64,000 nucleotides of DNA from positions 32,846 through 96,845 of the IMG/VR virus record IMGVR_UViG_3300035698_006641. One strand, given 5' to 3'. Below, in pieces: positions 1 through 64,000 of the stretch (position 1 is its first letter; each line of letters begins with the position of its first letter). Source of the stretch: a virus. The notes below the pieces were generated by a model, which was not told the origin of the DNA, made no database searches, and saw only the letters and a list, made by a program, of their open reading frames with translations. A program made the translations under genes and the position numbers.

Positions 1-53
1 ACTTTTCTCTGACCCATCGGTTTCATACGTATCCTAACAATTCAACGTGATTA

Positions 54-227
54 CTATACAACACGTCTGCCTTCGCCAAACTGAAGTTTACTTCCTTCGG
101 TGGCCTCGTGTGCGGATTCAACTTTCTTTATGAACTCCGAAGTTTCTGAGCTTACCTCCTCGGCGGTTGGAGGTGTCGGACATTCTCCGGTGTGACATCG
201 TCCGCATTTGTCGCATAATCTTGCCAT
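54..227 (-). CDS. Small Cys-rich protein, unknown function
   Basis: A 57-residue protein. The start at 227 is chosen because GGAGA lies a few bases upstream; an ATG 15 bases further upstream lacks this. Residues 5-14 hold a CxxCGRCxxxxC cluster that could bind zinc, followed by an acidic, Ser/Thr-rich tail. It is the most downstream of a run of small minus-strand genes. No family recognised. Confidence 0.55.
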   Translation of the reverse strand: MARLCDKCGRCHTGECPTPPTAEEVSSETSEFIKKVESAHEATEGSKLQFGEGRRVV

Positions 228-248
228 GGTTTCTCCTTTCAAAAAGAC

Positions 249-419
249 TCATTTTCTGTTTTTCTCCTCATAGGTTGTTTTTTGTTTCTTTCTATGTAAG
301 CGGTATCTTTTACATTTGTTATGCAAGTCACATGACCAGCACAATGAGAACTTTTCCTCGCACTGCTTCATGTAGATCCGCTGACCGACTTCCGATAATA
401 ACCAATCAAATAACTTCAT
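249..419 (-). CDS. Small Cys-containing protein, unknown function
   Basis: A 56-residue product starting at an ATG that overlaps the end of the upstream gene by 14 bases. It contains a CWSCDLHNKC cluster (possible metal site) and a very basic C-terminus. The frame stays open upstream, but this start fits the compact gene spacing. The function is unknown. Confidence 0.4.
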   Translation of the reverse strand: MKLFDWLLSEVGQRIYMKQCEEKFSLCWSCDLHNKCKRYRLHRKKQKTTYEEKNRK

Positions 420-669
420 AGATAATTCTATCCAGTATCGCTCTGTTTCTCCAAAAGAAGCGCAGCCCAAATGGTCGCCAAAGCGATAGGTTGATAGCCC
501 ATCTCTTGCGTTCGTTTTCAGATGCAACAAGCCTACCGTACATCCATCGCCACCATTTCACGGGTACGTTTTTAGGCACACATTCATGATCTCCAATGTA
601 CGTCGATGGTGGTGTTGGGGTCATCAAAATCCGAGCCGCCAACTTAATTAACCTATCTCTTTGTTCCAT
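406..669 (-). CDS. Hypothetical protein, basic and Trp-rich
   Basis: An 87-residue protein with a strong GGAGG ribosome binding site before its ATG. It is rich in Arg and Trp, with a WWRWMYGRL segment and no recognisable domain. It belongs to the small-gene cluster at the left end. Confidence 0.55.
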   Translation of the reverse strand: MEQRDRLIKLAARILMTPTPPSTYIGDHECVPKNVPVKWWRWMYGRLVASENERKRWAINLSLWRPFGLRFFWRNRAILDRIIYEVI

Positions 670-756
670 AATTATTTACCTCCATCTTACATTATCTAAC
701 CAGCAACTCATGATCACGAGGAGCTGACCCGTCTTTTTTCGTGGTGACTTCAAATG

Positions 757-960
757 CTACGTCTTTAACACCGTCCACCTTGAACACATTCCGGTCATTG
801 CTGTGCGGGCATCAGCTCCGCCTACGTTTGGATCATGCGACCCGCGACTCAAACATTCAGACGTTCCACAGTTCAGAATAAGTGCTATGTCTATCTGTGG
901 CTCCATTACCGGCCCTCTCCGATCTTTTTCGTTTGCTTCCATAAACTCCTTAGATGTCAT
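757..960 (-). CDS. Hypothetical protein
   Basis: A 67-residue protein whose ATG overlaps the stop of the upstream gene (ATGA), suggesting translational coupling. No domain is recognised. Just downstream another frame stays open (about 31 codons from a GTG near 800 to about 703), so the true 3' end may differ, for example if there is a frameshift. Confidence 0.4.
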   Translation of the reverse strand: MTSKEFMEANEKDRRGPVMEPQIDIALILNCGTSECLSRGSHDPNVGGADARTAMTGMCSRWTVLKT

Positions 961-1190
961 TTGATCTTCCGATATTTTGTAAAAACCTCAATACCATCTT
1001 CTGGATCCTCAAGAAGTGAGAGTGCACAGTTGAGCATGTCGTTCTCTCTATGTTCCCCAACTAAACATAGACCCTCAAAGTAATGTCTGATCTCTTCTAT
1101 TGAAAAATAAACAGGACTAGATGCCTGTACTAGCTTCCTGTTTTTGATGCGGTAAAGTTCTTCGCGTTGATCATAAATTTTATCGCTCAT
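957..1190 (-). CDS. Hypothetical protein
   Basis: A 77-residue protein with AAAGGA upstream of its ATG. It looks soluble and helical with a charged N-terminus. It overlaps the next gene by 4 bases. Function unknown. Confidence 0.55.
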   Translation of the reverse strand: MSDKIYDQREELYRIKNRKLVQASSPVYFSIEEIRHYFEGLCLVGEHRENDMLNCALSLLEDPEDGIEVFTKYRKIK

Positions 1191-1235
1191 TTTGAATCCT
1201 TTCTGAGCCGCTGAGGCTCATTATTTTAATCAGAT

Positions 1236-1445
1236 TTACTCCTGAATGCAGAGTTTTCCATAACGAAAAGCGCACCATGGTTGGGTCATGTACCAAAACT
1301 CATCCATGAACCTTTCTGTTTTGAACTTCTGCATTGCCTTAACAGCTCCAACCTTTGTTCTATGGGCAGAGATGGTGTAAAACATTGATTCATGAATCAT
1401 TTCGTTAAACTCGACGGTGTATACAAACGTACCCGCAATACACAT
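1236..1445 (-). CDS. Hypothetical protein
   Basis: A 69-residue protein. The frame is open from a GTG at 1517, but the ATG at 1445 is preceded by TGGAG at good spacing and avoids a long overlap with the gene at 1484-1631. It is aromatic-rich with no recognised domain. Confidence 0.5.
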   Translation of the reverse strand: MCIAGTFVYTVEFNEMIHESMFYTISAHRTKVGAVKAMQKFKTERFMDEFWYMTQPWCAFRYGKLCIQE

Positions 1446-1483
1446 AATATCTCCAAAGTAAGGCAGTAAAGCCAGCGTTGATC

Positions 1484-1631
1484 TTAGTTTCCAATGAAAA
1501 CCCCGAACCACAACCACTCAATGGCAATGCCTCGTTTGTTTTCAATTCCATCATTTTCTGTTTTGCCGTATAGAATTGTGAGTCTTGGTAGGAGTTCTAC
1601 TTGAGTAGTGAATGTTGTATAGAATATCATA
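1484..1631 (-). CDS. Small hypothetical protein (48 aa)
   Basis: A 48-residue open frame with AGGAAG just upstream of its ATG. The downstream gene starts about 40 bases after its stop codon. It is hydrophobic at both ends. Support is the ribosome binding site and the gene spacing; function unknown. Confidence 0.45.
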
Positions 1632-1644
1632 ATCTTCCTATCCA

Positions 1645-1866
1645 TTAATTCTTAATTTTGGTTAGTTTCTCGGGATCCACCGTGATTAACTCAGCCTTTT
1701 GCCAAGATGTACAAGTTGTACCATTGAGTTGCGTCCTTTCGTAGCCATTCTCAAATGCAGCTAGGTTAACGCTATAGAAATAACAAGCCATAACTACTGC
1801 TAATGCAACAGTTCCAGACAACATCGTTATCCAAAAGGCAATCCAGAATTTCTGCGCTTCATTCAT
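1645..1866 (-). CDS. Small membrane protein
   Basis: A 73-residue protein starting at the ATG that follows GGAGA; a second ATG lies 12 bases upstream. One hydrophobic segment (about residues 8-32) looks like a transmembrane helix. The gene lies right after the first copy of an 82-bp repeated intergenic element. A holin or superinfection role is possible but nothing shows it. Confidence 0.55.
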   Translation of the reverse strand: MNEAQKFWIAFWITMLSGTVALAVVMACYFYSVNLAAFENGYERTQLNGTTCTSWQKAELITVDPEKLTKIKN

Positions 1867-1871
1867 AATTT

Positions 1872-1953
1872 TCTCCATTAAAGCCCAACCAGTAAATCGA
1901 GCCTATTATTTTAAACGCCCTGTTTTGAATCTAAGCCACAGGGCACAAAGGCT
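1872..1953 (-). repeat. 82-bp intergenic repeat, copy 1
   Basis: Identical over 82 bases to 2579-2660. Read on the minus strand it contains a hairpin with GCCCTGT/ACAGGGC arms followed by an A/T-rich stretch, then GGGCTTTAATGGAG, which supplies the ribosome binding site of the next gene. It looks like a combined terminator-like hairpin and leader duplicated between small genes. Confidence 0.85.
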
Positions 1954-1965
1954 CATTTTAAAACG

Positions 1966-2172
1966 TTAGATTGTGAAATTGAAATAGGCGGCATCGTAGT
2001 CAATCCCGTCGTCACTCTCCGAGTCGAAGCCCATCGAGAGCGCAAGCATTGCCGCTTTCTCAAGTTGTTCAATATTCACTAGCGTTCCACAGCTCCGGCC
2101 AGCCCTCCAAAGCACGGCCAGTGCGTCATTTAATTCATCCAACTTTTCTTGTTCTTCCATAGTCTTCTTCAT
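1966..2172 (-). CDS. Hypothetical acidic protein
   Basis: A 68-residue, mostly helical, acidic protein of unknown function, lying between the two copies of the 82-bp repeat. Confidence 0.55.
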   Translation of the reverse strand: MKKTMEEQEKLDELNDALAVLWRAGRSCGTLVNIEQLEKAAMLALSMGFDSESDDGIDYDAAYFNFTI

Positions 2173-2277
2173 CTAACCATCTTATTTAATCTCTGTTGTT
2201 GTTATTTCCCTAACTCCGATGATCTTCATATTAACTTGTTGGGCAGACGAAGCGGAAGCAACGCCTGCCCGCAAGTT

Positions 2278-2571
2278 TTAACCAACAACGAGTTTGCGAC
2301 CGTTGTTTTCGTCTGGTGCGATTTTGGCATCCGGCACAAAAGTCAACGCTTCAGCGATGGCATAAGTTCCGTCTTCATTTCTTTGCTGAGTCGTAACTTG
2401 AACAACACAGCCCGAGCCTGCTTCCATGGCCTTCGTTGATTTCATCCAACCCTCGGTTTCGCTTGATGCTTTGCAAAGAAGTTGGAATTGGTCTCCATTC
2501 CCAACAACCTTGATGTCTTTGACGTTTTTGCGTGCTCCTGAAACGTCAGAATTGTGCAGTGTTTTCGGCAT
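2278..2571 (-). CDS. Hypothetical protein
   Basis: A 97-residue protein with GGAGATTAAG upstream of its ATG; that ribosome binding site abuts the second 82-bp repeat copy. The composition suggests a small beta-rich domain. Function unknown. It ends with a LVVG C-terminus and there is no membrane segment. Confidence 0.6.
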   Translation of the reverse strand: MPKTLHNSDVSGARKNVKDIKVVGNGDQFQLLCKASSETEGWMKSTKAMEAGSGCVVQVTTQQRNEDGTYAIAEALTFVPDAKIAPDENNGRKLVVG

Positions 2572-2578
2572 GTCTTAA

Positions 2579-2660
2579 TCTCCATTAAAGCCCAACCAGT
2601 AAATCGAGCCTATTATTTTAAACGCCCTGTTTTGAATCTAAGCCACAGGGCACAAAGGCT
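2579..2660 (-). repeat. 82-bp intergenic repeat, copy 2
   Basis: Perfect copy of 1872-1953, again placed directly upstream of a minus-strand gene. Complete identity implies recent duplication or gene conversion. Confidence 0.85.
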
Positions 2661-2718
2661 TATTTGACTAGGTGCTAGACGTACTGCATTTTACCGTAGA
2701 ATAGCGTGTAGTTGACGA

Positions 2719-3003
2719 TCAACTGTTTGTTGTGAACGGGCTTGTACCAAGGCATTTAAAAAACGACCATGTTTTGTACTCAATTGACGAGTACCCATAT
2801 GATTCGTAGGCCCCTTTATCCTTATTACACACCGGAGAATAAGCAACATAAAATTTGCTTATTTTCTCAAGGTGCTCGCCTTCTTTTTTAAACAACGCGA
2901 CTGCTTTTTTGTAGGCACTCTCAATGCTTTTTGCTCGAACATCTCCACCGTATCTTCCGTGTCCCTGACTGCTGTAGTGATAATATATATTAAACACTTT
3001 CAT
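2719..3003 (-). CDS. Hypothetical protein
   Basis: A 94-residue protein with TGGAG before its ATG. The N-terminal MKVFNIYYHY strand followed by helical SAYKKAVALF suggests a small alpha/beta fold. No family recognised. Confidence 0.6.
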   Translation of the reverse strand: MKVFNIYYHYSSQGHGRYGGDVRAKSIESAYKKAVALFKKEGEHLEKISKFYVAYSPVCNKDKGAYESYGYSSIEYKTWSFFKCLGTSPFTTNS

Positions 3004-3081
3004 GTGTAATTCTCCATTTTGATTAGGATTGGGCCCAAAGTCTCTTAAGCATAATTTCCAATCACTCCGGATACCTTGAAG

Positions 3082-3348
3082 CTATACACCGCAAACAGTT
3101 ACCCACTTATCTTCGGTCGTACCTCGCTTAAAATCTCCGGACACGAATTCCTCTTCGTCGTATTCGGTAAAGTATCTTTGGGCAGCTTCATCGCATTCTG
3201 GATGCCAAGCGTCGCTCTGGAAGTCTCCATAGTACGACCCGACTCTCCGAACGTACTTTTCTCCTTTTTCAATCTTCTCTCCGCACCAAACGCAACGATG
3301 CTCTTTTCGAGCTTTGGGCTTCGTTATTGATATTTCTTCCCAACCCAT
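3082..3348 (-). CDS. Zinc-finger-like small protein
   Basis: An 88-residue protein with AAAGGAAA before its ATG. Residues about 19-52 have CVWCGEKIEKGEKY followed by WHPEC, the spacing of a treble-clef or LIM-like zinc site. Such domains often bind DNA, RNA or protein; the partner is unknown. It lies downstream of the tRNA gene. Confidence 0.6.
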   Translation of the reverse strand: MGWEEISITKPKARKEHRCVWCGEKIEKGEKYVRRVGSYYGDFQSDAWHPECDEAAQRYFTEYDEEEFVSGDFKRGTTEDKWVTVCGV

Positions 3349-3370
3349 AGTTTCCTTTCTTGTTTAAAAG

Positions 3371-3453
3371 AGCCCTCGGCCGGACTCGAACCAGCAACGA
3401 GTTTCCTCACTAGATTAGGAATCTAGCGCCTTATCCGATTAGACTACGAGGGC
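3371..3453 (-). tRNA. tRNA with CCU anticodon and long variable arm
   Basis: Reading the minus strand, acceptor arms GCCCTCG/CGAGGGC pair perfectly. The D-stem is GTCT/AGGC with GG in the loop, the anticodon stem is CTAGA/TCTAG with loop TTCCTAA (anticodon CCU, codon AGG), and the T-arm is GCTGG-TTCGAGT-CCGGC. The 14-base variable region forms a small hairpin (GAG-GAAA-CTC), as in class II tRNAs (Leu, Ser, bacterial Tyr). CCU would normally mean arginine, which is class I. CCA is not encoded. The amino acid is therefore uncertain. Confidence 0.85.
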
Positions 3454-3481
3454 GTTATTAACTTCAATAGGAGCTATTTAA

Positions 3482-3500
3482 GGGCCTCGCATTGAGGCCC
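3482..3500 (-). terminator. Terminator-like hairpin
   Basis: GGGCCTC-AATGC-GAGGCCC hairpin followed by TTAAAT on the minus strand, 10 bases after the stop of the 3510-3890 gene and upstream of the tRNA. The T-run is short, so it may only attenuate or act as a processing site. Confidence 0.5.
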
Positions 3501-3509
3501 CTAAACAGA

Positions 3510-3890
3510 CTAGTCAGATAACTCTTCAATCTTCTTGAGAATCTCCTTCTTCGACAGCCCTCGCGTGTCCTCAGCCTCTTTATCAGCCAAGATCTCCAAC
3601 AAGCTTTCGCGTTCAATTCTACGTTCTGCGGCAGCAGTGCGCTTCTGACGTTCTAGAAGCTTCACCTCAATGATATGAGCCACAACGTTAAACTGATCCT
3701 TAATCTTAGCCTCAGCAGCAGTGGATGTAGAGGTTAGCATACTTTCACCCTTGGTTTCATTAAACTCTTTACGGAGTCGAATCTGAACCGGGTCAAGCTG
3801 CTCTGGGGTCATTGTGAAGAGATCCTCTACTGAGGTCAAACCCTTCCCAGTCAAAACCCGCATTTTACCTCGAATTGCTTTTTCTATCAT
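3510..3890 (-). CDS. Hypothetical protein, charged helical
   Basis: A 126-residue, highly charged protein. The middle and C-terminal parts (about residues 60-126) look like long helices or a coiled coil. It lies 9 bases downstream of the 677-residue gene, so the two are probably co-transcribed. Function unknown. Confidence 0.6.
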   Translation of the reverse strand: MIEKAIRGKMRVLTGKGLTSVEDLFTMTPEQLDPVQIRLRKEFNETKGESMLTSTSTAAEAKIKDQFNVVAHIIEVKLLERQKRTAAAERRIERESLLEILADKEAEDTRGLSKKEILKKIEELSD

Positions 3891-3899
3891 GATATTTCC

Positions 3900-5933
3900 T
3901 TATATTTTGATTATGATGTCTCTTGTGAATTTTCCTTTTACTCGTGCTACCACGGTGTTGGACACAGTTGATGAGAACCCCAATCCGTTTAGGGAATTCT
4001 CAGACTCCTGAACCACCATCTTACTTCCAAGTGCTTCGAACACACGTTTATGCTTGGTCAAGTCTTCCTTTAAGAACTCATTAAAGAATCCTCGAGGTGC
4101 TTCATCGCACTGACATCCCTTTAGAAAGAACATGTAATGCTTATTGCCTGCCTGGTTTGCTCCATCCCAGTAATTTGGGCTGAACATTACTGAAGATACT
4201 GGTACGAACGTGTTGGTGTTGAGTCCCCAGACCTTTTTCGAGTTCATGGACATAGACGAGTCAAGGGATGAGATAAACTCCACCCCATTAGCTTCACTGT
4301 ATTCAATCTTAGCAACCACTACGTACTCGTTGCTCTTAAGCGCCTGACCATACGAGAATGACCAGATTTGACCCATGAACTCGATCTCAGCTGTGAACCC
4401 GCTCTTACCACCTCTCTTCGAGTAGCAGTTTACGAGGAAGGTATACGTCCCGTCTTTGATACTCTTCTGAGTAGGCCACGTGATGTTCTCAACTGCAACA
4501 CCCTGTGGATTGATGATGTCTACGTCCAGGTTGCAGCTTGATTTGCTTCCCGGGTGTCCGAAGTAGATCTCTTGCCCTACTAGCTTTGAGCCCGTACAGT
4601 GGGCGTCGAGGTCGTCATGACAGTCGTCGTTATCGTTCCACTGGATTGAGAAGCGCAATGCTCCGTCTACGGAACCGCCAGCTGCCTTCACGTTCTGCTT
4701 CATGCTGTCCGCGACGTCACCGTCGTATGACCACGAGAAGTTGTTGTTCCATTTTAACATAGACGGAGCTTGTGCATTTTCAGGAGCTATTAAGCTGACA
4801 AGATTACCTTGATGTTTTCCCTCCACCAGCAACTCAATTGATTCAGTCGTAGGGAGTATGTCCTCAATGAAGGCCTCCATCGTAACCTCGTCTATTCTGG
4901 TTAGTTTCTTGGGATCCACAGGGATCGACTCCGCTAAACTAGAGAATGCATCTGACTTATTTGCTGTCCCGTCATCTCGATTAAGAAAGAGTACGTTACT
5001 TACATTAATGTCTTCAAGGGTCGCTTGACGACGTGCCAGTGAATCTTCGAATCCAAGATCCCTACACTCCTCCTGAGCTGCTTCCACCATTTTCTTGGTG
5101 AAGATCGCCTTGGGGCGTTTGTAGTTGGCGGGAGCCATAACAGCTTCGAACTTCCGAACTGCTGAATCAAGCTCAACCCCCTCAGAGAGGTCGATAAGCA
5201 ATGTCCCTAGAGCCGTATTACGTATACGTCCCACCTTGCTGACTTTCGATTGTAGCCAACAAAAGTTATCTTGATCCTCTAGTGGAACTAGATCATACCC
5301 TTTCTTAGTCTCGCAGAATAATCTGACTGAAGCCTTATGTTCATCGCCTCGGTATAGAGCCCCTTGTGCGATTAATTCTAGAATCGTTTCTCCTGCCTCT
5401 AAAGTCAGCTCGTCCATGGAGCGCTTAAATACATTCTTTGTATCACGAGCTGTACCGACTATAGATGCAACTGAATCTTTCCCAGAACTAACCACATATG
5501 ATTTTGGCAAAAGAAAATGCAGGTGATTCCACGTGGCAGTAGTTCCGTCCTCCAGCATCTGATGACTCTTGTCAACACCCAAGTGTGCTTCCGTGGACAA
5601 GAAGATGTCGGACACTGGGAGCGAGTGAATATACTCAGAAAGGGCGGTTGCAACTGTACTATACGGGCTATCAAACTCCCCGTCCCACACAGACACAATT
5701 TTGTTATCAACGATACTGACCATTCCACCAGCTCTGCAAATAAATGACTTACATGAATTGCAGTCATGCTCTGTTCTTTCCCTAAAGATCTCGTTAGACC
5801 AGGCAGGGAAACTATTCAAATATAATTCCCAAATTGCTTCTTTGTTAATACTAACTCGAAACAATACCCCGTCTTCAACCATTGAGTCACACTGCCTTTT
5901 AACAGCTTGCTTAAACCTCATAAAATCTGACAT
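3900..5933 (-). CDS. Large protein with DUF2135-like beta domain
   Basis: A 677-residue protein. The N-terminal half (to about 390) shows no family I recognise. The segment around residues 395-500 contains an aspartate-rich strand (WNDNDDCHDDLDAHC), then IYFGHPGSKSS and LDVDIINPQGVAVENI. This resembles the beta-sandwich called DUF2135 or YfaP-like, where the acidic run may bind metal. The C-terminus is beta-rich. It could be virion-associated or act on the host surface, but it has no signal peptide. The resemblance is from motif reading only. Confidence 0.6.
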   Translation of the reverse strand: MSDFMRFKQAVKRQCDSMVEDGVLFRVSINKEAIWELYLNSFPAWSNEIFRERTEHDCNSCKSFICRAGGMVSIVDNKIVSVWDGEFDSPYSTVATALSEYIHSLPVSDIFLSTEAHLGVDKSHQMLEDGTTATWNHLHFLLPKSYVVSSGKDSVASIVGTARDTKNVFKRSMDELTLEAGETILELIAQGALYRGDEHKASVRLFCETKKGYDLVPLEDQDNFCWLQSKVSKVGRIRNTALGTLLIDLSEGVELDSAVRKFEAVMAPANYKRPKAIFTKKMVEAAQEECRDLGFEDSLARRQATLEDINVSNVLFLNRDDGTANKSDAFSSLAESIPVDPKKLTRIDEVTMEAFIEDILPTTESIELLVEGKHQGNLVSLIAPENAQAPSMLKWNNNFSWSYDGDVADSMKQNVKAAGGSVDGALRFSIQWNDNDDCHDDLDAHCTGSKLVGQEIYFGHPGSKSSCNLDVDIINPQGVAVENITWPTQKSIKDGTYTFLVNCYSKRGGKSGFTAEIEFMGQIWSFSYGQALKSNEYVVVAKIEYSEANGVEFISSLDSSMSMNSKKVWGLNTNTFVPVSSVMFSPNYWDGANQAGNKHYMFFLKGCQCDEAPRGFFNEFLKEDLTKHKRVFEALGSKMVVQESENSLNGLGFSSTVSNTVVARVKGKFTRDIIIKI

Positions 5934-6011
5934 GTCTATTTCCTCTTACTTTAGTTTCTAATTTTTTATCACTCCCATCCAAAGTACTTACGGAACCTTG
6001 GACCTTCTGGG

Positions 6012-6449
6012 TCAATCCTGTCCTGATGCCTTTGTTTCCGGTTCTGCTTCTGCTTCATCCATTTCCGGCCGTGCTTCCCCGGTTTCTTCTCCGGGTTCTG
6101 ATCCATCTCTTCCGGGGTCCCTATCGCCATGTTGACTCTCCATTTTAGCTTTCTCTAGTAGATATTCCATGATACTCCCAGCTAAGGCGTCTACTGGGCG
6201 TTTTGAGAGCATAACTTGCCCCCAGTTAACCTCTAGCCCATCTAAAGACCGTGAGCCCTCTACGAGCTCACACAGAGTCCACGCTGGAATTAGTAAATAC
6301 TCTTGCGGCTTAGTAGGAGTAGCGAGTGGGAGTGAATGCTGGAAATGGGAGATAAGATCAAAACCCAATGTCACCAACTCAAACCCCACTCGGGGAGAAA
6401 TGCACCACTGTTTACTGAACTTATCGTCTCTCTCATGTATGCTTAACAA
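6012..6449 (-). CDS. Hypothetical protein with acidic tail
   Basis: A 145-residue protein that starts with TTG. GGAGG seven bases upstream supports this start, inside the end of the upstream gene. The C-terminal 45 residues are low-complexity and acidic (Glu, Asp, Gly, Pro). Function unknown. Confidence 0.55.
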   Translation of the reverse strand: MLSIHERDDKFSKQWCISPRVGFELVTLGFDLISHFQHSLPLATPTKPQEYLLIPAWTLCELVEGSRSLDGLEVNWGQVMLSKRPVDALAGSIMEYLLEKAKMESQHGDRDPGRDGSEPGEETGEARPEMDEAEAEPETKASGQD

Positions 6450-6706
6450 TTTTCTGCCTCCAATCTATTATACTCATCAAACTCCGTCCACATCCGGTCT
6501 ATTTCAGCTAAGCTGTTGAACTCAGACTCGAACAGGGCAGATAAAAACTTACGACCACGTCTATTGATCTTTCCGTCCCAACCAACTCTTCTCCATGGCC
6601 AGATCCAGGTAATGTCATCTCCAAACTTATGGAAGGTGATACCTAGACGCATCCCACGCGCTCTTTGTTTTAGCCTTGTTATTGCTCTGCGAATTCTTAT
6701 CATCAT
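6443..6706 (-). CDS. Hypothetical basic protein
   Basis: An 87-residue protein with an Arg-rich N-terminus and several Trp residues. Its ATG overlaps the stop of the phosphoesterase gene upstream, so translation is probably coupled. No domain recognised. Confidence 0.55.
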   Translation of the reverse strand: MMIRIRRAITRLKQRARGMRLGITFHKFGDDITWIWPWRRVGWDGKINRRGRKFLSALFESEFNSLAEIDRMWTEFDEYNRLEAENC

Positions 6707-7434
6707 CGTGCCTTTATTCCTGGGTAAAGATCTACTACTGGATCGCTTTGCCAGAACTCTTCAGTTTCCTTGCAAAACACGGTTAAGGCCCCATCGTAAC
6801 TAGCCCCGGTGTCTAGGAGCCACACATTGCTATGTTTCACGGGCTCGGTACCACCACCGATACGTAACTTAGTAGTTGGTGTGTGCCCACAATAAACATT
6901 CCTGTAAAACTCAACAACAGGAGACTCAATAGGGCCAGCCATAACTGCTTTAGCTATCATATTCCGATCCCATATAATATATTCTACATCGTTGTCTTCT
7001 GCTTTACTGTCTACCCGTATACCACCGTGAACTAAAAGATCATCACCTAGTTCGAGGTATGCAGCAGCCTTATCAAGATAATCACATACCAAGGCATGAG
7101 ACGCAGCTGAATCAATAGACTCCCTGGTGACTCGTCCTCCTTGATCATCCCAGTCAATAAAATCCCAAAAGTTTAAACCCCACCCACCTCGACCCAAGTT
7201 CTGTTTCAGCCACGTATGGCACCACGAATCATGGTTTCCTAAAAGGTGTTTGTGATTTGGAAGTTTCTGTAAGTAGTCAACGCACTCAGTTACATCCGGC
7301 CACCCATCGCATACATCCCCTAAGGAGATCAAAAGATCTTCTTCAGGGTTGAATTTTGCGCGTTCCAGAACTTGAGTCAATGCACGAAATGACCCATGTA
7401 TATCTGTTACTAACAGTGTTCTCATTTTTACCAT
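6703..7434 (-). CDS. Calcineurin-like metallophosphoesterase (PPP type)
   Basis: A 243-residue protein with the dinuclear-metal motifs in order: DIHG (about residue 11), GDVCDGWPD (about 40) and GNHD (about 66), then HGG and GHTPT further on. This pattern is closest to serine/threonine protein phosphatase or diadenosine tetraphosphatase-like enzymes; phage lambda phosphatase is a known relative. The substrate cannot be read from sequence. It is one of three such genes in 6.7-9.2 kb. Confidence 0.85.
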   Translation of the reverse strand: MVKMRTLLVTDIHGSFRALTQVLERAKFNPEEDLLISLGDVCDGWPDVTECVDYLQKLPNHKHLLGNHDSWCHTWLKQNLGRGGWGLNFWDFIDWDDQGGRVTRESIDSAASHALVCDYLDKAAAYLELGDDLLVHGGIRVDSKAEDNDVEYIIWDRNMIAKAVMAGPIESPVVEFYRNVYCGHTPTTKLRIGGGTEPVKHSNVWLLDTGASYDGALTVFCKETEEFWQSDPVVDLYPGIKAR

Positions 7435-7685
7435 TTGATTTTCAGTCTCCTAATTTCGGCTAGAGCAGAAACTCTAATTAGATACCCAACAGCAAGCCCG
7501 AAGGATATAGCTATTATGAACATTAAAAACGGAGCAATGCAATTAAGCGCGAATGTAATCATAAAAATCAATGATGACATTATAGCTGCTAACTCCCACA
7601 TTTTAGACCTAGAAACCTTAGTGTCGTACTCGTTTAATGCTGCTGTTATTCCGTGACGCTCATATACTTTTTGAATACTAGCCAT
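7428..7685 (-). CDS. Small membrane protein, two helices
   Basis: An 85-residue protein with two adjacent hydrophobic segments (about residues 30-50 and 52-72) after a polar N-terminus, and a basic tail. Its stop overlaps the start of the phosphoesterase gene. Topology resembles small phage membrane proteins, but holin function is not shown. Confidence 0.65.
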   Translation of the reverse strand: MASIQKVYERHGITAALNEYDTKVSRSKMWELAAIMSSLIFMITFALNCIAPFLMFIIAISFGLAVGYLIRVSALAEIRRLKIKW

Positions 7686-7690
7686 AAGAT

Positions 7691-8215
7691 TTATAACTCC
7701 TGTTTTTCTATTTTCTCTACTCGTTCTGCCAAAATCAGGCCCAACTCCACAGGTGTGAAATTAACGGCTTCTGAGCTGACGTTTATGTGATAGTCTGATG
7801 CTGATCGGTTTTGGTGGATATGGGCGTGAACATTAAACTCCCATTTACCGTGTACGGGTATTAGTCTAGGGGCGTGTGAAAGCAGAACGTTTAAGTCTGG
7901 GAACATACGATCACTCGTGATCTTTTGGAATACATTCCAAAGTCTCTTATCCTTCCCGTTGTCATGGTTTCCTAGTACAAGTCGTTTCCTCCCATTAAGT
8001 TGCTCTAGCACATCTGTAGTCCCCGCATACACGTCACCCAAGTGGTAAACTATGTCTTGCTCTGAAACAACAGAGTTCCAGTTGTCTAACAACATTTTAT
8101 CCATCTCTTTGATGCTGGAAAACCCTGGTCGAATCAACTTGCCCGAGCGATCCTTGTACTCCAAAATTCTGGAGTCTCCAAAGTGAGTACACCCAATTAC
8201 GAAGATTTTTCTCAT
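7691..8215 (-). CDS. Metallophosphoesterase
   Basis: A 174-residue protein with GCTHFGD, GDVYAG, GNHDNGKD, LSHAP and HAHIHQN motifs, the full metal-binding set of a short calcineurin-like phosphoesterase. It resembles small phage and bacterial phosphoesterases that may act on nucleotides or phosphodiesters. It overlaps the upstream gene by 4 bases. Confidence 0.85.
   Translation of the reverse strand: MRKIFVIGCTHFGDSRILEYKDRSGKLIRPGFSSIKEMDKMLLDNWNSVVSEQDIVYHLGDVYAGTTDVLEQLNGRKRLVLGNHDNGKDKRLWNVFQKITSDRMFPDLNVLLSHAPRLIPVHGKWEFNVHAHIHQNRSASDYHINVSSEAVNFTPVELGLILAERVEKIEKQEL
7924..7942. repeat. Palindrome TTTGGAA-N4-TTCCAAA (copy A)
   Basis: TTTGGAATACATTCCAAAG lies inside the phosphoesterase gene. 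It differs by two bases from two identical 19-base copies at 32913 and 62333. It could be a protein-binding site; the position inside a coding region makes this uncertain. Confidence 0.5.
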
Positions 8216-8634
8216 AACATACTTCCTATTCCAAGGAACATAACTGATTCCTTTCCATTAACTCTAACACCGATAACTCTGTCAGCTATGAACGCAACCT
8301 TAGTCACGGTACTCAAGTTTATCTTAGCTTCTTTAAGGCTGGTTATTGAGAGAGCTGCAAGCTTTTCCATGAATGCATCAGATGTAGTTTTAGTTGGCCC
8401 GAAGATATCAATACCTTCAGAGTTAATCTGACCGCCAAGACTACACAGTGTTTTATTGGAGAGATTCCTCTTCTTTACAACTTTCTTCTCAACCTTTACT
8501 GTAGCCTTAGCCCTCTTAACTTTAGGCTTAACAGGAGGACTTGTTTCAGCTATCTTTGTCTTTGGCGTGACTTTTCGTTTTTGCCTTTTCTGTATCGCCT
8601 TCGCCTTCTCCTCAGGGAGGTATCTTCTCGCCAT
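8212..8634 (-). CDS. Lys-rich hypothetical protein
   Basis: A 140-residue protein. The first 60 residues are Lys/Arg/Pro-rich and probably disordered, suggesting nucleic-acid contact. The C-terminal 80 residues form a small alpha/beta-like domain without a recognised family. It sits between two phosphoesterase genes. Confidence 0.6.
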   Translation of the reverse strand: MARRYLPEEKAKAIQKRQKRKVTPKTKIAETSPPVKPKVKRAKATVKVEKKVVKKRNLSNKTLCSLGGQINSEGIDIFGPTKTTSDAFMEKLAALSITSLKEAKINLSTVTKVAFIADRVIGVRVNGKESVMFLGIGSML

Positions 8635-8645
8635 ATCCGCACTCC

Positions 8646-9227
8646 TTATAGTACCTCTAGATCTCTGTGTTTTATGTAATCTAGTATGTCGGGCAGAGGA
8701 ACAATAGGTCGATCAAAGACCCGCATCAATTCGTCTGCGCTGCAATCCATACGTCCGTCAGAGATCACATCTAGGTTTCCGTGGCAGTGACCATGTAAAT
8801 GCACCGCTCCATAAAATTTACTTGGCCATTCAAGAAGTGGATAGTGGCTGATAATAACAACCTGATTACCCTCTTGCAGCATCGCCATATCTCCGATTCT
8901 GTTTACACGTTGCAGCTTTTCCCTATTCAGGAACTTCATATCGTGGTTCCCGTCTATACACCAGAAGGTATTAACTTTAGCTACTCGCTCCATCGATTCC
9001 CGTAATAGTGCACAGCGCTTTTGATCACCACGGAACATGATGTCCCCGAGGCTTATGATGGTACGATTGTGATGAACCAATTCATTCTCTAGCTGATTGA
9101 TCATATACTCATGGTGCATCTCTGGGCTATCAAATCCGCGCTTCTCCCAAATAAACTCTGCATCATGTCCGTAATGAAGATCTGAGAATATAACTGTATC
9201 GCTGAACTTAGGTCTAATTTTTATCAC
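8646..9227 (-). CDS. Metallophosphoesterase
   Basis: A 193-residue protein with SDLHYGH, LGDIMFRGD, GNHD, ISHYPL and LHGHCHG, all expected metal ligands of the calcineurin-like superfamily. It resembles phage 'metallophosphatase' proteins near the YfcE/SbcD-type fold, but lacks nuclease accessory domains. The substrate is unknown. Confidence 0.85.
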   Translation of the reverse strand: MIKIRPKFSDTVIFSDLHYGHDAEFIWEKRGFDSPEMHHEYMINQLENELVHHNRTIISLGDIMFRGDQKRCALLRESMERVAKVNTFWCIDGNHDMKFLNREKLQRVNRIGDMAMLQEGNQVVIISHYPLLEWPSKFYGAVHLHGHCHGNLDVISDGRMDCSADELMRVFDRPIVPLPDILDYIKHRDLEVL

Positions 9228-9253
9228 GGTTAAAACCTTTGTTGCTTTCTTTT

Positions 9254-9718
9254 CTAGTAATCATTCCGAAAATCCTCCAAAAGATCGTGTACGAATACTC
9301 CCATAGTGTAGGACCTCGCACGTAACTTTAGTTGAGTTAACGGCAGTTTGTCTGGTGATTTTTTACCAGACCCAATAAAATCATTAGTCGTTCTGTTTTC
9401 GTTCTTCTTGTATTCGACATCTAGTCGATCTTTGTAGAGCGTTTTATATCTATTAGTAGTTACGATCTTGTGAGAAATATTTCTCCAAAAGATCTTTACA
9501 CCAGGGGCTACCCCGGGACTACCAAACAATCCAGCTTGCTCAATAAAGTCACTAGTGTCTGTAGCGTTCGACGCTAGAGCTAATGCACAATATTTTTGGA
9601 TTGGAGACAACTTTAGTTGTTTGTTATTTACAAAGTCCCATCCAGGACTATTTACGAGTATATGAAAGTCTTCCCACTCACTTTCATTATTAATTACTCG
9701 TAATGCTTTTTCTAGTAT
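9254..9718 (-). CDS. Hypothetical protein, probable AUA start
   Basis: The frame is open from a TGA near 9736 to 9254. No ATG or GTG is present upstream of a TTG at 9610, yet the upstream 36 codons read as a normal protein. A strong GAGGAG lies eight bases before an in-frame ATA at 9718, giving 154 residues. Alternatively an ATG at 9744 (MFNTDEEK, then stop) joins this frame by a -1 shift, or there is a sequence error. It follows a terminator. No domain recognised. Confidence 0.5.
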   Translation of the reverse strand: MLEKALRVINNESEWEDFHILVNSPGWDFVNNKQLKLSPIQKYCALALASNATDTSDFIEQAGLFGSPGVAPGVKIFWRNISHKIVTTNRYKTLYKDRLDVEYKKNENRTTNDFIGSGKKSPDKLPLTQLKLRARSYTMGVFVHDLLEDFRNDY

Positions 9719-9740
9719 ATCTACTTCTCCTCGTCAGTAT

Positions 9741-9775
9741 TAAACATAAAAAATGGGAACCCAAAAGAGGTTCCC
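9741..9775 (-). terminator. Rho-independent terminator
   Basis: Minus strand GGGAACC-TCTTTTG-GGTTCCC followed by ATTTTTTA. It lies about 32 bases after the stop of the 9807-10292 gene and closes the virion-associated block that includes the portal. Confidence 0.85.
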
Positions 9776-9806
9776 TACATATGTTATTCCAATATATGAG
9801 CGGTAG

Positions 9807-10292
9807 TTAAGTAGAGGTGACTCCAGGTTGGTCCCACGTATTGAAAAGGTTTTTCTTAAGGTAGTTATAACTCGTGTTCTGTAGTTTACTATTAGGAGCG
9901 TTCCATTGTTGTCTAAAGCTGGTTTTAGCATCTTCCATGTTATCACCCCATCCTTTAGTATCAATAGCCCCTAGGATCTTTCTGTGTTTCTTATAGTCTG
10001 GACTAAACCATGCGGCTATATCAGATGCCAGATTGGTACCATCTCCTAGAATCCCGCCTTGCATCCTAACTTTATTATAAGTCCCTTGATTACCAAATAG
10101 CCTCTGCTCAGCCTGACTTCGAGCCACTCTATTTATTATACCACGCATCCAGCTCGTGTCTTGAAACTTAGTAACGAGATTCCTAAGGATTTCCCATTGA
10201 CCACCAGATGCACCTTCAGATAGTCCAGTTTTGACGCTATCTTTTACATCCTGGACCACCCCAGATTCTTTAGTGATAGAGCTTTGGTACAT
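9807..10292 (-). CDS. Hypothetical protein, virion block
   Basis: A 161-residue soluble protein, rich in Gln, Ser and Asn and without cysteine. Its ATG overlaps the stop of the preceding gene. It is last in the block that starts with the portal, so a structural or head-tail role is possible. No family recognised. Confidence 0.6.
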   Translation of the reverse strand: MYQSSITKESGVVQDVKDSVKTGLSEGASGGQWEILRNLVTKFQDTSWMRGIINRVARSQAEQRLFGNQGTYNKVRMQGGILGDGTNLASDIAAWFSPDYKKHRKILGAIDTKGWGDNMEDAKTSFRQQWNAPNSKLQNTSYNYLKKNLFNTWDQPGVTST

Positions 10293-11431
10293 TAGAATAT
10301 TTCGCTTAGAGCAGAAGAGGCTCTACCTTTATCAGGAACAGGTAGAATAACATTCCGTGAACCCAAGAATTTACCTGGTTTTTGTTCTATAACAGAATCT
10401 TTATTTCCAGTTTGGAACTTAGTTGACTTAGGAGACTCACGCTCGAAAGAATTAAAAGCATTAATTAGCTTCTCATACTGGGCGTTCTCGGAGGTATCCT
10501 CGCCCATCTTTTTACCAAACCCGTAGAATGGCGGGATTAGACCGGCCCATATAGCCATAAGTATCGGGAGCAAAACCTTAGATGCCGAGTTACCATGGTT
10601 ATCCTTCTCTGCGGCGAACTTCTTAATCTCGCCATCTTCCTGAGACCTATTGTCTGCTACCATTAAGCGGGAAAGCTGTCGTCTCAGATCCTGGTCTCTT
10701 TCATCCATCTTACGGTCTGATATTTTATCGGTAATATTGGTTATCCCGTGTTTGGTACCTTTGTACGCTAGCATAGCTGCGATCACAGCACCCGGTACGG
10801 CTAGCTCTCCACGTTTCCACGGGGAGTACTGATTGTTAGTTAAATCTACGGGGCTATTAGACTCTAGATAGCTACCGATACTCTCTAGGAACCCAGGACC
10901 ATCAGACGATGCTGCCTTGTCGAGGTCCCTGTGTTGCTTACGGCGCTTATTTGCGTAGGGTAGTGTCAGTGCAGCGGCAGTAACTCCACCAGCCTGAAGG
11001 GCGTGTCCAAGCATTCTAGAATAAGACATCCCCATACCTGCCTTACCGTCAGATGGATCGGAGAAATGAGATGCCCCAATCATATTACGGATCTTCTCAA
11101 TAATAGCTAATTTTTTATTAGGATCCAGTTTGCTCAAAGCTCTCTTAAGTCCGCCTTCATCACTGATAAGACCTCTAATGGATTCACTGACATCACTACC
11201 AACAGTTTTATCTACTAAACCCTTTGATACTCCGCCTAACCATTTAGCTACTTGATGAGGAAGGTATTTATCGCCTGATCCAAAAATATCTGCGTTGTTC
11301 ATCCTGCTCTTAAACCAGTCGCGGGTTTCCTCTCCTCCAGGTTTGAAGAAAGCTGAACCTACTAAATCTTCAAACTTCGAAGGTAGATAGTTTATTACCG
11401 GATTATCTAGAACTCCTGAATCTTTTTCCAT
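10292..11431 (-). CDS. Hypothetical protein with hydrophobic segments, virion block
   Basis: A 379-residue protein. Hydrophobic stretches occur at about residues 145-160 (AGGVTAAALTLPY), 210-225 (VPGAVIAAMLAY) and 280-300 (ILMAIWAGLIPPFYGFG). Between them are charged helices. Such alternating segments fit an injected or membrane-active virion protein. That is inference from composition and location; no family is recognised. Confidence 0.6.
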   Translation of the reverse strand: MEKDSGVLDNPVINYLPSKFEDLVGSAFFKPGGEETRDWFKSRMNNADIFGSGDKYLPHQVAKWLGGVSKGLVDKTVGSDVSESIRGLISDEGGLKRALSKLDPNKKLAIIEKIRNMIGASHFSDPSDGKAGMGMSYSRMLGHALQAGGVTAAALTLPYANKRRKQHRDLDKAASSDGPGFLESIGSYLESNSPVDLTNNQYSPWKRGELAVPGAVIAAMLAYKGTKHGITNITDKISDRKMDERDQDLRRQLSRLMVADNRSQEDGEIKKFAAEKDNHGNSASKVLLPILMAIWAGLIPPFYGFGKKMGEDTSENAQYEKLINAFNSFERESPKSTKFQTGNKDSVIEQKPGKFLGSRNVILPVPDKGRASSALSEIF

Positions 11432-11745
11432 TACTTTTCCTCTTGAACTAAAGCGTATTTACGCCATTCTGCGTAAGCTCTCATCGATAGACTAGCCTCA
11501 TCCCAGTGTCTGGAAAGGAAAACTATTTCGAGCTTCTTGTTTGCGGCACCATCCAACAATTTGGTGTAATCTTTTAAATCTTCTTCGTCACTTAGATCGA
11601 AGGTACGTACTGTTACCCCCGTACTAGTTAAAACTAAAGCACTCTCATCTTTACGCAAAAGAGGATTAGAGACACTCTGTTCTTCGAGTTGGACGCTGGA
11701 CATAAAAGTTTGAGGCTTTATATATTTATCTTTAGCGACCGTCAT
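11431..11745 (-). CDS. Hypothetical protein, virion block
   Basis: A 104-residue protein that abuts both neighbours. It is a mixed alpha/beta sequence, with VVTVRTFDLSDEEDLKDY-like character in the middle and a helical C-terminus. Function unknown. Confidence 0.55.
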   Translation of the reverse strand: MTVAKDKYIKPQTFMSSVQLEEQSVSNPLLRKDESALVLTSTGVTVRTFDLSDEEDLKDYTKLLDGAANKKLEIVFLSRHWDEASLSMRAYAEWRKYALVQEEK

Positions 11746-11746
11746 T

Positions 11747-11965
11747 TTATACTGCCTGTATTGAATCTATTGCTTCTTGTATCATTGCTAGTTTCTTTTC
11801 TCTTGCAGCAAAATCCTTATCCTTGGATAGCTTGCTTTTAGCTTGAGCTTGTAGATGACCTACGTATGCAGCTAGAGCTGGAACGCCAATAAACGTACCT
11901 CCTACTACTAGCGGAAGTAGCCCCTTTGGAAGTATCCCCTGTACACCTGCTGATTTTATTTCCAT
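11747..11965 (-). CDS. Small membrane-associated protein, virion block
   Basis: A 72-residue protein with one hydrophobic stretch (about residues 10-36, LPKGLLPLVVGGTFIG) followed by a charged helix. It overlaps the upstream gene by 10 bases. Function unknown. Confidence 0.55.
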   Translation of the reverse strand: MEIKSAGVQGILPKGLLPLVVGGTFIGVPALAAYVGHLQAQAKSKLSKDKDFAAREKKLAMIQEAIDSIQAV

Positions 11966-12291
11966 ATTCCAGATCCTCTTAACATTCCTGCTAGTGCTCC
12001 AACATTCTGCACTTTATTCATAGTACTCTTACTTAATCCGCCGAACACTCCACCCAAGACTGTGCCTAAATACTTAGCTGTTACTCCGCCTAACCCGGCA
12101 CCAACGGCACCCCTAACAATATCATTGGTAGTAATAGACCCTCTCAATGAATTAGTAGAAGAAGAAGCACCACCATACAACATACGAATAGTATCGCTTT
12201 TCTGCAAAGGGGTCAAGAATGGATCACCCATTATGCGACTTGTAGAGTCTCCAATATTAACAAATTGTCCATAACGAGATACCTTAAACAT
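11956..12291 (-). CDS. Gly-rich hypothetical protein, virion block
   Basis: A 111-residue protein. The start at 12291 follows GGAGG, which decides it over an upstream TTG-type start. The C-terminal half is Gly/Ala-rich and hydrophobic (GAVGAGLGGVTAKYLGTVLGG), resembling small membrane-inserting proteins. It overlaps the upstream gene by 8 bases. Confidence 0.6.
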   Translation of the reverse strand: MFKVSRYGQFVNIGDSTSRIMGDPFLTPLQKSDTIRMLYGGASSSTNSLRGSITTNDIVRGAVGAGLGGVTAKYLGTVLGGVFGGLSKSTMNKVQNVGALAGMLRGSGIWK

Positions 12292-12790
12292 ACCCACCTC
12301 CGCTATGAGCCAAAGCCTTTTCATCTGCTTTAGCATTATCCATTTTTTTAATCAATGGATGGCGTGCTTTGTTTTGAAAGTAATTAATTGGAGCAAGGTC
12401 ACTGTAGTCTAGACTATCAGGCTTCTTATAACCTGATGGGAGTGTTCCAGCCCCCTGTACAGATCGTAGATACTTTTTAATATACCCTGGGCTATTCTCT
12501 TGATATTTAAGTTGGCTTGTTGGTAACAAAAGTCCCTTTGAAAAACCGTACCGTCCAATATTTTTAGCTACTCCGGTATTAGACAAAGCTCCGAATATGA
12601 AAGGAGAAGCAGCACCAACCAAACCCATGAGTGCCGGATTAACTCCGTACCCTTGTTTCTTAGCCATCCCTCCGGCCAAAGCCAATCCTCCACCGGCTAA
12701 GAGACTTATCCCTAGCTCTTTCAAGATAGGGTACTCTCTAAGGAGAGACTGCATTTTACTCATTGTAGATTCAGTGACTGGTTGATTCAT
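12284..12790 (-). CDS. Hypothetical protein with hydrophobic core, virion block
   Basis: A 168-residue protein starting 1 base before the portal stop ends. Residues about 25-70 are Gly/Ala/Leu-rich and could insert in a membrane; the C-terminal half is polar. The position next to the portal suggests a virion protein. No family recognised. Confidence 0.6.
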   Translation of the reverse strand: MNQPVTESTMSKMQSLLREYPILKELGISLLAGGGLALAGGMAKKQGYGVNPALMGLVGAASPFIFGALSNTGVAKNIGRYGFSKGLLLPTSQLKYQENSPGYIKKYLRSVQGAGTLPSGYKKPDSLDYSDLAPINYFQNKARHPLIKKMDNAKADEKALAHSGGGYV

Positions 12791-14598
12791 TAAACGGGTC
12801 CTCCTCCTGCAAGCTGCTGTGTGGCTTGACTTTTAACTTGTCCTCTAATTTGTTCCATTTTAGCTTTAACCAATGCATGAAGTTCTTGATCGCTTTCACG
12901 TAGATTCTTCATTTCAGTCATTCTCGGACCATGTGGCATAGATACCAATTGCTGGGCCAGCTGATCAACTTGTTGAGCACGCTCAGTAACAGATCCAGAC
13001 GGGCCTATATTCAGGGCTGACTGGGGTCCTGCAACAGGCCCACCAGCTGCTCCAGCAGCCATACTAGGATCACCTACAGCTCCCGCAGGCATCATACCTT
13101 GTCCGGCCAGCATACCTTGTACCTGCATTTGCTCATCAGTTTCCTTTTGAAAATCAGCTTGTGCTTCTTGTTCGGCCCGCATTTCATTAATAATCTGCTC
13201 CTGTTCTTCTTGAGGATCGATTCCCCAAGTACCAAAAGCAGTTCTCTTTGATACCATGTTCGATGAGGCTAATTGTAATAGAAGCTGTCTTCGTTCCAAG
13301 TCATCCGCTAGTGTTACTTTTTTAAATCCAATTGAGGTCGGCGTTTCCCAGTTCATGTACTTCGTAGTGGACTGAACTACAAACTTTAGCCACCCATTAA
13401 GAAAACTGGTTATCTCCGGCCATGACTGTTGCAAAACTCTAAGAGCCATAGGAGCAGCTTGCAAAGATATAGAACCCCTGTATAGCTCTGGAGCGATTCC
13501 AATACCGGATAAGAGTTCATCGATACCTTGCATGATGAGCTCTGGAGTAGCCATTGTACCTTCGCCGCTAATAGCCTGATAGTTCATAGGTATCGGGGAG
13601 AAGTTCCAAGATGTAGGGTTTTCTCTATGCCTGGCAACCATGTTGGCTACGGAGCTATTAACTAACTCGCTATCAACCGATGCCATCCATGGACCCTGGT
13701 TGTCTGTAGGCTGAGATGAAGGAGACAGCAGTCGAAATGGGACCATGTAGTCCTGTGCTAACGAAGAGTTAGCTTTCTTAAGTGTCTGTACATAAAATGC
13801 TTGAGAGAAATTAGACATGATTTTAGGCATACCATATCCCTGTAGATTAACAGAAGCTAGTGTATCCTCGGCAGCATAATGTACGAAATCATTGTTGAAT
13901 AGGAAAAGTTTATCCTCAGCAATAGTAGACAGGAACTCCAACGGTAAGTCCTTCACTATGAATTGGTCTCCTGCCTTAACTTTCTGTCTGAGGTCCACGG
14001 GTATATCCCAGTAGACATCGGCGCGTCCGGAGTACGGGTGATAGCGTACAGATATGTCGTAAGGGGACCAACGTTGCATTGTGATTCGGTCTTTATCAAA
14101 AGACTTGCGGTCAACAACTTTCATCTTTCCTTTAAACCCACACTGACATGCAGCTACAAAATCAGAACCACCTTCGAAGGACCAAGACATATTATCTATG
14201 TATCGTTCTGAGTGGCATTTTGGGCATCTAAGGAATCTATTAAACGGGAATATCATAGAGCTAGCGGTCATCCCACAGGAAATCAAATCATCACCAACAG
14301 CAGCAGCATTGCGTGTTACATTGAATGTTGATGTTAGATACTCCTGTAAGTCCTTACGTTGCTCTTCAGCTTGAGTAAACTCAGGCTCGGTTATGAAGTA
14401 CCTAATGATACGTTCAGCCGCGGAACGATAGACTCCGTGCTTTAACCAGAACATGGTGCATAAATCCAAGGTCTCTTTTAGAGAATTTGGCAGCATAGCA
14501 CTTCCAATATCTAAAAAAGGGGACGGGTATTCCCCCTCCTTATTGGAGAGGCCCGCAGAAATTCCATTCTTAAAAATCGTATCAGTTACTGCGGCCAT
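12790..14598 (-). CDS. Portal protein
   Basis: A 602-residue protein. Portal-like features are the length and an 'IAPELYRGSISLQAAPMALRVLQQ' type region (about residues 355-380), where portals choose among substrates in the stem. The C-terminus is Gln/Met/Gly-rich and disordered-looking. A CPKC...CQCG zinc ribbon (about residues 125-160) is inserted in the N-terminal half, which is less usual. The portal forms the dodecameric DNA gate through which the terminase packs DNA. The assignment is from motif and size reading; a remote homologue is the alternative. Confidence 0.7.
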   Translation of the reverse strand: MAAVTDTIFKNGISAGLSNKEGEYPSPFLDIGSAMLPNSLKETLDLCTMFWLKHGVYRSAAERIIRYFITEPEFTQAEEQRKDLQEYLTSTFNVTRNAAAVGDDLISCGMTASSMIFPFNRFLRCPKCHSERYIDNMSWSFEGGSDFVAACQCGFKGKMKVVDRKSFDKDRITMQRWSPYDISVRYHPYSGRADVYWDIPVDLRQKVKAGDQFIVKDLPLEFLSTIAEDKLFLFNNDFVHYAAEDTLASVNLQGYGMPKIMSNFSQAFYVQTLKKANSSLAQDYMVPFRLLSPSSQPTDNQGPWMASVDSELVNSSVANMVARHRENPTSWNFSPIPMNYQAISGEGTMATPELIMQGIDELLSGIGIAPELYRGSISLQAAPMALRVLQQSWPEITSFLNGWLKFVVQSTTKYMNWETPTSIGFKKVTLADDLERRQLLLQLASSNMVSKRTAFGTWGIDPQEEQEQIINEMRAEQEAQADFQKETDEQMQVQGMLAGQGMMPAGAVGDPSMAAGAAGGPVAGPQSALNIGPSGSVTERAQQVDQLAQQLVSMPHGPRMTEMKNLRESDQELHALVKAKMEQIRGQVKSQATQQLAGGGPV

Positions 14599-14728
14599 TA
14601 GAATCCTTTTTTTCTTTTAGTTTCAAGCAGTCGCCACATAGGGCTTCCTTGTTCCTAATCTTAACAGAAGCTGCTCCGCATATTACACACGGAGTCAGCC
14701 CTGGTTTAATTTTTCCTATTTTTATCAC
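14582..14728 (-). CDS. Small zinc-ribbon protein
   Basis: A 48-residue open frame from a GTG, overlapping the portal start by 17 bases. It has CVICG and CGDC pairs spaced about 17 residues apart, typical of a minimal zinc ribbon, and a Lys-rich tail. The start codon is uncertain (an upstream ATT is also possible). It probably co-transcribes with the portal gene. Confidence 0.5.
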   Translation of the reverse strand: MIKIGKIKPGLTPCVICGAASVKIRNKEALCGDCLKLKEKKDSNGRSN

Positions 14729-14770
14729 AGAATCAATAATAGCGTCTGTTCAATAATAAGGCAACCTATT

Positions 14771-15391
14771 TTAGCCTTCGCTATCATCGGTTAAAATGAA
14801 CACGTAGTACTGTAGCTCAGACTTAAAGCTTTGATTACCGTAAAAAGCATTATACGAGTCGCCTTCGATAACTATCTCGTACATACCTCCTGGTAGGATC
14901 ATTGGGTTCTCATTAGAGGTTCCGATAGCCAGTGTAGATACAGTGTTAACGGGCGGTGAGACTATCGCAGTATCCCAGCCTGCAGAAAACAAGAACCCGG
15001 AGTCATGCTTGAGAGAGACATTAACTAACTCAGAAGCATTGTTTGAGGGTTTCTGTACAGGGGGTTGAGCGGACCTAGGACGGCCAATTGAGGCCCCTAC
15101 GCTATCAACCTCTTCAGCTTCCTCTGGGCTTAACTGTTGTTGAGGAATAACAGGAGTAGGCGTAACAGCAGGAGTCGAAGCCTCCAAGTCAACATGGACA
15201 ATTGACTCATTAGGTCCAGCTGTCACTGTGTTGACTGTCATTTTATGTTGTTCACCATCTTGTCTAGGTGACTCCCTGGACCCTGAAACACTTGGAAGAG
15301 TCAACATACTACCGTCTTCCTCATACCCCCCACGTACTACTTTTACACCCCCGCCTACATCAACAGCGCCACTCGGTATTGCCTCACTCAT
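14771..15391 (-). CDS. Hypothetical protein, paralogue of next gene at N-terminus
   Basis: A 206-residue protein. The N-terminus (IPSGAVDVGGGVKVVRGG) resembles that of the upstream gene (IPKDAEDIGDDTFVVRGG). The middle is Pro/Glu-rich, and the C-terminal 85 residues look like a beta-sandwich (GGMYEIVIEGDSYNAFYG). A structural decoration or adaptor role is possible. Confidence 0.6.
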   Translation of the reverse strand: MSEAIPSGAVDVGGGVKVVRGGYEEDGSMLTLPSVSGSRESPRQDGEQHKMTVNTVTAGPNESIVHVDLEASTPAVTPTPVIPQQQLSPEEAEEVDSVGASIGRPRSAQPPVQKPSNNASELVNVSLKHDSGFLFSAGWDTAIVSPPVNTVSTLAIGTSNENPMILPGGMYEIVIEGDSYNAFYGNQSFKSELQYYVFILTDDSEG

Positions 15392-15699
15392 TTTACATCT
15401 TTCTGGTTGTAACGACGCTTTCTATACTTTGGGGTTTTGTGCATAACAGTGGCGTCGTTAAACTCTTTGTCGCATTCTTCTGATCCGGAGATAGTCAGTA
15501 TCGATAAAGGACATTCTTCTCCGTCCTGCACCTCACCGAAGGAGTCTGACGTTGGAACTTCCACTACGACCTCCCCATCGGCATCCTCGAACGTCTTTGA
15601 TCCTCCACGGACCACAAACGTATCGTCTCCAATATCTTCTGCATCTTTTGGTATATCATCTTTATTCATTTTGATTGTCCCTCTTTGTAAGTAACTCAT
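15388..15699 (-). CDS. Hypothetical acidic protein, short paralogue
   Basis: A 103-residue acidic protein sharing the 'IP..A.D.G....VVRGG' N-terminal motif with the 14771-15391 gene. The C-terminus is basic. It overlaps its neighbours at both ends. Function unknown. Confidence 0.55.
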   Translation of the reverse strand: MSYLQRGTIKMNKDDIPKDAEDIGDDTFVVRGGSKTFEDADGEVVVEVPTSDSFGEVQDGEECPLSILTISGSEECDKEFNDATVMHKTPKYRKRRYNQKDVK

Positions 15700-16330
15700 C
15701 CACGAGTTCTCGGTATGCTACAGCCTCCTCATAGGATTTATAGCACTCTTTTGTAAACTCTTTTATTGGTTGTTTTCGTACCGGAGTTAGCTTACATTCC
15801 TCAGGTACCCATGTTTTCTTGAATAGGTCTTTAGGTTTCACCTTTTGAATAAACACACCTTGAGTGTTAAACACCCATGCGGATTTTATTCCAAAAGTGA
15901 TACCAGACGTATTATTCTTTCCACTGTTAAAGTCCCCCTTAACGTCAATGTACAGTGGATTATCACCATCAATAAGAAATACGTCAGGGTAATAATGTAG
16001 CATCTCTGGTGCGAACTGTATCACGTAGTCTGGGGTGTATACGTACCGCCCAACCTTATTCACCTCACGGCTGGTTAGTGTTATAAATGGATAACGTTTT
16101 AAGAACTTATACTTTTTACGGATCATTGGAACGGCTTCACACAGTTCAAATGTTCTCGGTTGGTAATAAAATTCCTCAACTAGACCAGCGTTAATGGCTT
16201 CAATAAGCCACTTATAAACCGAGATCTCTTCGTTCGAGTCGAACTCAATTCCGTTATATTCCTTTATTTGCTTTTTCTTCAATTTAGTTATTGCTTTTCC
16301 TTTTCTGGCATGATAACGTGCCGACTTCAA
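15662..16330 (-). CDS. PD-(D/E)XK-type phage endonuclease (DUF1064-like)
   Basis: A 222-residue protein. The pattern 'GIEFDSNEEISVYKWL' (about residues 26-41), a later 'YTPDYVIQF' and 'LYIDVKGDF' matches the E-(x)-PD-(x)-DxK catalytic core of the PD-(D/E)XK fold. The order is that of the DUF1064 family, phage proteins related to Holliday-junction resolvases. It may resolve branched DNA before packaging. The start lies 23 bases from the plus-strand gene's start. Confidence 0.7.
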   Translation of the reverse strand: MKSARYHARKGKAITKLKKKQIKEYNGIEFDSNEEISVYKWLIEAINAGLVEEFYYQPRTFELCEAVPMIRKKYKFLKRYPFITLTSREVNKVGRYVYTPDYVIQFAPEMLHYYPDVFLIDGDNPLYIDVKGDFNSGKNNTSGITFGIKSAWVFNTQGVFIQKVKPKDLFKKTWVPEECKLTPVRKQPIKEFTKECYKSYEEAVAYRELVDELLTKRDNQNE

Positions 16331-16353
16331 TCACATTAACGAAAGAGAAAATA

Positions 16354-16608
16354 ATGAATGAAGAAACCATACTACCATTGTTAATCCAAGAACTATCTGC
16401 TGAATCAGAGATTCCAATTCAAGAGATACACCGACAATCAAATCTTGAGAAAGATCTTGGGTTATCGGATGAATCTCTTGAGTTTATGTTAGTCTCGCTT
16501 CAAGATATTATCCCTGGAGATTTTGATCTCAGTTCAATCCACCTCGTCGAGGAGTGCGGGACCGTTGAGGGGATCTTGGATGCCATCGTAGACCTCATAC
16601 TCTCTTAG
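16354..16608 (+). CDS. Acyl-carrier-protein-like protein
   Basis: An 84-residue acidic, helical protein on the strand opposite to its neighbours. The ATG follows GAAAGAG. 'NLEKDLGLSDESLEFMLVSLQD' (residues 30-51) aligns with the acyl carrier protein core around the phosphopantetheine serine (S41), and 'VEECGTVEGILDAIVDLI' matches helices III and IV. ACP has DSL where this has ESL. It overlaps the 16534-16785 gene on the other strand by 75 bases. It may carry an acyl or amino-acyl group or mimic host ACP; no partner enzymes are visible nearby. Confidence 0.65.
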   Translation: MNEETILPLLIQELSAESEIPIQEIHRQSNLEKDLGLSDESLEFMLVSLQDIIPGDFDLSSIHLVEECGTVEGILDAIVDLILS

Positions 16609-16785
16609 TCCTGGAGGCATACCGGCATAAAGGCCGTAACCTACTACAGCAACGGCTGTCTTAACTGCACCTAGGGTCGTAACTATGCGGCCCTCTTTTG
16701 CGTCATAGGCCTGTTTTAACTTAGCCTTCCGATTAATGCATGTACCCGTTATGGCATCAATGCACTTTTTAATGTGATTACTCAT
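16534..16785 (-). CDS. Hypothetical protein
   Basis: An 83-residue protein with a hydrophobic middle (TTLGAVKTAVAVVGYGLYAG), possibly a membrane helix, and an acidic tail. The 3' end overlaps antisense to the ACP-like gene. Its ATG overlaps the upstream stop by 4 bases. Confidence 0.55.
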   Translation of the reverse strand: MSNHIKKCIDAITGTCINRKAKLKQAYDAKEGRIVTTLGAVKTAVAVVGYGLYAGMPPGLREYEVYDGIQDPLNGPALLDEVD

Positions 16786-17117
16786 ACTATAGTCTTTCTA
16801 TTAGCTTTGTGGATCTCTAGTCTTCTTTTATTAACTTCTTTCATTCTAAAGTCAACGAACTCACCGTTACGGCGCATAATCTCCTGTTGAGATCTTGCCT
16901 CAGCAGCAGCGCCCATAAGCATATCGTAAAGCTCTTTTACTTGACGGTGACTTATAATGTTTTCTAGTCTCAAATGGCCAATAGCCTCGGCCCTATCAAG
17001 AGCTTCATCTACAGTCATTGAATTTGCTCTAGTAACATTGTTTTCTCTCAACGTTATGAGTACTTCTCCGTTATAAGCCTCAACGGAGTGTATCAAAGAG
17101 AAGAAATCAACTGACAC
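16782..17117 (-). CDS. Hypothetical helical protein
   Basis: A 111-residue protein if the GTG at 17117 is used; GGAG about ten bases upstream supports it, and the overlap with the preceding gene is then 11 bases. An alternative TTG 30 bases upstream keeps the frame. The C-terminal half is a charged helix. Function unknown. Confidence 0.5.
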   Translation of the reverse strand: MSVDFFSLIHSVEAYNGEVLITLRENNVTRANSMTVDEALDRAEAIGHLRLENIISHRQVKELYDMLMGAAAEARSQQEIMRRNGEFVDFRMKEVNKRRLEIHKANRKTIV

Positions 17118-17796
17118 TTTCTTGTATCTCCGATTGAGCTTTAACAACCGCCCTCAATCTACTTTTTAGAGCAATGGATGTCGGTTTAGTAACAAACCCT
17201 AACTCCCCTGTCTTAAAGTTGATTTGTGGTTGGAGTTCACCGCGTAACGTGAAAGGAAGAAAAATGCGTACACGCATTAAGTTATCATCACTCTCACCGA
17301 TCTTTAGTTTTCGAACTGGATCCTGGATCATTGCATCTTGATAAGTAATACCAAAAAGTTTTCCATCTCTGCTTAGAGCCTGAGAGCACATAAAGTCTGT
17401 TAGGTTCTCAAGGTACTCTTTTCCGACTGCATGAAATGAATCATTCCATGTACCCACAACTGTATTACCATGTAGTACATCAAGACCCTTGGCAAACTGT
17501 GGAGTTTTAATCGTAAGGAACTGTATGTCTTCTACTTCACCAGCGTACTGGTCAAGGAAGGAGTAGGGGACCTGTATGGTTACATACACAGGACCCATCA
17601 TGAAGAAAGCTACGTCAGGGATGTCCTTGACGCAACTAACTTCAAATACCTCGTCTGTATCTGCGGCTTTAAGTTGGAGATCTTCCGTTTGGAAAATTCT
17701 ACCCTCCCTATAGTCCTTGCAAAGTTTTAAGGTATCCTTCTCAAAAGACAGCATCTCGGCAACAAACTGCTCGGGGTTAACTGTCTCCTTAGACAT
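17107..17796 (-). CDS. Hypothetical protein
   Basis: A 229-residue mixed alpha/beta protein that starts one base into the preceding stop. It has no cysteine pattern, signal or membrane helix, and no family I recognise. It sits between the nuclease/ACP region and nrdD, in a run of co-transcribed genes of unknown role. Confidence 0.6.
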   Translation of the reverse strand: MSKETVNPEQFVAEMLSFEKDTLKLCKDYREGRIFQTEDLQLKAADTDEVFEVSCVKDIPDVAFFMMGPVYVTIQVPYSFLDQYAGEVEDIQFLTIKTPQFAKGLDVLHGNTVVGTWNDSFHAVGKEYLENLTDFMCSQALSRDGKLFGITYQDAMIQDPVRKLKIGESDDNLMRVRIFLPFTLRGELQPQINFKTGELGFVTKPTSIALKSRLRAVVKAQSEIQESVS

Positions 17797-18227
17797 TACA
17801 CGCTCTCCGGGTCTGTTCCGTCTTCGGGAGTATCTTCACCAGGCTGTTCGTTGTCTTCAGGATTTCTGTCCTTAGACTCTTCTTTGCTTGTGACGGAAGC
17901 AGCTGCTTCGAGTCCCAATTTTGCGAAGTGAGTCATGATAATCTGGAGTACATTAAAGATACGATATTTTATGTTTTCCAGGTTGAACTGTCCTTGAGCC
18001 TCTAGCATGTCACCAACGGTCTTCTGAGCTTCCTCTAAAGAATCCGGTGCCTCTAGGGCAATATGCTGCAAAGCATAACTACGAAGCATCTCAGACGTCA
18101 TAAGAGTATCCAGCATAGCCATCCCGAAGGGGGACAGCTCAATACCATCTATTTTGTTAAGATCAGCGATTACTTCTTTTTTTGCACCCACAGTATTTCC
18201 TTGTGAGTCTACTAATTGTTGTACCAT
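17796..18227 (-). CDS. Hypothetical protein with acidic tail
   Basis: A 143-residue, largely helical protein ending in a low-complexity acidic tail (about residues 118-143, rich in Glu, Asp, Pro). It is co-transcribed with its neighbours. Function unknown. Confidence 0.6.
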   Translation of the reverse strand: MVQQLVDSQGNTVGAKKEVIADLNKIDGIELSPFGMAMLDTLMTSEMLRSYALQHIALEAPDSLEEAQKTVGDMLEAQGQFNLENIKYRIFNVLQIIMTHFAKLGLEAAASVTSKEESKDRNPEDNEQPGEDTPEDGTDPESV

Positions 18228-18230
18228 ATG

Positions 18231-18503
18231 TTATTTTTCCTCTTGTTGTTGTTGTTCAATTTTGTTTTCTTGTTCTTCTGTCGGCCAGTATGAAATCCAT
18301 CTAGCACTACGGTGAGCGAAATCACCTGTGTTGCAAAAGTCGATCACCCAACATGACTCCATCCACCTTGTTTGATGGGTTTTAGAGTACGGACCGCCTA
18401 GCGGCAGACGTATTGGGAATATAGCAAATAGTTTCCTATACTTTTCGTCACCGCGAACCGCTGGAACTTCAGCAGGTGGAGATTTTCTCACTTTTCCTCT
18501 CAT
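18231..18503 (-). CDS. Hypothetical protein, Gln/Glu tail
   Basis: A 90-residue protein with a basic N-terminus, a Trp/Cys-rich middle and a Gln/Glu homopolymer tail encoded by a (TTG)-like repeat. It starts 5 bases after the nrdD stop, so it is probably the downstream member of that transcript. Confidence 0.55.
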   Translation of the reverse strand: MRGKVRKSPPAEVPAVRGDEKYRKLFAIFPIRLPLGGPYSKTHQTRWMESCWVIDFCNTGDFAHRSARWISYWPTEEQENKIEQQQQEEK

Positions 18504-18508
18504 ACACT

Positions 18509-21500
18509 TTACTCACTTTCTATATTCTTAATACTGTCAGACTCGTGATACAGCCGAATAGCGGCCTCTTCCTGGCGAGGAGCACTAAAGCTTTTGATCT
18601 TCTTTAGGTACCCAATTATACGAGTAGCGTGGCTAATATCTTCAGATCCACATTTGAGACATTTAGTCTGCTTGGAGAACTCAACGTGGCCACAGTCAGG
18701 ATTTTCACAACATGTTCGTAGTACGTTGGTTGTAAAGTATTCACACCCTGAATGAATAGCCAAATTAATAAGAGCTATATACCCTTCTTTAGTGGGATGC
18801 TCATCTAAGTTTAAATGCAGAGCCTGTCCACCATCGAAGTTTTTAATAAACTCTGACCCATGAAGCATAAATTTGTCCACAATAGAGATCTTTGGATCCT
18901 CGACCGGGAACATATATGAGTTATAGCAATCACGAGGAACTCGAAGCCCATCCTGTTTATCCCATCTGGCATTCTTTTTAGCGAGACTTTCAGCTGGAAC
19001 TTGCTCAGTATTAAATTTGTATCCATACTCTTTTTTGGCTGCTTTATTAGCCTCGGAGATGGTCACCAATACTTTGTTAACGAACTCTAGATACTCTCCG
19101 TCCGGGGTAATAGGGATCCCTTGAGACTCTGCGGCCTCTACAATACCATTTACTCCAATAGTGAGAAACTGCTTATCCATATCAACGAACCCTGCATCGT
19201 AGAATGGGTATAGTCCGGAGTCTCTAAATCTCTCAAAGATATGTCGATGGGCCACTTGGTATTTGTGAACACGATCAACAATGCTTTTAAGATTCTTTCC
19301 CTCTTGGACTATTCTACTTATATTCAGGGTTATCACGTTTAACGACCCAGTGGACACCCCACCAGCACCTAGAGAATATGAGAACTCATTAGGTTCATCT
19401 TCGTCCTCTAACAAAGAGTTTTTAAGACGGCAGCAACTTGAGAGGCTATCTACACTCTTGCTGAGATACATGAACATGAGACTACCCTTACTCAAGTCAT
19501 CAGCAATCATGTCAACAAACTCCGGGTCTTTTGGACTAATACCGTCATGCAGGATTGTAGCGGTCTTGACAGGGAACGTGAGTACTGACTTAGTATTCTC
19601 TTCCCGAATCATATCAAGAGCATACTCTTGAAGTTTGTTGTAGGACTTCCAATTTGGTTTAATCTCCGGGATTGACGGGTAATACATGGCACCATACAGA
19701 GCGTCGAAATAAGACCTATCAAAGATACTGATGTTCGTGAAACAGCTTTGGGCGTTTCTTGATCCAGCAGGCTCATTAATTGTGTACAGAAATGTTTCTA
19801 AGCTTTGTTTAATATCCTCTAGATTAGTCTCTAGATAATTATCACCGTAGTCATGTCTAGCAAAAGCATCGAAATGAATTAAAGCCCCAGGGATTCCTAC
19901 AGCACCAGCTACCTGGCTGCTAACCATAAACACAGTGTTAAGCAATTGCCCGACATATGCTTGAAGGTGCTTCGGTGGTCCACTCTTACCTCCAAGAGCC
20001 TTGGTTCCTTTTTCTAACATTGGAAACAGACTTATAGCCGCACAATTATGAACCCACAACCCGTTACATACAAAGGTACTAGACTCGGTTGTTATATCGT
20101 AAATGTAATCCATGGAATCCACAACATTACCCGACGTAATAGGCTTAACAGAGTCTATTGAGCACCACCCGCTTGTATACTTTATATAAGCATCCTTTTC
20201 AATCATGTGCTTAGCCTTAAAGGAGTGCGGTAACTCTGGGCACCCAGGGCGTTTGTTAAAACATATTCCCCAGATGTCGTAGTTTGTGGTGTACTCGGTG
20301 TTGTTCCCAAAAGGCAACGATTGGTGCTGATTTCCTCCGGTGTATCCAAAGTGGTGCAACAGGGTCGTGAGTTGGGTTATAGCTCCTCTTGAGGAAAGTC
20401 TGATATTACCAGACCCGTTGTTTATGTTTCCATCACTGTCCAGAAGACCGGAGATTACCCCCAGGGCAAACCCTTCGGTGAATTGGGTTATGTTTACGGG
20501 AAGAGTTTTGTTACTGGACCCATGCGATATACCTAAGACTTGACTCATAAACCGAACCAACTCGTGAGAATTGATCCGAAGTCTGGTGCAGTCCGTCACG
20601 TGACTCCCAGACGGCTTTACGTCTAACACCGAATGCAGTCCGAATTCCCTGTATGCGATATCTGCCAATTCCTTCAAAGGCTGGGTATCTTTCTGGGTAA
20701 AACATAATTCAGAGGATAAGCCCTCTCCGTCCGGGGACATGTGGTAATTTCCGTCTCCAATAAAGAATCCAACAAAATATCCTACACTAGAGTTAAGATT
20801 AATGTGTTTCCTAAACGGCTTAAAGCTACCGCCCTCTATTGTCTGCGTTAAGTAATAAGAATCAAACTCTTGGATCGGGTTTGACGCAGACTGATACATA
20901 TTGATAGATTCTTGTCCATTAAACTCCAACTCCGAACCAACCCTTAATTGATTCCCCTCAGCGCAATCAGCCGCTACCGTAGTGTCCTCCTTATCCTCAC
21001 TCATTATCATAGGGTGATTATCTGTGACAATTATATCCTCACCGAATGTTGTCTTGACTCGCACCATGTCACGGTGACGGCGCTTCCTTACAAGCCTAGT
21101 TATATTAGTAGTACCGTCCTTATCTTTTATACTCATATCAATTGGATACTTACAATACACCTCATCGTCGATATTGTCTAATTCCTCGAACTCGGAGCAC
21201 AAGGAATAAAGGCTTTCAAATGGACACAGATAATTCACTCCTTTATAAGAGACTGAAATAGTCTCAAACGGACTGTAGGTATATGACGTAGCAAGACTTG
21301 TTTCATCATTGATATAGATCGCATGATCCTCAATGTCTCGTATGTATTGTTTAGCCAGTCTACGACCCTGATCTGGACCAAAGGACTTAACTAATTGTTC
21401 TTGTAGTAAAGCTCGGTTTATCTGAATATCTTCACTTTTATGGGCCTCACCTTTCAATGACGCAATAGTCTTTTGTTCTTGGTTAGCGTTTGGATCCACT

Positions 21501-21610
21501 AAAGCACCAGTTGCCGCATTGTCTGCATCGACATAATTGTCTATTGCATCCAAGTGAAAGCAAGTTTGATCCTTCGTTAGTTCCATCATAGTAATCGATT
21601 TTTTACGCAT
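18509..21610 (-). CDS. nrdD: Anaerobic (class III) ribonucleotide reductase with intein
   Basis: A 1033-residue precursor. NrdD converts ribonucleoside triphosphates to deoxyribonucleotides using a glycyl radical. The N-extein is residues 1-110 (ends NDETSLATSY) and the C-extein starts at C523 (CAAISLFPML), giving about 621 residues after splicing. The C-terminus has a CC...C..CG zinc ribbon and the radical loop RIIGYL, with the radical glycine at about 1000. There is no N-terminal ATP-cone. The intein contains the LAGLIDADG motifs. The activator NrdG is encoded just upstream, with a probable promoter before it. The oxygen-sensitive enzyme points to infection under low oxygen. Confidence 0.92.
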   Translation of the reverse strand: MRKKSITMMELTKDQTCFHLDAIDNYVDADNAATGALVDPNANQEQKTIASLKGEAHKSEDIQINRALLQEQLVKSFGPDQGRRLAKQYIRDIEDHAIYINDETSLATSYTYSPFETISVSYKGVNYLCPFESLYSLCSEFEELDNIDDEVYCKYPIDMSIKDKDGTTNITRLVRKRRHRDMVRVKTTFGEDIIVTDNHPMIMSEDKEDTTVAADCAEGNQLRVGSELEFNGQESINMYQSASNPIQEFDSYYLTQTIEGGSFKPFRKHINLNSSVGYFVGFFIGDGNYHMSPDGEGLSSELCFTQKDTQPLKELADIAYREFGLHSVLDVKPSGSHVTDCTRLRINSHELVRFMSQVLGISHGSSNKTLPVNITQFTEGFALGVISGLLDSDGNINNGSGNIRLSSRGAITQLTTLLHHFGYTGGNQHQSLPFGNNTEYTTNYDIWGICFNKRPGCPELPHSFKAKHMIEKDAYIKYTSGWCSIDSVKPITSGNVVDSMDYIYDITTESSTFVCNGLWVHNCAAISLFPMLEKGTKALGGKSGPPKHLQAYVGQLLNTVFMVSSQVAGAVGIPGALIHFDAFARHDYGDNYLETNLEDIKQSLETFLYTINEPAGSRNAQSCFTNISIFDRSYFDALYGAMYYPSIPEIKPNWKSYNKLQEYALDMIREENTKSVLTFPVKTATILHDGISPKDPEFVDMIADDLSKGSLMFMYLSKSVDSLSSCCRLKNSLLEDEDEPNEFSYSLGAGGVSTGSLNVITLNISRIVQEGKNLKSIVDRVHKYQVAHRHIFERFRDSGLYPFYDAGFVDMDKQFLTIGVNGIVEAAESQGIPITPDGEYLEFVNKVLVTISEANKAAKKEYGYKFNTEQVPAESLAKKNARWDKQDGLRVPRDCYNSYMFPVEDPKISIVDKFMLHGSEFIKNFDGGQALHLNLDEHPTKEGYIALINLAIHSGCEYFTTNVLRTCCENPDCGHVEFSKQTKCLKCGSEDISHATRIIGYLKKIKSFSAPRQEEAAIRLYHESDSIKNIESE
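20045..21280 (-). other. Intein in NrdD with LAGLIDADG endonuclease
   Basis: Residues 111-522 of the precursor, 412 residues. Splicing block B is VTDNHP (about 195-200). The two dodecapeptide endonuclease motifs are GYFVGFFIGDG (about 277) and VISGLLDSDG (about 385). The C-terminus is WVHN followed by Cys, the normal HN|C junction. The N-terminal junction is odd: comparison with phage NrdD ('...PYC') places it at Y110|T111, so residue 1 would be Thr. A Ser at 109 is the alternative. Confidence 0.85.
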
Positions 21611-21679
21611 TGTGCTCCTGTTAGTTGCTGTCTTTTAGTAATACGGATCTAGCGTGAGTACCAAACTCGCCTTTTGGCT

Positions 21680-22123
21680 TTATTTCCGTTGTGACTTTCT
21701 AAATAGGTGATTCAGGTTCTCACCTGTATTCACATTAATAAATATTTGGTTGGTTTTTTCAGAGTCCAACGCGCCGAGCTCTTCTCGGTAATCTCCCGTT
21801 TTTAAATAATCAAGCTGTCCTTTGCAATCACAGGTATCAAGTCCAGTATAGAGGCAAGTTTTAAAACCTTTAGCTATAGCAACACTTAAAAAGTCCGTTA
21901 GGTCAGAACACCAGTCCCCACCAAGAAAAGTTACACAAGTAACCATCCCGACTAAAGGGCTTAATATATCATCAAACTGTTGAAGGCTCATCTCTGGTCC
22001 TTCGGTGTCCAATTTTGCCCAAGAACATCCTGGGCAGTTATTAGGGCACCCAGATACGCCTAATGTTAACGATACCTCTCCGGGTACCTCAATTAGCGTA
22101 ATCTGTTTCTCAAAAATCCTCAT
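21680..22123 (-). CDS. nrdG: Anaerobic RNR activating enzyme (radical SAM)
   Basis: A 147-residue protein. The ATG at 22123 follows TTTGGAG; an upstream TTG is less likely. The radical-SAM cysteines are C26-PNN-C30-PG-C33 (CxxxCxxC), which hold a 4Fe-4S cluster that cleaves S-adenosylmethionine. NrdG makes the glycyl radical on NrdD. Length matches the family (about 150). It lies 69 bases upstream of nrdD on the same strand, so they form one operon. Confidence 0.92.
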   Translation of the reverse strand: MRIFEKQITLIEVPGEVSLTLGVSGCPNNCPGCSWAKLDTEGPEMSLQQFDDILSPLVGMVTCVTFLGGDWCSDLTDFLSVAIAKGFKTCLYTGLDTCDCKGQLDYLKTGDYREELGALDSEKTNQIFINVNTGENLNHLFRKSQRK

Positions 22124-22148
22124 TAAATCTCCAAAATGCAAGTGTTAA

Positions 22149-22176
22149 ATATTACATTTTGTGTTTTCCATTTCAA
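22149..22176 (-). promoter_or_regulatory. Putative sigma70-type promoter for nrdG-nrdD
   Basis: Minus strand TTGAAA (22176-22171), a 16-base spacer, then TAATAT (22154-22149), with the nrdG start 26 bases after the -10. It matches host housekeeping promoters reasonably well and lies in one of the few true gaps. Not tested. Confidence 0.5.
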
Positions 22177-22203
22177 GGATAATTTTTAGTACAAATTACA
22201 TAA

Positions 22204-22240
22204 CAGCCGTAAAATACTGCTGGGGAGTACGTTACGGCTG
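22204..22240. terminator. Hairpin between two transcription units
   Basis: Perfect 9-bp arms CAGCCGTAA/TTACGGCTG around a second 4-bp stem. On either strand it is followed by A/T-rich sequence rather than a pure T-run. It lies after the stop of the 22268-23158 gene and before the putative nrdG promoter, so termination or insulation is likely. Confidence 0.55.
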
Positions 22241-22267
22241 AAACGAATTTTTGTATTCAGTGTAGCA

Positions 22268-23158
22268 TTATTGCCACATAATTTTCTGGTATTCTAGTGA
22301 AGAAGTCTCTAAACGTAGAGGATTTATCCATCTATCGTGTTCTTTAGTGACACAACAGTCCCCAAGAGATAGGGTAAAAGGGCGTACAGCCCTGCTACAT
22401 GTTCTTTGTCCTTCAACCCCAAATGGGCAAAAGGCGCAATCATCAGTTGACCCACAGAACTCTTCAATCTCACGAGGTTTTCTTGTGTCTTCTAATTTTT
22501 TATTTCTACTCTTAAGGGTTCCGCTCGTACCAATATCCGCCATTTTGGAGTACCCATCTTCCTCAATCATGTTAACAAACATAAAGCATCCAACTAAGTG
22601 AGATGGATGTATTCGTTCATAACTAGGTGCCCAAGTCCCCATTATACCTGCTGTTTTAGCCAGCCTATTTATTTGCTGTAAAGTACGAAGGGAAGTAGCG
22701 TATGTCTTGGTGGAGCTAGATAAAGGACCTGTGAGAAACTGTACTAATAGAGTAAAGCTTTCACAATCATCTTCGTAAGGGTACACTTCTACGGCCTTAG
22801 CTAGACAGTATCCTCCTGTAGTATTATTAAGAGGAAAGTACAGAGGACGTCCTAGTGACATATCATGAATTCCACCAGATAACCTAGCAATAACGTTTAA
22901 GGCCCAGGATTCGCTGCGTCTTCCCCTTCCAACCGTAAGATTCTCTAGAGACCGGTAAAGCGTGTCTCTAAATAACTGAGATTCTATTGCCCTCTTCGGG
23001 AAGAGGCCTAGAGCCCTGCTGAAGAGCATTCTTACCTCTGAGATGGGTCTTGACCCGTCTAAGGATAGAAGTGTCTCCAGGAGGGCCTCAGAGAGCTTAA
23101 CTCGCGTTGAGTATATTTCGCTGATCTTCGCGGGTAATTTTAGTCCCTCTTCGAACAT
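22268..23158 (-). CDS. Hypothetical protein with four-cysteine cluster
   Basis: A 296-residue protein, mostly helical. Near the C-terminus is CGSTDDCAFCPFG...TC (about residues 233-253), spaced like an iron-sulfur or zinc site. No family is recognised; it lacks the PD-(D/E)XK motifs of Cas4-type Fe-S nucleases. It is the last gene before the hairpin at 22.2 kb. Confidence 0.6.
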   Translation of the reverse strand: MFEEGLKLPAKISEIYSTRVKLSEALLETLLSLDGSRPISEVRMLFSRALGLFPKRAIESQLFRDTLYRSLENLTVGRGRRSESWALNVIARLSGGIHDMSLGRPLYFPLNNTTGGYCLAKAVEVYPYEDDCESFTLLVQFLTGPLSSSTKTYATSLRTLQQINRLAKTAGIMGTWAPSYERIHPSHLVGCFMFVNMIEEDGYSKMADIGTSGTLKSRNKKLEDTRKPREIEEFCGSTDDCAFCPFGVEGQRTCSRAVRPFTLSLGDCCVTKEHDRWINPLRLETSSLEYQKIMWQ

Positions 23159-23437
23159 TTATTCAGTTGGTTCCGTGCTACTGGGAGTAGAGACGCTAAA
23201 TCCACTATCAGCTTTATTCGCATCTTCTGACCCACAAACTTTCTTAACGTTAATCAACGTAGACTTCTTTGCATTACGATCAACTATTGTTGTGGTAGCA
23301 GAAAGTGCCTCCATAGACTCGTCCTCTAGCAGGACGCGCTGCATCTCTTTCGGGATGTTAGGGTCTATTACGGTTACCCCATCGTCACCAAGAACAGGTT
23401 TGCCCCGAGTGTCATTGGTTATTTTAGTCACATTCAT
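23159..23437 (-). CDS. Hypothetical protein
   Basis: A 92-residue polar protein that ends exactly where the next gene starts. It overlaps the preceding gene by 14 bases. No recognised motif. Confidence 0.5.
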   Translation of the reverse strand: MNVTKITNDTRGKPVLGDDGVTVIDPNIPKEMQRVLLEDESMEALSATTTIVDRNAKKSTLINVKKVCGSEDANKADSGFSVSTPSSTEPTE

Positions 23438-24116
23438 TGGATTTTCCTTTTACGTTTTCTTTCATGATACCTCTTACCTGATGTGCCACGTCAAGTAACG
23501 CTTCTTCGGTTACTTCTGGAGACAGGTGAACACCGCTAATCCATTTGAACTTTACAGTCTTACCATCATCGGTTTTCTCTTCTTCCTCTTCAGTGCAAAT
23601 AACGTACATAAAGTCTGAAAGGGCAATGGTATCTCTACCAAACCTCTCATCAACCAGCTGTTCGTTTTTTGCATCCGTGATATAGGATAGATACCTATTA
23701 CCGATAGGCAACTTCTCAGATGTCGTACTCCTTACTAGCAGTGTGTCACGGTCAGGATGGATTCGATCCACCGACAACCCCAACATTCTGAACTCCCTAC
23801 GGAGAGGGCAGCTTTCTTCCTCTGCGCTCTTTTTCCTGTACCCATATCCCTCACCTAGGAAATACGTACCCGGAATATTACATCTCATCGTGTACGCGTA
23901 GTCCTCCGGGTCCGGACATTCTTCCAAACTATAGTATACAACAAAGTGTCGTCCTACCGAGTCAGTGTCCCTTAGGGTCAATGTCATCCCAAGGGAATTC
24001 TCCTTCCCAGGGAACACATCATTTGTGGAGAACTCCCATCCGTCTACGTATACTCCTCCTAGGCCCTCTTTTATAAGAACCTTGATCCATTTATCGTGCA
24101 TTCTACTGTCCTGCAA
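23424..24116 (-). CDS. Hypothetical protein
   Basis: A 230-residue acidic alpha/beta protein, with a Glu-rich stretch (EEEEEK) near residue 178. Its start overlaps the end of the exonuclease gene by 14 bases. No family recognised. Confidence 0.55.
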   Translation of the reverse strand: MQDSRMHDKWIKVLIKEGLGGVYVDGWEFSTNDVFPGKENSLGMTLTLRDTDSVGRHFVVYYSLEECPDPEDYAYTMRCNIPGTYFLGEGYGYRKKSAEEESCPLRREFRMLGLSVDRIHPDRDTLLVRSTTSEKLPIGNRYLSYITDAKNEQLVDERFGRDTIALSDFMYVICTEEEEEKTDDGKTVKFKWISGVHLSPEVTEEALLDVAHQVRGIMKENVKGKSNECD

Positions 24117-25035
24117 TTGGAGCGAGAAGGCTACGACGTTTTTCCTTTGTCACAATATTATTGCGACCACGGGAAAATGCACCACACTTAGTACAACGAT
24201 ACATTGGGAATTTACTCACGTTCGTAGGGAACGTTCTGTCTTCAACCAGTTCTGCACTACCACACTTGCTACAAGCCATTACTTCCTCATCTTGGTAAAT
24301 ACCAACATTTGGATGGTTCTTCATGTAGGGGAGAAGCCTTATGTAAACTTTCTCCAAGAGGACAACATCCTGAGTGTTATACCCTCTCATTTTCTCCCAT
24401 GCTTCTAGATCCCCGGCCATGCAATCCTTCCATAGCTGGAATCCACCGGTATCGGCTTTCTCTCCGAGTCCGAGGTATACTCCCAAGTCGCCAAGGGCGT
24501 TTGACGTAAACATAAAGCTCTTACGGGCCTCAAGCAACGTGTCTACGATCTTGTACGGGGACGGAGGCAGCATTCCATGAATAGCGAATCGTGCGTTAAC
24601 CTTACGGCGGTCAAACTTTTTACAGTTATGCGCGATTAAGATGTCACATTCGTCTAGCAAGGACCACAGCTCCTCTAGGAGAATACGGTCATTCTTAGGA
24701 TTTATTGAGTACTCTTCGTAATCAGTTAGCGTCTTGGTTGTGATATCTTTTTCACCAAACCATTTTGCTGACCAACTCATGATGTACCAGTCATCTTTAA
24801 TAAAGGCCGTGCTGTTCACGTCCTTCCATAGCTGCCAGATATACGCTTCACTAGGGGCATTCTCAATATCGAATAATAGTATTCGAGGTCCGCTTTGTGT
24901 TTTAAATGCAATTCTATCGTGTAGAGCGGCGCTGCGTTTAATGGTATCTGGCTTAACGCCTTCAACCTTTGCAGCCATGTCTACGCCTAAGTCTCTAAGT
25001 AATTTATATCTGCGCTCTTGTGTTTCCATTGTCAT
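24103..25035 (-). CDS. DEDD-type 3'-5' exonuclease with zinc ribbon
   Basis: A 310-residue protein. An N-terminal helix-turn-helix-like stretch precedes a ribonuclease-H-like exonuclease domain: LLFDIEN (D56, E58), AHNCKKFDRRK (Exo II) and YNTQDVVLL (Exo III, Tyr type). The C-terminus has CSKCG...CTKCG, a zinc ribbon. Such proteins appear in many phages beside polymerases and resemble the YprB-type exonuclease. It probably trims 3' ends in replication or repair. Confidence 0.75.
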   Translation of the reverse strand: MTMETQERRYKLLRDLGVDMAAKVEGVKPDTIKRSAALHDRIAFKTQSGPRILLFDIENAPSEAYIWQLWKDVNSTAFIKDDWYIMSWSAKWFGEKDITTKTLTDYEEYSINPKNDRILLEELWSLLDECDILIAHNCKKFDRRKVNARFAIHGMLPPSPYKIVDTLLEARKSFMFTSNALGDLGVYLGLGEKADTGGFQLWKDCMAGDLEAWEKMRGYNTQDVVLLEKVYIRLLPYMKNHPNVGIYQDEEVMACSKCGSAELVEDRTFPTNVSKFPMYRCTKCGAFSRGRNNIVTKEKRRSLLAPIAGQ

Positions 25036-25257
25036 ATGTTCTTTCTATTAACATTTTATGATTTCTCCCGTAGGAGTAACGTGATGATTCCAACCCAATG
25101 AGCCAATAGGCTCTAGGAAACACACGTTTTATTGTTCTTCATTTTACTGCTGAAGCAGGCAGAGTCTTGATGTATGAGTAGACTAATCTATTTTTGTTTA
25201 CTTTTGTTTACTCTGTATTTTTGTCCTTGTTTATAGTTACTAAATGGAGCTTCAGCT
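25036..25257. other. Intergenic region without a convincing gene
   Basis: About 220 bases between two minus-strand genes. On the minus strand it holds a GAGCC-TATT-GGCTC hairpin and CTCC-TACG-GGAG near the start of the exonuclease gene. It is likely to contain a promoter or terminator, but no -10/-35 pair is clear. Confidence 0.4.
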
Positions 25258-26013
25258 CTAGTCAGAGGTTTCAGTCTTATGGTCGCCAATCAAATAGGGA
25301 TCACACATATTACCTACCACTCTTTTCAGGGCTTCAACTTTGTTTCTTGAGATTTTCAATTGGTTCAGATAGTCGACTTGGGGTCCTTCATCATCAGCAC
25401 CCATTATAGCAGCAATGTGCAACGTCATGTCACCCTCTACTAAGTCTGTCATTTTGTCTAATGTACTGTTGAGCTTCTTTACCGTCTTAAACGGCCCAGC
25501 TCCACCACGAGACTCTTTTCTATCTTCAACTGGGTGTAGTTCCTTAACCATATCCGGGATCTGTGCAGAGCCTGACGCCCCGGACTCAATCTCATCAATT
25601 ATCTCAGTTCTCTCATCATCACTAACGTCACTGATACACATAGGAAGCGCCTTAGATACAGGGACCCCTAGGGTTTTAAGCTTAGTTAGTTGAGTGGCTG
25701 TGATGGCTTCTCGAAACGTTAACATCTTACGTAAGGTTGAGTCAGAGTAGTCTAGGTATCCACCGGACACACTGAGAACAGCTTCTGAGAGATTAGAAAG
25801 AATCTTAGATAGACTCAGTGTATCATCAACCTCTTGTTGGTCGTTTACAAAGTCGTGCAGCATTTCTCCTACAGTCCAATATGTATCCAACACGTTATTC
25901 TGGGCCTTAGCCAGTCTCTCACACAGATCTTTAATAGCATCCAGATAATTTTGGTCATCTGTGGGTGCTAGAGTCAGATCAAAAACAGGTACTTCAATAG
26001 CTTCTTTTTTCAT
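25258..26013 (-). CDS. Hypothetical DNA-metabolism-region protein
   Basis: A 251-residue helical protein. 'NVLDTYWTVGEMLHDFV' (about residues 39-55) faintly resembles the N-terminal helix region of DUF1016/YhcG-type proteins, but the nuclease motif of that family is absent. It is followed by an A/T-rich gap in which a TATAAT lies on the minus strand at 26098-26093. Function unknown. Confidence 0.5.
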   Translation of the reverse strand: MKKEAIEVPVFDLTLAPTDDQNYLDAIKDLCERLAKAQNNVLDTYWTVGEMLHDFVNDQQEVDDTLSLSKILSNLSEAVLSVSGGYLDYSDSTLRKMLTFREAITATQLTKLKTLGVPVSKALPMCISDVSDDERTEIIDEIESGASGSAQIPDMVKELHPVEDRKESRGGAGPFKTVKKLNSTLDKMTDLVEGDMTLHIAAIMGADDEGPQVDYLNQLKISRNKVEALKRVVGNMCDPYLIGDHKTETSD

Positions 26014-26140
26014 AAATAATTCTCCAAATTTACATTTTTACTACAGGGTTCTAAAACAAGCATGACACCATACAAGACAGACAATGCTTAAAATTATATA
26101 CATCCCTACTCGTATAACGTGATAAAAGTTTAAAGCAAAC

Positions 26141-26599
26141 TCAATCATCGAACTCGTGCCACATACTGTCTAAGAAGTCATCAAGCCGCATAATAGTTAG
26201 TCCAGAACAATCTTTATTTTGAACTCGCGCAGTAAATCGTCCTGCGCTGAAATACCCGTCATTTGATTCTTCTGGCAGTATTATATACAGGGCGGTTGTG
26301 GACGGAATAGAGAAAATAAACATCCAGTCATCAGATTGGTCTCCGGCTAGGAATTTATTAAATGCAGTACACACCGAAGTTTTTTTAAACGCGTTGAGTA
26401 ATGACCCTAACTGCATAGGCCGTGTCTCTTTATACCCACCAATTCGAGTCCCAATATATTCTAGGTTACCTAGCTGCTCCAATGTCTCTACATGCTTAGT
26501 CTTATTAAAGTCCTCGTTAAAGGCCTTCTTGTACTTAGGGAGTACAAACTTAATGACTTTTCTTTCAAACAACTCTTGATCAGCATTTTGAACTGCCAT
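26141..26599 (-). CDS. Hypothetical protein
   Basis: A 152-residue alpha/beta protein that starts immediately after the dNMP kinase stop. No cysteine or catalytic pattern is evident. Co-transcription suggests a role in DNA metabolism, without direct evidence. Confidence 0.55.
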   Translation of the reverse strand: MAVQNADQELFERKVIKFVLPKYKKAFNEDFNKTKHVETLEQLGNLEYIGTRIGGYKETRPMQLGSLLNAFKKTSVCTAFNKFLAGDQSDDWMFIFSIPSTTALYIILPEESNDGYFSAGRFTARVQNKDCSGLTIMRLDDFLDSMWHEFDD

Positions 26600-26600
26600 A

Positions 26601-27251
26601 TCACATCATATCCTCTCGTCGGTCACCGACAATACACTTTACCATTTCGTCCACCTTCCAAGCCAACTCATCTAATGATCCACTGTTATCAATCGTGTAG
26701 TCCCAGTTACCTACTGATACTAACTCATTTTCACTTATATGTGTATCAGAGGAGTTCTCTGGCCCTCTTAGAACTAGGGCACAAAATCCACCAAGACCTT
26801 TAATCTTGTACATCTCGTTAATGAACCTCATGTCAGAGATCACCAAGCGGTCTGGTATTTCCGAATTAAACATGGCGTTGACCCAGAACTTATTGTCATA
26901 GGCCCTGATTATGTCAGTCCCCAAGTGTTGGAGTAGGTTACGGAATTTACCGTCAGCATCAGTCTCCAAAAGCCACTCCTGAGGAACTCCTAAATCACAG
27001 TATGCCAGATTCCGTTCAATTCCGAATCCCAAATTTCCGTATTTAGTGTACCAGTCCTGTAGACTGTGTGCGTGTACTGGTAACGTTGATATAGACGACA
27101 TTCGTGTTACGAGAATCTCAGACAACTCCTTAAGTGGTGCTGCAAAGCTTTTCTTAACAAACCCATGACGAGCCACCAACATATCAGCAACAGTGTCTTT
27201 ACCGGTTCTTTTTCTGAACCCTAAACCTAATACTATTTTTTTATCCATCAT
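26601..27251 (-). CDS. Deoxynucleoside monophosphate kinase
   Basis: A 216-residue protein with the P-loop GFRKRTGKDT (residues 11-20) and a following 'ADMLVARHGF', then 'FRNLLQHLGTDIIRAYDNKFWVNAM' type substrate region and 'LVISDMRFINE', all as in phage T4 gene 1-like dNMP kinases. It phosphorylates dNMPs to feed the dNTP pool, complementing the NrdD pathway. It overlaps the exonuclease gene by 4 bases. Confidence 0.85.
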   Translation of the reverse strand: MMDKKIVLGLGFRKRTGKDTVADMLVARHGFVKKSFAAPLKELSEILVTRMSSISTLPVHAHSLQDWYTKYGNLGFGIERNLAYCDLGVPQEWLLETDADGKFRNLLQHLGTDIIRAYDNKFWVNAMFNSEIPDRLVISDMRFINEMYKIKGLGGFCALVLRGPENSSDTHISENELVSVGNWDYTIDNSGSLDELAWKVDEMVKCIVGDRREDMM

Positions 27252-27835
27252 AGAATTGGACCCCTCAAAGATGTAGCCGTGATTATTAAATTGGCTTGAT
27301 GAAATGCATCAGACAAAGCTGAATGCTTAACTCCAGAGAATGAAACCTCATCCTTTAGTTTACGCCCAGTAGTCTCCTCAAGCTCTCCGAGGAGAGTACG
27401 AAGACACCGATCATTCCAAAACTTCCAAGGTAGCACTATACCGACCTGGTCAAAAGCATCCGCCAGCATTGCATTATCAAAACTAGCACCGTTACCCCAT
27501 ACCCTAACCTGATTCAGATTACAGTTGGACTGTATAAAGTCCCTAAGTTTTGTGAGAGCAGTATAGAGACAAATAGACTCCTTTGCTCCTTCAGTAAGTG
27601 CTTTTCTAGCATCTTGACTCTGAGACAACCACCACCTTAAAGTGGATCCATTCATTTCTCTACCGGATTTTACTTGATCATCAAAGTCTATGAAAACCTC
27701 AAATGTCTCACAGCCGCCACCCTCTAGGTTACACCTATTGAATGCTACGGCACCAATTGAGGCTATAACCGATCTAGGGATCTTTCCGAACGTTTCTAGG
27801 TCCAAACTAATGTCTGTGTAATTTTTATTAATCAT
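27248..27835 (-). CDS. DEDDh 3'-5' exonuclease
   Basis: A 195-residue protein. SLDLETFG (about residues 10-17), WGNGASFDNAML (about 110-121) and HSALSDAFHQA (about 172-182) supply the four acidic residues and the histidine of a DEDDh enzyme. The order resembles phage DexA-like and Rv2179c-like exonucleases. It probably degrades single-stranded DNA or RNA ends. Its 3' end overlaps the kinase start, so the two genes are coupled. Confidence 0.8.
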   Translation of the reverse strand: MINKNYTDISLDLETFGKIPRSVIASIGAVAFNRCNLEGGGCETFEVFIDFDDQVKSGREMNGSTLRWWLSQSQDARKALTEGAKESICLYTALTKLRDFIQSNCNLNQVRVWGNGASFDNAMLADAFDQVGIVLPWKFWNDRCLRTLLGELEETTGRKLKDEVSFSGVKHSALSDAFHQANLIITATSLRGPIL

Positions 27836-28142
27836 TCCTTACCCTATTTATAAGCTCAGCTACTTGTGTTTTGGAGATACTTCTTTCGGTACCGTCATTC
27901 GCGTAGATTTCAGCGATGTCTATTAAGGGTAGGAGAGCATGGTAACAAATATCCAGTGCCTCAATTGCCTCTATAGGGAAAACAGTTCTATTCCACCATC
28001 TGGAAGCGTCTTCAACAGAACCAAAGTCACACACTTTTAACCCACAATCATCACACTCAATCCAAACCCATCCTTGACTATCACGGTGAACTGATGCCTG
28101 CCCACCACAAGAGCATGAGTTTAGTTTAATATCCTCATTCAT
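27828..28142 (-). CDS. Lar-like zinc-ribbon protein
   Basis: A 104-residue protein. 'LNSCSCGGQASVH...VWIECDDCGLKV...ASRWWNRTV' (about residues 7-54) fits the Lar family, whose members in Rac prophage and others alleviate type I restriction by modulating modification enzymes. Whether this one does so is inference. The C-terminal helix is unassigned. Confidence 0.7.
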   Translation of the reverse strand: MNEDIKLNSCSCGGQASVHRDSQGWVWIECDDCGLKVCDFGSVEDASRWWNRTVFPIEAIEALDICYHALLPLIDIAEIYANDGTERSISKTQVAELINRVRND

Positions 28143-29319
28143 AAGATTCTCTGTCCCAGTCTTTAACTACACCGAACCTTAACTTCCCAGCTGGAGTAAG
28201 TCCTTGGTACGAAACGGTTACTGTCTTTCCTATATAGTTCTCTCGGTTTTTAAACTTATCCCTGCAGAACCCTTCAGACCCTTTAACCCCAGCCCCACTT
28301 ATAATTCCTCCAGGAAGTCTTACTAGAACCTGCTTAGCTTTTCCGGCCCAAGCACCAACTCCATCAGACACTTCTAATAGTTCAAATTCCGCATCGCTGA
28401 ATGGTTTGACCTTCAGAAGGTTCCAGGTTCGTTTGTCCTCCTCGTATCCAAGGTTGTACCTGAGCATAGCGCCCTCATAACCTTGATCTAAGAGCTCTTC
28501 ATAAACAGACTCAACTTCTTGATGGTTCCTTACCGAGATTGAAGAGACTAATTGTATCACTCCTATCACTTCCGGGAATTCATAAGTAATCACCTGAACG
28601 AATCGAGACATGCGATCAAGGAACGGAGCATCCAATCCCAGACCGTCAATTGATGGAACATCATAAATATGGTATTGTACAACCGCCTTGATAGCCTCTC
28701 TTTTTTCGTCATCCATATGCTCTTCTGACTTTTTAATCAGAGAGACAAGGGAATTGAAGTCATCCTTTAGAGACTCATTGTAAAGTTCTCCATCGAGCCT
28801 TAAGTCCGGGTATTTCTCGAAGACGGGCTTTAGGGTTTCAAGTACATGAAATCCACCACCGAATGGCTTACCTTTGCGGGAAAGGCCCTTATCCTTATCA
28901 ACCTCAAATCTCAGACCATCTAGTTTACTTTGACATATTGCAGGAAACTTCACCTTATCGGGCTTCGTGTAGGCCTTGAGATCCTTGTCCCAACCACATA
29001 GAGTGAAGTATTCTTTAGCCAACATTGGTTTGAAGAATGCTGCCCGTGCCTCTGACACATTGTTAATATCCTCTGTGTATCCTGAGTCCAGCTTCTTCTG
29101 GTACTTAGATGCTGCTTCGGACTCTGCCTGTTCATCAGGGGTTGTCGCATTAGAGCGTCCAACGTTCTTAGCTACAGCTACTGTGGGTTTATTCACCTTG
29201 ATCTTCCCGCCTACCTGTCCAGACTCGGACCAGTATTTGGAACCATCTGTGAATACGGCCCACTGCTGCAATTTTCCTGTGCTTGACTCTTTAAATAGAG
29301 TCTCTTTAATTTGATTCAT
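28135..29319 (-). CDS. ATP-dependent DNA ligase with N-terminal WGR-like domain
   Basis: A 394-residue protein. The ligase core has the active-site lysine in SKLDGLR (K132), LDGELY (motif III), YEGAMLR (motif IV) and LLKVKPF (motif V), plus an OB-fold C-terminus. Residues about 15-85 have the GxxxxWxxxGxVGGKI...GRS..........A...Y..KL..GYTED pattern of a WGR domain. WGR domains bind DNA ends in PARPs and bacterial MolR-type proteins. The fusion would tether the ligase to nicks or ends. Confidence 0.85.
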   Translation of the reverse strand: MNQIKETLFKESSTGKLQQWAVFTDGSKYWSESGQVGGKIKVNKPTVAVAKNVGRSNATTPDEQAESEAASKYQKKLDSGYTEDINNVSEARAAFFKPMLAKEYFTLCGWDKDLKAYTKPDKVKFPAICQSKLDGLRFEVDKDKGLSRKGKPFGGGFHVLETLKPVFEKYPDLRLDGELYNESLKDDFNSLVSLIKKSEEHMDDEKREAIKAVVQYHIYDVPSIDGLGLDAPFLDRMSRFVQVITYEFPEVIGVIQLVSSISVRNHQEVESVYEELLDQGYEGAMLRYNLGYEEDKRTWNLLKVKPFSDAEFELLEVSDGVGAWAGKAKQVLVRLPGGIISGAGVKGSEGFCRDKFKNRENYIGKTVTVSYQGLTPAGKLRFGVVKDWDRESYE

Positions 29320-29436
29320 AATCTATCACTCTCCGTTTTCTTCGTTAAATACTTCAACGACACAGCCAAACGTGGCCGCGGTGTTACGTCCTTCTTTGAT
29401 ACTATAGACCCTATAATTAGAATTACGTTTCGCTCT

Positions 29437-30654
29437 CTATTGACTTGGAGGTGCAAACTCTCTAATCGGGTGTATAGCTATACATAACTCGTTCTGCAGC
29501 AACGCCATAACTTCCGGAGTGTTCTGAAGCTTCAGACCAAACTCAGTAGCTCTGATGAAGTCATCAACGCCAAGAGTGCTGCTCTTCGCAAACATTCCGT
29601 GGCCCTGAACGTACTTCGTTTCCATATCAAACACCTTCTTAATTTTGTTGTAGTGTTGTGACAGGAAGTGAGTATCTGCTGCACCCCAGTCATACGCAAC
29701 TTCACGATGCTTCATTCCATCCTCGTCAGTCGAGTAATTAACGATCACTGGTACGGAAATGGTTTGATCAGGTCCATCAGGGCCGATTGCGCTGAATCGA
29801 ACACCCATCGTAATGATGCGGCCTTCTTTTCCTGCACCGGGCTTGTTAGCCTTCGCCTTATTGTAGGCAGAGGTTCCACCTTTCTTGAATGTCAGGTCAA
29901 GGGATGTATAGTAGTCCTGAGACACTCCACCAGCTCTAACCCTTCCAGCGAACCCGTCTTGACGTGCCTGCTCCTGATTCACGTAATGGAATACAGAGGG
30001 CCATCGCTCAGACATACCACCACAAGTTAGGCGACGTCCACTATCCCTAAAGAACTGATAAAGAGACTTGGCGTTCTGCTGGCCTACTCGGCTCATAGCA
30101 ACTCCGCCCTCGTTCTCTACAAGCTCATCGGTTCCAGCTTTACAGTTTGCACCTGTCAGCGTGTCTAGGATTGTGATGGACGGGATGAGGCACTCTTTTG
30201 GTGTCGCATACGTCTTCATGATATCCGCAGACTGCTTCAGTACAATAGACTGCCACTGCTCATTGGTAGTGGCCACAGTAAGTGTACACCGCTGTCGAAG
30301 GATCTCTGGGTCGATTCCAGTCGCGTCAATCATGTCACGGAGGGTATCAGCCGCTGCCTTGGTCTCGGTGTCGATTACGTTTGCCATCCCACCAGCCATA
30401 ATGAACCACTGCATCAATTGGTATCCGAATGTAGACTTAAAAGTCTTCGGCTCACCAGCTGAACTGGTCATACGTCCCAAAGGCCATCCGTTAGAGTTGA
30501 TAAGCCACTGAAGAGCAATCGTTGGGACTGCCACAACCTCAAGGGTCTTAGATGGATCGCTATATGGGACAGCCATTGTTCCACTGTCCGCAGCCGCGGA
30601 AACCATGATGTCCATCATTGCTGCGTACGGATCTTTAGATTTAACAGCAGCCAT
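29437..30654 (-). CDS. RecA-like recombinase/ATPase
   Basis: A 405-residue protein with a variant Walker A, GEPKTFKST (residues 67-75), and Walker B SITILDTLTG. The layout (short N-terminal region, RecA core, C-terminal beta-rich domain) fits phage RecA/UvsX-type recombinases or Sak4-like ATPases. It is transcribed with the SSB-like protein and DNA polymerase. It probably supports strand exchange in recombination-dependent replication. Confidence 0.75.
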   Translation of the reverse strand: MAAVKSKDPYAAMMDIMVSAAADSGTMAVPYSDPSKTLEVVAVPTIALQWLINSNGWPLGRMTSSAGEPKTFKSTFGYQLMQWFIMAGGMANVIDTETKAAADTLRDMIDATGIDPEILRQRCTLTVATTNEQWQSIVLKQSADIMKTYATPKECLIPSITILDTLTGANCKAGTDELVENEGGVAMSRVGQQNAKSLYQFFRDSGRRLTCGGMSERWPSVFHYVNQEQARQDGFAGRVRAGGVSQDYYTSLDLTFKKGGTSAYNKAKANKPGAGKEGRIITMGVRFSAIGPDGPDQTISVPVIVNYSTDEDGMKHREVAYDWGAADTHFLSQHYNKIKKVFDMETKYVQGHGMFAKSSTLGVDDFIRATEFGLKLQNTPEVMALLQNELCIAIHPIREFAPPSQ

Positions 30655-31073
30655 TAAACGGAACCCTTAATGGACGCAATGAACTTAGAGAGGTCTTCAG
30701 CAGCGGCCTCACCCAGATTAATAGCATCGAGTAGTGGCTGGGCTTTTAGATCCAGTTCTAGGCGTTTAGCCGCCCAAACTTCTTTAGCTGCGTCAAACTT
30801 TGCTTCAGATTTAACTAGCTCCTTCGGCACTTCTATAATATCGGAAATATTAATTGTCAGAGACCCATAATACGAGCTTTCGCATACGACTTGTTTAATT
30901 TCTTTAACTATCTCCGCTTTAGTTTTAAGCTTAAGAGTACCATTCTCCACACTATCCCTAATAGCCTGCGGCATAAATAAGGACTTAGCCGGGAATGCGC
31001 CTGAGGCGTTGGCAATTTCACTTTTAATCCGACCTACCATGTAGTCTTTTTCTTGTTTATTTAATTTAGACAT
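30654..31073 (-). CDS. Hypothetical helical protein
   Basis: A 139-residue Lys/Glu/Ala-rich helical protein. The start overlaps the stop of the upstream gene and the end overlaps the recombinase start. A mediator or adaptor of the recombinase is possible by location only. Confidence 0.55.
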   Translation of the reverse strand: MSKLNKQEKDYMVGRIKSEIANASGAFPAKSLFMPQAIRDSVENGTLKLKTKAEIVKEIKQVVCESSYYGSLTINISDIIEVPKELVKSEAKFDAAKEVWAAKRLELDLKAQPLLDAINLGEAAAEDLSKFIASIKGSV

Positions 31074-31074
31074 A

Positions 31075-31473
31075 CTACTTTTTCTTTCTTTTTTTCTTTT
31101 TTAACCTAAAATACTTTGCAGCTCCATTCTCTGAAACCAAGCGCCACCACCCTCCATTACGAAAAACGTAATTGTACCCATAAGAAAAATCAACAATGGA
31201 TTTTTCATATTCAGCATAAGAGACATATTGCTCAACAATACAGTCGGCCATTGCCTCCCCGTTAAATACGGCATGATTACACTCAGTCTTGGTAGGGGCT
31301 AAGCACTCAAAATCACCTAGTATTATCAAATCCACCACTACTTGGAGCTTCGTGTAGTTGGTGCAGAGTATAGGGGCTACTTCTGAAGGAGAAACTCCCG
31401 AAGTAAACACAGACACAATTACTGCGCCTGGGTTACCTGGGAGCTCAACGGCTATACTAGCGTTATCCTGCAT
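31075..31473 (-). CDS. Hypothetical protein with Lys-rich tail
   Basis: A 132-residue protein ending in a Lys run (RLKKKKRKKK). It overlaps the SSB-like gene by 11 bases. A basic tail suggests nucleic-acid contact. Function unknown. Confidence 0.55.
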   Translation of the reverse strand: MQDNASIAVELPGNPGAVIVSVFTSGVSPSEVAPILCTNYTKLQVVVDLIILGDFECLAPTKTECNHAVFNGEAMADCIVEQYVSYAEYEKSIVDFSYGYNYVFRNGGWWRLVSENGAAKYFRLKKKKRKKK

Positions 31474-32317
31474 TAGCGTTTAATTTAGCCAATCCCGCTT
31501 CAACAGTCTTCCGATAGGCTTCCGGGACCTGTGATAGATCAACCGGCATTGGAGCCGCTGGAACTGGTACCGCTGGGGCCACTGGGGCCGCTGGTGCTGG
31601 GGCCACTGGGGCCGCTGGTGCTGGGGCCACTAGAACTGGTGCCGCTGGGGCTACTGGTGCCGGTGCTGGGGCGCTTGCCAGAACAGGTGTGGGGAGTGGA
31701 GCAGCAGAGACAGCATTGGTTGCTGCTGAGTTAACCCACTCTACATATTCATCTGAGGAGGTAATCTCATCTTGTACCCACTGTGGAATACTACCAGGAA
31801 CCGCAATATCACCAGATGCATCCGGCTCTAGAGCAAAGAACTCTGGGGCAATAGTTCCAGCAATAGCTGCTACTGTTTCTGGAATCTCTGTATGATTAGT
31901 GATTTTGAACTTTCCTTCTTTGTACTCTTCAATCGTAACCCATACGTTCTTTCCGAGCAGGGTTGACGGATCAATCCCTTCATCTAAAGAGCCCTCATGA
32001 GATGCTCCTAAAATAGCCTTGACCTTCTTGTAAAAGGCAGAGGTTTTACCAGATTTCGGGTTAAACCAGAGATTAAACTCTGATCCATCCAAAATGGTCA
32101 TAGGGAACTCTGTTCCGGTCTTATCTTTATAGGTATGCCCAGCCAACTCATATTTCAACGCGATTTTCTGACGTCTGTCATCAATCGCTTTATCTTTGTT
32201 GAAGAAGTTAGGGTGTGTACCTAAGTTATACACGCCAACTACCACAGCGTGAACTGTTCCAGTTGGGTAAACGAGGGACTTAGATTCTCCCTCTTCTCGT
32301 TTTAGTAAAAATGCCAT
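31463..32317 (-). CDS. Single-stranded DNA-binding protein candidate
   Basis: A 284-residue protein. The N-terminal half (about residues 20-150) is beta-rich with alternating hydrophobic strands (HAVVVGVYNLG, KIALKYEL, NVWVTIEEY), like DUF669-type OB-fold proteins that phages use as SSBs. Residues about 205-260 are an Ala/Pro-rich linker. The C-terminus is a helix without the acidic tip of bacterial SSB. It is encoded between polymerase and recombinase, where SSBs occur in related phages. Confidence 0.55.
   Translation of the reverse strand: MAFLLKREEGESKSLVYPTGTVHAVVVGVYNLGTHPNFFNKDKAIDDRRQKIALKYELAGHTYKDKTGTEFPMTILDGSEFNLWFNPKSGKTSAFYKKVKAILGASHEGSLDEGIDPSTLLGKNVWVTIEEYKEGKFKITNHTEIPETVAAIAGTIAPEFFALEPDASGDIAVPGSIPQWVQDEITSSDEYVEWVNSAATNAVSAAPLPTPVLASAPAPAPVAPAAPVLVAPAPAAPVAPAPAAPVAPAVPVPAAPMPVDLSQVPEAYRKTVEAGLAKLNANAG
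31553..31692 (-). repeat. Tandem GC-rich repeat coding the Ala-Pro linker
   Basis: Imperfect tandem units of GGTGCTGGGGCCACTGG type, some arms identical, encode PAP/AAPV repeats of the SSB-like protein. It reads as low-complexity coding sequence that expands or contracts easily. Confidence 0.8.
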
Positions 32318-32336
32318 ATATTTCTTTCTGTTGTTG

Positions 32337-32834
32337 TTATGCTTCGATTTCGAAAAGACGTTTCCGCATCGGTTTTATCAAAGTATAAGATTTTTCACTC
32401 ACAGCATAAGGATCATCTGCGAATATCGTAAGGTGGTCAATAACCCGGTCTTGAAGGTAAGGGGTATAGCGACGTTGGTCCAGTACCGCAAATAGATCAA
32501 AGAAGTTCGTACGGGCCATTGTCTCATACTTGTGGTCCACAGCCTTAGTTACTCCGTTTTCAAGACACGACCCGATAACGAAACTATGCACGGCGAGAAG
32601 CATCTCAGCGTACACTAGCGGTTTCGGCATATCAAGGATCGAGATCTTGAGAAGTCGGGTGTTGAGGACCATTCCGAGATCTACACGGACGTCATCACAA
32701 ATTTTATTTATTTTCTTATCTCCGATGTTACCCGTATACAAAGACGAACGAATAGTACTGACCGATTCGTCGATAGCTTTAGTGATCCATAAGGCCAGAT
32801 CGCGTTTTCCCCACTGCGTAATTGTTGCTGCCAT
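32337..32834 (-). CDS. Hypothetical protein
   Basis: A 165-residue helical protein transcribed between the polymerase and the SSB-like gene. No catalytic motif is visible. The location suggests a replisome role, not proven. Confidence 0.55.
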   Translation of the reverse strand: MAATITQWGKRDLALWITKAIDESVSTIRSSLYTGNIGDKKINKICDDVRVDLGMVLNTRLLKISILDMPKPLVYAEMLLAVHSFVIGSCLENGVTKAVDHKYETMARTNFFDLFAVLDQRRYTPYLQDRVIDHLTIFADDPYAVSEKSYTLIKPMRKRLFEIEA

Positions 32835-32912
32835 AATTTTATTTCCTAATTGTTTGAATTTTTAACAAAAGACTACACCGAATGTGAGTCTCATTATATT
32901 GTTGTTATTTTG

Positions 32913-32931
32913 TTTGGAACGCATTCCAAAG
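32913..32931. repeat. Palindrome TTTGGAA-N4-TTCCAAA (copy B)
   Basis: TTTGGAACGCATTCCAAAG lies one base downstream of the polymerase stop codon (minus strand). An identical 19-base copy is at 62333 and a near copy at 7924. A possible protein-binding or RNA-hairpin site. Confidence 0.5.
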
Positions 32932-32932
32932 T

Positions 32933-33232
32933 TTACATGTCAGCTAAGCTCTCAGCTATAGCTAACTCCATTGTTGTTGAGTGAGACCAATGGTATTCAT
33001 ACTCAATGTCTGTTTTAAGTTTAAGCCCAACAGATGGGATTTGCGCCATTTCCTCCATTGCCCATGGTACAATCTCTTTGGCATACTGCTCTACGAAGCT
33101 ACAATGCACGATAGAGTACACGGCATCGTGGAATGGGCAGATCACAGAGAATGGAGCATTTGGATATAGCCTCTTGTACTTAGCGAGGTTTCCCATTGCT
33201 AGTTGGAGGATTCCGGCCACGGTTGATTGGAT
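32933..33232 (-). CDS. DNA polymerase, exon 4 (C-terminal end)
   Basis: 99 codons plus stop. After splicing, residue order continues NFP|IQSTVAGILQLAMGNLA, the 'PIQGTAAD' helix of family A polymerases, and then ICPFHDAVYSIV, motif C with the catalytic Asp. The splice point at 33233/33232 follows a G, the conserved last base of a group I intron, and restores the frame. Confidence 0.88.
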   Translation of the reverse strand: MQSTVAGILQLAMGNLAKYKRLYPNAPFSVICPFHDAVYSIVHCSFVEQYAKEIVPWAMEEMAQIPSVGLKLKTDIEYEYHWSHSTTMELAIAESLADM

Positions 33233-34429
33233 CGATTTTGTTACCCAGCAGGCTCTTTATCCTGCTGTTCTAACGCTAGGATGCGTTTGGCATATTCAAC
33301 TTTAAACGTACTGAACTCATGCTCAGTTTTTGTGTGCTTCAGCTGGTTGCAGTTTTTGCAACACGGGGCAATATTACTCGGTTTTATTAGCTCAGCGAAC
33401 CTCTCTAGGTTATCCGCTGAACTAAGCGGGGTCCGGTGGTCAAATGTAGTAACCTCGGTGGTTAGGGTTTCACCACAGTATACACACCTATACCCAACAG
33501 ACTCTAACATCTGAGTAAGATCTTGAGGTTTGATTACACTAGGGAGGTCATCGATCTTTGGATCTACAGTATCGATGAGCATCGATAGCTTCTGAGTTGC
33601 CCTAGAGTTTATTGAGTAAGCCCTCTGACGAAGATAGTTATGTGTAAATGAGTCCGGTCGTTTATTACCGCTGAAGTACTTATCTAAGCACTCATCGCAT
33701 AACTTATGCACGCGACCACCAGAGGTTCCTCGCTTACCAGCTGTATTAGAGAACTCCTTTAGAGACTTTTTTCCGAAGCACTTTGAGCAAATCCTCTGCC
33801 CTGTAGCTTTCAGCTCTTCATTCATCTCATCAATTCCCAGCTCCCTTTCCCCAAATACCCTACTTCTACGAGCATCAACTACCCTAGCAGACTTACACGG
33901 GGTGCACTCTGTATAGGCTGGTTTGCTCAAATCTGAGTTATCTATAGGTACCCCACACGTTTTGCAAGTGGTTCTACGGGTTTCACGCCAGTCAACCTCT
34001 TTAGTAGGGCCCAACATTCTTCGACGTCTTTTAGACTCTCTTATAAAAGATAATTGACACTTCTTACACCTAGGAAAAGACTTCTTGGTCATATCAGAGT
34101 TATCAATATAGGTTCCACAGTCTTTACATGTGGTTCTTCGCGGCCACCCGCCTTGTTGTTTACGTTTTGTTGTTTCCATTGCATCCTTTACAGTCTTACG
34201 TTAGTCCAGGCCATATCATAACCACCATTTGGTGGTCCAGAGCGCTCGTGGACGAATTATAGGCGGTCTGCCCAGTCGTCTGGTCGTTGCACTTTCGACG
34301 GGTTCCCCCGAAACTTAGCTCATGATTACCAAACTACCACACTAGGCTGACTAAGTCAACCAAAAGTAGTAGCACTGTAAAGGCTTCCCATGAATTCACT
34401 CTGTTTTTATTCCCCAATTCCAATATTTT
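33233..34429 (-). ncRNA. Group I intron 3 in DNA polymerase
   Basis: 1197 bases. The exon ends in U (CCT) and the intron ends in G. The core contains GTGCAACGACCAG and CAGACCGCCTATAA, conserved near P7 of phage group I introns. A P9-like hairpin (CAGCAGG/CCTGCTG) closes the 3' end. The HNH gene fills the region between core and 3' end. The 15-base ATAGGCGGTCTGCCC segment (plus strand 34259-34273) is shared with intron 2. Confidence 0.88.
33241..34179 (-). CDS. HNH homing endonuclease encoded in intron 3
   Basis: A 312-residue protein. Three zinc-binding CxxC pairs come first: TTCKDCG/CKKC, TTCKTCG/CTPC and ICSKC/CDEC. A C-terminal HNH domain follows, CVYCGE...TFDHRTPLS...NIAPCCKNCNQLKHTKTEHEF (about residues 235-300). 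Such enzymes cut intronless alleles so the intron spreads; SPO1 DNA polymerase has a comparable HNH enzyme, I-HmuI. The stop codon lies 8 bases before the 3' splice site. Confidence 0.88.
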   Translation of the reverse strand: METTKRKQQGGWPRRTTCKDCGTYIDNSDMTKKSFPRCKKCQLSFIRESKRRRRMLGPTKEVDWRETRRTTCKTCGVPIDNSDLSKPAYTECTPCKSARVVDARRSRVFGERELGIDEMNEELKATGQRICSKCFGKKSLKEFSNTAGKRGTSGGRVHKLCDECLDKYFSGNKRPDSFTHNYLRQRAYSINSRATQKLSMLIDTVDPKIDDLPSVIKPQDLTQMLESVGYRCVYCGETLTTEVTTFDHRTPLSSADNLERFAELIKPSNIAPCCKNCNQLKHTKTEHEFSTFKVEYAKRILALEQQDKEPAG

Positions 34430-34693
34430 AGGGAAATTGATGGCTGCTCTCTCTTGAGAAGCCATTATACTCCTGCTTGAGCTATGAAAGAAGTACCTTC
34501 TCATCCCAAATGGGTTCTCAGCGTATCCCGGATTATATACCGCGGCACGTTGTCGATCCATGTACTCTTCTAGTTTTGGGTAACTGTTAAAGATACCCTC
34601 AATTACTCGTTCTGCGTAGGCTTTGTCAGCGTCCTTAATCCCAGCAATGGTTAATTGTCGGGCTAGTGAGTAAGCTGAGCGGCCATAGATTAA
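34430..34693 (-). CDS. DNA polymerase, exon 3
   Basis: 88 codons. It begins LIYGRSAYSLARQL, the second half of motif B (after FG in exon 2), and ends ERAAINFP. Between them lies the fingers region YAENPFGMRRYFF. Both splice junctions keep the frame exactly (264 bases). Confidence 0.85.
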
Positions 34694-35061
34694 CGGTTTT
34701 GTTATCCTACTGGCTTTTTATCCAATAGTTCTGCACCTTCATTTTAGGTTATAGATGCAGCCCAGCATATCTTTTAACCCAGTAACGGGTCTCCCGGCCT
34801 CGTGGTAGCTGATAGGCGGTCTGCCCCTGCTACTATGCGTTGCCCCTGGATCCCATTCCTGGGAGCCTTCGGTTCTGGTTACCCTCCTCAGGGCTTTCCA
34901 GCTTCATTCCGGGATTTTAATTTGGCTATGAATTCGTTAAAATGTAATAAGTATTTTTGGGTGTCATCCCCAAAACTACTTATTACATTTTAACTTAATC
35001 GGCATTTAGTAACTCCTAATCTCTTTAGTCGTTATCATATAATACCGTCCTTCATTTATCA
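34694..35061 (-). ncRNA. Group I intron 2 in DNA polymerase
   Basis: 368 bases without a gene. It starts after the U of GGT and ends in a G before TTA. It contains GGGGCAACGCATAG and the CAGACCGCCTAT block shared with intron 3. A 26-bp near-perfect hairpin (plus strand 34936-34961 with 34969-34994) forms a peripheral extension. Confidence 0.85.
34936..34994. repeat. 26-bp inverted repeat inside intron 2
   Basis: Arms GTTAAAATGTAATAAGTA... pair over 26 bp with one mismatch and a 7-base loop. It is an RNA hairpin within the intron, possibly a loop extension such as P6 or P9, or the remnant of a deleted insertion. Confidence 0.8.
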
Positions 35062-35274
35062 ACCAAATAGTACAATCTTACTTGCACTTCTAAGAGGGTT
35101 CATTTCCCTCTTAACGTACTTCTTTCTGTTCTCCCCATCAGGCACCTTTATTCCAAATGCCCGTATTGCAGTCTCACAGTGAATACACCTGTCATCATCC
35201 TCTGAGATTGATATTAGGTTTTCGTCCCCTGAGACTCTTGCTACTGCTGATATTTCTGCGGCTTGGTAATCTGC
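35062..35274 (-). CDS. DNA polymerase, exon 2
   Basis: 71 codons starting ADYQAAEISAVARVSGD, motif A (equivalent to DYSQIELR), and ending SASKIVLFG, the first half of motif B. The splice joins GYVIIG to ADYQ. Reading this piece alone gives no start of its own, and the frame upstream is intron. Confidence 0.88.
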
Positions 35275-35565
35275 CTTGCATGTTCCCGTGTGGCTCTTTA
35301 TCCACACCTCTCGCTTTTCTTTTGTCATATAGCGAGATTAGACTATTTTTTGACCTCGTAGAGGTCTCCCGGACTCTTGGATTTATTATATTCTACATAC
35401 TGTAGTTTCAAAACCTAGTCGTTGCACGTGTCAGAGGTGTTACCCAAGGACTTCCGTTCGAGTTGCCCTCTTCAGGGGTTCCTCGTTTTTTCCGGGATCA
35501 TAATCCAAGTGATCGCTCACTTGGACGGCGCTAATCTAGTTGATTATACAACTAGACTGTTATTC
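35275..35565 (-). ncRNA. Group I intron 1 in DNA polymerase
   Basis: 291 bases without a gene. Exon 1 ends in U (GGT) and the intron ends in G (AAG). Core signatures are GGGTAACACC and CACGTGCAACGACTAGG, the P3/P7 hallmarks of phage group IA introns. Removing it fuses exon 1 to exon 2 in frame. Confidence 0.85.
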
Positions 35566-37785
35566 ACCAATAATTACATAGCCAGGAGGTGCTTTAATGC
35601 AACTCCTAATAACGTCGTACCTCGGGTCTAGTAGACCCTTATCCACCAACTCTCTACTATCTGCACCCTCCCATTTGTGCTCGTCAGAGAACATCTCATC
35701 ACTTAACGCGAACTGTTTTCTGATACTAGGTTCGGCGGAGGCACCGGGTAGGTTATTAAGGTTAGGCTTTAAACTTCTAAACCTTTGTGTCTCGGTAGTA
35801 GCTAAGTACGTCCCTCTGATCATTCCATCGTTATCTACACACCCTATCAATCCTGAGTCATATACCTCCTCTACGGATCCATCCTCGTCCTCAATGACAG
35901 ATGGTGGTCTCAAGAAGTTTGTTACAACTTGGTTAATAGCTTTATAGTTGATCACGGCATCCAGAAGATGCTCGTATCCTGGGTTAGCTTGAGATACTAG
36001 GGTTAACGCGTCTCCACTTGTTCCAGGACTTTCACTCATTTTGTCCTCCTCGTCTAGGGAGGCCCATTCCTTAGGGTATTTTCCGGTAGTCTGCGACGGT
36101 TCAAGTCCCAAGGTCTCTATGCCTTCAGGGAGCTTCTTAGTGCAATACCTTTGACCAAATAGATAACCCCTCAATAACTGACTGCCCGGATCAAATCCTT
36201 TCCAGGTCATATCCTCTAGAACACGTAGCAACTCCTCTTGCTTCTCTAAGAATAAAGATTGTAACTTTTTCATTAACGTGAGATCTACAGGCATACCAAC
36301 GTACTCAGGTTCAAAGATCCCAACGTCAGCCTTGCGTACCACGTTTAGGTAAGCGTCCAGCTGCGTCCAATTCTCTTTACCTTCGATTAAGTATCCAGCG
36401 TACCGAGGATCAATAGGGTTATTCCTAAGAGCCTCTTCTAGTTGTGGCCAGATCTGGATAACAGAATCTACATCTTTAGATGAGTATAAGAACATAATGT
36501 TATCCGGTATCTTGGAGTATCCATGTTTCTCTGTGTGAGACTTAAGTCCAGGAGTAGCTTTGATGTATTCTGTTAACCTGTTCTCATACATACCTAGGTC
36601 CGTATACTCTAATGCGCAATATGTTAGACCTACTGACTCAGTCTGTGGCTTAAGTGCATGGTATGCAGTCATTGTGTCAAATGCAAAGTTCTCTCTACAA
36701 TCAATACCAAGTCTCATCAAATGAATTAAGTCAACTTTAAAGTTATGACCTCCCAACTCTACACCGACCATCTCGAATAGAGCTTTCAGATACTCAACTT
36801 TTTCTGCGTGGTCTGGATACGGGACTAAATCAGGGTCAGTCATAGCCACAGTGAACGCCGTGTGTTCCTTAACAGAGAACTGTATATAACGCACTATGTC
36901 ATGCATAACGCCTTCTCTACCGTTCGGGTTGCCCCACTCGGTGTCTACGGCAATCCTTAACGGGTTACCGCGGATATATGCGTCCTGTAAGTATTCCATA
37001 AGAATATCCGTTACTACGGACTTAAGCTCTTTTGCATCTTCAATGAACCTGTAATCTTTATATTCCTGTGGTACGTCCCAAGGCATCTCTTCACCACCCA
37101 AGAGGGCAACTATCCTGATAAGATCAAGTTCTAGAGACATCTCTGAGCTGGGATTAGAGATAAGCTTGTACGGGTCCACTGTGTAGTAGACCGGGATACC
37201 TTCGTACGTCTCATGGGACTGCCCTTGGAAGTTTCCTACAAGCCCTTTAGACCCGTAAAGACCTTTTAATGAACCGGACCCAAGAACCAATATGGCCTCA
37301 GGGTTAATACGGCTTATAGACTCTCTTAGCACAGGTTGAAAAGCTGTGATAAACGGAACAAGTAGTTTCCCACCTTTCGGATAGAATGGAACTGCGTATG
37401 TGCAGTATATATCTTCCGGTTCCAATTCTGGAACTCTTCCGACAAGGGTGTCAACTATGAGCTCTAATTCAGGTACTGGCAGTCTGTTCTGCTGTGTACC
37501 TTCAATAGACGGGTGTGGGCAGACTATTAACAGCTTAGTTTGCCTAGACGGGTGTGGCTTTAGGTACTTTCCTCTAAGAGCATCATCCGATACTTGGTTG
37601 TTAATCTCTTTTGGCCAACCCCACAGTCCACTAGGAATTGTAGTGCACTCGATTTGTTTTAGTTTTTTAGTAAAGTCGGCTGTAAACGACTGTTTCTCGA
37701 TTAAGACTTTCTGAATAAACTGATCATCAGTTAAATCTAACTCTTGCGCTATACTGTGCAATGATGGTTTTAATAAATCAGCCAT
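35566..37785 (-). CDS. DNA polymerase I family, exon 1 (UDG-like and exonuclease domains)
   Basis: 740 codons; the spliced protein is 998 residues. Residues about 84-225 resemble a uracil-DNA glycosylase fold (LLIVCPHPS..., then VLGSGSLKGLYGSKGLVGNFQG and YYTVDPYKL). The usual HPS catalytic loop is replaced by DPYK, so it is probably inactive. A 3'-5' exonuclease follows: AVDTEW (D281, E283), GGHNFKVDL and YSSKDVDS. The UDG-exo-pol order is known in SPO1-type polymerases. The exon ends within the approach to motif A. Confidence 0.88.
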
Positions 37786-37822
37786 ACTCCTCCCTCTGTG
37801 TTAATGCTTAGACCTATGTCTA

Positions 37823-38107
37823 TTAATCTTCAGCCTCTAATGAGGCAGAGACATCAGAGTCATACATAATAACGTAATCAACCCCATCCCTCTTGATGTC
37901 TACTCCTCCGTACTCCGGCAAGAGGACAACGTCATCTACATTAAGAAGATTAGGTACAAGTATTCCGTTGATTACCCTTCCTGGGCCAACGGCTACTACA
38001 GTGCCTTGATTCTTCTTAATTCCGCTAGAGACAAAAATGCCTCCAATCTCCTCTTCAACTGGGTCCTTTTTAATTAAGACCCGATTCTGTGTTGGTTTAA
38101 TATTAAT
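37823..38107 (-). CDS. GroES-like co-chaperonin, probable AUU start
   Basis: 94 residues if it starts at the ATT at 38107: (M)NIKPTQNRVLIKK, exactly like GroES 'MNIRPLHDRVIVKR'. GTGGAG lies seven bases upstream. The first ATG in frame (38218) would add 37 residues unlike GroES and overlap the upstream gene. The later VVAVGPGR and DVVLLPEYGG segments fit GroES. Phage GroES homologues (such as T4 gp31) help the host chaperonin fold capsid protein. It lies just downstream of the ubiquitin-like cassette. Confidence 0.88.
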   Translation of the reverse strand: MNIKPTQNRVLIKKDPVEEEIGGIFVSSGIKKNQGTVVAVGPGRVINGILVPNLLNVDDVVLLPEYGGVDIKRDGVDYVIMYDSDVSASLEAED

Positions 38108-38123
38108 ACTTAATCTCCACTTT

Positions 38124-38489
38124 TTAGTACATAACCCTATCTCGCATCCGTCTCCCGATCTCTGCGGACTCATTTCTGCATAAAAGATAAATCCAGAACG
38201 GCCCATACTGGTAGACATCTAGAAGTCTTTCCATTACTACCATGATACCTGGGATGAATCTCCTATTGCCGATAAGCTCAGACACTATATTGACATCGAT
38301 ACCTTTGACAGCATCGTCAATAACATATCTACTGAGTCTCATTTCCGGGTGATCTTTCGTAGGAACGAATTCACAGATCGCTGCATCAACTAAATCTTTA
38401 GCCTTTTCTCCATTTTCAGTATGAGGCTCGGTGCAGCTTATAATCTGAGGGAACATTTTGATTACAAGATTATAGACTTTTTCATACAT
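38124..38489 (-). CDS. Hypothetical protein between E2-like and GroES genes
   Basis: A 121-residue helical protein with an 8-base overlap with the E2-like stop, so it is translationally coupled to the cassette. No domain recognised. It might belong to the conjugation cassette or to the GroES gene. Confidence 0.55.
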   Translation of the reverse strand: MYEKVYNLVIKMFPQIISCTEPHTENGEKAKDLVDAAICEFVPTKDHPEMRLSRYVIDDAVKGIDVNIVSELIGNRRFIPGIMVVMERLLDVYQYGPFWIYLLCRNESAEIGRRMRDRVMY

Positions 38490-39234
38490 GAGTAAGGTCC
38501 CAAGCTTTATTTAAAACAGCTGCTGGGATAGAAGGAGCTATTACATCAAACATAGGCAATACATCCGCCTCGGTATCTACACAGGGCATGAGTTGTTCCC
38601 CAGACTCCGGATCGAATCGAACCAGTTTATTACATTTCATGGAATTATCCAGATTCCATAGATCTGAATTCCAACGATTAGCCTCCCATGCTGTGAAAGT
38701 GGCTTCAGAGACGTCATAAAGACTGTGACAATTCTCTAGTTCTCCGGTACACAACCTACCATCACCGTGAATATTGGCCAGTGGATAGTTTAGGAATTTT
38801 TTAATACCGGTTGCGCCACAGTCATGAGTCATACCAAAAAGGAATACCATCAAATGCTCCTCACTGCGAGATAGAGGGAACTTTATTGAACTAGGGACCT
38901 CTATGATCATTACAGTGGGTACGGGTACTTTGAACTGACGACTGACGCTAGCTATACCATCTGAGAAGCACGGGGTCTCAAAGATCCCGGTTTCTCCGTT
39001 TCCCTCTGAAAGAGTCCATCTTGCCTTGATGCTAAACTCAGAAACAGCTCTGATACAAAACATTCTATCATTACTTAAAACAAACTGAGTATCTTTACAC
39101 ATCGGTATACTAAAATCAGGAACAGATGTAATTAGTCTCACAACAGCTTCTGTGTTCAAAACTGGAGACTCTACGGTATCACGTATGAAAGCAACCCCAT
39201 TTGGCTTTATAATTAACTCTTGATTATCTGTCAT
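38482..39234 (-). CDS. E2-like protein of ubiquitin-like system (PRTRC B / Prok-E2 type)
   Basis: A 250-residue protein. The C-terminal half has YPLANIHGDGRLCTGELENC (about residues 150-169), where C162 sits like the catalytic cysteine of prokaryotic E2-like proteins ('N.h.dGrvC.G' in PRTRC system protein B). Trp-rich 'AWEANRWNSDLWN' follows. The role would be to accept the modifier from E1. The gene lies one base after the E1 gene. The fold is inferred from motif and context, not measured. Confidence 0.7.
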   Translation of the reverse strand: MTDNQELIIKPNGVAFIRDTVESPVLNTEAVVRLITSVPDFSIPMCKDTQFVLSNDRMFCIRAVSEFSIKARWTLSEGNGETGIFETPCFSDGIASVSRQFKVPVPTVMIIEVPSSIKFPLSRSEEHLMVFLFGMTHDCGATGIKKFLNYPLANIHGDGRLCTGELENCHSLYDVSEATFTAWEANRWNSDLWNLDNSMKCNKLVRFDPESGEQLMPCVDTEADVLPMFDVIAPSIPAAVLNKAWDLTHV

Positions 39235-39235
39235 T

Positions 39236-39922
39236 TTACTTAATCTCCATTTTACTTTGATTGATACAATCTTGGATTGTTACTGTTTGTACCGCGGATG
39301 GAACCCATCGATACTCTATTGGTGACTTATTAAATACTGGAGTATCTCGCACAAACGAGGACTTTTGAGACCAGAACCACAATAACCCTAACGCGTAGGT
39401 TGCTGCAAACTGATTAGCAATAGCCAACTGTGGGTCGGATACCTGGGCCTCTCCGGTACAGGATCTTGTTGGATCCCCGGAAATATTGTCCATAGACCCT
39501 GCGTAACGAACCCTATAATCCATAGGGCTTCCATACAACGTAGGCTCATAGTACGAAGCGGATGCTGATTCATACGTATTTCCACAAATAAATGCCGGCA
39601 CCCCGAAAATATCAGAGGACTGCAGTGCTACTTTTCTTGCTGGCATGTTATCCGGACAGGCAAAAATCATGTCTGTTCCTTCTAAGTCAGTAGGAGTCAC
39701 AACGTATGAGTTGTGCGGTATAATACCTGGGTACATGATAGACATAGCTTCTGCCTTGCATTTACCTATAAACCTTTTCGGGAATAACTGACGATCTAAA
39801 TTCCCTTTTTCTAGGATGTCCTCGTCCCATACATGAACCTCTGGACATTCTAATACATTCTTCATTAGAACTGGGATTAGGTAAGACCCAATTCCCCCAG
39901 CTCCGATTACATCAATTCTCAA
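39236..39922 (-). CDS. E1-like ThiF/HesA-family adenylyltransferase
   Basis: A 228-residue protein. It has the GAGGIGSYL nucleotide loop (residues 7-15), WDEDILEKGNLDRQLF (about 32-47, the D..NLxRQ signature that binds ATP) and FIGKCKA. C155 in RSCTGEAQVSDPQLAIANQFAA is the candidate thioester cysteine, near the site used in PRTRC ThiF proteins. There is no CxxC zinc site. It activates the C-terminus of the ubiquitin-like protein. The gene abuts both JAB and E2-like genes, showing one unit. Confidence 0.88.
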   Translation of the reverse strand: MRIDVIGAGGIGSYLIPVLMKNVLECPEVHVWDEDILEKGNLDRQLFPKRFIGKCKAEAMSIMYPGIIPHNSYVVTPTDLEGTDMIFACPDNMPARKVALQSSDIFGVPAFICGNTYESASASYYEPTLYGSPMDYRVRYAGSMDNISGDPTRSCTGEAQVSDPQLAIANQFAATYALGLLWFWSQKSSFVRDTPVFNKSPIEYRWVPSAVQTVTIQDCINQSKMEIK

Positions 39923-41056
39923 TTAAGCTCCTTCTTTCTTTTCTGATTGCATATAAAAGTCTATCAGTGCCTCACGGTAGTCCGAGGCATAATCAGCCAA
40001 GGCTTGAAACACTGACGGATCAATAGTGGACAATGTTACGCTCCAATCTAGAGCAGTAATCACTTCATCAAACTGTTCACGTGCTAATTTAGACAGGCCC
40101 CATACGTCCATAGCGGATTCCATTAGGCCGAGAACTATCTCTGGTCCAAGCTCCGTATCTTCGAGTGAGTCCATGTAGTCATTATAGTCATACTCACTAT
40201 CCTCGTCCTCTTTCTGCCATCGTGCAGCTTGAGCACTTGACGGGTTGTAGGAGTTCGCTGGGGATGGAGGAAATGAACCATAAGCCTGATTAGGGTTGTA
40301 AGTACTGCGGTTACCCGGAGACCATGTAGAAAATCCGAACTTCTTAGAGGCAACCATTCCAAATGTTCCGTATCTAACGGGAGCAACAACCTTTTTAGTC
40401 ATTTGGTCTTTCCACTCTTTTGGTGGCTCTGGAAGATTCTTAATAGCTAGGACTCCGTTGTCAACGTACGGAACAAACCCAAGAATATCTGGTTCATAAC
40501 ATATCTTGCGTACAACACACCTTCCATGGAATGATGCCTCCGTTGTATCTAAATCTCCAATGGTGTAATGAAACCCTTCAGTTTCAATTTCATCTTTGTA
40601 GTCTGTGGATGATTGAAAGGCACTCATTGTGCAGTGGTGGTGCGCTGATCCTACGTGTCCGAATCCATCTTTAGCCAATGCGGCCTTCATAACCTCAAAG
40701 TTAGGATCCTTGTCATTCTCAGTAGAAGACGCCCCTGAGATGATAAACTGGGGCATGACTACAGCTTTCCACTGTTTGTCACTTTTCCGGTAGTAAAGCC
40801 TTAGTTGAGACTCACATGCATATTCATCAAATGACCACTTGAAGAACCCAAGAATCTCTCTAAACAAAGTAGGAGGGAGTATAGATCCGGTCCATTCTAG
40901 ATATAGGTCTTCTGTATTAGATTCAGGTATAACCGCAGCTATATCCCCAAACCACTGTCCCCAAGTTACGTTAGGAAGAACAGCATGACCATCAACTGAT
41001 AAAATACTCCCGTCAGCAATGATTCCATGTGGTGGTGCTTCTTTAGGTTCTGGCAT
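39923..41056 (-). CDS. JAB/JAMM metalloprotease (deubiquitinase-like)
   Basis: A 377-residue protein; the start at 41056 follows AGGAG. The JAMM motif is H139-H140-H141-x7-S149-x2-D152 (HxHx7SxxD) with an upstream candidate glutamate E82. These ligate Zn for isopeptide or peptide cleavage. After the core there is a Pro/Ser/Asn-rich linker and an acidic C-terminal helix. It probably processes the ubiquitin-like precursor or removes conjugates. The gene overlaps the upstream unknown gene by 14 bases. Confidence 0.87.
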   Translation of the reverse strand: MPEPKEAPPHGIIADGSILSVDGHAVLPNVTWGQWFGDIAAVIPESNTEDLYLEWTGSILPPTLFREILGFFKWSFDEYACESQLRLYYRKSDKQWKAVVMPQFIISGASSTENDKDPNFEVMKAALAKDGFGHVGSAHHHCTMSAFQSSTDYKDEIETEGFHYTIGDLDTTEASFHGRCVVRKICYEPDILGFVPYVDNGVLAIKNLPEPPKEWKDQMTKKVVAPVRYGTFGMVASKKFGFSTWSPGNRSTYNPNQAYGSFPPSPANSYNPSSAQAARWQKEDEDSEYDYNDYMDSLEDTELGPEIVLGLMESAMDVWGLSKLAREQFDEVITALDWSVTLSTIDPSVFQALADYASDYREALIDFYMQSEKKEGA

Positions 41057-41774
41057 CCATAATCTCCTGTACATTCCAGTCACTAATCTCTCCGTGATCA
41101 GAAATAAATTGTTCAATCTCGTATATGATTTCATCTATCAGTGATAAATCATTTCCGTCAGCAGCTTCACTAACGTCATAGCTATTTCCTAGTGTGTCTG
41201 TATAGCTAACTGAGGTGACGCCGCCATCGTAGTCTTCAGAGTTGCATATCTCACAATTATCATCGTAGTACTCCATATCACTTGATGATTCTCCATAATA
41301 CCCATTATCCTCTAAACACCCCCATAAACTACAACCGTCTTCATCTCCGAGCTCTCCAGGCATAAAAGTAATTTCACCAGAGACAGTCTCATCTTGATAA
41401 GCGTAAATACCGCAATACTCATTAGTCCTCTTAATTTCAGCTGCGACTACTACTCTCCCACGAGGTTGACCACCGTCAGCATCAGTTGGAAGAGTTGGAC
41501 CACCACGATCGCCAGGATACCAACGGAAAGCAGAGTTTCTATAGTTCTCGTAGTCTGGTACTAGTGATAACAATTTATCAATGTCACCCAGCTCTGAGAC
41601 CTTAGCCCCTTTTTTCCGCCAGAACATCGAGGCTATTGATTGTGGATTCCTTAGGGAACCTTCGTCTAACGTGAAATATAATTCTCCACCCCAATACGGC
41701 GTTAATGCCCGTACCAACTCAGAATTTGATTCTCCTAGTTGTTCACACTTTTCGTGTATTTCATCTCTTGTCAT
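41043..41774 (-). CDS. Unknown protein of the ubiquitin-like cassette
   Basis: A 243-residue acidic protein. Residues about 95-130 are Asp/Gly/Pro-rich, a Tyr/Asp/Glu-rich region follows with a CEICN pair (about residue 173) and a WGC, and the C-terminus is helical. It matches no family I know. Its stop overlaps the JAB start, so it is coupled to the cassette. It could be a conjugation substrate, adaptor or E2 partner. Confidence 0.65.
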   Translation of the reverse strand: MTRDEIHEKCEQLGESNSELVRALTPYWGGELYFTLDEGSLRNPQSIASMFWRKKGAKVSELGDIDKLLSLVPDYENYRNSAFRWYPGDRGGPTLPTDADGGQPRGRVVVAAEIKRTNEYCGIYAYQDETVSGEITFMPGELGDEDGCSLWGCLEDNGYYGESSSDMEYYDDNCEICNSEDYDGGVTSVSYTDTLGNSYDVSEAADGNDLSLIDEIIYEIEQFISDHGEISDWNVQEIMDART

Positions 41775-41808
41775 ACTTTATCCCTTATCTTTAATCCATA
41801 AAATAATA

Positions 41809-41836
41809 GACCCCACTACCCTTAGGTAGCGGGGCC
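41809..41836 (-). terminator. Terminator after the ubiquitin-like gene
   Basis: Minus strand GGCCCCGCTACC-TAAG-GGTAGTGGGGTC followed by TATTATTTTATGG. It starts 21 bases after the ubiquitin-like stop codon. It would stop most transcripts there and let a fraction read into the enzyme genes. Confidence 0.75.
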
Positions 41837-41857
41837 ATTTAGCGCTTAATTAATCAA

Positions 41858-42313
41858 TTATCCAAGCAGGCCTTTGTCATGTGCTTTGGTGCTCAGGACA
41901 ATGTCATCTCCGTCAGCGATCTCTACGTCCCCAAGAACAGGGGAACCGTTAAGACTCAAGCTCATGTCATCACCGGTACCAAAAGTCATCTGGACCAGCT
42001 GAGAAGCTAGGATTTCAGCCGCTGTACTACCGATGGATTCAAGGTCAAACTGAACCTCGTTTACACCGTTGCGAATAGTAACTACAGCATCTGCACCTTT
42101 GTCATGTGCTTTGGTGCTCAGGACAATTTCATCTCCGTCCTCGATAAGGAAGGAAGAGGACTCGAAGGTTCCGTTAACCTCAGCGGCCATGTCGTCCCCG
42201 ATACCGAACATCTGCTGGATTACAGAGGATCCCAGGAGGGACTTAACATCGGTGATGTTGAGGTTGGCTTCGTCAATGGTGACATCACTAGCGGCGCAAT
42301 AAATAGTAATCAT
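41858..42313 (-). CDS. Tandem ubiquitin-like (beta-grasp) protein
   Basis: A 151-residue protein with two repeats, residues 1-73 and 77-148. Each runs from a strand through 'GIGDDM' or 'GTGDDM' to DGD(E/D)IVLSTKAHDKG. The ending DGD.I.L resembles MoaD/ThiS/Ubl proteins. Between repeats is ADA, and the C-terminus is KG-LLG; a protease could expose a KG end. Two 44-base DNA copies (41871-41914 and 42096-42139, one mismatch) show recent duplication. It is upstream of the JAB, E1 and E2-like genes. It probably is the modifier or its precursor. Confidence 0.8.
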   Translation of the reverse strand: MITIYCAASDVTIDEANLNITDVKSLLGSSVIQQMFGIGDDMAAEVNGTFESSSFLIEDGDEIVLSTKAHDKGADAVVTIRNGVNEVQFDLESIGSTAAEILASQLVQMTFGTGDDMSLSLNGSPVLGDVEIADGDDIVLSTKAHDKGLLG

Positions 42314-42394
42314 AATTTATGTTTCTTTCTTGTATTAATTCTTTTTTGTTTAACTCTAATTTGTAAAGGCAGAGCTAGTTAATCCCTTTTGAGG

Positions 42395-43429
42395 TCATGC
42401 CTCGATACTAAGTACTAAGTCGTCAACTTGCTCCTGTGTATAATCAGCAATATCAACTCCTTTTGGAAATTGTAAGAACTTTGTATTTGGCCAATTCTCG
42501 GTGCGTGTGAGTATCTTAGACCAATTTTTCGAACTTACGTCAGGATCGAAAGCGAATACTACAAAACCATTATTGGCTATTATTGTATCCTCTATCAGTT
42601 CCGCTTGTTTTTGTGTTAGATGCTTCCCGAAGGTACACACCCCATGTTCCCTACCCACTCTTGCCATGTCAAAGAATCCCTCACAGAGTACTATGAAGTC
42701 CTTCTTTACATTGTGGATGTTATACGCCACGGTCCTCGTTGGGCCCTGGATTAAATACTTCGGAGTCTTTTTACTAGGAGGGGTAGAATTTCCTGTATGA
42801 TAGTTGAAGTATCTTGTTTGCCACGCCACCATTTGTTCTTGACCATTTACAATTGAGTAAATAGGTATAAGAAGTCTATTGGAGTCATGGATGTTTTCAC
42901 TATTTGATTCTGTAACCCACCTAAGCCCCCATATATCACTAAGGTCTTGAACACAAAACCCGCGTTGGGTCTCTAAGTATCCTCTTAATAAGTGGTCTTG
43001 TGGTAGTTCAGAAATAGGTATTGATTCACCTGGAATTTCAGTTATATACCTTGTCTTGGTAATGGTGGGTCTCTTGACCACTGAATGAATTGAGTCTGGA
43101 TGAATCAAATCACTAAATACCTCATTAAAGTCATCTAGCTCATTGCACCCCTCATTATAGCAACATATAAGGTACTTAAGTGTAAACCCTTCATACGTTT
43201 GGTTCCACATGTGGTTAACCCACAGTCTGTTACGTGTGTCGCCACAGACAGGGCAACAGACGGCATAATATTCACCTGAGTCAATAATGTCTAGGTAGTT
43301 TGGATACTTAGTGGGTGAGGTAAAGGCTCTTCGTCTTTTAACCGCGATAAACGGCTCACCTTCGCTGCAAATCCTAACATCTCCGAATACTGACTCGAGT
43401 CTATCATAGAGACTTTGGTTAAGGGCCAT
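42395..43429 (-). CDS. DNA primase (zinc-finger plus Toprim)
   Basis: A 344-residue protein. It has CPVCG...CCYNEGC (about residues 58-95, primase-type zinc site) and a Toprim domain with CEGFFD (Glu) and FAFDPDVSSKNW (DxD). It lays down RNA primers for the replisome. The length fits a compact phage primase (Toprim and zinc, no helicase). It overlaps the helicase gene by 11 bases. Confidence 0.85.
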   Translation of the reverse strand: MALNQSLYDRLESVFGDVRICSEGEPFIAVKRRRAFTSPTKYPNYLDIIDSGEYYAVCCPVCGDTRNRLWVNHMWNQTYEGFTLKYLICCYNEGCNELDDFNEVFSDLIHPDSIHSVVKRPTITKTRYITEIPGESIPISELPQDHLLRGYLETQRGFCVQDLSDIWGLRWVTESNSENIHDSNRLLIPIYSIVNGQEQMVAWQTRYFNYHTGNSTPPSKKTPKYLIQGPTRTVAYNIHNVKKDFIVLCEGFFDMARVGREHGVCTFGKHLTQKQAELIEDTIIANNGFVVFAFDPDVSSKNWSKILTRTENWPNTKFLQFPKGVDIADYTQEQVDDLVLSIEA

Positions 43430-44861
43430 TACTCGCCCTTCTGTGCTCTTCTGCGAGTTCTTCTCTTCTTGAGGGTCCTGTTACAGCTTTATTTTTGAAA
43501 TTAGGTTTAAGTTTGAATTCAATCCCGTCATGGTATCCACTCATTTTGTGAGTCACGTCCTCCACTCTGTAATTGTCCCCATATAACTTTAAAACCCCGT
43601 CAACCTGGGCTGATACATGCCTAGATTTAGTTTTATTAATCCAAAAGCAATCATCTACCCCTCTGTTACCTAGCCCTACACAGTATGGAAGCCAGTTATC
43701 AAAAGCCTTGTCTTCTTGGGCCTGACCTTTTTCTACTCGTTTAGCTGGACTAGTTTGACCTTCAGCCGCAGTCTTCTGGTGTAGTAGGACAACTGCTGTT
43801 CTGGCTTCAGCGGCAACACGCACTATCTCCATAGTCATCATCTGCGAATCATCCTTGACAGTTTGTCTGCTTCCAGTAGCTGCTCTCCACTGCTTTAGTA
43901 ATTGAAAATACTGATCAACGATCACCAGATCAATGTGTATTCCTCTAGACTCATAGTCCGCAAGAATAGATTCTAACCCCGGTACGCCTGTTCCGTCCCC
44001 TAGCATCTCAGTGACATGAAAACGAGGCTGTGTCTGCTCAGTCCACTTGGTTTGAACTATTGCCTGTAACTCTTCAGACATTTCCGAGATATTATTAAAT
44101 TGATTCATAATGGGGCTAGGTATCCTACACGCACACCCTATAAATCTTCTCCAATATTCAGGACGAATAGCACTCTCATAGGGTAGGTACAATACGTGCT
44201 GCCATTGTAACTGAGCGTAATCAATTCCCAGTTGAATTGCTAAGGTCGTTTTTCCTCCACCTGACCCGCCAACTAAACCGAAAACATCTCCGGGACTGAA
44301 ACCTCCATTGGTTATTAGGTCAATAGTCGGGATAAGAGTGGATACCTTGGTCCCGAGAGTCATCTCTACTGTGTCGTTCAAGTTCACCTCAACGGACGAA
44401 GAGACTCTAGTTCTTTTGAACGTTTTTATAAGACCGCCCATAGATGACGTAACATTATCCCAATCCCCACGGGCCTCTGGGATAACAACGCTAGTATCAA
44501 TTAAGGCCTGAATCCCACTAGTTATGTGACGAACTACACCTGAAGATGATAGCATACTCACATCAAATTCTTTGATGAAGTTCAATGTCCTCAATAACGA
44601 CGCGTATATCGGGGCGCTGTTAAGTTCCGGATCCATAGTTAGGGCTGTCACACACTCTGAGAACAGAAAGTTTTTTGGAATAAGAGCTTTATACCTTGTG
44701 TACCACTCTTCCGTAACTCCCCATATAATCGCTAAGTGACGTTGCCCAGGGACGTCAAATACATACGGGAGTAATTTTCCCGAAGCTTTCCGTGTAAGGT
44801 CCAGGCTGCTCACGCAACAAGCTATCAGTAGTTCGTTTGCAACACTCGATGATTGATTCAT
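43419..44861 (-). CDS. DnaB-like replicative helicase
   Basis: A 480-residue protein. The RecA-fold core has VGGSGGGKTT (Walker A, about residues 195-204) and IDLVIVDQY (Walker B). An N-terminal helical region and an 'LLHQ' sensor-like segment fit DnaB/RepA-type hexameric helicases. It unwinds DNA at the fork with the primase encoded next to it. GGGGGAGGG precedes its ATG. A KaiC/RadA-like ATPase is the alternative. Confidence 0.8.
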   Translation of the reverse strand: MNQSSSVANELLIACCVSSLDLTRKASGKLLPYVFDVPGQRHLAIIWGVTEEWYTRYKALIPKNFLFSECVTALTMDPELNSAPIYASLLRTLNFIKEFDVSMLSSSGVVRHITSGIQALIDTSVVIPEARGDWDNVTSSMGGLIKTFKRTRVSSSVEVNLNDTVEMTLGTKVSTLIPTIDLITNGGFSPGDVFGLVGGSGGGKTTLAIQLGIDYAQLQWQHVLYLPYESAIRPEYWRRFIGCACRIPSPIMNQFNNISEMSEELQAIVQTKWTEQTQPRFHVTEMLGDGTGVPGLESILADYESRGIHIDLVIVDQYFQLLKQWRAATGSRQTVKDDSQMMTMEIVRVAAEARTAVVLLHQKTAAEGQTSPAKRVEKGQAQEDKAFDNWLPYCVGLGNRGVDDCFWINKTKSRHVSAQVDGVLKLYGDNYRVEDVTHKMSGYHDGIEFKLKPNFKNKAVTGPSRREELAEEHRRASNGP

Positions 44862-45480
44862 CTTCCCTCCCCCTTTCTTGATTGTGGCAGTATATATTCA
44901 ACAATAGCGCCGATGTAAATAACGCTGGGTAGTTACGTATAACTCCAGAGTGATCCACTTTGATAATTTCAGATAACTCATCCGTTGGGCTACCTATAGC
45001 ATAAAAGGTTGACGCTAGGAATGTCTCTAGGTAAGTTGACTCTAACGGAAATTCAATTAAGTCTGCTGTTCCGTTAGCCATCCCTTCAATGTGACGAGCG
45101 AGTCGATCATAAAACGTAACGTAAATCTCTTCTCCGGCAGACTTTATATCGTCATCTAGCGTTGACCACTTCAGCGGTGACAAAAGACAACTAGTTACCA
45201 TAAAGTCATATTTTTCATGTAACATCAGTAACATAAATAACTGGAATTTATCCTCTTGACCTATGAAGTGCTGTATGGTCATTGACCTCCAACACCACTT
45301 GTTAAACGACTGAGTACACTTTACATTGAACCTTTCCTTTCCTGGAATCAATCTGACTACACGTTGGAAGGCTATTTGTGCCCTCAGTACGTGATCATCA
45401 TCAAGGTCCTCAGGGAGTATTTCATTCTCCAAACACCACGCGTCAACAAACGAGAAATGCTTTGATTTATGTTTAGCCAT
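44755..45480 (-). CDS. Hypothetical protein in replication block
   Basis: A 241-residue helical protein with a start at 45480 (GAGG upstream). Its 3' end overlaps the helicase gene by 107 bases in another frame. Helicase loader is a possible role by location, but no signature is seen. Confidence 0.55.
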   Translation of the reverse strand: MAKHKSKHFSFVDAWCLENEILPEDLDDDHVLRAQIAFQRVVRLIPGKERFNVKCTQSFNKWCWRSMTIQHFIGQEDKFQLFMLLMLHEKYDFMVTSCLLSPLKWSTLDDDIKSAGEEIYVTFYDRLARHIEGMANGTADLIEFPLESTYLETFLASTFYAIGSPTDELSEIIKVDHSGVIRNYPALFTSALLLNIYCHNQERGREDESIIECCKRTTDSLLREQPGPYTESFGKITPVCI

Positions 45481-46174
45481 TATCGACCTCAAAGCAGTAT
45501 GGCGTATAAACAGGCGTGTACTGTTCGTTCCTTAGACTAACGTTAGTCACTAAGGAGTCCCCAAGAAGAGTAGGGGAGTGTGACCCAGTATGGATGTGTC
45601 CGCATATCACATGACGGGGGGACTTTTTAAGTATTGCATTCATAACGGACAGTGATCCAAGATGGTCACCACAGTTCCTACAATCTGTATCAGACACTGC
45701 GTCGCAAGTTCCATGCGGTGGAGTATGCGTAATAAACACATCAACATCATAATCCATGTTGCTGATGTACTCTTCTATCTCAAGCTCTGAAGCGTTATAA
45801 TTCCAATCACAAAATGTAGGACTCCAAGGGCTTCCGTAGAATTTAACCCCGTGTAAAGTAACGCTTTCGTTAATTAGAACGCTTACTTGGTTCAGAATAC
45901 CAGCTCTTCCTAGGATCTTATTTATAGCATCTGGAGTTATATAGTCATGGTTACCGAGTGTTAATACTACAGGAATACCTATGGATTTAACCCAAGGGAT
46001 AAAAGCATCACACAAATCACCTACCTGACCACGAGGACCCTTTTCTATAGTTGGGAAAATATCCCCGGCTATAACTATCACATCTACGTCATCCGGGATA
46101 CACATGTTTTTGTATAACTCGGGTACCGTTAGTTTGGATAATCCATGCAAGTCTGACGTTGCAGCAATTTTCAT
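45473..46174 (-). CDS. Metallophosphoesterase
   Basis: A 233-residue protein with TSDLHG, VIVIAGDIFP, LGNHD, ITHTPPHG and CGHIHTG motifs, the full metal-ligand set. It is a calcineurin-like phosphoesterase of the Icc/YfcE kind. The C-terminal half lacks nuclease accessory domains, so the substrate is unknown. It overlaps both neighbours by a few bases. Confidence 0.85.
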   Translation of the reverse strand: MKIAATSDLHGLSKLTVPELYKNMCIPDDVDVIVIAGDIFPTIEKGPRGQVGDLCDAFIPWVKSIGIPVVLTLGNHDYITPDAINKILGRAGILNQVSVLINESVTLHGVKFYGSPWSPTFCDWNYNASELEIEEYISNMDYDVDVFITHTPPHGTCDAVSDTDCRNCGDHLGSLSVMNAILKKSPRHVICGHIHTGSHSPTLLGDSLVTNVSLRNEQYTPVYTPYCFEVDNG

Positions 46175-46413
46175 AGTTCCTCTGCCTGTTTGAGAATGTA
46201 TTTCGCTTCTGACTGTAACTCAGCGCAAAGATCCCCACTATTCTCGATCTTTACCAAGATCTTCACCAAAGGATCGTGCAACTCTAGTGCGATGGCTGCT
46301 TCCCTCAGTACCTCTTTTTCAAAAATCCCTCTAGCTATGGTGACCTCTTCACGGTCAAATACCGCCGCACGGAGACTTATAACCATTTGATTAATTTCAC
46401 TTATGTTACTCAT
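46171..46413 (-). CDS. Hypothetical helical protein
   Basis: An 80-residue protein starting at the second in-frame ATG, which has GATGGGAAA upstream. It is a coiled-coil-like helix rich in Leu, Glu and Ala. It overlaps the phosphoesterase by 4 bases and the helicase stop by 8. Confidence 0.5.
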   Translation of the reverse strand: MSNISEINQMVISLRAAVFDREEVTIARGIFEKEVLREAAIALELHDPLVKILVKIENSGDLCAELQSEAKYILKQAEEL

Positions 46414-47842
46414 AAATTTCCCATCCCATCTCTTTATACAAAGCAATACGCTTATTCGCCTTACATTTTGCCCAATAGCTCCACTGATCTTTAAAATCTA
46501 AGACATATCCAAACTCCTTGTCTCCAGTCCCTCGTCTAGTGCACCTTCCAGTGAACTGTATGACATCAATAGGGCCAGATTTACCGGAAGCCATAACTAC
46601 AAGATCAAGGTCTGGAAAGTCTACTCCAATACCCCAACACCCGGTAGCTATCACTTTCTTTAGCTCTCTGCGCTGAAAACGATCAAACCTATCATCAATC
46701 TCTTTTTGATTTAACTTAGGGAGGTCAGTTGAGCCAACACTTTTGTAAATCAACTCGAAGTCAGGTAAGAGTTTACTTAGGTTTTCTAAATGGCAACTGG
46801 TACCCACCAAGATCAATACTTGCGGGTCATCAAGACCTAAAACATTTCCACTTTTAGTATACTCAATTACAGAATTTGCTATTACCTTATTCCGTAACTG
46901 ATTCTTCCACAGGAGGTTACGTTGTCTAGTTATATACGTTTTGAAATTCTTCTCATTAGGGCCAGACTTAATGTCTACCAACATTACCCTCATTGGAGCA
47001 ACTACACCCTGAGCCATAGCTTCCGTGTAATCAACTTTAAATCTCACAGGGCCTAACAACGATTCGGTAACCAATTCAGCTCCATCTGATCTACCCTCTG
47101 GGGATGCAGTGAATCCAAACATTTTCTCTACTTTAGTAAAACTCGAAAGAGCCTCAGCTAATTGCGGTCCTGGAGCTCGATGACACTCGTCGACGAATAC
47201 GACCTGTGCTTTGTTCGGCGGGTACTTCTTAAGACTATGGTAGGTCGAGACGGTTATTCTCTCGAACGTTTTTCCACCAGCTCCCAAGAGTCCTATATTC
47301 TCATCAACGAAAACTTCTTGTATTCTGTTATGTGTGTCTCTGGCTAATTGAGCTCCAGGAGTCACGATCACAATAGACTTAGAGGGGTAGAGAGCGCATA
47401 GTACAGTAAGTATCTGTGTTTTTCCAAAAGCTGCTGGGGCAACTATTTGACCGCAGTTAAGGGCGATCACGATACTAACTGCTACGTCCTGATTAGGCCT
47501 GAACTCAAATTCAGGCATGACACGCTTAAGGTTATCATAGTCAGGTGTACAATCTACTTCTCCCATATCCTCGAAAGTATACTCCATCTTTAACTGGCCT
47601 AAATGGTACATCAGTCTGTCGACCAGTCCATGTTGAAACAAAATCAATCCGTCCTCTAAGACCGTGTAAAGATTTCTAGTCTCAAAGTCCTGTTTCTCCA
47701 CCATCCTAGTTCGGCCCGTTTTTGGGTCTGGAACCCACTCACGGCTCATAAACTTATATTGATAAGACAGCACCAGGGCAATTATTTTTTCATCAACCCC
47801 GGACACTGAGACAACAAGACGATCTTGTTTTATTTCAATCAC
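46406..47842 (-). CDS. Superfamily 2 helicase (UvsW-like)
   Basis: A 478-residue protein with a GTG start overlapping the upstream TGA. It has APAAFGKT (variant Walker A), VFVDECHR (DEAH-type motif II), GFTASPEG (III), and QFTGRCTRRG (VI). Such proteins unwind branched DNA in T4-like phages (UvsW) and help restart replication. It is encoded near the SbcC/SbcD-like pair. Confidence 0.83.
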   Translation of the reverse strand: MIEIKQDRLVVSVSGVDEKIIALVLSYQYKFMSREWVPDPKTGRTRMVEKQDFETRNLYTVLEDGLILFQHGLVDRLMYHLGQLKMEYTFEDMGEVDCTPDYDNLKRVMPEFEFRPNQDVAVSIVIALNCGQIVAPAAFGKTQILTVLCALYPSKSIVIVTPGAQLARDTHNRIQEVFVDENIGLLGAGGKTFERITVSTYHSLKKYPPNKAQVVFVDECHRAPGPQLAEALSSFTKVEKMFGFTASPEGRSDGAELVTESLLGPVRFKVDYTEAMAQGVVAPMRVMLVDIKSGPNEKNFKTYITRQRNLLWKNQLRNKVIANSVIEYTKSGNVLGLDDPQVLILVGTSCHLENLSKLLPDFELIYKSVGSTDLPKLNQKEIDDRFDRFQRRELKKVIATGCWGIGVDFPDLDLVVMASGKSGPIDVIQFTGRCTRRGTGDKEFGYVLDFKDQWSYWAKCKANKRIALYKEMGWEIYE

Positions 47843-48105
47843 CGAAGGTCATCACCAATCAGATCTTGAATAGCCTTAATAACACGACGCATATCAGAGA
47901 TAGGCATACAGATAAACTCATCAACGCCTAGTTCATTATCATCAGTGCACTTCAGCTCTACATAACTGTCATCTTCGTCATCCCCACCTCGGTATGATAC
48001 TTCGTACTGATAGCTGGGGTATTGTAGTGTGATTTTTTCTCCTGCTTGGCTTCCATGCCCACATGCTTCGATTAGTTCACGCGTTTCTACTGCTTTCTCA
48101 TTCAT
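47839..48105 (-). CDS. Hypothetical protein
   Basis: An 88-residue acidic protein with no recognised domain. It overlaps the helicase gene by 4 bases, so it is probably made together with it. Confidence 0.55.
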   Translation of the reverse strand: MNEKAVETRELIEACGHGSQAGEKITLQYPSYQYEVSYRGGDDEDDSYVELKCTDDNELGVDEFICMPISDMRRVIKAIQDLIGDDLR

Positions 48106-48116
48106 AATTTTTCTTT

Positions 48117-50246
48117 CTACTCGTCATCGAGTTCAATAATTTCGTCAAATACTCCTTTTAAGGAAGAAGCTTGGTGTGTTACTACTACTAACTGTCGGTC
48201 TCCTCCTAGGAGTCCAGATGCTAATGTCTCTACAATTCGTGCGAACTGGTTCAAATACTCTTCGTCCATATTTGATGTAGGCTCGTCTAAGACAAGAAGA
48301 CCCAGTTCATGCCCGAACATTTCACTAATACTCAAGTGCAGCGATATACTAGAGACTGTTTTCTCTCCACCGCTGAACCTGTTAATACCACGTTCCTCTC
48401 CCCCATCCTTTACGAAAAAGAGATTAAAATCATCATCGATCCTAACAGTGAACGGTGCCCCGAATGCATTAAGGTATTCAGAGAACTCTTTTCTTAAAGA
48501 ATCTAGATAGAATTGAAGTACAATTTTTGGTAACTGGTCTCTGTGCAACAAATCGCGTACCATGAGGACACTATCACGGTAGTCATCCACTCCGGCCTTA
48601 GCGTCTATTGCGTCCTCAATTTCCTGAAGCATATCTTTAAACTTCAAGAACTCTTCGTTACTGGATTCCATCTGCAATAGTAGTTTATCTCTGGTATGTT
48701 CCAAAGATGACTTCTCTTCAAGATGGGATCTAGCATTAGTTATTTGCTCCTCTGTAGCCTCTGAGAAATTATTCTCAACCGTTACACTTTTAAGCAGGTC
48801 CAACTCAGATTGCTTAGTCTGAATTTTAGCCCTGCATGTCTCTAACTTTATCGATAAGGATTCTTTGTCCTCATAGTATTTAACCAGTAACCTAAAGGCT
48901 TCTATTTCTTCGATACTACTCTCAGGGAACACTACGGACGCGAAGTACAAATCTGCTTTTGTCAGGATCAACTCACTATTCGTAATGGAGGCTGTGTCTG
49001 CCAAAATTAGATCTTCTATACTCTGCACTGCTGTTCGTGCTGCGGATAGGTCCACCTCAACTAACTCAAACTCATTCTCAGCCTGAGTTACTAACGCTAA
49101 GTCCTTCTCCTTACTAATACGCATTTCGTCTGCGGATAGATCTGTTCCGCAGATTGGACATAGGGCTTGATCCTCATTGATACCTTCCCATCTGGAGTAT
49201 GAGTGCTTAGCAATGGCTAGATCGTTAGCCTTTACAGAGACTTTGTCTATAACCACGTGTAGATCAGTTTTGCTGTCCTCTAGGTGCGACCTTAACGACG
49301 TAAGATTAACTCTAGTAGAATCAATCAATGTCTCTGATGCTGCCTTATCAGACTCCCAGGTAGAATACCTACCAAAGTCAAACTCATCATATTGGAGTAT
49401 TTTACCGCTAACAAAAGCTAGATCAAACCCATCAGGGATAACAGGCAGCGGGACGAGTTCTACCTCGTGTAGCTCGGACGTAAGCACAGTTAATTCAGCC
49501 TCTCTGTTAGAGATATTAACGCTTTGCTCTTCCGCCTGGTTCTTAACTGATAGAAACAACTCCTGCTCATTAAGCAGACCTCGGTCATACTCACAGTCTC
49601 CTATATTAAATAGGTCGATAGCGGACTTTGCAAAGTCTACGGATAATGTATCCCCGAGATCTGAATACTCTTGGAGCTTACCAAGAACGTGATCCTTATC
49701 ATACGGTAGGGAAATTTCAGGTATGGTTTTCAAAAACTCTTCTACCCTACCCCGGTATAGTCGCGTATAAGCGATAGCGGGGATCATGGAGATTAGTTGT
49801 TCTACTCTCTTGCTGGGGGTATCGAATAATACGGCCCTAAGAGAATCCTGTCCCACGAATGAAAACTTTTCAATCATATCTGTACTAGATTGCGTCATTG
49901 AGGCAATCATAGCATTCGTGTCAGTTATCCCATCAGCATTTGAGTCGCCCCACTCAATAGAGGCTCTGTTTGTACTGGCACGGTAGAACCTTCGACTGAT
50001 TACACCGGGTGTGCCTTGGTGAACAAAGTTAAGCTCAATTTTAGTTGAGAGTTGTCCCTCTCGTATCTCATCCTCTAGGTTACTCCCTTTATCGGTTCGC
50101 CCAGTTAAGGCCACTCGAATAGCTCTTGTAAGATTTGTCTTACCGCATCCATTCTTTCCGAATATTCCTGTAGACTTAGGTGAGAAGTTTACCTTGAGGT
50201 GTTCATGTTGACACCAATCTGTAAGTTCAATACTTGTAATTGTCAT
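48117..50246 (-). CDS. SbcC/Rad50-like recombination ATPase (T4 gp46-like)
   Basis: A 709-residue protein. It has the Walker A GKNGCGKTN (about residues 30-38), long coiled coils flanking a CPICGTDLS zinc hook in the middle, and the C-terminal signature FSGGEKTVSSI and Walker B LLVLDEPTSNMD. With SbcD it forms the DNA-end-resecting nuclease complex that feeds strands to the recombinase. TAGGAGG precedes its ATG. Confidence 0.9.
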   Translation of the reverse strand: MTITSIELTDWCQHEHLKVNFSPKSTGIFGKNGCGKTNLTRAIRVALTGRTDKGSNLEDEIREGQLSTKIELNFVHQGTPGVISRRFYRASTNRASIEWGDSNADGITDTNAMIASMTQSSTDMIEKFSFVGQDSLRAVLFDTPSKRVEQLISMIPAIAYTRLYRGRVEEFLKTIPEISLPYDKDHVLGKLQEYSDLGDTLSVDFAKSAIDLFNIGDCEYDRGLLNEQELFLSVKNQAEEQSVNISNREAELTVLTSELHEVELVPLPVIPDGFDLAFVSGKILQYDEFDFGRYSTWESDKAASETLIDSTRVNLTSLRSHLEDSKTDLHVVIDKVSVKANDLAIAKHSYSRWEGINEDQALCPICGTDLSADEMRISKEKDLALVTQAENEFELVEVDLSAARTAVQSIEDLILADTASITNSELILTKADLYFASVVFPESSIEEIEAFRLLVKYYEDKESLSIKLETCRAKIQTKQSELDLLKSVTVENNFSEATEEQITNARSHLEEKSSLEHTRDKLLLQMESSNEEFLKFKDMLQEIEDAIDAKAGVDDYRDSVLMVRDLLHRDQLPKIVLQFYLDSLRKEFSEYLNAFGAPFTVRIDDDFNLFFVKDGGEERGINRFSGGEKTVSSISLHLSISEMFGHELGLLVLDEPTSNMDEEYLNQFARIVETLASGLLGGDRQLVVVTHQASSLKGVFDEIIELDDE

Positions 50247-50257
50247 AAGTGTACCTC

Positions 50258-50554
50258 CTACATTTTACTAACGGGTTCAGGGTCTATTTCACTTTCTATC
50301 TCTTGTCTTGATAAATGAGCACTCCACACTTCACTTGTAACCCATGGTGGTTTGTTGCGGTAACGTATAGCTTTGTCATCGTCTAGTGGGTTACACTGTG
50401 GCAATATCCAGTCTATCGCTTTTATGGATAGATGCAGTATCGAAACGAGGAGTGTGCAGTCCGTAGAAAACCCACCGTAGTAAGTGACTCTAGGGATTTC
50501 AATAGATATCGCGTCCCTTAGAGCTGAGAGGCTTTTTTCTAATTCTAACATCAT
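50258..50554 (-). CDS. Hypothetical protein between SbcD- and SbcC-like genes
   Basis: A 98-residue protein with no recognised domain, encoded between the SbcD- and SbcC-like genes. It overlaps the SbcD-like stop by 4 bases and is therefore co-expressed with both. Confidence 0.5.
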   Translation of the reverse strand: MMLELEKSLSALRDAISIEIPRVTYYGGFSTDCTLLVSILHLSIKAIDWILPQCNPLDDDKAIRYRNKPPWVTSEVWSAHLSRQEIESEIDPEPVSKM

Positions 50555-51633
50555 AGGACCTCCTCAAGTCCAGAACGTAAAACATCACCTGTGTCATTTC
50601 CGCCGTAGATCTGCAGAAGCAGCTCTCGTGGGACAGGTTGATCTACATACCTACCTATAATCTCAGACATATTAACGTCACTTACCGTAGTCTCCGCCCT
50701 TCCTCCGAGAGATACATCGTCCTCTACAGCTCCGTCTGAACTTAACCAAGTGTACACGTCTAAAGGACCTCGTAAGGCCAAGAGGCGTTGGTGTGCCAGT
50801 GAAGCAAGGTGTGGTGGGTAGCTTACTTGAATAACCGGAATTAAATTATCAACTCTAGCATCGTCTCCAGCAATCTCACGTACCATTTCTTCTACTTCAT
50901 CTAGCTCATCAGGTGCGGCTCCGGTCATTACGATCTTATAAAAGCCACGACCAGGAATCACCTCTCTGGATATACTCGTCTCCCCGTTTAAAACTTTCTC
51001 TACTAGAAACCCTTTAGGCCCTATTCCATCTATTCCAGTAACATGAGGACTTCCAGGATACCACAGCGTTGTGTGAGTATTGCTATAGTCCTGCGGGGAA
51101 TGAATATGTCCAATCAAGACATTCTTAATTTGTGGAGGAACGTCATCAAGAGTGAACTCCGGGGAGAAAGGCAAGGCTCGAACTTCTGCTTGATGAAGAA
51201 GTAAAGTATCAACCCCTTCAGGTATGGACCCAAATACGCACATCAATTCATCGTGGTTTGTACTCTGCTGGCCTAACACAGTCATCCCACACTCAGGGAG
51301 CTCTACGGTCACTCGGTTTAAGTTAATAGGCCATGGATGTAATGAAAGCCATGGAACTAAATTAAGGTCATGGTTTCCTTGAATGTAATACACAGGCAAT
51401 CCTGCATCTTGCATTTCCGTGATTTTATCGAACAAGGGCTTCACGAACTCAGGCCTAGGGGTTAATGTATGAAACATATCCCCTAGAAGCTTTGCGCTGC
51501 TACACGTTTCTAAACAATAGTCAAAAAAGTGCTTCATGGCTAAGATGGAATCGTTATGTAGCTGCGGACGATTTGCCCATGTATGAGTTACTAAGTGAAG
51601 ATCTGCCAATGAGGCTGATTGTTTTGGTTCCAT
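50551..51633 (-). CDS. SbcD/Mre11-like nuclease (T4 gp47-like)
   Basis: A 360-residue protein starting at 51633; the frame is open further upstream inside the preceding gene. Motifs are ADLHLVTH (D, H), LLGDMFH (D), QGNHDLN (NHD), LLHQAE (H) and IGHIHSPQ (GHxH). These are the metal ligands of Mre11-type nucleases. It partners the SbcC-like ATPase. Length matches T4 gp47. Confidence 0.88.
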   Translation of the reverse strand: MEPKQSASLADLHLVTHTWANRPQLHNDSILAMKHFFDYCLETCSSAKLLGDMFHTLTPRPEFVKPLFDKITEMQDAGLPVYYIQGNHDLNLVPWLSLHPWPINLNRVTVELPECGMTVLGQQSTNHDELMCVFGSIPEGVDTLLLHQAEVRALPFSPEFTLDDVPPQIKNVLIGHIHSPQDYSNTHTTLWYPGSPHVTGIDGIGPKGFLVEKVLNGETSISREVIPGRGFYKIVMTGAAPDELDEVEEMVREIAGDDARVDNLIPVIQVSYPPHLASLAHQRLLALRGPLDVYTWLSSDGAVEDDVSLGGRAETTVSDVNMSEIIGRYVDQPVPRELLLQIYGGNDTGDVLRSGLEEVL

Positions 51634-51637
51634 AATT

Positions 51638-52510
51638 TTAACCAAAGATCTTTTCAATAATTGAAATAACGTATGTTGAGTCCAGTTCATCTGGTGCGTC
51701 TGGTTTTTCCATAGCATTTTTAAGCTCAGCCAAGAACCATGCGAAATAAGCGCTATCTACTCCGATCAATTGGTCTTCTAGAACTTTAGGGTTCATAAGG
51801 TCTAGCTCATGCAGCTGTAATACCATTTTCATGTACTGACCCGCGTTAATTGTCCACCCACGAGCAATAAACTTTCTTGTACGGATAACACTGGCCAATG
51901 GATACTTAGATCCGCGGTATACTATCTCCTTGCCAATAACAGCAGACAAAGACTCAACGTTAAGAACGAGTCCCTCTTTGGGTGTCCAATAATTGAACGC
52001 ATGCACAAAGTCAAAATTGGAATGAATTGTAGCAGCATCTCCGGTGAACCTCGTTATAACCTGCACCTTGTCCGTGAGCGTAATGGCATTTTGGGAGATA
52101 AACACTGGTGTATACTCTCCAGAAACTTCTTCTTCCTCAGTAAGCTCTGGAGCATCACCTTCTTCAATATCCGCATCCTCGGTATCGGGGTCTCCTACAG
52201 CCCCAGAGCTTTTTATGACTATCTTGACCTGCCCAGGGGAAAGAGAAATATCTAACGCTCCAGCAGTTTCTTGATCAGACTCGTCCCCACTCCGAAGAAC
52301 TTGGCAAGCTTCACCCTTCACTAAACCTGAAGAGTCAACATAATACTGTGCAAGACGTTTTGTTATTGATTCACTTGTTAGGTACACATCGTAATCGTTA
52401 ACCTTCTCCCCTAAGAGCATGGATGTGATACACCCGCCAGTTACAATTAGGCATTTTCTGACGTCATCGCGCAATGCCTTGTCCGTGATAGAGTTAGAGA
52501 ACTTTATCAT
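51638..52510 (-). CDS. Nucleotidyltransferase-fold protein
   Basis: A 290-residue protein. TGGCITSMLLGEKVNDYDVYLTS (about residues 24-46) is the G[GS]...DxD core of the polymerase-beta nucleotidyltransferase fold, as in CCA-adding enzymes. A Glu/Asp-rich insertion lies at about 110-135. A later KYPLASVIRTRKFIARGW fits a substrate helix. The substrate (tRNA, protein or nucleotide) is unknown. Confidence 0.75.
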   Translation of the reverse strand: MIKFSNSITDKALRDDVRKCLIVTGGCITSMLLGEKVNDYDVYLTSESITKRLAQYYVDSSGLVKGEACQVLRSGDESDQETAGALDISLSPGQVKIVIKSSGAVGDPDTEDADIEEGDAPELTEEEEVSGEYTPVFISQNAITLTDKVQVITRFTGDAATIHSNFDFVHAFNYWTPKEGLVLNVESLSAVIGKEIVYRGSKYPLASVIRTRKFIARGWTINAGQYMKMVLQLHELDLMNPKVLEDQLIGVDSAYFAWFLAELKNAMEKPDAPDELDSTYVISIIEKIFG

Positions 52511-52551
52511 TTTTCTTGATATAATCTTGTCAATTGTTTTTGTTTTAATCT

Positions 52552-52830
52552 CTACTCTCCTTTGTATATTCTAATTTTTACAGCTCGTGCTGGTTTTAGC
52601 AGTTGAGGTTGCAATGGGTTGTCCGGATTATCACAGTCGTGTAAGTTACCGTAGTAATCCGTTTGGTAATGGATGTTAGTAAACCAACTATTGTGACCAT
52701 AAAACTGAACCCCTCCGAATCTTGGAGCAATAATAGAAATAAATGCAACCAAGGCTACAGGACCATACACGGTTACTACATTCCCATTAGAATCTATTTC
52801 TAACTCATCCCACAGTTCTTCATTTTCCAT
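52552..52830 (-). CDS. Hypothetical protein
   Basis: A 92-residue protein with a short hydrophobic stretch (ALVAFISIIAP) and an aromatic-rich middle. It overlaps the upstream gene by 11 bases. Function unknown. Confidence 0.5.
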   Translation of the reverse strand: MENEELWDELEIDSNGNVVTVYGPVALVAFISIIAPRFGGVQFYGHNSWFTNIHYQTDYYGNLHDCDNPDNPLQPQLLKPARAVKIRIYKGE

Positions 52831-53713
52831 TTCGTCTCCTCTTTTCTCTCCGGATACGGTTCTTAGTATCTGCTATAGCTTGTCTGTCCAATTTTTCTTG
52901 ATTGAGATTTATTCTAAACTTAGCGGCTTTAGAGTACTCGGTGATCTGCTTTAGTGCTGCCGTATTGCTTGGTAACAAAATACTGGCAGGAAACCTGAAA
53001 CACTCAAAAAGACTACCATCAGCCCTGTCATAGACCAACGGCATAGCCAAGTCATTGCGCTTACCCTTCTCAACAAGGTTAAGGTATGTATCTACTTTAT
53101 CGTCCGGAACAACTGAAATCAGGGTCATAGCAATTATAAGCTGCCCATTAGATTCATAGATGTGCGGAACTTTGATGTCAACTCTACTCAGTCTAGAGAC
53201 TTTAGAGGACACATCAGATATAGTTACCCTCGAGGCCAGAGCATACTCCTGCTCAAACTTGTCTAAGACAGCCACGTTGGATACCGTGGTTGTCAACACT
53301 TTAGTTCCAGGTATAGTCCATTTTTGAAGAACTTCCTGTATCGTGAATAAACGTAGTAAGAAGCACGTTGGACACCCACGTGCCCAGCAGTTCCTCTTTA
53401 ACGAAGGTTTCCTTAAATACCCCTTACAGTCTCTGCGATGTTTGGTTTTTCCAAATGCTGCTTCGAGAGCCCGGCTATACACAGATAAAAAGTTCCTCTC
53501 CATAGAGATAAACTTATCACAAAATGTATCAGTAGGAATTGGAGAAAGCCTTTTCTCTGCTATGTTATGAAAATCCCTCCATAGGGATGCGTCTTCAAAA
53601 AGATCACCCATAAACACTTGGTAGATCGACCGGGTTATCTTATTGTCCTCAAAGTGTTTAAGGTTTACTGGTATAGCCTTTGGTCCAGGCTTCTTTATTT
53701 TTCTTTTTTGCAT
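52820..53713 (-). CDS. Hypothetical protein with Cys cluster
   Basis: A 297-residue basic protein. 'CKGYLRKPSLKRNCWARGCPTC' (about residues 97-118) could bind metal, and a similar C-x-C-x-x-C layout precedes the catalytic part of some Rep-type initiators. The C-terminus is Arg/Lys-rich. It overlaps the thioredoxin-like gene by 19 bases. Function unknown. Confidence 0.55.
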   Translation of the reverse strand: MQKRKIKKPGPKAIPVNLKHFEDNKITRSIYQVFMGDLFEDASLWRDFHNIAEKRLSPIPTDTFCDKFISMERNFLSVYSRALEAAFGKTKHRRDCKGYLRKPSLKRNCWARGCPTCFLLRLFTIQEVLQKWTIPGTKVLTTTVSNVAVLDKFEQEYALASRVTISDVSSKVSRLSRVDIKVPHIYESNGQLIIAMTLISVVPDDKVDTYLNLVEKGKRNDLAMPLVYDRADGSLFECFRFPASILLPSNTAALKQITEYSKAAKFRINLNQEKLDRQAIADTKNRIRREKRRRNGK

Positions 53714-54000
53714 TCTCTGTTCGCCTCTCCCATGTGCTCTACAACGAGTACAGAATCATCATATGGTCCTCGGTAATCATCAGTGAATATAACAACCGCC
53801 GGAGTTTTGTCAACCCCGTGATCAAAACAGAAATCTAAGTTATCTCCAACTGCCTCGACCTCAATGAATTGAAGCTCAGAACAATTTACAGAGTTAGCTT
53901 CTATTAAGGCTCTAAGCGGTCCACAGGCTGGACAAGATTTTTTAAATATGAAAAATACAGTGGGGCCTGTAACTGCTTCACCGGGATTAAATTTCTTCAC
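53695..54000 (-). CDS. Thioredoxin/glutaredoxin-like protein
   Basis: A 101-residue protein with the redox motif KSCPACGP (C23, C26) after a strand, and 'VDKTPAVVIF' with the conserved cis-Pro strand. The size fits a glutaredoxin-like fold. It could donate electrons to the ribonucleotide reductase. NrdD uses formate or thioredoxin-type donors depending on subclass, so this is an inference. Confidence 0.75.
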   Translation of the reverse strand: MKKFNPGEAVTGPTVFFIFKKSCPACGPLRALIEANSVNCSELQFIEVEAVGDNLDFCFDHGVDKTPAVVIFTDDYRGPYDDSVLVVEHMGEANRECKKEK

Positions 54001-54006
54001 TGGCTC

Positions 54007-54315
54007 TCATCCTCCTAAGATCATCTCTCCACCGGCTCTCATACTCCTAAAATCATCTCTCCACCCAGCCTCTGCCGGATCATAGCGACCAGGAGTATCC
54101 CACATAGCAAAATCTAGAATGTCATGTTCGCAACATAGAGGGTCTTCACCTGGATACATATACTTCCACTCTGCAACATCAATTTGGGCGATGTCATTTA
54201 AATAGGACTCTTCCTGATCTTCTGGAATCTTTGGGTCGCATCCATCCTCATCAAATGATATCTGTCCATTAGAACTAAATAACGTAATCCGAGGCTCTTC
54301 GATTACCTCATCCAT
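54007..54315 (-). CDS. Hypothetical acidic protein
   Basis: A 102-residue acidic protein from an ATG at 54315. The frame is open for another 40 codons upstream without an obvious start, across a (CTTTTCT)3-type repeat that also lies in the upstream gene. A frameshift joining the two is possible. Function unknown. Confidence 0.5.
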   Translation of the reverse strand: MDEVIEEPRITLFSSNGQISFDEDGCDPKIPEDQEESYLNDIAQIDVAEWKYMYPGEDPLCCEHDILDFAMWDTPGRYDPAEAGWRDDFRSMRAGGEMILGG

Positions 54316-54391
54316 TGGATAAAGCTCAGTATCACATGAGACATTAGATAAATCATAAGAATCACACGTTCCTATAGTATCAAAAAATCCT

Positions 54392-54610
54392 TCAATACAT
54401 TCTGTACTTAGTTTTGACTCTACCAGTTCCCCGAGAAAAGAGAAAAGAGAAAAGATTACCGTACCTGCGACGCAATTTAGCGTTTTCTTTCATCAATTCT
54501 TGTCGTTGAGCTTCTAGTTTTTTAAATGTGTTTTCGTGACATTCATAGCAGCTGATTTTTAGGTTACATTGTCCCTTTTCACCGAATGTGCAATATGGGT
54601 CTATTATCAT
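54392..54610 (-). CDS. Hypothetical zinc and coiled-coil protein
   Basis: A 72-residue protein with C7, C15, C21 and C24 (possible metal site) followed by a helical stretch. The codons for FSFLFS are made of the repeated heptamer. Confidence 0.5.
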   Translation of the reverse strand: MIIDPYCTFGEKGQCNLKISCYECHENTFKKLEAQRQELMKENAKLRRRYGNLFSFLFSRGTGRVKTKYRMY

Positions 54611-54942
54611 CTTTTATCCTTTTCTTCTTTTTCTCGTTTTTGACTATTAAAGCCCAGTTCGCGGCTGTTCGTTTTGGGTTCGGATCTTTGATCCTCTTTT
54701 CTTCTAAACTCATGAATACTCCTACTGACACAATATATTTTTAGGGGTGTCTGAGGCTGGTAATGAAATATATACGGCTCGTTAATATCGGGCTGTGGTG
54801 GGTAATAGCATTGATCCGGAAAAATAGCTCTAAGCTCTTCCTGTAATCTTTTGGCTTCAGTCACTGTAACTTCGATAACCCTGCCTTCAATATGGAGTTC
54901 TATTTTTTCAGTAACTTTAACTGTGCTTACTGATTCATTCAT
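54607..54942 (-). CDS. Hypothetical protein
   Basis: A 111-residue protein with an N-terminal beta-rich part (VTEKIELHIEGRVIEVTV) and a Lys/Glu-rich tail. It overlaps the downstream start by 4 bases. No family recognised. Confidence 0.55.
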   Translation of the reverse strand: MNESVSTVKVTEKIELHIEGRVIEVTVTEAKRLQEELRAIFPDQCYYPPQPDINEPYIFHYQPQTPLKIYCVSRSIHEFRRKEDQRSEPKTNSRELGFNSQKREKEEKDKR

Positions 54943-54988
54943 AAATAATCCTTTGTTTTATTAATTTCCGACAAGATTCTCTGTGTAC

Positions 54989-55162
54989 TTAATGTTTCAT
55001 TACAAGCTTTTTCAGCTTGGAGTTTGATCTACTGAGCCTAAAGGCATACATAGCTTTTATTGCTAACAGCTCTACCGAAAATCCTATATCTCTCAATACA
55101 GCCCTCGGTGGAACATAGTCCTCAATAAAATATCGATCAGTTGATGATACGGCGAATGCCAT
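54989..55162 (-). CDS. Small hypothetical protein (57 aa)
   Basis: A 57-residue protein. The ATG at 55162 follows GGGAGGG; an upstream TTG-type start would lie inside the intergenic region. It is the first minus-strand gene left of the divergent region next to the terminase. Confidence 0.5.
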   Translation of the reverse strand: MAFAVSSTDRYFIEDYVPPRAVLRDIGFSVELLAIKAMYAFRLSRSNSKLKKLVMKH

Positions 55163-55282
55163 ACACCCTCCCTCTTTTGTGCGGAGGTTATTCTTAGTTA
55201 CGAATAATTTGTATGGTTTTTTGTGTAATTTTGTTATATGGTTCTTGTGTGTTTGACCCAAAAGAGTCTGAGAAAGAATACT
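55163..55282. promoter_or_regulatory. Divergent intergenic region
   Basis: 120 bases between a minus-strand start and the plus-strand terminase start, A/T-rich. Divergent promoters are expected, and GTTATAT near 55230 is a weak -10 candidate. No consensus pair is convincing, so the site is inferred from gene direction only. Confidence 0.4.
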
Positions 55283-58200
55283 ATGTCGGAAATTGAAAAT
55301 GTTTTAGCCAAGTACGTGGCCATGATTAAAAACGGGGAACTTACTAATTTGTCACCCCTTCTACCTTTACTGTTTACATTAAGAGGCAAGCCGTTCTCTT
55401 TGAAGGATCACTTTTTGTGGGAGCCTTTGTTTAACGTGCAGGTCCCCAAGAAGCGTACGATTGTTTGCGGAAGACAGGTAGCAAAATGTATCCTAAGTAC
55501 CTCTAAGGTAACTACTTACACCGGAGAACATATAGCTGCTGCTGACGTAGCTGTTGGCGACAAGTTGTTGTGCCTGAACGAGAACGCCCCAGGGTGGGAG
55601 TCCACCTCCGGATTGGTTACTAATGTCTTCAATAACCTAAGCAAACCAATGAGGGTTATCACAACCCGTATGGGCTCTGAGGTGACGGTGTCTAATGATC
55701 ATCGCCTTAGGACTGCTGGTGGGTATGTGCGATCTGAAGAGCTATCTGTAGGGGACAGGATCTGCAGGATACGTAGGGGCGGTGAGTTTGAAAATAAGAA
55801 AGTGGACCGTAAAAGGTTAGTTAAGTGGTTATCAGAGGACGGGCTTATTGGGTGTAGATCTCATGAAAAGTTTATTCCAGAGTGGGTTTTTTCATTGTCC
55901 AAAGCGGATACAATTACTTTCATATCTAGGCTGTATGCCACGGATGGTTGCATTAAATCCATTAATGGGAGCCCGTCAATAACCTATTGTAGTAACTCAA
56001 GGGCTTTGATAGATGGGTTGCAGTCACTTCTCACTAAACTTGGCCTACCATCCTCTATTCGTTTCTGGGACCCAGAGGTTGGTAGAAGAGCCTACAGCCT
56101 CAGGATCGAGACCAGATCCTCACAGGACTGGTTCTTAAATAACATTAAGGTGCCAGGCAAGCCAATCCCAACCGGACTCATTAAGAAGAAGTCTAGCAAC
56201 AACAGGGACACTTGGCCTAAAGATCACGTAACATCTATCATAGAGAGACACACCAGAGACACTATTTACCAGAGGGGTGAAAGTCTACGTAAACACGGAT
56301 TGAGAAAAACCCTAAAATACCAACCAAGTATAGAAAAAATACACCAATACATCGAGTACTTCGATCTCATAGGCAATCATGATGCTGTGAGTGACCTATC
56401 TATATTAGTTGATACTGATGTGTATTGGGACACTATTGAGTCAATTAAGGAGGTTGGTGAGTGTGACGCAATAGACTTTGAGATCGAAACACACCACAAC
56501 TTCGTACTAGCTGGGGGGATTGTGACCCACAACTCGGAGACTTCTGCTGTGCAAATGCTTTCTTGGCAACTACTTAGAGATTATATGAACATTCTCTATG
56601 TAGCCCCAAGGGACAACCAAACAAAGATCTTTTCAAATGACAAGGTGGGTCCGTACATAAAGAGCTCACCTGTTTTCAAGGATGTAGATAAGAGTCTCCC
56701 GAATGGGGTGTATACTCGGTCAATTAAAGATGGAAGTAACATGTACTTCTCCTATGCCTTCCTTGATGCCGAGAGGATAAGATCAATTACGGCAGGGGCT
56801 GTATTCTATGACGAAAGTCTTGTCGGAGATACTCTAATTCCGACATACGACTTGTCCGGAGTAAGAACAGTTAAAAACATTTCTGACATTAAAGCCGGAG
56901 ATATAGTTGACAGCTTCACTGATAAGGGTTGTAAACTATCAAGTGTAGTAGTCTGCGACGCTTCCTTTCATGGAAATCAGCCGTGCTACCGTGTTACCAC
57001 AAGTAGTGATAAATCGGTTGTCGGGACCTCTACACATCCGTTGTGGACTAATGAGGGGCCTCTTCGGATCGGAGAGATGATAAGAAATGTATACAGACCT
57101 GCAATCACAGATAAAGAGAACTTTCTCATAGATCCAGATCCAGATGTTGTTAGGGACTCTTCTCGGAGATGGGAACCTATCAACACCGAAGCACAAGAAG
57201 ACGGCGAGTTACCGGTCCAGACACGGGGAACATCAACATACATACAATCAAGACAAATACATGATATTGTCAGAGTACGTAATAGAGCCTCCTTCACTAA
57301 AGAAGAACGGGAACTTCAAGGCCTCATCTTGGACAACCCACCGACACAAGGACTTTCACTGTGTGTCCTTGATGACATACAGCAAAACCACCGAAAAAGG
57401 GAACCCGAAGTCTCTGAGATAGGAATCAAAGCAGTACATGGGGATGAACCCGGAGAAGCTGGCAGAGACGGAGGCCCTGAGAGCCTATCAGTCCCTACGA
57501 GATGTAAGGAGACAGATGACCCAATTGTAAAAATAGAATATGTTGGTATGATCGACGTATGGGACATAGAGGTAGAAGGGACACACAACTACATACTAGA
57601 TAACGGCTTTAAAAGTCTTAACTGCCAAGATATCAACCCTGCATTCCGTGTACCTATCCAGCAGGTCATGGCCGCATCCCTCGACTTCGGTGTGACTCAG
57701 AGTACAGGAACACCCAAGACCTTCGATAATAACTTAGAGACCCAGTGGGCTCAAAGTAGTCAAGCTGAATGGTGTATACCGTGCAACAAATGCAACAAAT
57801 TGAATGTTGCTGGTGTGGAGTTTGACTTGCTCAAAATGATTCAGCCACACGGCCTAGCTTGCGCCAAGTGTGGTGCCCTCATCAATACCAGAGAAGGTTG
57901 GTGGGAACATAGGTATCCCAACAGACGAGAACGCCATGAGGGATACCACGGTCCACAGCCAGTCTTCCCGATGCATTGTGAGAAACAGCCAGATGAGATA
58001 AATACCAAGGTAGGCCGGAAATGGACGGATCTCCTTTATAACCAAGAAGATATGCCAACCTACGGCTTCTACAACGAAATCCTAGGTACTTCTTACGACA
58101 ATGCTGATGAGCTTATTAGTAAAACATCCTTAGTGGAGAACTCTACACTAGATCATGATAATACCTTAGATGCGGCTATTAAACTTGCACACAACAGAGT

Positions 58201-58864
58201 TAAGTATACTTTCGTATCAATGGGGGTTGACTGGGGCGGAGGCGGAGAGAGCGGAGTAAGCCGTACAGCTATTACCGTATTAGGGTGGAAGGCAACAGGA
58301 AAACCAGATGTCATTTACATGCATCGCATAACCAACCCAATGGCCACTGACCAGGAATCTCTGTACATTAAGCAACTAGCCGCAAGATTCAATGTTGACC
58401 TACTAGCTGACGACTATTGCGGAGCTGGTGAGGCCAAAGAGATCATACTGTTGCAGACTGGATTCCCTTATAGCAAATTAATGCCCGTTGCCTACGTACC
58501 ATCTACTGTAGGTAAGATGATGGAGTACGTTCCAGCAGAAGATAAGGTTAGCCGTCCATACATCAAGGCTGCTAGAACCAAGAGCCTGTCAATAATGGCG
58601 GCACTAATCAACAACGGATATTATACCTTTCCAAAATTCGAGTCTTGGGACTCCCACGACTATCCGAATAATCTATTGTCATTGGTACAAGAGAAGCGCG
58701 ATAGGTCTGGTGGTTCTGCTCGTTACTTCATCACTCACAAAGCTGGTAGAGCTGATGATTTGGCTCATGCGCTCATGTACGCTTCTATTGGGTACTGGTT
58801 TGTCACCAAGAATACTCCGGACTTCACTAAGCTACTCGGAAGAGAGTTTTCTGAAGAAGTCTAG
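55283..58864 (+). CDS. Terminase large subunit with two inteins
   Basis: An 1193-residue precursor that would give a 575-residue protein. The ATG at 55283 is chosen over an upstream GTG-type start. The terminase ATPase reads GRQVAK|S (Walker A) and VFYDE|CQD (Walker B). A C-terminal nuclease follows with GVDWGGG, LLADDYCGAG and GRADDLAHAL, the RNase-H-type metal site. A CxxC...CAKCG zinc ribbon lies between. It packs DNA through the portal. It is the only large gene on this strand here. Confidence 0.92.
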   Translation: MSEIENVLAKYVAMIKNGELTNLSPLLPLLFTLRGKPFSLKDHFLWEPLFNVQVPKKRTIVCGRQVAKCILSTSKVTTYTGEHIAAADVAVGDKLLCLNENAPGWESTSGLVTNVFNNLSKPMRVITTRMGSEVTVSNDHRLRTAGGYVRSEELSVGDRICRIRRGGEFENKKVDRKRLVKWLSEDGLIGCRSHEKFIPEWVFSLSKADTITFISRLYATDGCIKSINGSPSITYCSNSRALIDGLQSLLTKLGLPSSIRFWDPEVGRRAYSLRIETRSSQDWFLNNIKVPGKPIPTGLIKKKSSNNRDTWPKDHVTSIIERHTRDTIYQRGESLRKHGLRKTLKYQPSIEKIHQYIEYFDLIGNHDAVSDLSILVDTDVYWDTIESIKEVGECDAIDFEIETHHNFVLAGGIVTHNSETSAVQMLSWQLLRDYMNILYVAPRDNQTKIFSNDKVGPYIKSSPVFKDVDKSLPNGVYTRSIKDGSNMYFSYAFLDAERIRSITAGAVFYDESLVGDTLIPTYDLSGVRTVKNISDIKAGDIVDSFTDKGCKLSSVVVCDASFHGNQPCYRVTTSSDKSVVGTSTHPLWTNEGPLRIGEMIRNVYRPAITDKENFLIDPDPDVVRDSSRRWEPINTEAQEDGELPVQTRGTSTYIQSRQIHDIVRVRNRASFTKEERELQGLILDNPPTQGLSLCVLDDIQQNHRKREPEVSEIGIKAVHGDEPGEAGRDGGPESLSVPTRCKETDDPIVKIEYVGMIDVWDIEVEGTHNYILDNGFKSLNCQDINPAFRVPIQQVMAASLDFGVTQSTGTPKTFDNNLETQWAQSSQAEWCIPCNKCNKLNVAGVEFDLLKMIQPHGLACAKCGALINTREGWWEHRYPNRRERHEGYHGPQPVFPMHCEKQPDEINTKVGRKWTDLLYNQEDMPTYGFYNEILGTSYDNADELISKTSLVENSTLDHDNTLDAAIKLAHNRVKYTFVSMGVDWGGGGESGVSRTAITVLGWKATGKPDVIYMHRITNPMATDQESLYIKQLAARFNVDLLADDYCGAGEAKEIILLQTGFPYSKLMPVAYVPSTVGKMMEYVPAEDKVSRPYIKAARTKSLSIMAALINNGYYTFPKFESWDSHDYPNNLLSLVQEKRDRSGGSARYFITHKAGRADDLAHALMYASIGYWFVTKNTPDFTKLLGREFSEEV
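55487..56533 (+). other. Intein 1 in TerL (Walker A)
   Basis: 349 residues, C69 to N417. It starts CILSTSKV and ends GIVTHN, followed by Ser (+1): all standard junction residues. Block B is VSNDHRLR. A degenerate LAGLIDADG-like motif (FISRLYATDGCI, about residues 220-231) suggests endonuclease ancestry. It splits the P-loop between Lys and Ser, so the precursor cannot bind ATP. Confidence 0.9.
56816..57622 (+). other. Intein 2 in TerL (Walker B)
   Basis: 269 residues. It starts at Ser (SLVGDT) and ends FKSLN, followed by Cys (+1). Block B is GTSTHPLW, and block F is IDVWDIEVEGTHNYI. The penultimate residue is Leu instead of His. No LAGLIDADG or HNH motif is seen in the 150-residue centre, so it is a mini-intein or carries a decayed endonuclease. 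The exteins join DE to CQD in the Walker B motif. Confidence 0.85.
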
Positions 58865-58902
58865 ATGGGTCGCTATATAACCTTGTTATTTTTCTACTTC
58901 CA

Positions 58903-59076
58903 TCATATCAAATCTTTCAGTTTTTTTATTCTTTTACGTAGTCGTTCGCCTTTTTCGTACCTCGTGGATTCCCATCCATGACCTACAGCATAGTGAGCCA
59001 TCTCACAACACTCCTCGACGAGTAGATTAATATAGTCCTCGTATGTTTCAATTAGTTCTTTTTTACGAGTAGTCAT
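58903..59076 (-). CDS. Small hypothetical protein (57 aa)
   Basis: A 57-residue, Lys/Glu-rich open frame two bases after the stop of the 763-residue gene, with GAGGGATAA upstream of its ATG. It converges on the terminase 3' end. It has CC and WESTRYEKGERLRKR. Unknown function. Confidence 0.5.
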   Translation of the reverse strand: MTTRKKELIETYEDYINLLVEECCEMAHYAVGHGWESTRYEKGERLRKRIKKLKDLI

Positions 59077-59078
59077 AT

Positions 59079-61370
59079 TTATCCCTCTTTCTTAATTTCT
59101 TCTTCACAACTATAGACACGTTTCACAAACTGATTTAACTCAATCCCTTTAGCCTCACACCTCTGTATGCATTCTTCTTGGGTTAATACCCCATGTTCCA
59201 AAGACATCATAGGATCTTCAGAGGGTCCAGAATAGCTTGTTAAAAAGGTCCTCATTTCACTACGAATGTCCTCTAGAGTTTGTGAGTCCATTGAAAGACC
59301 TTTTCTTAAAGACCTCATAATGAACGATGTCGTGGTTGACTCCATGGTGACACTCCCAGCATCGCTGTTAAATGTTACTTGTGGAATTTTCTCTGATAGT
59401 ACAAAGCCGTACCCCTCTGCCCCTAACACCTCAGTGTCACTTACCTCCATGATGGTAAAGGTTCCAGCATACTTCTGTTTGTCCTCTAGGGTAAGCTCCC
59501 TTAGGAACACACGATCTACCCCGCCTATCTTACGGGGTAACATTCTAGAGATTATATTGTTCTTTCTTCCACTACGCTCAACAAGCAAGGGCCTAGCCTC
59601 GATACTGCTATTTCTCTGGGCCAGTAATGCATAAGCTACATAGGATATTATCTCCATGACGATAGGTGTTGTTGATTTAGTGAATCTGGTGATCCTCTCG
59701 GCGTCTACCCATTTTTTCCTAAGGTGTAGTCCTACATTCTCAGCCTCGGTTGTGACTAATCCTTGATGAACCATGCCTCCCTCACCATCCATAATAAGAC
59801 CGGGGAAATAGTATTTATCAAGTTTTTCATTAAACGTATTGATACTCTCACAGACTATCTCAGCCTGTACATCTGAGTTAAATAACTTTATCACATCAGC
59901 AATCTTTTTAGACCACCCGTAACTTAGGAATGGAACCATACCAACCCCCGCGTCAACAGTGGCCTTTTGAAACACGCTCTCTACTCTTGGGCTAGAACTG
60001 GATATATCCTTGTGATCAAAGATTACCGGAACCATCTTGTCATCTATTCTGATTGTTCCCGTGTAAACCAAGTTATCGGCCTCTTGCAGCCGAAATAGTC
60101 CGTGTAGGTCAACCGTGAAATTAGATATTTCCTCTAAGCCATAATCGTTTACTACGGCATAGCCATTAGGAGTCTCCTCGATAACTTCTCCCCTATACGT
60201 AATCCTATTCCCCGGATCCACAGTCCACCCTAAATCTAAGGAATCTAAGCATGATGCACTCTTCTCAGACAAAATGAACTCAAAGAAATTACTCAAATCT
60301 AAACTTCTTAAAAATACCTTGTCGCAGTAGGCACGAGCTTTACCAGTAGAAATTGAACGGGATCGGCACACTTCGTACGGGCTCTTACCGCTCATAAGGG
60401 CCGCATTCATCTTAGAGTAATTATTATCCCCTCTTAGTGAAGAGGAGTGTACTGCTGACAGCCTGCTTTCTTTATAGTCGAATGCTGGTTGATAAACCGT
60501 TTTGTCAATTGGTGAGACCAGAGCATCAAGGAATACAACCTTACGATCCCCTAGCATCTCCCACTCCTCACGGGAAGTCCTTTTGTTATACAGAATTAGT
60601 GGAGCATGAAATTTAAACTTGTTATAGTGAAGGGCTTGGGCTTCTAGGGCTATACCTGAGTTCTGTGTAGCTAGTACTACTTTATATCTCTCAGTCTCCC
60701 GTAAGTAAGCTATTCCGCCTGTGTCTGATCCTATCGTATGGAATAGATTAGTTTGCTCAGCTGAAAACAGCCAATAAGCCGCGGGTCCGGATAATCCCCA
60801 ACTAGGAACAACAATTACTTTCTTCCCAACCTTCATGTCAATGAGTGGGTTCTTTCTTTGTATTCCAACCTCTTTTTTAGTACCTATGTCATCACAGGAC
60901 CAGAATTGAAGAACAGCTCTAAGAGAAGCGACGTTCGTCTTTTTTGACCCGGTATAGAACCCACGCGCTGTGAGTATGTGCCCGTACTCAGACATCCAAT
61001 CGTTTCCATTGAATATCCTGTCAGTATACTCAACGATCTTATTATACCCCTCGAATGGTGCACAGGTATCGGAGAGGATTTTCTCGATGTTGGTCTTATT
61101 GACCTTGCCAATTAGCCCTTTGTTCTGTACTATTTCCTTAATGGACGTTTCTAAACTATCCGTGCCGGTTATGGACATATGAAGGCTCACTGAGTCAAAC
61201 GCATGCTGGCAGTACTTGCAGACGAAGTATCGTGGGTGTTTTATGGGACGTAAGAATAACTTCTGGCCACAATGAGGGCAGTTAATGGTCGTTTTATCGG
61301 TCACTACACGCTCAATACTTGGATCTAGAAGTCGTATTGTATTTAAAATATTGGGGGTCAGAATCGACAT
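59079..61370 (-). CDS. Large zinc-ribbon protein of unknown function
   Basis: A 763-residue protein. The start at 61370 follows CGGAGGA. The N-terminus has CPHCG...CKYC (about residues 29-54), like the zinc ribbon of primases or helicases. Then comes a region with VVPSWGLSGPAAYW and VVLATQNSGIAL, and the C-terminal half holds alternating strands and helices. No Walker or Toprim acidic motif is definite. It lies opposite to its plus-strand neighbours. It could be a primase-like or recombination factor, but the family is not recognised. Confidence 0.6.
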   Translation of the reverse strand: MSILTPNILNTIRLLDPSIERVVTDKTTINCPHCGQKLFLRPIKHPRYFVCKYCQHAFDSVSLHMSITGTDSLETSIKEIVQNKGLIGKVNKTNIEKILSDTCAPFEGYNKIVEYTDRIFNGNDWMSEYGHILTARGFYTGSKKTNVASLRAVLQFWSCDDIGTKKEVGIQRKNPLIDMKVGKKVIVVPSWGLSGPAAYWLFSAEQTNLFHTIGSDTGGIAYLRETERYKVVLATQNSGIALEAQALHYNKFKFHAPLILYNKRTSREEWEMLGDRKVVFLDALVSPIDKTVYQPAFDYKESRLSAVHSSSLRGDNNYSKMNAALMSGKSPYEVCRSRSISTGKARAYCDKVFLRSLDLSNFFEFILSEKSASCLDSLDLGWTVDPGNRITYRGEVIEETPNGYAVVNDYGLEEISNFTVDLHGLFRLQEADNLVYTGTIRIDDKMVPVIFDHKDISSSSPRVESVFQKATVDAGVGMVPFLSYGWSKKIADVIKLFNSDVQAEIVCESINTFNEKLDKYYFPGLIMDGEGGMVHQGLVTTEAENVGLHLRKKWVDAERITRFTKSTTPIVMEIISYVAYALLAQRNSSIEARPLLVERSGRKNNIISRMLPRKIGGVDRVFLRELTLEDKQKYAGTFTIMEVSDTEVLGAEGYGFVLSEKIPQVTFNSDAGSVTMESTTTSFIMRSLRKGLSMDSQTLEDIRSEMRTFLTSYSGPSEDPMMSLEHGVLTQEECIQRCEAKGIELNQFVKRVYSCEEEIKKEG

Positions 61371-61391
61371 AGTCCTCCGAAAGGTTATAAC

Positions 61392-62396
61392 ATGAATAAC
61401 AACAAAAAAGACCTGAATGGTCAAGCTCTTCATACATTGAAATTAGAATTGGGTCTAGATTTAGACCTAGTAAAAGCAGCATCGGAACAGGAACTCGAAG
61501 AAGAGTCCACAGTATCATCTAGGCATTTTGCTAACCCAGCAGAACGTTTATTCCCAACACACACGAAAGAAGCCACAGAACGATCTGTTGTATACTTCTT
61601 TGGAGGGGACAAGGATTTCACATACCCCGCTAAAGAGGTCCAGGAGCGCCTCTATAAGGCCGCTAGGTTCTGGGATGTATCTGACCATTACTACACGGTT
61701 AAAAATGCCTCAGAGAGCGTCACAGAGGCCCCTGTGGCGATAACCAAGTATGCCTTCGGAGATAAGCTACCCATCTCTACTAAAGATCAGGTATCAAAGA
61801 GCGCTAGCACTCTAGTCTCTCAACGTGACGCGCTGACCCATGATAATAGGTCAGAAATCTCAATGAACATTCTAAAGGCCGCTGCGGTATTGGATATGGA
61901 CATGAGCAACATGGGCGAACTTGAGATCATGTCAGGCGTCAATGTTCTACCTCGCGTTAAAATTGCAAAGGCTCTCAACCAAAGGGCAGCGAGCTTCGAA
62001 CGTCTTGGGGTTGGGGGGGATGTATACAAGGCCGCATCGGAAGCAGTACTTGACTGTGACTTGGACGGACTAGATGAAATTTGTGGAATCCTGGATGGGT
62101 TTGAACACAGCAAGGAAGCTTCACGGGTAAGACGTACTCTTGAGCCTATTGAGAACTCCTTCTTTGATACAGTCCCTAATGAGACCATTCTTTCTCTCAA
62201 CAATGGTCATACAGTTTTAATGAGCCGAGTCAAGTCTGCTAAACTAGCTCCTTTCTACGCACTAGGTACGACAGTTCCTCTACAGGTAACTGATGAAGAT
62301 GGTAACCTTGACGTTACTAAGACCGCTGAGTTTTTGGAACGCATTCCAAAGTCAGATTGTGACCTATTCGAAAAGGCGCTTAAACAATGTCGCTAG
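61392..62396 (+). CDS. Hypothetical protein
   Basis: A 334-residue, largely helical protein starting only 21 bases from the divergent 763-residue gene. It is acidic in the first 60 residues and Ala-rich. It overlaps the next gene by 10 bases. A structural or assembly role is likely from strand and position after TerL, but no family is recognised. Confidence 0.6.
   Translation: MNNNKKDLNGQALHTLKLELGLDLDLVKAASEQELEEESTVSSRHFANPAERLFPTHTKEATERSVVYFFGGDKDFTYPAKEVQERLYKAARFWDVSDHYYTVKNASESVTEAPVAITKYAFGDKLPISTKDQVSKSASTLVSQRDALTHDNRSEISMNILKAAAVLDMDMSNMGELEIMSGVNVLPRVKIAKALNQRAASFERLGVGGDVYKAASEAVLDCDLDGLDEICGILDGFEHSKEASRVRRTLEPIENSFFDTVPNETILSLNNGHTVLMSRVKSAKLAPFYALGTTVPLQVTDEDGNLDVTKTAEFLERIPKSDCDLFEKALKQCR
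62333..62351. repeat. Palindrome TTTGGAA-N4-TTCCAAA (copy C)
   Basis: Identical to 32913-32931 over 19 bases, here inside the coding region of the 61392-62396 gene near its 3' end. Confidence 0.5.
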
Positions 62397-63043
62397 CCCA
62401 GGACTATATGCAGGACCCTGCCATTACGGCATCGGTCCTTGCTGTGATCTGTAATGACCTTCTTAGTGGGGATTTTCTAGGCTATGAGATTGAGACTGTA
62501 ATAGATTCTATTCAATCTATTCTCGGGGTTACTATCCCAGAAGAGAATGTTGATAAGATTCAAGCCATCCAAACGATCTATACGTCCAACCTGTTTTATA
62601 TGCAGATTCCAGCATTCCTAGCTGTAGTGGATGCCTTTAGTGGTGACGGAGTTGACTTTGATTACGCAGACATGCCTCATGTAGAGGATGTAGCCTGGGC
62701 AGTCGTAGAGACTCTAATCAATGTACCAGACGAGGACATGGAGAACTTATTTGCTCCAGACGTTGCTGAGTTCATAAAGGTACTTCTTAAGGAAGAAGGT
62801 TTTCATACCGCCCCTCCGTCTCTACGGTTTGTAGGAGAGCTTGATAGTCCTGATATTCGAGATACTGTTTTAGACGACCCGGTAATTAACGAGTCCTATT
62901 ACGGAATTCAGAAACAGAAAATGGCTGATGTTGAAGAGTATGTTGCCACTAATATAAGATCAACAATGATGGCTATCAATACGCTCCCTCTGTCTCACAG
63001 AGACCACAAAAGCTGGAATAAGTTTATCGACTCAGTGTCTTAA
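62387..63043 (+). CDS. Hypothetical protein
   Basis: A 218-residue acidic helical protein. Its start overlaps the end of the preceding gene by 10 bases, so they are co-expressed. No recognised domain. It ends just before a non-coding region. Confidence 0.6.
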   Translation: MSLAQDYMQDPAITASVLAVICNDLLSGDFLGYEIETVIDSIQSILGVTIPEENVDKIQAIQTIYTSNLFYMQIPAFLAVVDAFSGDGVDFDYADMPHVEDVAWAVVETLINVPDEDMENLFAPDVAEFIKVLLKEEGFHTAPPSLRFVGELDSPDIRDTVLDDPVINESYYGIQKQKMADVEEYVATNIRSTMMAINTLPLSHRDHKSWNKFIDSVS

Positions 63044-63122
63044 ACTGCTGTCATTCCCTATGAGCAATCGTTTCTAGCATCTCTGTATGCTAATGAAAAT
63101 GGCGAACTCACCCTTAACCACA

Positions 63123-63307
63123 GTTCCTATATGCTATTTGGCGTTAGGATACTTGTCGGTTCTTTCTAAAATACAAGAAAACCCAAGGCTGTTAGGCTTT
63201 GGGTTTCGACCATATTGGCCGGACTTGTATTAGCACCTAAGTGCAACCCCGTAAACGAGGCTAGAAACAACCAACAAGTATCCTAACGCTAAATAGCATA
63301 TAGGAAC
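63123..63307. repeat. Long inverted repeat with structured centre
   Basis: Arms 63123-63156 and 63274-63307 are 34 bases each and complementary at 33. Pairing continues inward and outward with few mismatches, to about 50 bp. The 117-base centre holds an AAACCCAA.../...TTTGGGTTT hairpin and two smaller stems (GCAC/GTGC, GGCC/GGTC). No coding frame is convincing. It may be a transcription terminator, RNA element or recombination site. Confidence 0.8.
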
Positions 63308-63331
63308 CGTGATATAATATATGATAATGGG

Positions 63332-63400
63332 GCCCGTGGTTGGGCTTGCACCAACAACCTCCCGTAAGGGGGCTCTCTTTCGTAGTTGAGCTACACGGAC
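63332..63400 (-). tRNA. tRNA-like sequence, degenerate
   Basis: On the minus strand, acceptor GTCCGTG/CACGGGC pairs (one wobble). D-stem GCTC/GAGC and T-arm GTTGG-TGCAAGC-CCAAC are intact. The middle is about six bases too short for a normal anticodon arm plus variable loop. The sequence CTTACGG could be a loop with UAC. It is a degenerate tRNA or tRNA mimic. Confidence 0.55.
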
Positions 63401-63666
63401 ATAAAATAATCAGCCCAACAGACCCAAGTAACTCTGAGTGTACTGCTCAGTAGTTCTATCGTGCTCCTTGGTAGCGAACCAGGTATAAGCGTTATCTGCA
63501 CTACTCCACTGCCTGACCGGCTTGGTGGTAGATCACCATTTAACAGGCGTGGACTAAAGTAAAAGTGTTATAGAGCCTAAAATACAGTGATTCTAAAGGT
63601 ATTAGATCTCTACATCTATTATTCCGATATAATGGCACTAATTAAGCACCAATATATCAATTATAA
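63401..63666. other. Non-coding region with possible structured RNA
   Basis: No gene-like frame is seen. On the minus strand GCCTG...CAGGC encloses a GGTG/CACC stem, and a CTGGTTCGCTACC T-loop-like piece follows, but no full tRNA can be built. Likely an intergenic element near a transcription boundary. Confidence 0.4.
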
Positions 63667-63828
63667 TTAGTCTGTAGATTGTTCCTCTTGATACTGTTCT
63701 ATTTGCTTCCCTCTTAAGAACTTAGCTATCTGATCTGCTAAAATAGCCTCTGGACAGTTCATATCTTTTTTCTTACGGGGCTCTTCTACTAACTCTAGTT
63801 CAATTTGCTCTAATTTATTTAAGTTCAT
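63667..63828 (-). CDS. Small charged protein
   Basis: A 53-residue Glu/Lys/Gln-rich open frame starting with ATG and ending TAA; no clear ribosome binding site. Composition is helical and coding-like. Function unknown. Confidence 0.45.
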   Translation of the reverse strand: MNLNKLEQIELELVEEPRKKKDMNCPEAILADQIAKFLRGKQIEQYQEEQSTD

Positions 63829-63887
63829 AATCAAGTTGCTCTTATTAGTTAATTAGCTCTTTTGTTTCCGGCATCATGGGATTCTCC

Positions 63888-64000
63888 TTATTCTGCTGGA
63901 AGCGTAGCTTCCGACGTGAGTGTCCCGCCGCCTTCAAATCCAGTAGCCGCGTCAACATCGTTTGTTCCGCACGGATTAATTTGAGGACTTCGGCTGTTGA
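63888..64000 (-). CDS. Partial gene at the window edge
   Basis: A minus-strand frame that enters the window at 64000 and ends at TAA 63888. The last residues read ...NDVDAATGFEGGGTLTSEATLPAE, which looks like the end of a structural protein, and GGAG follows directly. A second frame (ending ...MPETKELIN) is also open across this stretch. Which one is used cannot be told from this end alone. Confidence 0.4.
   Translation of the reverse strand, partial: NSRSPQINPCGTNDVDAATGFEGGGTLTSEATLPAE

What the first reader, a model, noticed from the sequence alone, without database searches (positions are those of the whole stretch)
38482..42313. Phage-encoded ubiquitin-like conjugation cassette (Ubl, JAB, E1, E2-like, unknown)
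Seen directly: a tandem Ubl, a JAMM protein with HxHx7SxxD, a ThiF/E1 protein with GAGGIG and NLDRQ, and a protein with GDGRLCTG around a candidate E2 cysteine. All are adjacent, on one strand and mostly overlapping. Known: bacteria have E1/E2/JAB/Ubl operons (Bil/Bub and PRTRC systems), some antiviral. Inference: this phage carries its own version, perhaps to modify host or virion proteins, to mimic or block a host Bil-type defence, or to mature capsid proteins.
Basis: partly seen in the sequence, partly recalled or inferred. Interest (0 to 1): 0.92.

Follow-up and report, generated by a model that had tools for sequence, protein, structure and literature searches.

The report
Phage-borne ubiquitin-like tagging gene cassette
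This phage carries its own miniature ubiquitin-like protein-tagging kit (a double tag protein, an activating enzyme, a transfer enzyme and a tag-cutting enzyme), and the same kit turned up in many other large phages, several of them cultured, so its unknown role in infection can be tested directly.

Summary
On the minus strand at 38482-42313 lie a tandem Ubl, an unknown protein (X), a JAMM/JAB protease, an E1 and an E2-like protein. Profiles built without the window recover its E1 (4.5e-24) and JAB (4.9e-16). The closest relatives' E2 profile recovers its E2 (1.9e-6). One Ubl repeat folds as a beta-grasp whose best PDB matches are MoaD, ubiquitin and ISG15. E2 Cys162, E1 Cys155 and the full JAMM set are invariant in relatives.

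The cassette is not an oddity of this genome. The same set was found in cultured phages Arash, D69 and KLEB27-3. A split-JAB version is in ME3 and a divergent one in crAss-like phages. Nineteen IMG/VR contigs carry adjacent E2-JAB-E1 genes, 15 of them with a Ubl gene. Ubl precursors have one to four repeats, most ending in ...KG. I found no published description in the open library.

Best reading: a phage-run, reversible Ubl-conjugation pathway of the PRTRC-like (Iyer 6d) lineage. It works like Bil but is not a member of PRTRC; Bil membership is untested. Its targets are unknown. The replication-block location in this phage favours an intracellular role. Not shown: any conjugate, the E2 fold (the model was too poor) and the role of X.

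The parts
41858..42313 (-). Tandem ubiquitin-like protein, 151 aa: repeat 1 = 42095-42313 (ends KAHDKG), repeat 2 = 41870-42094 (ends KAHDKG), then LLG and stop
   Evidence: AF2 model of repeat 1: pLDDT 75.5, beta-beta-alpha-beta-beta-beta order; PDB fold matches MoaD, ubiquitin, ISG15, SAMP1; KAH[DE]K tail shared with the Ubl genes of nearest relatives
41809..41836 (-). 12-bp stem, 4-nt loop hairpin just after the Ubl stop, followed by a T-rich tail; candidate terminator/attenuator setting Ubl in excess over the enzymes
   Evidence: terminator-like scan hit with the longest stem (the number of hits equals the shuffled expectation); fold z-score -2.81
41043..41774 (-). X, 243 aa, acidic, no detectable relatives; occupies the slot of PRTRC F / the ~300-aa protein in related cassettes
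   Evidence: no family hits; no profile match to F, E2, JAB, E1 or Ubl profiles
39923..41134 (-). JAB/JAMM metalloprotease (E108, H165, H167, S175, D178); likely true start at 41056 (Met27 after AGGAG)
   Evidence: Prok-JAB 0.005, PRTRC_A 0.019; HMM without window 4.9e-16; JAMM invariant; 26-36% to nearest relatives, E to 5.8e-16
39236..39922 (-). E1/ThiF-type activating enzyme, 228 aa, TTG start after GGAG; C155 (39458-39460) candidate thioester cysteine
   Evidence: ThiF 3e-10; PRTRC_ThiF 4e-7; HMM without window 4.5e-24; S154-C155, R44-Q45, K56, D91, R96 invariant
38482..39234 (-). E2-like conjugating enzyme (Prok-E2_D / PRTRC_B related), C162 (38749-38751), N154 in the HPN-Asn position
   Evidence: Prok-E2_D 0.026; HMM of nearest relatives 1.9e-6, hhalign 92.6%, 4.5e-7; C162, N154, G164, N189 invariant

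Best explanation
It is a complete, phage-owned ubiquitin-like conjugation pathway. The JAB protease cuts the tandem Ubl precursor after each ...KG (inferred). The E1 adenylates the new C-terminal glycine and takes the Ubl onto Cys155 (inferred from conserved residues). The Ubl passes to Cys162 of the E2, whose Asn154 sits where the isopeptide-forming Asn of eukaryotic E2s sits, and is joined to lysines of target proteins. JAB also removes it (inferred). In this phage the operon sits in the replication block between primase and PolA, so I think it acts inside the cell on phage or host proteins during genome replication and takeover. Probability of the conjugation pathway is about 0.8; of the early intracellular role about 0.45.
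For: Shown: homology of all four enzymes/modifier; invariant catalytic residues. The phage E2 profile hits only ubiquitin E2s in the PDB at E<=1, with N-x7-C on HPN-x7-C (weak E-values of 0.36-1). The gene set recurs: adjacent E2>JAB>E1 in 19 viral contigs, 15 with a Ubl, plus phages Arash, D69 and KLEB27-3. Poly-Ubl precursors with 1-4 repeats, some identical, mostly stop right after KG. Between nearest relatives dN is 0.08-0.20 and dS 1.1-2.5. A primase gene precedes the cassette here and in crAss001, cr111_1, cr126_1 and cr128_1.
Against: No conjugate or activity has been shown. The E2 structure model is unusable (pLDDT 44; no fold match). X is unexplained. Two nearest relatives have Ubl genes ending KAA, not KG. 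Known bacterial operons of this kind have been shown to act in defence, not for phages. Location differs among phages (replication block here and in crAss-like; beside structural genes in Arash), so a replication role is not universal.
Confidence: 0.75

Rival explanations
1. Superinfection exclusion: the phage carries a Bil-like defence that tags structural proteins of competing phages so that they assemble badly.
For: Bil (tandem Ubl, E2, JAB, E1) tags phage tail fibre (PMC12948488; PMC11354881); the window has the same four activities and a tandem Ubl.
Against: Family-model matches are to PRTRC proteins; the cassette sits in the replication block rather than among accessory genes; it is carried by isolates with no lysogeny genes such as Arash (PMC10585845).
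Confidence: 0.18
2. Counter-defence: the JAB and E1/E2/Ubl strip or mis-load host Bil/CBASS-type conjugates or act as decoys.
For: Hosts use Ubl conjugation against phages; a JAB with E1 is present.
Against: A decoy would not need a complete set with conserved E1 and E2 cysteines and multi-repeat Ubl precursors.
Confidence: 0.15
3. Virion maturation: the Ubl modifies capsid or tail proteins, or the enzymes are packaged.
For: Peptides of Arash gp246 (E1), gp247 (JAB), gp248 (E2), gp249 and gp251 were reported from particle preparations (PMC10585845).
Against: 116 proteins including replication enzymes were found there, so carry-over is likely; in the window the cassette is far from structural genes.
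Confidence: 0.15
4. Sulfur carrier or other adenylation chemistry, not protein tagging (ThiS/MoaD-ThiF style).
For: Best single fold match of the Ubl is MoaD; ThiF family match.
Against: An E2-like protein and JAB travel with it in nearly every relative; no rhodanese or desulfurase was noticed, though the genome was not fully searched for one.
Confidence: 0.08

Closest known systems
PRTRC system / operon type 6d of Iyer et al. 2006 (PMC1779556)
   Same: Ubl, JAB with an N-terminal domain, stand-alone E1 and E2 of Prok-E2_D type; 'SC' motif in E1; an extra protein (helical F in PRTRC) in the same slot as X
   Different: No PRTRC ParB, F or C found; all scores below curated cut-offs; tandem MoaD-like Ubl; E2 after E1; downstream E2 histidine replaced by the phage N-x-D-L motif
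BilABCD antiphage system
   Same: Tandem Ubl (ISG15-like), E2, JAB and E1 as separate genes (PMC11354881)
   Different: Here carried by a phage in its replication block; has protein X; Bil proteins could not be compared directly; PADLOC found only CBASS-type E1-E2 models
Nearest phage relatives G049-G052 (L140-L143)
   Same: Ubl with DGD..KAH[DE]K-like tail, HHHC or HSH-type JAB, E1 30-34% identical, E2 N-x7-C
   Different: Single Ubl, order Ubl>E2>E1>large unknown>JAB; two end KAA
crAss-like phages (crAss001, DAC15, cr111_1)
   Same: Primase > Ubl-like gene > unknown > JAB > ThiF in the same order and setting
   Different: E1 only ~33-36% over 100 aa; the probable E2 is the gene before JAB ([ND]-x7-C-x-G); no profile-level E2 or Ubl match

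Membership tests
PRTRC system | ThiF-family E1 scoring over PRTRC_ThiF cut-off (144.75 bits) | tested here: not met
   29.6 bits
PRTRC system | PRTRC ParB-type protein in the cassette | tested here: not met
   no match to TIGR03734 in the record
PRTRC system | PRTRC C (Ubl) and F proteins | tested here: not met
   no TIGR03742 or TIGR03738 match
PRTRC system | PRTRC A JAB and Prok-E2_D E2 over curated cut-offs | tested here: not met
   14.5 of 101.8 bits and 14.7 of 25 bits; homologous but outside
Iyer operon type 6d (as a kind) | Ubl + JAB + E1 + E2-like genes together | tested here: met
Iyer operon type 6d (as a kind) | absolutely conserved His downstream of the E2 cysteine | tested here: not met
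   position holds W-N-S-D-L; phage subfamily shows N-x-D-L instead
Iyer operon type 6d (as a kind) | JAB N-terminal domain with strictly conserved Arg and Trp | tested here: inconclusive
   N-terminal domain present; in the conserved VWN...R stretch the window has Y and K; assignment of that stretch is mine
Bil system | four genes: tandem Ubl, E2, JAB, E1 | tested here: met

Bil system | sequence kinship with BilA-D | not tested
   no Bil sequences or models fetched; PADLOC 2023 gave only CBASS E1-E2 hits
Bil system | Ubl conjugated to phage tail protein | not testable with these tools
   needs infection and mass spectrometry
E2 (UBC) fold | UBC fold around the catalytic cysteine | tested here: inconclusive
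   AF2 pLDDT 44, no fold match; sequence profile hits only E2s

The most novel reading that the evidence does not exclude
A widespread, undescribed class of tailed-phage operons (crAss-like, Arash-like, ME3-like, KLEB27-3 and this phage) runs its own ubiquitin-like signalling during infection, with polyubiquitin-like precursors cut by a phage JAB, and tags host or phage proteins to control replication or takeover.
Probability: 0.55. Interest if true: 0.88.

Novelty: new variant of a known kind. Interest (0 to 1): 0.78.

Why it matters
Ubiquitin-like conjugation in bacteria is known as a defence against phages. Finding full conjugation kits, with poly-Ubl precursors, inside many phages turns the question round: what do phages tag, and are these kits the source or the counterpart of the bacterial ones? 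Cultured carriers (Salmonella phage Arash, Acinetobacter phage ME3, Bacteroides phage crAss001, Vibrio phage D69, Bacillus phage KLEB27-3) make it testable now, and their genes are mostly annotated as 'hypothetical', 'structural' or 'thiamine biosynthesis'.

Tried and rejected
Single-protein scans of IMG/VR for window E2, E1 and JAB and of GTDB for E1 gave no relatives; degenerate motif patterns did. Pattern GNLDRQLFP gave only chance hits. Alignments A1 and A2 were too diverse for a scan. The AF2 model of E2 was too poor to use. L006 proved to be an ordinary MoeB. A first idea that the crAss gene after ThiF is the E2 was dropped: it has no conserved cysteine, and the gene before JAB carries [ND]-x7-C-x-G. 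Phages sharing the 677-aa structural protein do not share the cassette: 1 of 48 has an E1, and that one is of another type. Close-kin identification of X failed. The literature search found no phage description, but subscription papers and preprints were not searchable.

Full report
WHAT IS THERE. The window is bases 32846-96845 of a 96,845-bp virus record. It has phage replication and packaging genes: primase, DnaB-like helicase, PolA, UvsX-like recombinase, DNA ligase, anaerobic ribonucleotide reductase, portal and terminase. On the minus strand the order is primase > Ubl (151 aa) > X (243) > JAB (403) > E1 (228) > E2-like (250) > small protein > GroES > PolA. Ribosome-binding-like sequences are visible before JAB Met27 and the E1 start, and the genes from X on touch or overlap by a few bases. 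JAB probably starts at Met27 (41056). A 12-bp hairpin follows the Ubl stop. It could end part of the transcripts and so make more Ubl than enzymes; this is inference, and terminator-like sites in the region are no more frequent than in shuffles.

IS EACH PART REAL. E1: ThiF 3e-10, PRTRC_ThiF 4e-7. JAB: Prok-JAB 0.005, PRTRC_A 0.019. E2: Prok-E2_D 0.026 only. I therefore built profiles from relatives only. In a set of 6,951 ORFs the window's E1 scored 9e-18, JAB 7e-10 and E2 4e-4. With more relatives (31-37 seeds) the E1 scored 4.5e-24 and the JAB 4.9e-16, while the E2, being divergent, fell to 0.0098 with 28 seeds. A profile of the three nearest E2s gave the window E2 1.9e-6, as the best hit beyond the seeds and their duplicates, and hhalign gave 92.6% and 4.5e-7. 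The Ubl had no family hit, but an AlphaFold model of repeat 1 (pLDDT 75.5) matches MoaD (E 1.3e-3, TM 0.64), ubiquitin, ISG15, SAMP1 and archaeal ubiquitin. Its tail DGD.I...KAH[DE]K is shared with Ubl genes that open the cassettes of the nearest relatives.

CATALYTIC RESIDUES. E1 S154-C155, R44-Q45, K56, D91 and R96 are invariant in ten sequences. E2 N154, C162, G164 and N189 are invariant in 22 phage sequences. JAB E108, H165, H167, S175 and D178 are invariant. The phage E2 profile found 13 PDB sequences at E<=1, all ubiquitin-conjugating enzymes; the alignment places N-x7-C on the HPN-x7-C of Rad6-type E2s. Each E-value alone is weak (0.36-1); the agreement is what counts. The fold itself was not shown: the E2 model has pLDDT 44 and no match.

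RELATIVES. tblastn of the E1 led to crAss-like phages, PRTRC plasmids and a Bacillus plasmid (L074), and from there to Bacillus phage KLEB27-3, Vibrio phages D69, D148 and D181, Salmonella phage Arash and Acinetobacter phage ME3. Two motif patterns found 44 distinct IMG/VR loci. Nineteen have E2>JAB>E1 adjacent and 15 also a Ubl gene ahead. The loci were fetched by E1 or E2 motifs, so the presence of JAB and Ubl beside them was not selected for. Ubl precursors hold one, two, three or four repeats, most ending [TA]G[TN]KG, many with the stop right after KG; L119, L107 and L121 have two identical repeats and KLEB27-3 at least three near-identical ones. In Arash the Ubl reading frame is not the annotated one. 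In ME3 the JAB gene is split just at DIH|SH by a stretch that holds further ORFs. The nearest kin of the window are four contigs with E1 30-34% identical; an E1 tree puts the window with them at 91/93 support, on long branches. Between two of them dN is 0.08-0.20 and dS 1.1-2.5 for Ubl, E2, E1 and JAB, that is, purifying selection, with dS near saturation.

HOW IT PROBABLY WORKS. Shown by sequence: a modifier with KG at the end of each repeat, an activating enzyme, a transfer enzyme with Cys and Asn in place, and a JAMM protease. Inferred: JAB frees KG ends, E1 charges, E2 transfers to lysine, JAB reverses. No E3 was seen, as in Bil. The targets are unknown. Here and in four of the crAss-like genomes read the cassette starts next to the primase, which favours the replication phase. 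In Arash it lies near structural genes, and peptides of its E1, JAB and E2 were reported from particle preparations that also held replication enzymes (PMC10585845), so packaging is possible but not established.

COMPARISON. By kind it is Iyer's operon type 6d (PMC1779556), and it works like Bil (PMC11354881, PMC12948488). It is not a PRTRC system: no ParB, C or F, and every score is under the curated cut-offs. The downstream E2 histidine that marks 6d is absent; the phage family has N-x-D-L there. Kinship to Bil proteins was not tested.

LIMITS. The host is unknown and the record has no close relative in the collections searched. No biochemical evidence exists. The literature check covers open-licence papers only.

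Noticed in passing
window 33241-37785 (-): PolA reading frame 35560-37785 stops inside the polymerase domain (after PPGYVIIGE) and an HNH endonuclease gene (33241-34179) follows, as if an intron interrupts polA.
   Followed up: partly
window 55238-58864 (+): Terminase large subunit carries an intein with a LAGLIDADG domain (Pfam 1.9e-17 and 3.2e-11).
   Followed up: partly
window 35560-37785 (-): The N-terminal part of the PolA protein resembles uracil-DNA glycosylase (weak, 0.0011); in crAss-like phages a separate UDG gene follows the cassette.
   Followed up: no
window 37823-38218 (-): Phage GroES homologue two genes downstream of E2 (Cpn10 4.5e-16).
   Followed up: no
L080 1763-4870 (Acinetobacter phage ME3): JAB gene split exactly at its catalytic DIH|SH motif by a stretch holding an annotated tRNA and small ORFs; looks like an intron with homing-type genes.
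   Followed up: partly
L081 1-304 (Salmonella phage Arash): Annotated gp251 is in another frame than the Ubl (MSTSIRATVVHIPGRD...YFSRRTGTKG*); the deposited gene call seems wrong, although peptides were reported for gp251.
   Followed up: partly
L128 4928-8126 (G014, 108-kb virus record): A different E1 next to a HSHV..S..D JAB-like protein and a reverse transcriptase gene: another phage E1+JAB variant.
   Followed up: partly
L004 2977-4311 and kin (crAss-like phages): Unknown protein before JAB has a conserved [ND]-x7-C-[LT]-G motif, spacing as in E2; candidate crAss E2 annotated hypothetical.
   Followed up: partly
window 3900-5933 (-): 677-aa protein 39-53% identical to a hypothetical protein family of Ackermann-like and other large phages (phrog_1735, 1.7e-247), although the rest of the phage has no close relatives.
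   Followed up: partly
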